Virus record (IMG/VR): IMGVR_UViG_3300044800_000009
Location: 1 to 20,009 of that record
Source: a virus
Strand: one strand, 5' to 3'
DNA: 20,009 bases
Made by a program: the position numbers and the translations under genes. The notes under the pieces were generated by a model, which saw only the letters and a program-made list of their open reading frames with translations, was not told where the DNA came from and did no database searches. Within the stretch, counting starts at the first letter, position 1. Each line of letters starts with the position of its first letter. Shown in pieces: positions 1 to 20,009 of this stretch.

Positions 1-264
1 CGCCGTGATCGCATTTGAGTCTCCGACGCTATTCCCTACATAAAAATCATAGGCCGATCCGTCTCTTAAACCGCTGACTAAACTAGTACCCTGATTCCCA
101 TAAAAAACCGCCCAAAGTATCCACGCTCCCGCATATTGGAGTCTATAATAAACGTTGGCCTTGATGACGTTTCCGGGGTCCCCCGATTGATAGCCAGGGG
201 TCCATTGAACAAGGATTGAACTGAATCCCTGCGGAAATGCCCGGCAGTTACTTGGCTCGATCAT
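1..264 (-). CDS. Tail-tip / receptor-binding protein, N-terminal part (cut by window edge)
   Basis: This gene starts with the ATG at 264 and runs off the left edge, leaving 88 visible codons without a stop. Its start overlaps the stop of the upstream gene as TAATG, which fixes the start and implies translational coupling. The visible protein looks like one fibronectin type III-like beta-sandwich: an early V-Q-W-T-P segment, a middle strand with V-Y-Y-R, then G-L-R-D-G-S-A-Y-D-F-Y-V, the usual turn and F-strand pattern of FnIII domains. Such domains are common in siphovirus tail-tip, central fibre and receptor-binding proteins. Its place immediately after the tape measure and a distal-tail-like gene supports a tail-tip role. 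The remainder of the protein is unseen, so any enzymatic or adhesin domain is unknown. The domain call is by eye. Confidence 0.72.
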   Translation of the reverse strand, partial: MIEPSNCRAFPQGFSSILVQWTPGYQSGDPGNVIKANVYYRLQYAGAWILWAVFYGNQGTSLVSGLRDGSAYDFYVGNSVGDSNAITA

Positions 265-1022
265 TATAGACTCGCCTTGATTTCAACTGCCCAGGTCCAA
301 TAGTTTGGATGAGAATAGGCTACGCGATTTATCGTTATGATCTTCGCCCAAATCGTATTGAAATTGGGTGTCGTGTAGTCAAAGCAGAACTCAATGGCCT
401 GGAATAATCCGGCCGCATAAATGGCATTATTGACATTCGCCCGCGTGGTCTCCGTGAGTCGGATTTGAAAGGCCATGGATTCGCGCCTCAACCGTTCCTG
501 GACAAGATATTCGTTTCCACTATCCGCTGCCCCCAATACCGAGTCATCGCCGAAACCGTCCTCGTATCCTGCGCCCATGATCGGAGAGCCCAAGTCAACG
601 AACTGGCCGACGATGATTGTCCCGATCTGAATATAATTCGAGGGATTGGAAGCGTCCTGAATATAGACGCGGACATATCGTTTCGTCCTGGCCGAGGTCA
701 GAAAGGATCGGATATTCTGACCATTGAAATCAAGGGTATCAGTAACGACGTTGATCGAAAAAGCATCATCATCCGCGCCCTGAATCTCAATCGTCGCCGC
801 TGACGTGAGGTTATGATTTAAGAGGGCTACGTAGTCGTATGCATAAGCCGACCCAAGATCAATGTCAATCGTTGGGGTGAGTGCCGCATCCGCAGACCGC
901 CAAACAAAAGAAGTATCGTCATCCTGCGTCGATTCTGCCGGATACTCGGAATCCTCGCTTGATGCCCCGAGCATCAGCCCTTCGCGCCACAAATTTACGG
1001 GTATGATACGAAGATTCTGCAT
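264..1022 (-). CDS. Distal-tail-like protein with galactose-binding-like domain
   Basis: A 252-residue protein starting at the ATG at 1022, which overlaps the tape measure stop as TAATG. Residues about 45-140 have the layout of a discoidin or galactose-binding-like beta-sandwich: I-D-I-D-L-G-S-A-Y-A-Y-D-Y-V-A-L-L, then a strand with T-I-E-I-Q-G, and a closing K-R-Y-V-R-V-Y-I strand followed by I-Q-I-G-T-I-I-V-G. The C-terminal 80 residues look like a second beta-rich domain. Location directly downstream of the tape measure is where siphoviruses encode the distal tail (Dit) or first baseplate protein, which caps the tail tube and carries fibres. I infer that role from position and fold. Direct similarity to a named Dit family is not evident by eye. 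Confidence 0.75.
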   Translation of the reverse strand: MQNLRIIPVNLWREGLMLGASSEDSEYPAESTQDDDTSFVWRSADAALTPTIDIDLGSAYAYDYVALLNHNLTSAATIEIQGADDDAFSINVVTDTLDFNGQNIRSFLTSARTKRYVRVYIQDASNPSNYIQIGTIIVGQFVDLGSPIMGAGYEDGFGDDSVLGAADSGNEYLVQERLRRESMAFQIRLTETTRANVNNAIYAAGLFQAIEFCFDYTTPNFNTIWAKIITINRVAYSHPNYWTWAVEIKASL

Positions 1023-3373
1023 TATTGCACCACGGCAGACTTCACCCGGAAACCCTTATTATCGAATCCGGTTTGAACAATATCCGTGACGATTTTCTGT
1101 AATTTATTTCCGCCGATATTGATGGTCTGATAGAGGCGGATCGTCTGCGCTCCGCTTTGGCCGCGGCTGATAGCGTCAACCTGGCCTGCATTAAGTACGA
1201 CTTCACCCTGATGGACTACGGCCGCGCCCGTTTCCTGAACCGATCCGCCCGTTGCCAGGGCCGGAAGAGGGGAGGCGGCGATGATAGCGATTTCAGCCGC
1301 GCACAGAGCTGCCGTGATTCCGGCTAAGATTTGCCCGACCAGAGGTCCAGCCGTGAACGCCTTGGTTATAGCCTCGGCCATGTTTATTGTTGCGCTAGTG
1401 ATGGCCGTCACCTTATGGGCGGCAGCTTCATCATGCGCAAGTTTTCGCTTGTCCCTGGCGATTTGGTCATCGATGGCCTTTGTGTCCGCCGCGTACTTCG
1501 TCGCCAAATCTTTTAACTCTTGATCCTTAGTCGCCTGATCTGCTGTTGAGGCATTGATGGCGGCCACTTGGGCCTGATATGTTGAATCAAGAGACGCCTT
1601 TTCCTGCGTTTCTAGGTTATCTATTTCCTGACTTCTGGCCGCGAAGGCCGCGGAGAATACGCCGTCAAAAGCCTGCATACATTGAGCCGCATCTTGTTTG
1701 ATTTTATTGAATGCTTTTTCAAAGGCACCTTCCATTTGCTGAGTTGTGGGGATGTTTTCTTTTTCTCCGCTGGTCAGCGCCCTTATTTTCTTTTCCAGGT
1801 CTTCCATAGCCTTGGCATATTCCAAGGCGGTCATGCGGGCTCTCGCGTCTTCCGTGGACAGGTCCTTTTCCTGTTGGAGCAAATCCTTGAGTTTGGCTTT
1901 TAATTGGACCGTTGTATTGCGGCCAAGGGAATCCAAAACTTTTTCATATTCATAGGCGAATGTTTGTCCGTCCTTGAATTCATCGGCGGCGTCTTTGAGG
2001 ACTCTGTTCATGTCGCGAAAGTTGGGGGGTAATTTCGCCAACGTCCCGTCGAATATTCCGATCTCGTTTTTAAGGACCGTAATTTTATCTTTTAACGCCT
2101 GCGCCTCATCCTTCGGCATGGACGCGCCGAATGTCTTCAAGGCCAAGTCGGCGTCGGCAAGTTGCTTTTTGAAATCGTCAATCGTCTCGATTTTGAATTC
2201 TTTTTTAAGTTCCGCGAGTTTGGTGGACGCCTTACCGGAAGCGTCTCCGATTTCATTGATAGCGGCCGGAACCGGCCGGGCCGTCTTCGCCAAAATTTCA
2301 TGGATGGCAGCCCCATATCCAGCCTGTTCTATATATTTCTTAAGCAGGGCCGTGTTGATTGTATAGGATGCCCCGGACTTATCCAACTCTGCCTTCATTT
2401 CGGCGTAGCTTTTTGTCCCATGCGACATCATTTCGATATCGTCATATTGGGCCTGAGAATATTCTCTGGCCGAATAAGCGAGCGCTCCATATTTTGTTTT
2501 TAGGCCGTCGATCTGCATCGCCGCACCGGCTAGACGGTTCCCGTATTCGACGTTTCGGTCATCGGCCGTCTTTGTTGATTTCGATAATTGATCTTCTGCA
2601 TCGATGAGGCCGAGGATCAACTGCGCCGCGCTCCCGGCGGCCTTAGCTAATGGCGTCAGACCCTCGATGATTAACTTTCCAAGCGATACCCCTGCTTCAT
2701 CGACGGCCTTTTTGTCCTGGATCAACTGTCCGCCGAAGGTCTCGGTTGCGGCCGTAGCCCGGCCGTAGAGCTTGTCTAATTGAGCTAAGAGTGCCGCCTG
2801 TTTTTCCTGCGGCGGTAAGTTCTGATCGACCTTGATTCCGATCCGGGCCAACGCCGTATAGTTCCCCTCCATCGCCTTCGTCACGAGCCGGGTCGCGCTT
2901 TCCAGGTCGATCCCCATGACCGTAGCCAAGCCCATCGCGCCCTTTGTGGCCCGATCAACCCCATTTTGATCTAGGTTCGTCAACTGTAAGAGCAGGGTTT
3001 GGGCGGCCTCAATTTGATCCCGCGTATAAAGCGTCGCGTTTTTCTGCGCCGTGGCGAAATCGTCGTAATGAGACTTATTCCCCTCGACGGTTCGCCCCGT
3101 GATTTCAAGGGCTGAAGTCAAGGCTTTTTCGGAATTCTCCCGATCAATCGCCCCCTGGATTGATCCCTTGATAACATCTATCGCTCCCTGGGCGGCCCTT
3201 TTCGTCAAGTCCCAAGCGGCCGCGCCGAGGGCGACTTGCCCCCAAAGTGATTTGCAAGAAGTTCCGCTATCCTGTGCCGCCCGGTCCATTTCCTTAAGAG
3301 CGGATGCCATATCGCGAGGAGCTTTTTCCGTCCCCCCGGTAGAGGCCTTGATATCAATCGCCACATCCGGCAT
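1022..3373 (-). CDS. Tail length tape measure protein
   Basis: A 783-residue protein and the longest gene in the window. Upstream of its ATG is AAAGGAAT at good spacing. Residues about 115-185 match the conserved phage tape measure core (a Q-T-L-L-L-Q-L helix, then A-x-G-L-A-T-V-M-G-I-D-L-E-S-A-T and A-L-A-R-I-G-I-K-V-D). The middle is long, charged and helical, with coiled-coil-like stretches around 390-560 and 600-660. A hydrophobic Ala/Ile-rich segment at about 675-705 precedes a C-terminal G-E-V-V-L-N-A-G motif typical of tape measures. The protein sets tail length during assembly and leaves through the tail on infection. By the usual 0.15 nm per residue rule the tail would be about 115-120 nm, which is an inference. 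It follows the G/GT chaperone genes, as expected. Confidence 0.95.
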   Translation of the reverse strand: MPDVAIDIKASTGGTEKAPRDMASALKEMDRAAQDSGTSCKSLWGQVALGAAAWDLTKRAAQGAIDVIKGSIQGAIDRENSEKALTSALEITGRTVEGNKSHYDDFATAQKNATLYTRDQIEAAQTLLLQLTNLDQNGVDRATKGAMGLATVMGIDLESATRLVTKAMEGNYTALARIGIKVDQNLPPQEKQAALLAQLDKLYGRATAATETFGGQLIQDKKAVDEAGVSLGKLIIEGLTPLAKAAGSAAQLILGLIDAEDQLSKSTKTADDRNVEYGNRLAGAAMQIDGLKTKYGALAYSAREYSQAQYDDIEMMSHGTKSYAEMKAELDKSGASYTINTALLKKYIEQAGYGAAIHEILAKTARPVPAAINEIGDASGKASTKLAELKKEFKIETIDDFKKQLADADLALKTFGASMPKDEAQALKDKITVLKNEIGIFDGTLAKLPPNFRDMNRVLKDAADEFKDGQTFAYEYEKVLDSLGRNTTVQLKAKLKDLLQQEKDLSTEDARARMTALEYAKAMEDLEKKIRALTSGEKENIPTTQQMEGAFEKAFNKIKQDAAQCMQAFDGVFSAAFAARSQEIDNLETQEKASLDSTYQAQVAAINASTADQATKDQELKDLATKYAADTKAIDDQIARDKRKLAHDEAAAHKVTAITSATINMAEAITKAFTAGPLVGQILAGITAALCAAEIAIIAASPLPALATGGSVQETGAAVVHQGEVVLNAGQVDAISRGQSGAQTIRLYQTINIGGNKLQKIVTDIVQTGFDNKGFRVKSAVVQ

Positions 3374-3377
3374 TTGC

Positions 3378-4054
3378 TTATTCCTTTACCGCCACTTCCG
3401 CGTCGATCCGCTTAAACATCTCCAGGATCAACCCAACCTTGCGGAGAAAGACGTTTAATCCCGCGCCACGGAGTCCGATCTTTTCAATAAGCCAGGGAAT
3501 CATCCCCGCCTGATCATCACCATTCATAAGCATCGGATTCAATCTCACGTTCTCTACCGTCCAAGCCCAGGCCAAGGCATCCTCTGCGTTCATCGTCGGC
3601 GGATTCTGGCAAGCCGCCTTTCCGACGCCGATCGTCGCCCAATCGCAGGCGTTGGCGTAGACCTCATGCCATTCTAGGTAACGCCTCAGCCCAGAGAGAA
3701 AAAATCCAGACTCCCGATGATCTCATAAATCTTGAGCCAGATATCTTTTCGGGGCGGGCCATCCTCGCCAAGCGGAGGCACATCCTGGACGAACTCTTCG
3801 AGCAAGTAGAAATTCAGGTATTGGATCTTCGTCTCGTCATTACAGGGGACGGGATCTTCGCCCTTCGTCAGATTCCAGCCCACGACGAAAGGCGCAAATG
3901 CAACGGCGATGCGGCCCATCTGCGTACCACTGAATTTCTCGGATAAGTCGATCTTCTCCGCCCCACTCGCCGGCCGGAGTTTCAATTTCAATAGTCGGCC
4001 CTTGGTCATCGGAAAATCGAACCAGGCGCCTTGATCGAGTGCGGTTATATCCAT
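3378..4054 (-). CDS. Tail assembly chaperone GT (product of -1 frameshift)
   Basis: This is the predicted long product made when ribosomes slip at 3698-3704. Frame 0 runs from 4054 to 3698 (119 codons). After slipping back one base, reading resumes at 3698 as Leu-Ser-Gly-Leu-Arg-Arg-Tyr and stays open to the TAA at 3380-3378, adding about 106 residues for a total near 225. The stretch between 3698 and 3593 has no stop in this frame, so the separate short ORF starting at 3593 is simply the tail of GT. The T domain is rich in Trp and Ala (A-L-A-W-A-W-T-V-E). In lambda-like phages gpG and gpGT bind the tape measure protein and recruit tail tube subunits. Position between tail tube and tape measure genes fits exactly. 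Confidence 0.82.
3686..4054 (-). CDS. Tail assembly chaperone G
   Basis: A 122-residue protein. I choose the ATG at 4054 because AAAGGAAT lies eight bases upstream; the upstream ATG at 4075 would add seven residues without a better site. It begins M-D-I-T-A-L-D-Q-G-A-W-F-D-F, continues with a beta-rich half (L-L-K-L-K-L-R-P-A-S-G) and a helical half, and ends S-L-D-F-F-S-L-G. Phage tail chaperones of this position are usually 110-160 residues with this two-part organisation. The gene sits between the tail tube and the tape measure, and its last codons contain the slippery heptamer used to make GT. Family assignment is by context plus the frameshift rather than by a diagnostic motif. Confidence 0.85.
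   Translation of the reverse strand: MDITALDQGAWFDFPMTKGRLLKLKLRPASGAEKIDLSEKFSGTQMGRIAVAFAPFVVGWNLTKGEDPVPCNDETKIQYLNFYLLEEFVQDVPPLGEDGPPRKDIWLKIYEIIGSLDFFSLG
3698..3704 (-). promoter_or_regulatory. -1 programmed frameshift site T TTT TTC
   Basis: On the minus strand the end of the G gene reads GAT TTT TTC TCT CTG GGC TGA. The heptamer T TTT TTC is in the X XXY YYZ phase required for tandem -1 slippage, four codons before the stop. The -1 frame is open for 107 codons downstream including its stop and contains the rest of the T domain. This is the same arrangement as the lambda G/GT frameshift, with a different heptamer. I did not identify a clear downstream stimulatory stem. Confidence 0.8.
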
Positions 4055-4084
4055 GCTTGGATTCCTTTCGCCCATCTTGGACGG

Positions 4085-5131
4085 TTACGCGAGATAATCT
4101 GTCGCTTGAAGATTCACAAGGCCCATGCTGGGCCGGACGCCGGCCATGCCCGTGGGGGCCGCCGCCGCTTCCTGCGCCTCAAATGTCAGCGTAGTCGTCA
4201 TGAGTTTGTCCAATGGGACGGCCGGGGGATCGATAAGGATTAGGCGTTGGAACGAGAAAACTGCGGCGTAGTGATAAGTTGTGGCGATGACGCCTCCGGT
4301 AAACGTGATGTCCATTTTCTGCGGGACTTCGGCCTGGAAGATAGACGACAGATAGAGAACATTCGCTGCGCTCGCTCTCGGGAGCTTGATCTTGACCGTG
4401 ATCTTAGAAAATGCGTTTTCCTTCGGCAGGCCGATTCCGATAGTTCCCGCGAACGGCAGAGCGTCCATCGGGCGCTCAAAGTCTAGTTCGATTTCGCTCA
4501 CGTCAAGAGCATCGCTACCGGAAAGGGCCGCCCCGCTGGATAAGTTCATCCGCAAAACGCATTCTGATAGCCTTATCCGATGTCCGGTATCGACATAGGT
4601 CAGGGCCGCCATCTGCGTATCGGTATTGGTGGCGGATGAGTCGATGAGGTTATTGCCGCGGAGACTGACGACCGCGTGCATGAATCCGGCGTTGACCTTG
4701 ATCGAGAGTTTGTGCGGAACGCAGCTCGCCACTTCCCAGATATGGCCCGGTCGCTCGATAGCGAAGGTGAAGAATTTTGCGTATTCATCGGCCCAGGGGA
4801 AGAGATGGGTATACCCGGTCGGGGCCGTCCCCGACGGGGTGCCTGCTGTTCCGAAGAGGGAAGCGATGAGGCTCCCGAGCATTCCAGGATCATAGCGAAG
4901 GGCGAACTCGGGGGCGAAATCAATCGCCTCGACCGGACCGAGTGTCCCCCCCTTAGCCATGATCTGGTCGATTTCATCGTTTTGAATGTACTTCTGTTTC
5001 AGCGAGAGTCCGCCATCCTTGAGGATGAAGACGCCCTTAGCCGCGCCGACAGCGACAGCCGTGCCCCAGGCCGAGCCCGTGGCAACGCCAGCCGCGTAAA
5101 ATCGTTCTGAGGGATAGGTAGCTGTAGCCAT
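4085..5131 (-). CDS. Major tail (tail tube) protein
   Basis: A 348-residue protein. The ATG at 5131 has GGAG eight bases upstream and gives the start M-A-T-A-T-Y-P-S-E-R-F-Y-A; the longer reading from 5200 overlaps the upstream gene and is rejected. The sequence alternates short beta-strands and Gly/Ser/Thr loops, with R-F-Y-A-A-G-V-A-T-G-S-A-W-G-T near the start, which is typical of phage tail tube proteins that begin with an eliciting G-x-x-T-x-x-G-T segment. It lies between the tail terminator region and the G/GT chaperones, the standard siphovirus slot for the tube subunit. It would polymerise as hexameric rings around the tape measure. It is somewhat longer than a minimal tube protein (about 200), so it may carry an extra surface domain. 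Confidence 0.85.
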   Translation of the reverse strand: MATATYPSERFYAAGVATGSAWGTAVAVGAAKGVFILKDGGLSLKQKYIQNDEIDQIMAKGGTLGPVEAIDFAPEFALRYDPGMLGSLIASLFGTAGTPSGTAPTGYTHLFPWADEYAKFFTFAIERPGHIWEVASCVPHKLSIKVNAGFMHAVVSLRGNNLIDSSATNTDTQMAALTYVDTGHRIRLSECVLRMNLSSGAALSGSDALDVSEIELDFERPMDALPFAGTIGIGLPKENAFSKITVKIKLPRASAANVLYLSSIFQAEVPQKMDITFTGGVIATTYHYAAVFSFQRLILIDPPAVPLDKLMTTTLTFEAQEAAAAPTGMAGVRPSMGLVNLQATDYLA

Positions 5132-5136
5132 GTTTT

Positions 5137-5319
5137 TTACTCCGTGGCCTTTTTGGCCTTGGGCGTATCGGCATATTTGGCCGCGCCCGTCTTGACCCAT
5201 TCGGCAACGACTTCCGCGCCGTGGGATTCGACATCATGCTCCGCACCCTGGATCAGGGCCGCCTTCTTTCGGGACACTCCTGATCCTAAGAGCCAAACAA
5301 ACCTTCTTGTTTCGATCAT
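5137..5319 (-). CDS. Small conserved-type protein between tail terminator and tail tube
   Basis: A 60-residue ORF with a good ribosome site (GAGAGGAAAAACC before the ATG at 5319) and a TAA five bases before the tail tube start. It begins M-I-E-T-R-R-F-V-W-L-L-G-S-G-V and ends in a lysine-rich T-P-K-A-K-K-A-T-E. I do not recognise a family. The tight spacing and good start signal support a real gene. Small proteins at this point in siphovirus operons are often of unknown function and may act in tail or neck assembly, but nothing in the residues proves that. Confidence 0.72.
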   Translation of the reverse strand: MIETRRFVWLLGSGVSRKKAALIQGAEHDVESHGAEVVAEWVKTGAAKYADTPKAKKATE

Positions 5320-5333
5320 GGTTTTTCCTCTCT

Positions 5334-5762
5334 TTACGGAGCCACGCTCCGAAGATAATCAATGAAAAATACGAGTTTCATCATCAAATAATCGTCGAAT
5401 TCCTTTGTCAGAGAAGCCTCTCCGTCCATGGTGATGATGGGGTCCGACGGGAGCGCCAGAAGTGCGGCGTTGTTCATGATCCCGGATTCGAGCGTTTCGC
5501 GGGCGTCAATAGCGACATTCCGAGTCGCATGAGGATCGCGGTCTTTTTTGAAAGCCAGCCAAACCATCATTTCATCGACAGCCTCTTTCTTGTGACCGGA
5601 AAAATAGGTCGCTTTATTCTGTTTGATCTCGATGAAATAGGACTTGTCGATGACCGAATCCGGGACGCAGTCGAAATTGAAGACATTATCAGACAGTGTG
5701 TACCCGAGCGCGGTTACGCACGTCTCCACTGCCGCCACGATGGTTCCAATTACTCCGGACAT
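5334..5762 (-). CDS. Probable tail terminator / tail completion protein
   Basis: A 142-residue protein whose ATG at 5762 overlaps the stop of the adaptor gene as TAATG. It opens with a helix (G-V-I-G-T-I-V-A-A-V-E-T-C-V-T-A-L-G), followed by strands with Y-F-I-E-I-K and M-M-V-W-L-A-F-K-K and a C-terminal M-M-K-L-V-F-F-I-D-Y-L segment. The alpha/beta order and length of 130-150 residues match tail terminator proteins such as lambda gpU, which cap the tail tube and join it to the head. It lies directly upstream of the tail tube and downstream of the head adaptor, the usual place. The call rests on position, size and predicted secondary structure, so moderate certainty is appropriate. Confidence 0.68.
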   Translation of the reverse strand: MSGVIGTIVAAVETCVTALGYTLSDNVFNFDCVPDSVIDKSYFIEIKQNKATYFSGHKKEAVDEMMVWLAFKKDRDPHATRNVAIDARETLESGIMNNAALLALPSDPIITMDGEASLTKEFDDYLMMKLVFFIDYLRSVAP

Positions 5763-6463
5763 TATCGCCTCAGCATCGGTTGACCAAAGGCTTCTTGGTC
5801 TTCGTATTTGGCCTCGATCGTCCCGCTTTCGTTCTCATCATATTTCAGGATGATGGCCTCAAGTGCGAGTCCATATTTTTCATAATACTTTTCCTGCTTA
5901 ACCTGAAATATGTCTCCGGTTGCTTTAATCCATGACAGAAAGATAATCTCGAAAGTCTTGAGGATTATTAGTTCCCGGACTTGAGCGCCGTCAATGATGA
6001 GAACGGGCCGTTTGCCCTTATTCTTGATGTCCCGCTTAATGACTCGGAACGCCTCTTGGATTTGAGCGTCGAAATTAGTCTGTGACGACCATTTGCCATC
6101 CGCAAGCCGCGGTTCATAGGCCGTCAAGTCGGCGTCGATGACGTTTAGGCGAAGAGGCTGAATCACTACGTCAAACAAGAATGTCCCTTGATAAGAAACG
6201 GAACTGACGATATAGACAATCTGGATGATACAGTTCTCGGCAAGGGTTCCCGTGTAATCCTCATCCAATGTGTAAGTGATCGTCCCCGTTGAGCTATTCA
6301 CGGTTGAGGCAGCCGCATTGACCCATACCGATCCGTCATTCCCTTGGACTGTAATCGTCGCCGAACTGGGTTTGATCTGGACACCCGCCGCATACACCTT
6401 GATTTCAATGGGATAATCCAATCCCCGGACAGCCTGATCTTCAGTCAGAACTTCAACGTTCAT
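5762..6463 (-). CDS. Head-tail adaptor with beta-sandwich N-terminal domain
   Basis: A 233-residue protein with two unlike halves. Residues 1-105 form alternating strands (Y-P-I-E-I-K-V-Y, A-T-I-T-V-Q-G, T-I-T-Y-T-L-D, I-I-Q-I-V-Y-I-V) resembling an Ig-like or baseplate-type beta-sandwich. Residues about 108-215 are helical: D-L-T-A-Y-E-P-R-L-A-D-G-K-W, then a helix around F-D-A-Q-I-Q-E-A-F-R-V-I-K-R-D-I, another with E-L-I-I-L-K-T-F-E-I-I-F, and K-Y-Y-E-K-Y-G-L-A-L-E-A-I. The helical half is like adaptor proteins of the HK97 gp6 / SPP1 gp15 type that bind the portal ring. The fusion may give the neck an extra surface domain. The ATG at 6463 follows CGGGGATAACCACC. Confidence 0.66.
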   Translation of the reverse strand: MNVEVLTEDQAVRGLDYPIEIKVYAAGVQIKPSSATITVQGNDGSVWVNAAASTVNSSTGTITYTLDEDYTGTLAENCIIQIVYIVSSVSYQGTFLFDVVIQPLRLNVIDADLTAYEPRLADGKWSSQTNFDAQIQEAFRVIKRDIKNKGKRPVLIIDGAQVRELIILKTFEIIFLSWIKATGDIFQVKQEKYYEKYGLALEAIILKYDENESGTIEAKYEDQEAFGQPMLRR

Positions 6464-6468
6464 GGTGG

Positions 6469-6780
6469 TTATCCCCGACCACGCGCCGGACGGCCGGGCC
6501 CACGCTTCTTTCCGGCCTCAGCAATCGTCATGCTCCTGTTCATGTCGGCAATGGCCTGTTCATCGGACTTGTACTCGGCAGAGATAGAGGCGGGAGCCGA
6601 TTGCGCGACTCCCGCCGATTTTCCTTGACCTTGGGTCTCGATGACTTCGCATCCGATTCGGGACACTAAGAAATCCTTGTCGGATTCGTTGGATGTCGAG
6701 CCCTTACCTTTCACGAAGTCCACGCCATGCGCGAACCCCTGATAATCCGAGCTCGGATGTTTGAGAACGAAAATCGGCAT
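6469..6780 (-). CDS. Small head/neck-region protein with AT-hook-like basic tail
   Basis: A 103-residue protein starting at the ATG at 6780, with GGAGAAAACGCC before it, and ending five bases before the adaptor start. The first 55 residues contain short strands (P-I-F-V-L-K, F-L-V-S-R-I-G-C-E-V-I). Residues 56-90 look flexible and Ala/Ser-rich. The last 13 residues, K-K-R-G-P-G-R-P-A-R-G-R-G, contain the G-R-P core of AT-hook DNA-binding motifs surrounded by basic residues. I do not recognise the family. Small proteins between the capsid decoration gene and the adaptor are often head structural or connector proteins, but a DNA- or nucleic-acid-binding role is suggested here by the tail. Confidence 0.72.
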   Translation of the reverse strand: MPIFVLKHPSSDYQGFAHGVDFVKGKGSTSNESDKDFLVSRIGCEVIETQGQGKSAGVAQSAPASISAEYKSDEQAIADMNRSMTIAEAGKKRGPGRPARGRG

Positions 6781-6797
6781 GGCGTTTTCTCCGCGTC

Positions 6798-7196
6798 TTA
6801 GCAGACGTTGCCCAGGTCCAGAATGACCTGGTAAGTCTTGCTCACGGCTCCGGTGCTGCTCTCATGCGTCGACCGCACGCGAACATACAACTTCGTCGCA
6901 TAAATGGGCGTTTCCCAAATGACTTTGCCCGCGTTGGCGGATGCCCCAGCGATGACCGGGGATTCCGCGAGTTGATCGTCCGTAAAGGTTCCGCCGAGAG
7001 TGTCGGACTGCTCGATGAAGAGGAGCAGCGTCCCCGTAGCGAAACCGGCCGTGCAGACGACACTGACCTTGCCGTTGAGGAAAGGTCCAACCGCAAGGGC
7101 GGTTTGGGCGGTGTCTGCGGTCTCCGCGCCCGACGCCTTCAGGTACAGGTTAGAATCGGGCTGAATTTTGCTTTCCTTGAGAGCGATGATGCTCAT
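6798..7196 (-). CDS. Probable capsid decoration (cement) protein
   Basis: A 132-residue protein. The start at 7196 is preceded by GGAGAAAGACT and lies 11 bases after the capsid gene stop; a longer frame reaching 7289 overlaps the capsid gene and is rejected. The pattern is that of a compact beta-sandwich: S-N-L-Y-L-K-A-S-G, then G-K-V-S-V-V-C-T-A-G, G-T-L-L-L-F-I-E-Q-S-D, and a closing K-L-Y-V-R-V-R-S. This strand order (E-x-S-D in the centre, Y-V-R-V near the end) resembles cement proteins of the Bordetella phage BPP-1 Bbp16 group. Such proteins stabilise the expanded capsid. Immediate downstream placement after the capsid gene supports this. The family link is from memory of the pattern and not from a search. 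Confidence 0.68.
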   Translation of the reverse strand: MSIIALKESKIQPDSNLYLKASGAETADTAQTALAVGPFLNGKVSVVCTAGFATGTLLLFIEQSDTLGGTFTDDQLAESPVIAGASANAGKVIWETPIYATKLYVRVRSTHESSTGAVSKTYQVILDLGNVC

Positions 7197-7207
7197 AGTC
7201 TTTCTCC

Positions 7208-8158
7208 TTACAGCACGCCAGCAGCGGCGAGAATGCCAGCTAGGCGGCTTGCGCAGCGGGGATGTTCGATCTTGATGCCACAATCCCAATCGGAGCGAAA
7301 CCGCATGACGGGAGCGCTGGGGATCTCACCGAAGTCCTTGGCGCTCGGCATGGCGGTCTGGATTCCGCTCAGGAACTGGGGACCGAATTTAAGGGCATAC
7401 ATCGAAGAACACATCGCCGATGAAGTGCCAACAGTCTCATCCGCGGCCAAGATCACGTTGTCCTGGTTGTCGCGATCGATGATGGCGATTTCGATTCCCG
7501 AGAATGTCTGGGGCCGATAGCCGAAATAGTTCGGTTCGGCAAAGGCCCATAGGGTCGATCCCTTGAACAGATTTGACATCTGCCGGTGAGTGAACTTGCC
7601 CATGCAGATCATATCCGGGGGCCCGCCGTAGATGCTGTCGATGAGCCGCTGGACAGCATTCTCTGTCAGAGCCGCACCGGCCGTCCCGGAACCATCGACG
7701 TAAATGACGCGATGAGCATCCAGGTCCGTTCCCACGTCGGGAATGAGCCTCTTGTTCAATCCATCGAATTGAAGCGGATCGCTGGCTTCGTCGCCGTCGA
7801 AGAACATCTTGTCGAAGTACCGGGCCTGGGCCGTGATCTTGCCCTTAATGTCCAGGATTCTGCGGGCTTCTCCAAATCGGCGATAGAGAGCGATGTCGTA
7901 ATCGCACTCGCCGCCCAGGATCTTGACCTTCTCGACATGAGGAGTCAGGATACCAGAGCTCTGGGTATAGGTGCCGTTGACGGCACGGAAAGCGATCCCG
8001 GGCAACGTGGTTTCGACGTTGTAGGGATAGACGCCGCCCGGAGCGTCCTCGAAAGTGAGCCGACCCAAGATGGGCGAGCCCAGGGCGAAAATGCTGATGA
8101 CCCCTTTCGTTAGGTCATTTTCCGCGAGTTTCGCGGCTTCCACCAATGTCATACCCAT
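7208..8158 (-). CDS. Major capsid protein (HK97 fold expected)
   Basis: A 316-residue protein starting M-G-M-T-L-V-E-A-A-K-L-A, preceded by GAGAGGTAAACAAAC. The pattern is that of a large phage capsid family: an N-terminal helix with T-L-V-E-A-A-K, then L-P-G-I-A-F-R-A-V-N, an E-loop-like region, a long helix with K-I-T-A-Q-A-R-Y-F-D-K-M-F-F-D-G-D, the stretch F-D-G-L-N-K-R-L, and later F-S-G-I-E-I-A-I-I-D. The D-x-F-F-x-G-D then F-D-G-L-x-K-R motif is characteristic of this group. There is no large N-terminal delta domain, consistent with the separate scaffold gene just upstream. Scaffold, capsid and decoration protein are consecutive, the usual head order. Confidence 0.92.
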   Translation of the reverse strand: MGMTLVEAAKLAENDLTKGVISIFALGSPILGRLTFEDAPGGVYPYNVETTLPGIAFRAVNGTYTQSSGILTPHVEKVKILGGECDYDIALYRRFGEARRILDIKGKITAQARYFDKMFFDGDEASDPLQFDGLNKRLIPDVGTDLDAHRVIYVDGSGTAGAALTENAVQRLIDSIYGGPPDMICMGKFTHRQMSNLFKGSTLWAFAEPNYFGYRPQTFSGIEIAIIDRDNQDNVILAADETVGTSSAMCSSMYALKFGPQFLSGIQTAMPSAKDFGEIPSAPVMRFRSDWDCGIKIEHPRCASRLAGILAAAGVL

Positions 8159-8172
8159 GTTTGTTTACCTCT

Positions 8173-8802
8173 CTATTTCTTGATCTTTAGCCCCCGCTCA
8201 AGAAGCATCTCGGGAGATTCTCCCATGTCTGCTCCGGAGGGCAATTGCCTCAGAGAAGCCTTTGCCTCAGGTTTGACTTGCGCAGGATTCGGCTTGACGT
8301 CGGATTTGAAGAGATGGGGCTTGCTCGCCTTGAGTGCATCCACCGCTTCCTTTGCGCCCTCGATGGACTTCCCGTCCGCCGCGAGTTTGACCGCGGAACG
8401 ATCAATCAGGCGCTTCACGTCTTCGGCGTCGATGGCTCCGGCCTGGATGGCTTCAATCTCAACGCGGAAGTCGATCAACGTTGCCGCCAAGTTGGCCTTT
8501 GCTTGTTCGGCCTCGGCTTTGTGCTTCTCTGCCAGCTCCTTAAATTTACCCTGCTCTTGAAGAGCGGCTTCTTGCCTGGCCCTGTCGGCCTTTTCATACT
8601 CTTCGAGCTTTAGACGCGATGCTTTCGCCTCTTCGTTGGCTTTGCGTTTTGCCTCCGTCTGGTGGTCGAAATACGCGGCCAACTTTTCCGGGTCTTTCAT
8701 GAGCTCCGTCAAAACTGCGTCGGGTTTCTTGCCCACCTCTTCCGCCGCCTTTTTATCGGCCGCGGCCTTGTCCAGAGCGTCCTGCTCTTCTTTTGTTGCC
8801 AT
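8173..8802 (-). CDS. Capsid scaffolding protein
   Basis: A 209-residue, highly charged, Ala/Lys/Glu-rich protein with a strong ribosome site (AGGAGG six bases before the ATG at 8802). Residues about 40-120 form a long predicted coiled coil (repeated K-A-E-A, E-E-Y-E-K-A type heptads), followed by a more folded region around I-E-A-I-Q-A-G-A-I-D-A-E-D-V-K-R-L-I-D and a C-terminal basic tail ending G-L-K-I-K-K. This is the layout of phage GP20-type scaffolds: elongated helical shaft and a basic tail that contacts the capsid shell. It lies immediately upstream of the major capsid gene. No protease domain is fused to it and no head maturation protease is seen nearby, so it may be expelled without processing or be cut by an unseen enzyme. 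Confidence 0.88.
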   Translation of the reverse strand: MATKEEQDALDKAAADKKAAEEVGKKPDAVLTELMKDPEKLAAYFDHQTEAKRKANEEAKASRLKLEEYEKADRARQEAALQEQGKFKELAEKHKAEAEQAKANLAATLIDFRVEIEAIQAGAIDAEDVKRLIDRSAVKLAADGKSIEGAKEAVDALKASKPHLFKSDVKPNPAQVKPEAKASLRQLPSGADMGESPEMLLERGLKIKK

Positions 8803-8819
8803 GCTTGGCCTCCTATTAT

Positions 8820-8972
8820 TTATTTTCCTTTCTTAGGATTCTTTTCCCACTTCGCCGATCCCGGCTTGTGTGCGTTCATCGAAGCGTAGAAAACCTCCTC
8901 GGCTTTCGCTTTGCTGCCGTAGGTCTGCTTCATGTGAGCCATGACTTTGTTCCCACCCTTGCTTAATGGCAT
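8820..8972 (-). CDS. Small conserved phage protein (50 residues)
   Basis: I place the start at the ATG at 8972, which overlaps the preceding gene's stop as TGATG and has GGGAG six bases upstream; a longer frame from 9014 would overlap the upstream gene without a ribosome site. The protein begins M-P-L-S-K-G-G-N-K-V and continues with M-K-Q-T-Y-G-S-K-A-K-A-E-E-V-F-Y-A-S-M-N, a pattern I recognise as a recurring short phage protein (also found near head or lysis genes) in which a K-G helix is followed by K-A-E-x-V-F-Y-A. It is basic and probably forms one or two helices. Function is unknown. Its position between the gpG-like gene and the scaffold suggests late expression. Confidence 0.78.
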   Translation of the reverse strand: MPLSKGGNKVMAHMKQTYGSKAKAEEVFYASMNAHKPGSAKWEKNPKKGK

Positions 8973-9439
8973 CAGCGTCTCCCAATTATTTTCATCAGTG
9001 GATCGTCGAACCACTTTTTCACTAAGGTCAAAATGAAATTCTTGGTCACGTTCATAAACTCACGTTTCGGAGGACAGCCAGATTTGGGGCCCCCTTGATT
9101 ATGAAGTTGGGCTATTAACTCTTCATTCGTTACCCGGACTTCACCATGTTCATGCGAAAATGCCTTAGCCTGAATCGAATCCAGCATTGTCCCCGTCACC
9201 TTCAGATTTGGCCTTCCCGTCGCGGTCTGGCCCATCTTTTTCTTGCCATACTGTTCGCTATATGGCTCAAAACTCTTGCCTTGATAATCGAGGCCGAGCG
9301 CCGTATTCATGAGAATTTTTGTCTTCACGTCATCGCACATTCCCTGCATCGGCGCGGGATCGATAAGGACCGCCTGGATGTCTTCCAGCATTTTCAGCGC
9401 TTCGGGAACACCCTTGATAGTCACTCCTATTTCAGGCAT
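8972..9439 (-). CDS. Virion morphogenesis protein (Mu gpG / tail completion S family)
   Basis: A 155-residue protein starting at the ATG at 9439, overlapping the upstream stop as TAATG. It begins with a beta-alpha unit (I-G-V-T-I-K-G-V-P-E-A-L-K-M-L-E) and continues with F-E-P-Y-S-E-Q-Y-G-K-K-K, then P-N-L-K-V-T-G-T-M-L-D-S-I-Q, and G-G-P-K-S-G-C-P-P-K-R-E-F-M. The segment around S-F-x-P-L/Y-x-x-x-Y-x-x-K-K followed by L-x-x-T-G-x-x-L-x-S-I, and the P-P-R/K-x-F-hydrophobic motif near the end, are hallmarks of the phage virion morphogenesis family (Mu gpG, P2 gpS-like). Such proteins act at the neck or tail-completion stage. Its order after a gpF-like gene and before scaffold and capsid is Mu-like. 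Confidence 0.9.
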   Translation of the reverse strand: MPEIGVTIKGVPEALKMLEDIQAVLIDPAPMQGMCDDVKTKILMNTALGLDYQGKSFEPYSEQYGKKKMGQTATGRPNLKVTGTMLDSIQAKAFSHEHGEVRVTNEELIAQLHNQGGPKSGCPPKREFMNVTKNFILTLVKKWFDDPLMKIIGRR

Positions 9440-9912
9440 TAGATCCTCACGTCCCCGAGTTGGCTTCTGAATTCTGATAGTTGTCTTTTCATATACGCTT
9501 CAATTTCCTCAAATGGCATGTCGTAAATCTCGGGCGGGAGTTTTTGGTTCCCGAGGCTGTACCACTCCTCCATGAGCGTCTTCAAGCCGTCCTCGTTCGG
9601 TCCGATATCGATGATCTTGAGGATATCCGTCCCATCATCGCCGCGGAGTTTAACCTGATCTCCAATGGCCGGCAGATTGTCCATGACGCCGTCTGGAACA
9701 AGGATACAATGGCAACTATCGGTACAGACCCGGCCATCGGACCCGGGGAGGCCCCACTCTGAATCTTCCCACTCCGCATAGGTCATTGATTGTCCGTTAC
9801 ATTCAATGCAATCCGGGCAAGGATTATGAGAGAGGACGACATTGGTAAGGTTTCCCTCATAGTCGGCAAGGCTTTCGATGTCCTTGAATTCCGTGCCCGC
9901 TATGTCGGCCAT
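9439..9912 (-). CDS. Minor head protein fragment with Cys-rich zinc-ribbon-like region
   Basis: A 157-residue protein starting at the ATG at 9912, with AGGGG upstream. The C-rich segment has six cysteines: C32, C35, C38, then C63, C67 and C69, the last in T-D-S-C-H-C-I-L-V-P. The order C-x2-C, N-G-Q-S-M-T-Y, then C-H-C-I-L-V-P is typical of the C-terminal region of phage head-morphogenesis proteins (Mu gpF / SPP1 gp7 type), which end in H/N-C-x-C-x-hydrophobic-x-P. Here the long helical N-terminal half normally present (over 200 residues) is missing. The C-terminal tail (residues 110-157) is acidic and helical. It may be a stand-alone minor head protein or the remnant of a split gpF. The immediate next gene is the gpG-like protein, as in Mu. 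Confidence 0.72.
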   Translation of the reverse strand: MADIAGTEFKDIESLADYEGNLTNVVLSHNPCPDCIECNGQSMTYAEWEDSEWGLPGSDGRVCTDSCHCILVPDGVMDNLPAIGDQVKLRGDDGTDILKIIDIGPNEDGLKTLMEEWYSLGNQKLPPEIYDMPFEEIEAYMKRQLSEFRSQLGDVRI

Positions 9913-9920
9913 TTATGCCC

Positions 9921-10229
9921 CTATTTCGCGCCAGGATGACCCAGGACGGGCGATCTCTTCGCCCCGCTAGAAAATCGACCCAGGTATCCGGCCATGAACA
10001 CGCTGTTGATAAAACCGGAGACTTCGCGCTTTATGTCCTTCGTCAACTTGCCACGTTCCATATTCCAGGTCGATAGCTCCCGGTCTTTCTGCCCTTTCAT
10101 CGAAGCCGAGGTCATGCCCTTGATCTTGTTCTCAGCCACATACAGACGTCGCCGTTCCGAGAAATGCCGGATCAGCATGTCCAGTTTGATCCGGAGAAGT
10201 TCGGCGTGTGCGTTGCGGCCGTTTGTCAT
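9921..10229 (-). CDS. Small helical basic protein, possibly head-morphogenesis related
   Basis: A 102-residue protein. I choose the ATG at 10229, which has AAAGGG six bases upstream; a TTG six bases earlier is possible. It is Arg/Lys-rich and helical (E-L-L-R-I-K-L-D-M-L-I-R-H-F-S-E-R-R-R), with K-G-Q-K-D-R-E-L-S-T-W-N-M-E-R-G-K-L-T-K near the middle and a F-I-N-S-V-F-M-A-G-Y-L-G-R-F segment. The gene ends eight bases before the Cys-rich minor head gene. I do not recognise the family. It could supply part of the helical half missing from the neighbouring gpF-like fragment, but this is only suggested by adjacency. Confidence 0.68.
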   Translation of the reverse strand: MTNGRNAHAELLRIKLDMLIRHFSERRRLYVAENKIKGMTSASMKGQKDRELSTWNMERGKLTKDIKREVSGFINSVFMAGYLGRFSSGAKRSPVLGHPGAK

Positions 10230-10231
10230 GG

Positions 10232-10780
10232 TCAACCCTTTAGCAGTAATTCGACCTTGGCACTCCTGTCGATGACCAAGAGAACCAGGTTGTTGAACTT
10301 CCTCCCGCCCTCCTCCATGAATGGAAGGACGAACGGGGCAACCGCCCCGGTTGTTCCCTCGGCCTTTAGATAGAGTTCCGTTTGCGGAGTCCAGATCGAG
10401 AAATCGTATACCGAGCCCGTGTCGTTGGAAAGAGCGGCCCCCGTAATGATGATCGCATTATCGGAACTGCGCGTCGCCACAAGATACCAGCCGAGGTTAT
10501 TTCCGGTGGGACTTTTGGTGATACGGATGATATCGCCAACGGCGACCTTGCCCGTGGTGAATGCTCCGGAGCATGTGATCGTATTTGTTGACGTTACCGA
10601 AACAGTCCCGCCGGCCACGCTTGACTTTGGAGTCGCCCCCTCATTCCATGATCCAAGCGTCGCGGCATCGGCGGCTGCATTTGGGAAGAGAATTGCCTCC
10701 ACTAAGGCCAGCGGTCCCCCCTGAATCACTCCGATCGTGTCCAATAAGTAATAGCGTCCGTTATAGACTGAGTTTGACAT
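10232..10780 (-). CDS. Putative beta-rich structural protein of unknown family
   Basis: A 182-residue protein with AAGAGGTAAAAC before the ATG at 10780. After an N-terminal segment (M-S-N-S-V-Y-N-G-R-Y-Y-L-L-D) and an Ala-rich stretch, residues 55-130 alternate strands and turns (G-T-V-S-V-T-S, D-I-I-R-I-T-K, N-A-I-I-I-T-G), and the end reads N-N-L-V-L-L-V-I-D-R-S-A-K-V-E-L-L-L-K-G. This is the composition of phage virion surface or decoration proteins. It has no recognised signal peptide, unlike its upstream neighbour. Lying between the fibre-like gene and the minor head genes, it could be an accessory head protein or partner of the fibre. Function is not assigned. Confidence 0.68.
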   Translation of the reverse strand: MSNSVYNGRYYLLDTIGVIQGGPLALVEAILFPNAAADAATLGSWNEGATPKSSVAGGTVSVTSTNTITCSGAFTTGKVAVGDIIRITKSPTGNNLGWYLVATRSSDNAIIITGAALSNDTGSVYDFSIWTPQTELYLKAEGTTGAVAPFVLPFMEEGGRKFNNLVLLVIDRSAKVELLLKG

Positions 10781-10813
10781 GTTTTACCTCTTAGATAATT
10801 CCGTCTCTCATAG

Positions 10814-13087
10814 TCAATATCTCTCAGTAATGAGATAGAATGTGGTTGATCCGGCCGTCAGATGATCACAAGTATCGACGGTCGTTGTAATTCGAACGGT
10901 GACGGCAATTGTTCCGGTCCAGTTCACCACGGCCCCACCCTGGATAGTGGCCGCATGGAGCAATTCCGTCCCCATGTCGGCATCGAGCAAACCCTTTGTG
11001 ATCACGCTGGACAGGACATCATGGACAGCGAGATATTCAGCACCGCCGCTTCCCTTGCCAACCATGAGCGTCGCCGCTGCTACGGTTCCTCCAGTATAAG
11101 GGACGGTTGTATCCGCGTACATCGCGATGAGTTTCGTTTTTGCCGGTAGGGTAGCGATGACCTTGTCTGCCGTCAAGTCCGCGACGGAATAGCCCGCAAA
11201 TGTGACCGTGACTTTATAAACCTGATGAACCGCGTTACCCGCGCTGTTCACGGTCAATCCGGCCCCGCTTCCTGGGGTGATCTGGGATCCCGTGGACTTG
11301 ATCCCGACAAACGAAGGTGTGTCTGAAGTAGTGAGTCCGGCGACGGCGGCTTGATTAAGAGTGGCCCATGACGGAATCGCGCCCGTCGCGCCCGCGAGAT
11401 ACTCGCCCGTCGCGCCAACCGCGGCCAACTCGGTGATCGTATTAGCGGCCGAATAGACGGGAAGTTTATAAATCGTCCCGGCGTTTGGAAGGATGAGCGT
11501 TGAGGAAATCCAATTCGTTCCGTCGGCCCGAAGATATGCGCCGGTCGTTGTCGCCGTGGCAGGGTAAGTTGCCGTTGTCCACGCCGGAACAAATGGGGTA
11601 GCGCCAACGCGAAGGATCTGGCCTTCGGCCCCGATCGCCGTCACGCCAACGGGGGAAGCGGCATTTCCGTAAAGAATCCCATTCAAGGCAAATGTCGCGG
11701 CTCCCGTCCCGCCATAAGTGATTCCAAGAACATTCGCCGTTCCGGGGATAGTGTAATTCGCCGTGAGAGATAGGGCTCGTGTCGACGTGGTGTATGTGAG
11801 CCCCGTAGGAACCGAGGAGAGGATATCGGCCGAGGTCCAATTTGTCCCGTCTCCGATCAGGGCGTTACCCGCCGTCGCCGTTACGGAAAAAGTCGGCGTA
11901 GAGAATGATGGGGCAGATGCACCCTGACTCATCAGGACTTGATACTGCGTCCCGCCGCCCGGAATCATGTAGCCCGCCGTGAGACTAAAAACTCCGGTTG
12001 TATTGGTATAGGTCAAACCCGTTGCCGAGGATGAAAACGCCGTTAGCCCCGCAGCCGGACCCCACGATAATACTGCAGATCCATTTGTGGTTAATGCCTG
12101 ACCTGATGTCCCATCCGTCAACGGCAGCGTGTAGGTTTTGCTTGCGCTTGCCGCCCCCGCCTGGATTGAAGTGTCATAGGCACCCGTCCCTTTTAGAGTG
12201 AGCAAGGACAAGGACGAAGATCCAACTGCCGACGTAGCAGACATGAGCGGGATATAGGTCAATGTTCCATTGAGGTTGACCTTAATCCATCCCGCCGTAG
12301 CGAAACCGGACGCGGAATCGACTGCCTTATGAGTCCCGGCGTTGGCGTCGAAACGGAATACCGTCGCATTCGGCACCGCCGCACCATAAGTCAGAGTGAT
12401 GTCGTTTATGTCAATATAGTTATGCCGAGTGATTGTTCGCGCCGTCACCGTCGAAACCGTGATCTTGCAGCCGGTACCGAACCCTCCAGTCGTTATGAGT
12501 CCGGCCGTGGGAGTATATCCGAGTCCTCCGGCCGAAACTGTAACTGCCGTAACTGGGCCAGTTCCCCCTCCTCCACTAATCGAGGCAACCGTCACCGTTC
12601 CACCCGTCCCACTAGCCACGGCCAGAACATCGTTGACCTTGTAGCCTGTCCCAGCCGTGTGAACGACAACGGTTGCGATTATACCGTCCCCGACATAAAG
12701 CGGGGTTAGACGAAACGCGCCAGCATAACCTTCGGTTGCGCTGGCCGTTAATGCCTGCGCATAATATCCCCGAACAAGTTGGCCTGTGAAAGTCGGTGCC
12801 TTCGTTTCAACTGAAAACGAGAACACGCCGGCCGAAGTCATCGTCAGCAATCCGCTGATGCCCGGTTCAGAGTAGAGCTTCAGACCATTGCCGTTAGATG
12901 TTCCGGGGCCGAACGACTCGATAACACCATCGGTCCTGAAATTTCCGTTTGATAGCCAGTATTGGTTTGTGGCGTATCGAACCTCTCCCAAGGCCAAGGA
13001 GAATCCGGAGGAGAGGTTATCCCGGGCCGCCATGCCAAGGCCAGCCAAAGCCAAGATGAGAACAAGACCAATCAATTTCTTTTTCAT
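10814..13087 (-). CDS. Fibre-like protein with N-terminal signal peptide
   Basis: A 757-residue protein. The start at 13087 is favoured because GGAGG lies ten bases upstream and because the ATG overlaps the upstream stop as ATGA; a longer frame to 13177 is rejected. Residues 1-22 form a classic Sec signal: K-K-K, a hydrophobic core L-I-G-L-V-L-I-L-A-L-A-G-L-G, then M-A-A-R. Residues about 145-215 hold Gly/Thr repeats (T-A-G-T-G-Y-K-V-N-D-V-L). Two similar units, at about 357-377 and 429-449 (G-L-T-Y-T, then S-L-T-A-x-Y-x-I-P-G), and a Y-G-G-T-G-A-A-T stretch at 458 are typical of phage tail-fibre shafts. Residues 620-757 form a C-terminal domain (L-P-A-K-T-K-L-I-A-M-Y-A-D-T, then L-T-A-G-S-T-T-F-Y-L-I-T-E) common in phage structural proteins. 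Gene position inside the head operon, after the portal, is unusual. Confidence 0.82.
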   Translation of the reverse strand: MKKKLIGLVLILALAGLGMAARDNLSSGFSLALGEVRYATNQYWLSNGNFRTDGVIESFGPGTSNGNGLKLYSEPGISGLLTMTSAGVFSFSVETKAPTFTGQLVRGYYAQALTASATEGYAGAFRLTPLYVGDGIIATVVVHTAGTGYKVNDVLAVASGTGGTVTVASISGGGGTGPVTAVTVSAGGLGYTPTAGLITTGGFGTGCKITVSTVTARTITRHNYIDINDITLTYGAAVPNATVFRFDANAGTHKAVDSASGFATAGWIKVNLNGTLTYIPLMSATSAVGSSSLSLLTLKGTGAYDTSIQAGAASASKTYTLPLTDGTSGQALTTNGSAVLSWGPAAGLTAFSSSATGLTYTNTTGVFSLTAGYMIPGGGTQYQVLMSQGASAPSFSTPTFSVTATAGNALIGDGTNWTSADILSSVPTGLTYTTSTRALSLTANYTIPGTANVLGITYGGTGAATFALNGILYGNAASPVGVTAIGAEGQILRVGATPFVPAWTTATYPATATTTGAYLRADGTNWISSTLILPNAGTIYKLPVYSAANTITELAAVGATGEYLAGATGAIPSWATLNQAAVAGLTTSDTPSFVGIKSTGSQITPGSGAGLTVNSAGNAVHQVYKVTVTFAGYSVADLTADKVIATLPAKTKLIAMYADTTVPYTGGTVAAATLMVGKGSGGAEYLAVHDVLSSVITKGLLDADMGTELLHAATIQGGAVVNWTGTIAVTVRITTTVDTCDHLTAGSTTFYLITERY

Positions 13088-13302
13088 TTTTGTAAAACCT
13101 CCGCAACCAATTTCTTGCCCTCTGCCGCCGCTTTGACGGCCTCCGGGGTTATGTATTTCGTCATTTTGTCGATCCATTGTTTGCGATAAGATCCCGAGTT
13201 CGCTTTCGATTCATCGAACGCGAGCATTGCGACTCCGGCCTTATCAGATGCCTGATTCTCTAGGATCTGAACGCGCCGGATGCTCTCGCGAAGTTTAGCC
13301 AT
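13084..13302 (-). CDS. Small helical protein after portal
   Basis: A 72-residue protein that starts at the ATG at 13302, overlapping the portal stop as TAATG, and ends in an ATGA overlap with the fibre-like gene, so both junctions look translationally coupled. It is basic and mostly helical: a first helix L-R-E-S-I-R-R-V-Q-I-L-E-N-Q-A, then a linker, and a C-terminal helix P-E-A-V-K-A-A-A-E-G-K-K-L-V-A-E-V-L. I do not recognise the family. Small proteins directly downstream of the portal are frequently head-assembly or connector accessories, but this cannot be shown here. Confidence 0.75.
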   Translation of the reverse strand: MAKLRESIRRVQILENQASDKAGVAMLAFDESKANSGSYRKQWIDKMTKYITPEAVKAAAEGKKLVAEVLQK

Positions 13303-14882
13303 TATGCCAGACTCCTAGAAACGTCTCCCATCTGGGCCGCCGATGTCGGTTTCCCTACTGCCCCACCCTGATCCGGTTGCTGCCCGCCAGCCCCGGGCTC
13401 CCCAGATGCACCCCCAGCCATTCCTGTTCCGCCTTCCTTAAAGATTTCATTCAGCGCCTTGTCTAGGTCCGGAGATTGTTCGCGCATTTTCCCCAATTTG
13501 GTCAGATTATCGATGATGGCTTTCTCGGCATCCTTCTCATCTTCCACGTCGGGGTTGAAATGCTGATAGAACTTTCCGAGGCTGATTATGCCCCCCTGGA
13601 GTTTACGTGTCTCTAGGTCAATCTCCACGGCCGGGTCTTCCGGGAAATCAATCTCGCCAAAGTCAACGGTAAACTCGGCGTCCCAAGGAATAATTTCCCA
13701 ATCCAGTCTGTCACCCTTTTCATCCGTCCCACCGGCCAGGTTGTTATTGACTGCCCGCGTCTTCTCAAACAGCTCCTTCTCATATCGATGATAGAGCGGG
13801 AGTTGATCCTCGCGGGCCTCCAGGAGAGCACGATTTCTGATCTTCAGCGCCCGACCCGATACTTCCGATATCTTCATGCTCCAGGCATCTGCGCTGATGC
13901 CATAGTTATTGATGACGCCGTTGATCTGATAGGTTTGTGCCTGGACTAATTCAGCCATCCGGTTCTGAAGATCCAGTGTTCCAATCTGGGCACTCCCATG
14001 CGGTCCATGCTGGGCAATCAGCACCGCCGAAGGATCGGACAACTGGTTTGACGGAATCTTCACGTCATCGCCGATCAAATAAATCTGCTTATGGCTGGCG
14101 TTCTTGAAATAATAGTCTAGGAGCGTGTTCTTCATGTGCAGCGCAATCGCCGCGCTGATTAAATCTCTCCCAGAATCCATGTCCAGAAAAACGTCGATCG
14201 GCTCGGTCTTATGGAAGAAAACAAAGGGCAGAAACGGCGTTCCGTCCTCATACTTATAGGGCGTATCCTCTGCCGTGTAGATCATGCCCTGGGTATTCCA
14301 GTTGTAATCTAAAAGCTCTACGGAGCCATCTTCGTAGTAATAGTGATAGGCCATTTTAGGCAGATTGTCTTTGTCGTAAACAATGGTCTGAAACCAAACT
14401 GAAATCGGCCATGTCGGATCGTGTTCGTCAACGATGACGCCGCAGACGTTGGGCGTGATGAGGTCATACATAATCTCGCCACGCCGAACGCTGATCTTTA
14501 AGGCGGTCTCGTTCATCAGCGTCGTATATCGATTCACGGACTTCATTTTCGTCGGATAATCGAGAGAATCCTTCAGCTCATCATATCGCGGAGACGGTTT
14601 GTCCAATGTCCGTTTGGCTTCGGCCTTGTAGACCATCGAGACTTCGTTGACCACACGCTTTAGGACGTTTTGACTGCCGTTAATGTAAAAACGAATCCGG
14701 TCATAAAGCTCCGGGCAATACACGGCCTTCAGTGCATCCTCAACTGGACCCTGATAGTTATCTTGGTACAGGTCCAGCCGGAGTTCCATTTCGTTCCGGC
14801 GTTGAAGATCGGCACGCCATCTCTTTTCCAGGACGCGCCTGGCGACGATGGTAGAGGCCCAGGGTTTGAAGAGGTTAATCAT
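13302..14882 (-). CDS. Portal protein (SPP1 gp6-like)
   Basis: A 526-residue protein. The ATG at 14882 overlaps the terminase stop as TAATG and is preceded by GGAGG; an in-frame TTG at 14897 lies five codons upstream but overlaps the ribosome site. The N-terminal half contains L-R-L-D-L-Y-Q-D-N-Y-Q-G and R-I-R-F-Y-I-N-G-S-Q-N-V-L-K-R-V-V-N-E-V-S-M-V-Y, the pattern of SPP1 Gp6-type portals. Later segments (V-F-F-H-K-T-E-P-I, D-L-I-S-A-A-I-A-L-H-M-K-N-T) continue this family. The C-terminal 60 residues are Gly/Gln/Pro-rich and probably disordered. Portals form a dodecameric ring at one capsid vertex and serve as the DNA-packaging channel. Length is normal (480-530) and context, directly after the large terminase, is standard. 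Confidence 0.93.
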   Translation of the reverse strand: MINLFKPWASTIVARRVLEKRWRADLQRRNEMELRLDLYQDNYQGPVEDALKAVYCPELYDRIRFYINGSQNVLKRVVNEVSMVYKAEAKRTLDKPSPRYDELKDSLDYPTKMKSVNRYTTLMNETALKISVRRGEIMYDLITPNVCGVIVDEHDPTWPISVWFQTIVYDKDNLPKMAYHYYYEDGSVELLDYNWNTQGMIYTAEDTPYKYEDGTPFLPFVFFHKTEPIDVFLDMDSGRDLISAAIALHMKNTLLDYYFKNASHKQIYLIGDDVKIPSNQLSDPSAVLIAQHGPHGSAQIGTLDLQNRMAELVQAQTYQINGVINNYGISADAWSMKISEVSGRALKIRNRALLEAREDQLPLYHRYEKELFEKTRAVNNNLAGGTDEKGDRLDWEIIPWDAEFTVDFGEIDFPEDPAVEIDLETRKLQGGIISLGKFYQHFNPDVEDEKDAEKAIIDNLTKLGKMREQSPDLDKALNEIFKEGGTGMAGGASGEPGAGGQQPDQGGAVGKPTSAAQMGDVSRSLA

Positions 14883-16186
14883 TACATGGCCCTCCAAACG
14901 CTGGGGCTGACGGGGAATCGATTAGCGAAGAAATAGCGGAGCGCGTCACACCAATGGTCTGAGATTCCGTCTTTCAACGGGTCCTCGCTTTTAATGTCAC
15001 CCTTCGGATCGGGATAGCGATACATTTCTAGGGCCTGAATCAAGTTGACGCACTTCGTAGAAATGAAGAGCTTATTATTCCGCATCCATTTACGGATGAT
15101 ATCAAGACCGTCCTGGATAACACCCTTGTAATTGCGCATATAGATTATTTTTGTTCCATTAAGGGCAACCTTCAATTCGACGACGCTGGATGTTCCCACG
15201 GCCTCGTTTTTCGAGTCTCCGGCGGGGTCGCAATAGATGATCTGCGGAGCCCGTGCCTTCCCGGCAATATCAATCGGAACGCGGGCTAGGATTTCCTTTG
15301 CCGTCTTTGCAATCGGCGTTTCTACGGCCCGGATTTCATCGAATATATAGACGTTTTCGACGGCGTCGATATTGATGAGCAGGCACGCCGTAGGAGCTGA
15401 CCATCCGAAGTCCATGCCAACACAATATTCAGCGTTGGGCATGAATGACAGAGTTTTTGGGGCGTGCTTTGTGCGGTCAAAATCCGCGAAGACGCGGCCC
15501 CCGAAGGTCTCGAAACTGGCCTCGAATTCCTGCCTAAACACGCGCGGGTCCATGTCGCGCCTGGCTCTCTCTATTTCCGCTTGCGGGATAGTCCCGGCGT
15601 CGGATGTTTTTATGGATTTAAAATACCATTCATCAGGATATTTCAGGGACATTTCCCGGATACGATGCAAATTGTGATAGCCCTTCGGAGTCCCGATGAA
15701 CATAACCGGGGCCTGATAGTCAGCCGTCCTTGGGGCCAGCACTTCTTCCCAGAGTTCCCATTTCTCGATATCGAATTCATCGAGAACTAGACGCCGCAAT
15801 TTCACTCCGCGCAGAGAGTCGGGATTGTCACCGCCCTTGAGCTGAATCCATTGACCGCCAACAAACTCAATGGACATATCGCCTTCGTAAATTCGTTTAA
15901 CCAACCCATGAGCCTGGAGCGGGCGAATATTCATCTTGAGTTTGCCCCAAGCGATATCTTCCGCCGCCGTGTAAGTCGGACCGACATACCAGCTCATGGC
16001 ATCGCCCAAGCGCATATCATCGGCCGGGGCCGACGTGACAAGCCAGTCTACAGCAAGGGTAGTTTTTCCCGATCGTCCTCCGGCTGCGATGCCCTTGAAT
16101 CGTTGCGGAGCGGCCTTAACTTCGATCTGCCACGGTTTGAGTTCATATGGAAGAACGATGTCCCGATATTCGGTTGCGGCGTTCAT
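14882..16186 (-). CDS. terL: Terminase large subunit (ATPase/nuclease)
   Basis: A 434-residue protein starting at the ATG at 16186 in an ATGA overlap with the small subunit gene. The ATPase has a Walker A at G36-G-R-S-G-K-T42 (Lys41), a Walker B at L-V-L-D136-E137 and a coupling-type F-I-G-T-P-K-G at 163-169. The nuclease half contains G-M-D259-F-G, Y-C-D320-P-A-G-D and D410-H-W-C-D414-A-L-R-Y, acidic residues of the RNase H-like terminase nuclease. All key residues appear intact. The enzyme translocates DNA into the procapsid through the portal and cuts the concatemer. Length is typical for the compact terminases (420-450). The next gene is the portal, as expected. Confidence 0.96.
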   Translation of the reverse strand: MNAATEYRDIVLPYELKPWQIEVKAAPQRFKGIAAGGRSGKTTLAVDWLVTSAPADDMRLGDAMSWYVGPTYTAAEDIAWGKLKMNIRPLQAHGLVKRIYEGDMSIEFVGGQWIQLKGGDNPDSLRGVKLRRLVLDEFDIEKWELWEEVLAPRTADYQAPVMFIGTPKGYHNLHRIREMSLKYPDEWYFKSIKTSDAGTIPQAEIERARRDMDPRVFRQEFEASFETFGGRVFADFDRTKHAPKTLSFMPNAEYCVGMDFGWSAPTACLLINIDAVENVYIFDEIRAVETPIAKTAKEILARVPIDIAGKARAPQIIYCDPAGDSKNEAVGTSSVVELKVALNGTKIIYMRNYKGVIQDGLDIIRKWMRNNKLFISTKCVNLIQALEMYRYPDPKGDIKSEDPLKDGISDHWCDALRYFFANRFPVSPSVWRAM

Positions 16187-16752
16187 GGTTTCTTCGGCTC
16201 GGCATAGACGAAACGGAAAGTTACGTTTTCAGGGAATACGATCGGTTGGCCCTTAAGGAATCCGCAGGCTTCCCCGATCTGTTTCAGGGATTCGGCCTTG
16301 GAATGTAACCGCATTCTCTTGACTAAACCGATGACGTGCTTTTGTTCGGCCTCAGCATCATCAAAAATCTCGGCCACGGTAAATTCGGAAATAGCCCGGC
16401 GAGCACGTTCGGGCATTTCGCTCATCTTCTTAATTGACCCATCATCGTTATAGATATCGATAGGATCAAGGAATCCAATGCTGGCGTGTTCGTTAAGCCA
16501 TCTTTCCCTGGTTATCTCTGCTTTGGCGGCCGCTTTTTCCTCGCCTTTGGCGATTGCTTCCGCAACCTTATGGTTCCTTATGAGAAAACAGGCATTGACT
16601 TCTGCAGTTTTCGGAGAGTATCCGGATCGAATATATGCCTGCGTTGCGTTATGATCGATGAGGTATTCAAGGACGAAGAGCGCCTGTTTCGGATTCAGGG
16701 CAGACTTCCGCTTCGTCTTGGGACAGACGGTCTTCTTGTTTGGCATGGTCAT
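16183..16752 (-). CDS. terS: Terminase small subunit
   Basis: A 189-residue protein. I choose the ATG at 16752 because it overlaps the stop of a 24-codon ORF as ATGA; the ATG at 16746 is also possible, and neither has a strong ribosome site. Residues about 15-70 match the Terminase_2 small-subunit domain: L-N-P-K-Q-A-L-F-V-L-E-Y-L-I-D, then N-A-T-Q-A-Y-I-R-S-G-Y-S-P-K-T-A-E-V, and N-H-K-V-A-E-A-I-A. This region forms the DNA-binding helix-turn-helix. A central helical segment follows, and the C-terminus is a short hydrophobic/basic tail. The subunit recognises the packaging start site and stimulates the large subunit, whose gene begins in an overlap at 16186. Confidence 0.94.
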   Translation of the reverse strand: MTMPNKKTVCPKTKRKSALNPKQALFVLEYLIDHNATQAYIRSGYSPKTAEVNACFLIRNHKVAEAIAKGEEKAAAKAEITRERWLNEHASIGFLDPIDIYNDDGSIKKMSEMPERARRAISEFTVAEIFDDAEAEQKHVIGLVKRMRLHSKAESLKQIGEACGFLKGQPIVFPENVTFRFVYAEPKKP

Positions 16753-16823
16753 TTCTTTTTGGTGAACGCCCAGACGGAGACGAGGAGCGCGACGGAGATG
16801 AAAACGCACATGGCGAGGATCAT
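16749..16823 (-). CDS. 24-residue single-helix membrane mini-protein
   Basis: A short ORF encoding 24 residues: M-I-L-A-M-C-V-F-I-S-V-A-L-L-V-S-V-W-A-F then T-K-K-K. Its ATG overlaps the stop of the upstream gene as ATGA (16823-16820), and its TGA overlaps the terminase small subunit ATG as another ATGA (16752-16749). A stop-to-start relay at both ends, an uninterrupted hydrophobic core of about 18 residues and a positive C-terminal tail make a real gene plausible. By the positive-inside rule the lysines suggest the C-terminus faces the cytoplasm. It lies at the end of the lysis block and could modulate holin or spanin action. There is only a weak ribosome site (GAAGACC), consistent with coupling rather than independent initiation. 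Confidence 0.6.
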   Translation of the reverse strand: MILAMCVFISVALLVSVWAFTKKK

Positions 16824-17218
16824 GGTCTTCGTCTTTGCGCGATAGAAGTCGCGGCTGCCGCCGCTTGGGCCGCATCGTTAACCGCCCCTATCACAGCCGT
16901 TGACAATCCATCGAGCTTGTCGAATATTTTCTCGTGATCTGCCTTATTGTCTGATCGAAATTGGTGAAGCTCGTCGAGTTGGGCAACGACTCCGGAATGG
17001 AGCGAGCAGGTCGGGGTCCCCCTGTCCGGTCCTTCGATTGCTGGAGTCGGAACCGTTACATTTACTTCCTGCGTCGCTTTGCGTTGGCGATTGAGTAAGG
17101 GCTTGGCGATCAAGACGGCTCCGATGATGAGAAGAGCAGCGATAGCGAGCCATCCCGCTGATTTTATGGCACCCAGGATATCGTTGAGGGCTTTCGTTGT
17201 GGCGGTTAAGTCCTGCAT
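16820..17218 (-). CDS. Membrane-anchored protein with C-terminal helical domain
   Basis: A 132-residue protein with GGGGATCGCC before the ATG at 17218. After a polar N-terminal helix (L-T-A-T-T-K-A-L-N-D-I-L-G-A-I), residues 22-41 are one transmembrane helix (G-W-L-A-I-A-A-L-L-I-I-G-A-V-L-I-A), followed by basic R-Q-R-K, a Pro/Thr linker, and a helical, coiled-coil-like region (V-A-Q-L-D-E-L-H-Q-F-R, E-K-I-F-D-K-L-D-G-L-S) ending in an Ala-rich segment and R-R-R-P. It lies between the Rz-like gene and terminase genes in the lysis block. It may be a holin-associated or spanin-like protein. I do not recognise a named family and see no lipobox, so it is not an obvious Rz1. Confidence 0.75.
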   Translation of the reverse strand: MQDLTATTKALNDILGAIKSAGWLAIAALLIIGAVLIAKPLLNRQRKATQEVNVTVPTPAIEGPDRGTPTCSLHSGVVAQLDELHQFRSDNKADHEKIFDKLDGLSTAVIGAVNDAAQAAAAATSIAQRRRP

Positions 17219-17227
17219 GGCGATCCC

Positions 17228-17872
17228 CTATTTCTTGATGAGTTTGTAAATGACTTCGGCGGTGAGGGCGAGGACGACCCCGCTCTTAACCGTGCCCCAA
17301 AACTTCGCCCGGCGCAGATCCGCGCGGAGAGATGAGACTGCCTTGTCGCCGGCCGATACGGTCAGGGCGCAGGCATCGAACTGCGATTTCCATGCTCCGA
17401 TGACTACGTCCTTGTCCGCAAGTTGGGCGCGGAGATTGAAGACTATGCCCTCATAAGACGCGCATTTGGATTCGGACAGCGTAAATTTCTCGGTCCAATC
17501 CGAGACAAGGGCGGTCAGGATCGGTACGCGCTCGGCGTCCGTCTTGGCCGCGGCTAGGGCAGTTTCGAGTCCCATTTGGTGCGCAGTCAGGCTTGCAATC
17601 GTCTTGTCTTTCCCGGTCAGGGAATCACGGAGATCTGAGATTGCGATATTCTGCGCGGCGATATCCGCAATCGCCGCCACTCGATCCTGGTCGGCCTTGG
17701 CCTCTACCGTTTTTTCATGGGCCTTGGCCGCGCTCAATTCCGCGAGGTACACTTGGGACTCGCCGGACATTTGGAACGTCTGGTAGCCGACGATGACGCC
17801 GAATACCAGAAGGCCGGCCAGGATCAGGCTGACGGTTTTATTGGAGAGAATCCAGGCGATGAACTTGGTCAT
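17228..17872 (-). CDS. Rz-like (i-spanin-like) membrane-anchored coiled-coil protein
   Basis: A 214-residue protein. I choose the ATG at 17872, which overlaps the amidase stop as ATGA; a longer frame to 17998 lies inside the amidase gene. It begins M-T-K-F-I-A-W, has a transmembrane helix at about 13-32 (V-S-L-I-L-A-G-L-L-V-F-G-V-I-V-G), then about 150 residues of Ala/Glu/Asp/Lys-rich coiled coil, with two cysteines near 140 and 170, and a hydrophobic C-terminal segment ending L-I-K-K. An N-terminal membrane anchor followed by a long periplasmic coiled coil immediately after the endolysin is the signature of inner-membrane spanins, which help disrupt the outer membrane. No Rz1-type lipoprotein was found in an overlapping frame. 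The C-terminal hydrophobic tail is unusual for Rz. Confidence 0.66.
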   Translation of the reverse strand: MTKFIAWILSNKTVSLILAGLLVFGVIVGYQTFQMSGESQVYLAELSAAKAHEKTVEAKADQDRVAAIADIAAQNIAISDLRDSLTGKDKTIASLTAHQMGLETALAAAKTDAERVPILTALVSDWTEKFTLSESKCASYEGIVFNLRAQLADKDVVIGAWKSQFDACALTVSAGDKAVSSLRADLRRAKFWGTVKSGVVLALTAEVIYKLIKK

Positions 17873-18318
17873 GCGCTTGCGACCTTTACGAGATCGATGA
17901 AATTGTCCCACGGGAATTTCGTCCCCGGGCATTCGGTAGCGTTGAAGTGTGAATGAGGCCAAATTTCCGTCAACGGGATTTGATAATGCCTCATCCAAAA
18001 CGAGACGAAAGCGGCAGCGGCGATAAGTTGGGCGCGCGGTGGTTCGGCTAATGAAAAATTACCGATGAGACAGAGGCCGAGTGAGACCCCGTTCTGCCCG
18101 ATGGTGTGAGCGCCGACGTGATCCCAGGGGCGGCCGAATATGGATTCGTATGTCGTTCCGATGAGTTCGATGCCTTGGTGGTATCCAATATCATCCCAGC
18201 CATTATGATCGATATGCCATCGGCGGATAGCATTCCATTCGAGGGACGAAGTGTCGCCGCAAGCAGAATGATGGATAATGATTTTCGATGGGGAGGAAAG
18301 TGCCGGGGCGGGGCTCAT
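17869..18318 (-). CDS. Endolysin: N-acetylmuramoyl-L-alanine amidase (Amidase_2)
   Basis: A 149-residue protein. The ATG at 18318 is six bases downstream of GGTGAGG; a TTG at 18324 is less likely. It is a single-domain amidase of the T7 lysozyme type. Residues 13-18 (I-I-I-H-H-S) contain zinc ligand H17, followed by G-Y46-H-Q in the position of the T7 G-Y-H-F, G-A-H-T-I-G, S-L-G-L-C-L-I-G-N-F, and H122-S-H-F-N-A-T128-E-C130-P-G. H122 and C130 are the other two expected zinc ligands. Thr128 replaces the catalytic-site Lys128 of T7, a common variation in the family. The enzyme cuts the amide between the glycan strand and peptide in peptidoglycan. There is no signal peptide, so export would rely on the holin candidate upstream. 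Confidence 0.92.
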   Translation of the reverse strand: MSPAPALSSPSKIIIHHSACGDTSSLEWNAIRRWHIDHNGWDDIGYHQGIELIGTTYESIFGRPWDHVGAHTIGQNGVSLGLCLIGNFSLAEPPRAQLIAAAAFVSFWMRHYQIPLTEIWPHSHFNATECPGTKFPWDNFIDLVKVASA

Positions 18319-18367
18319 GAACAAACCTCACCCCGGCGGGAAAAGGAGGAGATCAGGAATCCGTCCA

Positions 18368-18384
18368 CGCCTACTATTTAGGCG
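18368..18384. repeat. Inverted repeat overlapping the putative -10
   Basis: A perfect 6-bp inverted repeat CGCCTA / TAGGCG separated by five A/T-rich bases (CTATT). It lies over the proposed -10 element, so it may be a repressor or activator binding site. As a transcription terminator it is too short and has no T-run on the minus strand, although a T-rich stretch follows on the plus strand. Confidence 0.4.
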
Positions 18385-18404
18385 CTTAATATTTTAGTTG
18401 TCAA
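18375..18404 (-). promoter_or_regulatory. Putative promoter for the lysis/packaging/structural operon
   Basis: The 118-base gap between the Cys-rich mini-protein and the amidase is the largest non-coding gap in the window. On the minus strand it contains a perfect -35 TTGACA (18404-18399), and 17-18 bases downstream CTAAAT or TAAATA as a weak -10. This is a sigma-70-like candidate that would transcribe the amidase and everything leftward. An inverted repeat covers the -10. The -10 match is only about 3 of 6, so this is not secure. Confidence 0.4.
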
Positions 18405-18436
18405 GGATTATTTTATAGCGTCGGCTTTGCGGGTGG

Positions 18437-18634
18437 TCATGAATCTTGCCTCATCGCCGGGCAGAACCGGATAACCGAATTTGGCGCTGCATAGTTCTTG
18501 CAGGGATAAAAGCATCCTTTGCACGTCGGGTGGACGCCGAACGTCTCGAAAGATTCTCGGCGGCGATAGGATGAGCCGAAGTAATTATCCTTTACCACAT
18601 TGGGCGGTTTCGGCGGGTGAAGGTGGTGGGGCAT
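18437..18634 (-). CDS. Cys-rich 65-residue mini-protein
   Basis: I choose the ATG at 18634, preceded by a full GGAGG with five-base spacing; the frame extends upstream to 18754 but without an equally good site. The protein starts M-P-H-H-L-H-P-P-K-P-P-N-V-V-K-D-N-Y-F-G and contains P-T-C-K-G-C-F-Y-P-C-K-N-Y and later I-R-F-C-P-A-M, so four cysteines in C-x2-C-x3-C-x13-C order that could bind zinc or form disulfides. It is placed between the holin candidate and the amidase. I do not recognise the family. Small Cys-rich proteins of this kind are common in phage genomes and mostly lack known function. Confidence 0.65.
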   Translation of the reverse strand: MPHHLHPPKPPNVVKDNYFGSSYRRRESFETFGVHPTCKGCFYPCKNYAAPNSVIRFCPAMRQDS

Positions 18635-18647
18635 GGGATCCTCCGTC

Positions 18648-18675
18648 GGGCCGGAGCCGCGATCGACCCCGGCCC
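18648..18675 (-). promoter_or_regulatory. GC-rich stem-loop just upstream of the Cys-rich gene's ribosome site
   Basis: Minus-strand RNA can fold GGGCCGGGG with CTCCGGCCC around a ten-base loop, a nine-pair stem with one G-U. It ends a few bases before the GGAGG at 18643-18639. No U-run follows, so it is not a clear intrinsic terminator; it could influence translation or mRNA stability, or be a chance product of a G+C-rich stretch. Confidence 0.35.
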
Positions 18676-18731
18676 GCATGTTTTCGATGCCCTTAACTTG
18701 ACGCCCAGAAAGGCCCCGGGGTCGCCATAGG

Positions 18732-19019
18732 TCAGGACTTCGGGGCAGGCGCACCGGCGGTCAACTTGAAAAGTCCCGTCGATGAACCAAAGACCACGGC
18801 GCCGTAAATCACCAAGGCCAGGATGGTGAAAATATGCTGACTAATCAGCACATAGGCCGTGCCCCCAATGGACAAGACCCCCGCCAAGACCCTCGCGCCA
18901 GCATCGCTGCCGAACCAGGTGCTTTTCAACCAGGTTTTCAGGGCCTGCACTAATGCGGTGACAATACCTGAGCCCAAAAGTGCGAGAATCGCCGTCACTA
19001 CTGTTTGATCGATTTGCAT
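18732..19019 (-). CDS. Holin candidate, three transmembrane helices
   Basis: A 95-residue protein with a near-perfect ribosome site (AGGAGG five bases before the ATG at 19019) that overlaps the stop codon of the repeat gene. Three hydrophobic segments fit transmembrane helices: residues 7-27 (V-V-T-A-I-L-A-L-L-G-S-G-I-V), 42-60 (A-R-V-L-A-G-V-L-S-I-G-G-T-A-Y) and 63-84 (I-F-T-I-L-A-L-V-I-Y-G-A-V-V-F), with basic K-T-W-L-K-S between the first two and a short tail A-P-A-P-K-S. Size and three-helix topology fit a class I holin, which forms the membrane lesion that releases the amidase. The amidase gene lies two genes downstream. Holins share little sequence, so this is from topology and location. 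Confidence 0.7.
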   Translation of the reverse strand: MQIDQTVVTAILALLGSGIVTALVQALKTWLKSTWFGSDAGARVLAGVLSIGGTAYVLISQHIFTILALVIYGAVVFGSSTGLFKLTAGAPAPKS

Positions 19020-19028
19020 ATCGACCTC

Positions 19029-20009
19029 CTATTTGGATTTGTTCGCCGGATCGTCCGGCGGGATTGACGATATTTTTTCGCCCCACCTATCGCACTCGTA
19101 CAGGACTCGCCCTTTCCGAAATGCGATCTTATGGGGATACGACGGATTCGGCCAGGCATATGTATCGACCAGGGCTATTGAAATAGCGATATATTTATCA
19201 TCCCGCTCCGATCGGAATTCATCGCAGAAATAGGGTCTGGAGCAAGCGTGATATTTCCCTTCGCCGCACTCAGAATCCTTTGGAGACCATGCGGGATGAG
19301 CGATTGTCTTCCCTATTTTCCAGGTCGTTTCGTTCGGCGTTTTTTCTTGAGTTTTGAAATCTAGGGACACGCGCTTAAAAAGGACAATCGTTTTTCTCTC
19401 TTCGATTCCATTGGCCCCAAACCAATCTTCGATATTCTCGCATTTTTGGATATGTGCATTTTTTGTCTTTGAGATTTCCCCCTTAAACAGAAAGGGGATG
19501 GAAATAACCGCATATCCGAACAGTTTTATTTTGGCCCTACAATTTACGCCTATTGGGTAAGCCTGGATGCTGCTCGATTCCCAGGCCTCGATATGCGGGC
19601 TGCTCGATCCCCGGGTCTCGATGCGCGGGCTGCTCGATTCCCGGGCCACGATGCGCGGGCTGCTCGATTCCCAGGCCACGATGTGCGGGCTGCTCGATCC
19701 CCGGGCCTCGATGTGCAGGCTGCTCGATCCCCGGGCCACGATGTGCGGGCTGCTCGATTCCCGGGCCTCGATGCGCGGTCTGCTCGATTCCCAGGCCACG
19801 ATGTGCGGGCTGCTCGATCCCAGGGCCACGATGTGCGGGCTGCTCGATTCCCGGGCCACGATGCGCGGGCTGCTCGATTCCCAGGCCACGATGTGCGGGC
19901 TGCTCGATTCCCAGGCCTCGATGCGCGGGCTGCTCGATTCCCAGGCCTCGATGTGCGGGCTGCTCGATCCCCGGGCCTCGATGCGCGGGCTGCTCGATCC
20001 CCGGGCCTC
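19029..20009 (-). CDS. 10-residue tandem-repeat protein with Cys/Trp-containing C-terminal domain (5' end outside window)
   Basis: The frame is open from the right window edge to the TAG at 19029, 326 codons visible; an internal GTG at 19889 is merely a repeat codon, so the true start is outside. Residues from the edge to about 19571 are repeats of I-(E/V)-A-(W/R)-(E/G)-S-S-S-P-(H/R). Short-period repeats with Ile and Ala at fixed positions suggest a beta-solenoid. The C-terminal ~180 residues contain W-K-I-G-K-T, G-K-Y-H-A-C-S-R-P-Y-F-C, P-N-P-S-Y-P-H-K-I-A-F-R-K-G and V-L-Y-E-C-D-R, resembling a domain of uncharacterised phage proteins that pair similar repeats with a small domain. No enzymatic motif is evident. 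The non-repeat part is more A+T-rich than the repeats. Function unknown. Confidence 0.78.
   Translation of the reverse strand, partial: EARGSSSPRIEARGSSSPHIEAWESSSPRIEAWESSSPHIVAWESSSPRIVARESSSPHIVALGSSSPHIVAWESSRPRIEARESSSPHIVARGSSSLHIEARGSSSPHIVAWESSSPRIVARESSSPRIETRGSSSPHIEAWESSSIQAYPIGVNCRAKIKLFGYAVISIPFLFKGEISKTKNAHIQKCENIEDWFGANGIEERKTIVLFKRVSLDFKTQEKTPNETTWKIGKTIAHPAWSPKDSECGEGKYHACSRPYFCDEFRSERDDKYIAISIALVDTYAWPNPSYPHKIAFRKGRVLYECDRWGEKISSIPPDDPANKSK
19571..20009 (-). repeat. 30-bp in-frame tandem repeat array
   Basis: The sequence tgctcgat recurs every 30 bases at 19571, 19601 and so on to 19991, giving 14 complete units and one cut by the window edge. The period is ten codons, so the frame is maintained. 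Units differ mainly by single bases at four codons, changing E/V, W/R, E/G and H/R, with a few rarer changes (L for W/R at 19811, L for P at 19691, T for A at 19601). There are no unique spacers. The array probably continues past the edge. Confidence 0.95.

Follow-up and report, generated by a model that had tools for sequence, protein, structure and literature searches.

A predicted Sec signal on a fibre-like protein in the head operon of a siphovirus-type phage and its recurrence in unrelated phages

In this study, we describe a phage protein of 757 residues (P0001) that joins a predicted Sec-type signal peptide to a fibre-like body and is encoded in the head operon of a complete viral contig of 20,009 bases (the window, i.e., the whole stretch of DNA that was analyzed). 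Sequence comparisons identify P0001 and the adjacent gene p182 as an accessory cassette inserted at the junction of two conserved genes, p72 and p104, and indicate that a signal on a fibre-like protein is not a one-off: such predicted signals recur in structural and packaging modules of unrelated phages. Judged from these features, P0001 is probably exported.

The late region of the window is of the siphovirus type and reads from the minus strand. Its genes run in the order amidase, Rz-like gene, small genes, TerS, TerL, portal, p72 and P0001; then p182, p104, a gpF-like gene, a neck/tail-completion gene, the scaffold and the major capsid protein (MCP); and then the tail genes, the tape measure and an F5/8-type protein, the contig end being reached before the usual tail-fibre region. 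The features that matter here are:

10814..13087, minus strand: P0001, signal-bearing fibre-like protein, 757 aa (open reading frame with GGAGG and an ATGA-coupled start)
13028..13087, minus strand: predicted Sec-type signal peptide MKKKLIGLVLILALAGLGMA, residues 1-20 of P0001 (rule score 35.4 and chance controls)
11981..12160, minus strand: fibre linker element TYTLPLTDGTSGQALTTNGSAVLSW, residues ~310-369 of P0001 (phmmer, tblastn)
10232..10780, minus strand: p182, 182 aa, partner of P0001 in the inserted cassette, without a signal (open reading frame)
13084..13302, minus strand: p72, 72 aa, conserved small gene after the portal (45% identity to L170:9087-9299)
9921..10235, minus strand: p104, conserved gene (47% identity to L170:9311-9562)
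9439..9912, minus strand: gpF-like gene, 157 aa (62% identity to L170:9567-9986)
8972..9439, minus strand: tail completion/neck protein (phrog_26, E 5e-6)
13302..14897, minus strand: portal protein (45-47% identity to L090, L170, L171 and L172)
14882..16186, minus strand: terminase large subunit (TerL)
7208..8158, minus strand: major capsid protein (phrog_212, E 2e-45)

The reading frame of P0001 and its place between the portal and gpF-like genes, rather than with the tail genes, agree with the original prediction, the latter within a gene order that relatives conserve. The portal gene sits where portals lie in MCP-related loci, and p72 has a further weak match in L090. The 157-aa gene is called gpF-like from its Cys-rich motif and has no Pfam match, while the tail completion/neck protein also matches Pfam Phage_tail_S below the cut-off. 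At the far end of the window (19569-20009), a 30-bp tandem repeat (14.7 copies, 90% match), open in several frames, continues off the contig.

P0001 likely begins with the ATG at 13087, because a GGAGG site lies 10 nt upstream and because the codon overlaps the stop of p72 as ATGA, which would couple the translation of the two genes. The protein thus begins with MKKKLIGLVLILALAGLGMA, followed by ARDN, an N-terminus of the Sec/signal-peptidase-I type with a predicted cut after A20: it has a KKK n-region, a 17-residue hydrophobic stretch of mean hydropathy 2.58 and a G-M-A/A cleavage site (MKKK-LIGLVLILALAGLGMA/A). To score such signals, we used a conservative rule of our own (not SignalP) that requires a net positive n-region, an uncharged hydrophobic core and a small-x-small site, the score being core length multiplied by mean hydropathy. 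The value of 35.4 for P0001 is well above chance: random proteins of the window's composition scored 24 or more in 72 of 20,000 cases (0.36%), shuffled versions of its own first 60 residues reached 35 in 6 of 20,000, and only 7 of 3,271 surveyed phage genes reached 35. Of the 23 window genes scored, only P0001 passes when read from its listed start. The Rz-like gene passes solely from an internal start, and the segment there is likely a membrane anchor. Hence, by sequence criteria, the Sec signal that had been read at this N-terminus holds. No lipobox is present in P0001, which has no Cys near the cut and Cys only at 207 and 740, and we accordingly rejected the idea of a lipoprotein. In a scan for sigma-70 promoters and for terminators, no intergenic pair around P0001 was stronger than chance.

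The fibre nature of P0001 rests on one linker element (~310-369) and on a low-charge, Gly/Ser/Thr/Ala-rich composition. The linker also occurs in phage proteins of fibre-like character (phmmer E 5e-6 to 2e-3 among the ORFs of retrieved loci), including those of L251 (E 5e-6), L244 (E 6e-6) and S-CRES1 gp86 (E 7e-4), the last of which is also matched by tblastn; two phage proteins reached through weak, non-significant tblastn matches to the linker are tail-fibre proteins by PHROGs. Both linker, of the form (Y)TLP..DG..GQ.LTTNG..LSW, and composition are shared with HTVC026P gp55 and S-CRES1 gp86; these, however, have ordinary cytoplasmic N-termini in place of the Sec signal of P0001. Two further claims of the original prediction, that P0001 has repeats resembling a shaft and ends in a domain typical of phage fibres, found no counterpart: apart from the linker, nothing in P0001 matched fibre-like proteins, the protein had no match in Pfam, PHROGs or the PDB, and no relatives were found in viral contigs, genomes or phage records at E 1e-3. 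The C-terminus used alone as query likewise returned nothing from viral contigs, genomes, phages, Pfam, PHROGs or the PDB, and its single-sequence model was unusable (pLDDT 42), as was that of p182 (pLDDT 40). Where a virion-anchoring N-terminal domain would be expected, P0001 has the predicted signal, followed by a region without relatives.

Near relatives came from a TerL scan with two queries (window and L090), which picked out L170 (66%), L171 (58%), and L172 and L090 (57% each). The same two-sequence query found nothing in genome contigs, and other scans based on MCP and TerL yielded distant phages in which no relative was present. The gene order of the window is conserved in the near relatives, and in L170, L171 and L172 equivalents of P0001 and p182 are absent between portal/p72 and p104, a pattern that fits the definition of a moron as an accessory gene missing from relatives at the same place. 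In L170, p72 and p104 abut with a GTGA overlap, which places the P0001-p182 cassette of the window exactly at a stop/start junction; the sequences thus identify the pair as an accessory insertion. A BLAST comparison, run without a positive control, found no relative of P0001 in the records of L170, L171, L172 and L090. The GC content of P0001 (0.561 versus 0.538) is not foreign, and on this basis we rejected a recent foreign origin. The suggestion that P0001 is a chimera of a secreted host protein and fibre parts therefore fares unevenly: the insertion relative to L170, L171 and L172, and the signals that precede homologous fibre bodies in L192 and L239, speak for it, whereas the GC content and the failure to find a secreted host parent in genome collections speak against it.

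The head operon of L170 has another accessory slot between its neck and scaffold genes, occupied by P0003 (L170:11546-12955), an appendage-like protein of 469 aa without a signal. In the L170 phage, the tail-fibre-like gene is directly followed by that of a 447-aa protein with a lipobox-like start (LLFAAC; L193:9471-10814), which has no Pfam or PHROG match.

Beyond the window, our candidate set of signal-bearing fibre-like proteins comprises L170, L084, L190, L192 and L239. In L170, the 266-aa P0002 is encoded before TerS and starts with MKKYLAALFIVAFAVLAFG/QVTGKYLGFTPDRYWDNNGVLCTDG, its first mature residues being faintly like those of P0001 (E 0.011). In L084, an MCP relative, P0005 (MKRAMILLAVILALGAVAFG/A) lies between MCP and head-tail adaptor. 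In L190, a distant phage, TerL is followed by a portal-like gene, a 113-aa gene and two consecutive signal-bearing proteins (L190:9646-10603), the first of 148 aa, the second fibre-like and truncated where the contig stops, so that the pair occupies the same slot as P0001 in the window. L192 encodes the 633-aa P0004 upstream of its packaging genes. L239 has two such genes (L239:2774-11675): that of P0011 comes immediately behind the tail-tip gene, and that of P0012 lies farther along. All three proteins bear signals. Behind these, P0004 and P0011 have bodies with homologues among phage proteins that lack a signal (E 5e-15 for P0004, 2e-13 for P0011). Clear ribosome sites directly precede the signal's ATG in L170, in L190 (twice) and at L239:5171. 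As side observations, the long TerL ORF of L190 seems to contain an intein-like insert, and two small ORFs of L239 also appear to start with signals.

Such signals are rare on fibre-like proteins. A scan for the linker motif yielded at least 120 contigs and at least 121 ORFs with a candidate start, and a credible signal was found in 1 of the 121 listed (L239); two further hits, in L268 and L299, were discarded as low-score false positives. In a survey of 2,332 genes from 317 loci, a credible signal was present in 7 of 338 fibre-like genes as against 20 of 1,994 others, rates that are rough because the loci had been chosen by other criteria and only the matches listed were counted. Where the N-terminus was hydrophobic, a small-x-small cleavage site was found in all eight fibre-like genes versus 23 of 30 other genes.

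Genes for fibre-like proteins are a known kind, as are genes for exported accessory proteins. The lambda morons Lom and Bor are exported accessory proteins of the late/tail region with their own promoter and terminator. P0001 as we read it resembles them in export and in its late location, but for P0001 neither element stood above chance. Among exclusion proteins, T5 Llp blocks the receptor FhuA (PMC9586334) and Rtp45 blocks LptDE (PMC12685063); both are phage-encoded and sent out of the cytoplasm, as we propose for P0001, with receptor blocking as the suggested analogy. They are, however, small lipoproteins, a type marked by a lipobox Cys at +1, in contrast to a fibre-like protein of 757 aa that has no lipobox and is encoded in a head operon. 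The paired small proteins of cyanomyoviruses, typified by L201:2629-3126, whose relatives occur in 147 marine phage records, nearly all of cyanophages, are likewise phage proteins rich in beta structure, and the relatives examined retain their Sec-type signal; at L201:2629-4273 signal-bearing proteins are consecutive, and a second small gene follows in several of those relatives. We rejected them as members of the same class because their sequences are unrelated to P0001 and, in the records examined, they lie outside the structural module and run against most or all of the neighboring genes.

Briefly, we infer the following for the expression, cleavage, export, location and function of P0001. 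The cassette, having been inserted into the late head operon, would be translated together with the structural genes; the N-terminal signal would direct P0001 to the Sec translocon and be cut off after residue 20; and the mature protein would act at the envelope of the host or in the extracellular space, rather than being built into virions in the cytoplasm. We give even weight to this reading, in which P0001 is a fibre-like accessory protein made late, exported through Sec and active at the host envelope. It is favored by: (i) a signal well above chance; (ii) a start backed by a ribosome site and ATGA coupling; (iii) the uniform presence of the cleavage site behind fibre-like hydrophobic N-termini; (iv) the ribosome sites before the signals of L170, L190 and L239; (v) the recurrence of signal-bearing proteins in five other phages; (vi) the lack of the cassette in L170, L171 and L172; and (vii) the precedent of Llp and Rtp45 as exported receptor blockers. 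Within it, our guess by analogy is that mature P0001 would most likely be an adhesin which, late in infection or on debris, occupies the receptor of the phage itself or masks it. The export reading is weakened by the size of P0001 and its lack of a lipobox relative to known exclusion proteins, and by a signal call that depends on a home-made rule applied to a protein without close relatives.

The main rival holds that P0001 is a virion fibre, such as a head or neck appendage, that is never exported, its hydrophobic N-terminus serving in attachment or trimerization or being clipped during assembly. This is the less probable account, albeit one with some weight, and several observations that count against export count in its favor: P0001 lies between portal and neck genes in a coupled operon without an above-chance promoter or terminator, like a virion gene; S-CRES1 gp86, which shares the linker and has no signal, is encoded just before the scaffold and capsid genes; L170 has the different, appendage-like P0003 between its neck and scaffold genes; and the signal-bearing gene of L239 comes right behind the tail-tip gene, where virion tail fibres are usually encoded. 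However, the KKK n-region, 17-residue core and GMA/A site are features of a Sec substrate, and 120 of the 121 linker-motif ORFs listed have no such N-terminus, so fibres can do without one. A secretory route to the virion, in which exported P0001 meets particles only outside the cytoplasm, binding them at or after lysis or aiding release, would account for signals combined with structural-operon locations in several phages, but no precedent was found in the open-access literature and we deem it improbable. We are equally skeptical that the gene of a secreted host protein was once captured and that the signal is a relic of it that does not serve export in the phage: the cassette insertion, and the L192 and L239 signals before bodies homologous to signal-less fibres, fit such a history, whereas well-formed signals with ribosome sites in at least five other phages, a GC content typical of the window and the lack of a host parent do not.

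In the open-access literature that we searched, we came across exclusion lipoproteins; of fibre proteins that carry a signal and recur in the structural modules of unrelated phages, we found none described. As a tentative generalization, which we regard as rather unlikely, many environmental phages might carry secretory fibres, i.e., fibre-like proteins of structural operons that are Sec-exported either to occupy receptors and shield progeny against re-adsorption, or to attach to particles outside the cytoplasm. Routine annotation takes fibre-like phage genes to encode receptor-binding proteins of the virion, and host-range prediction makes use of them; if a recurrent subset is indeed exported, that annotation would be wrong for the subset, and exported fibre-like proteins would represent a new route by which phages control receptors or engage the surface of the host.
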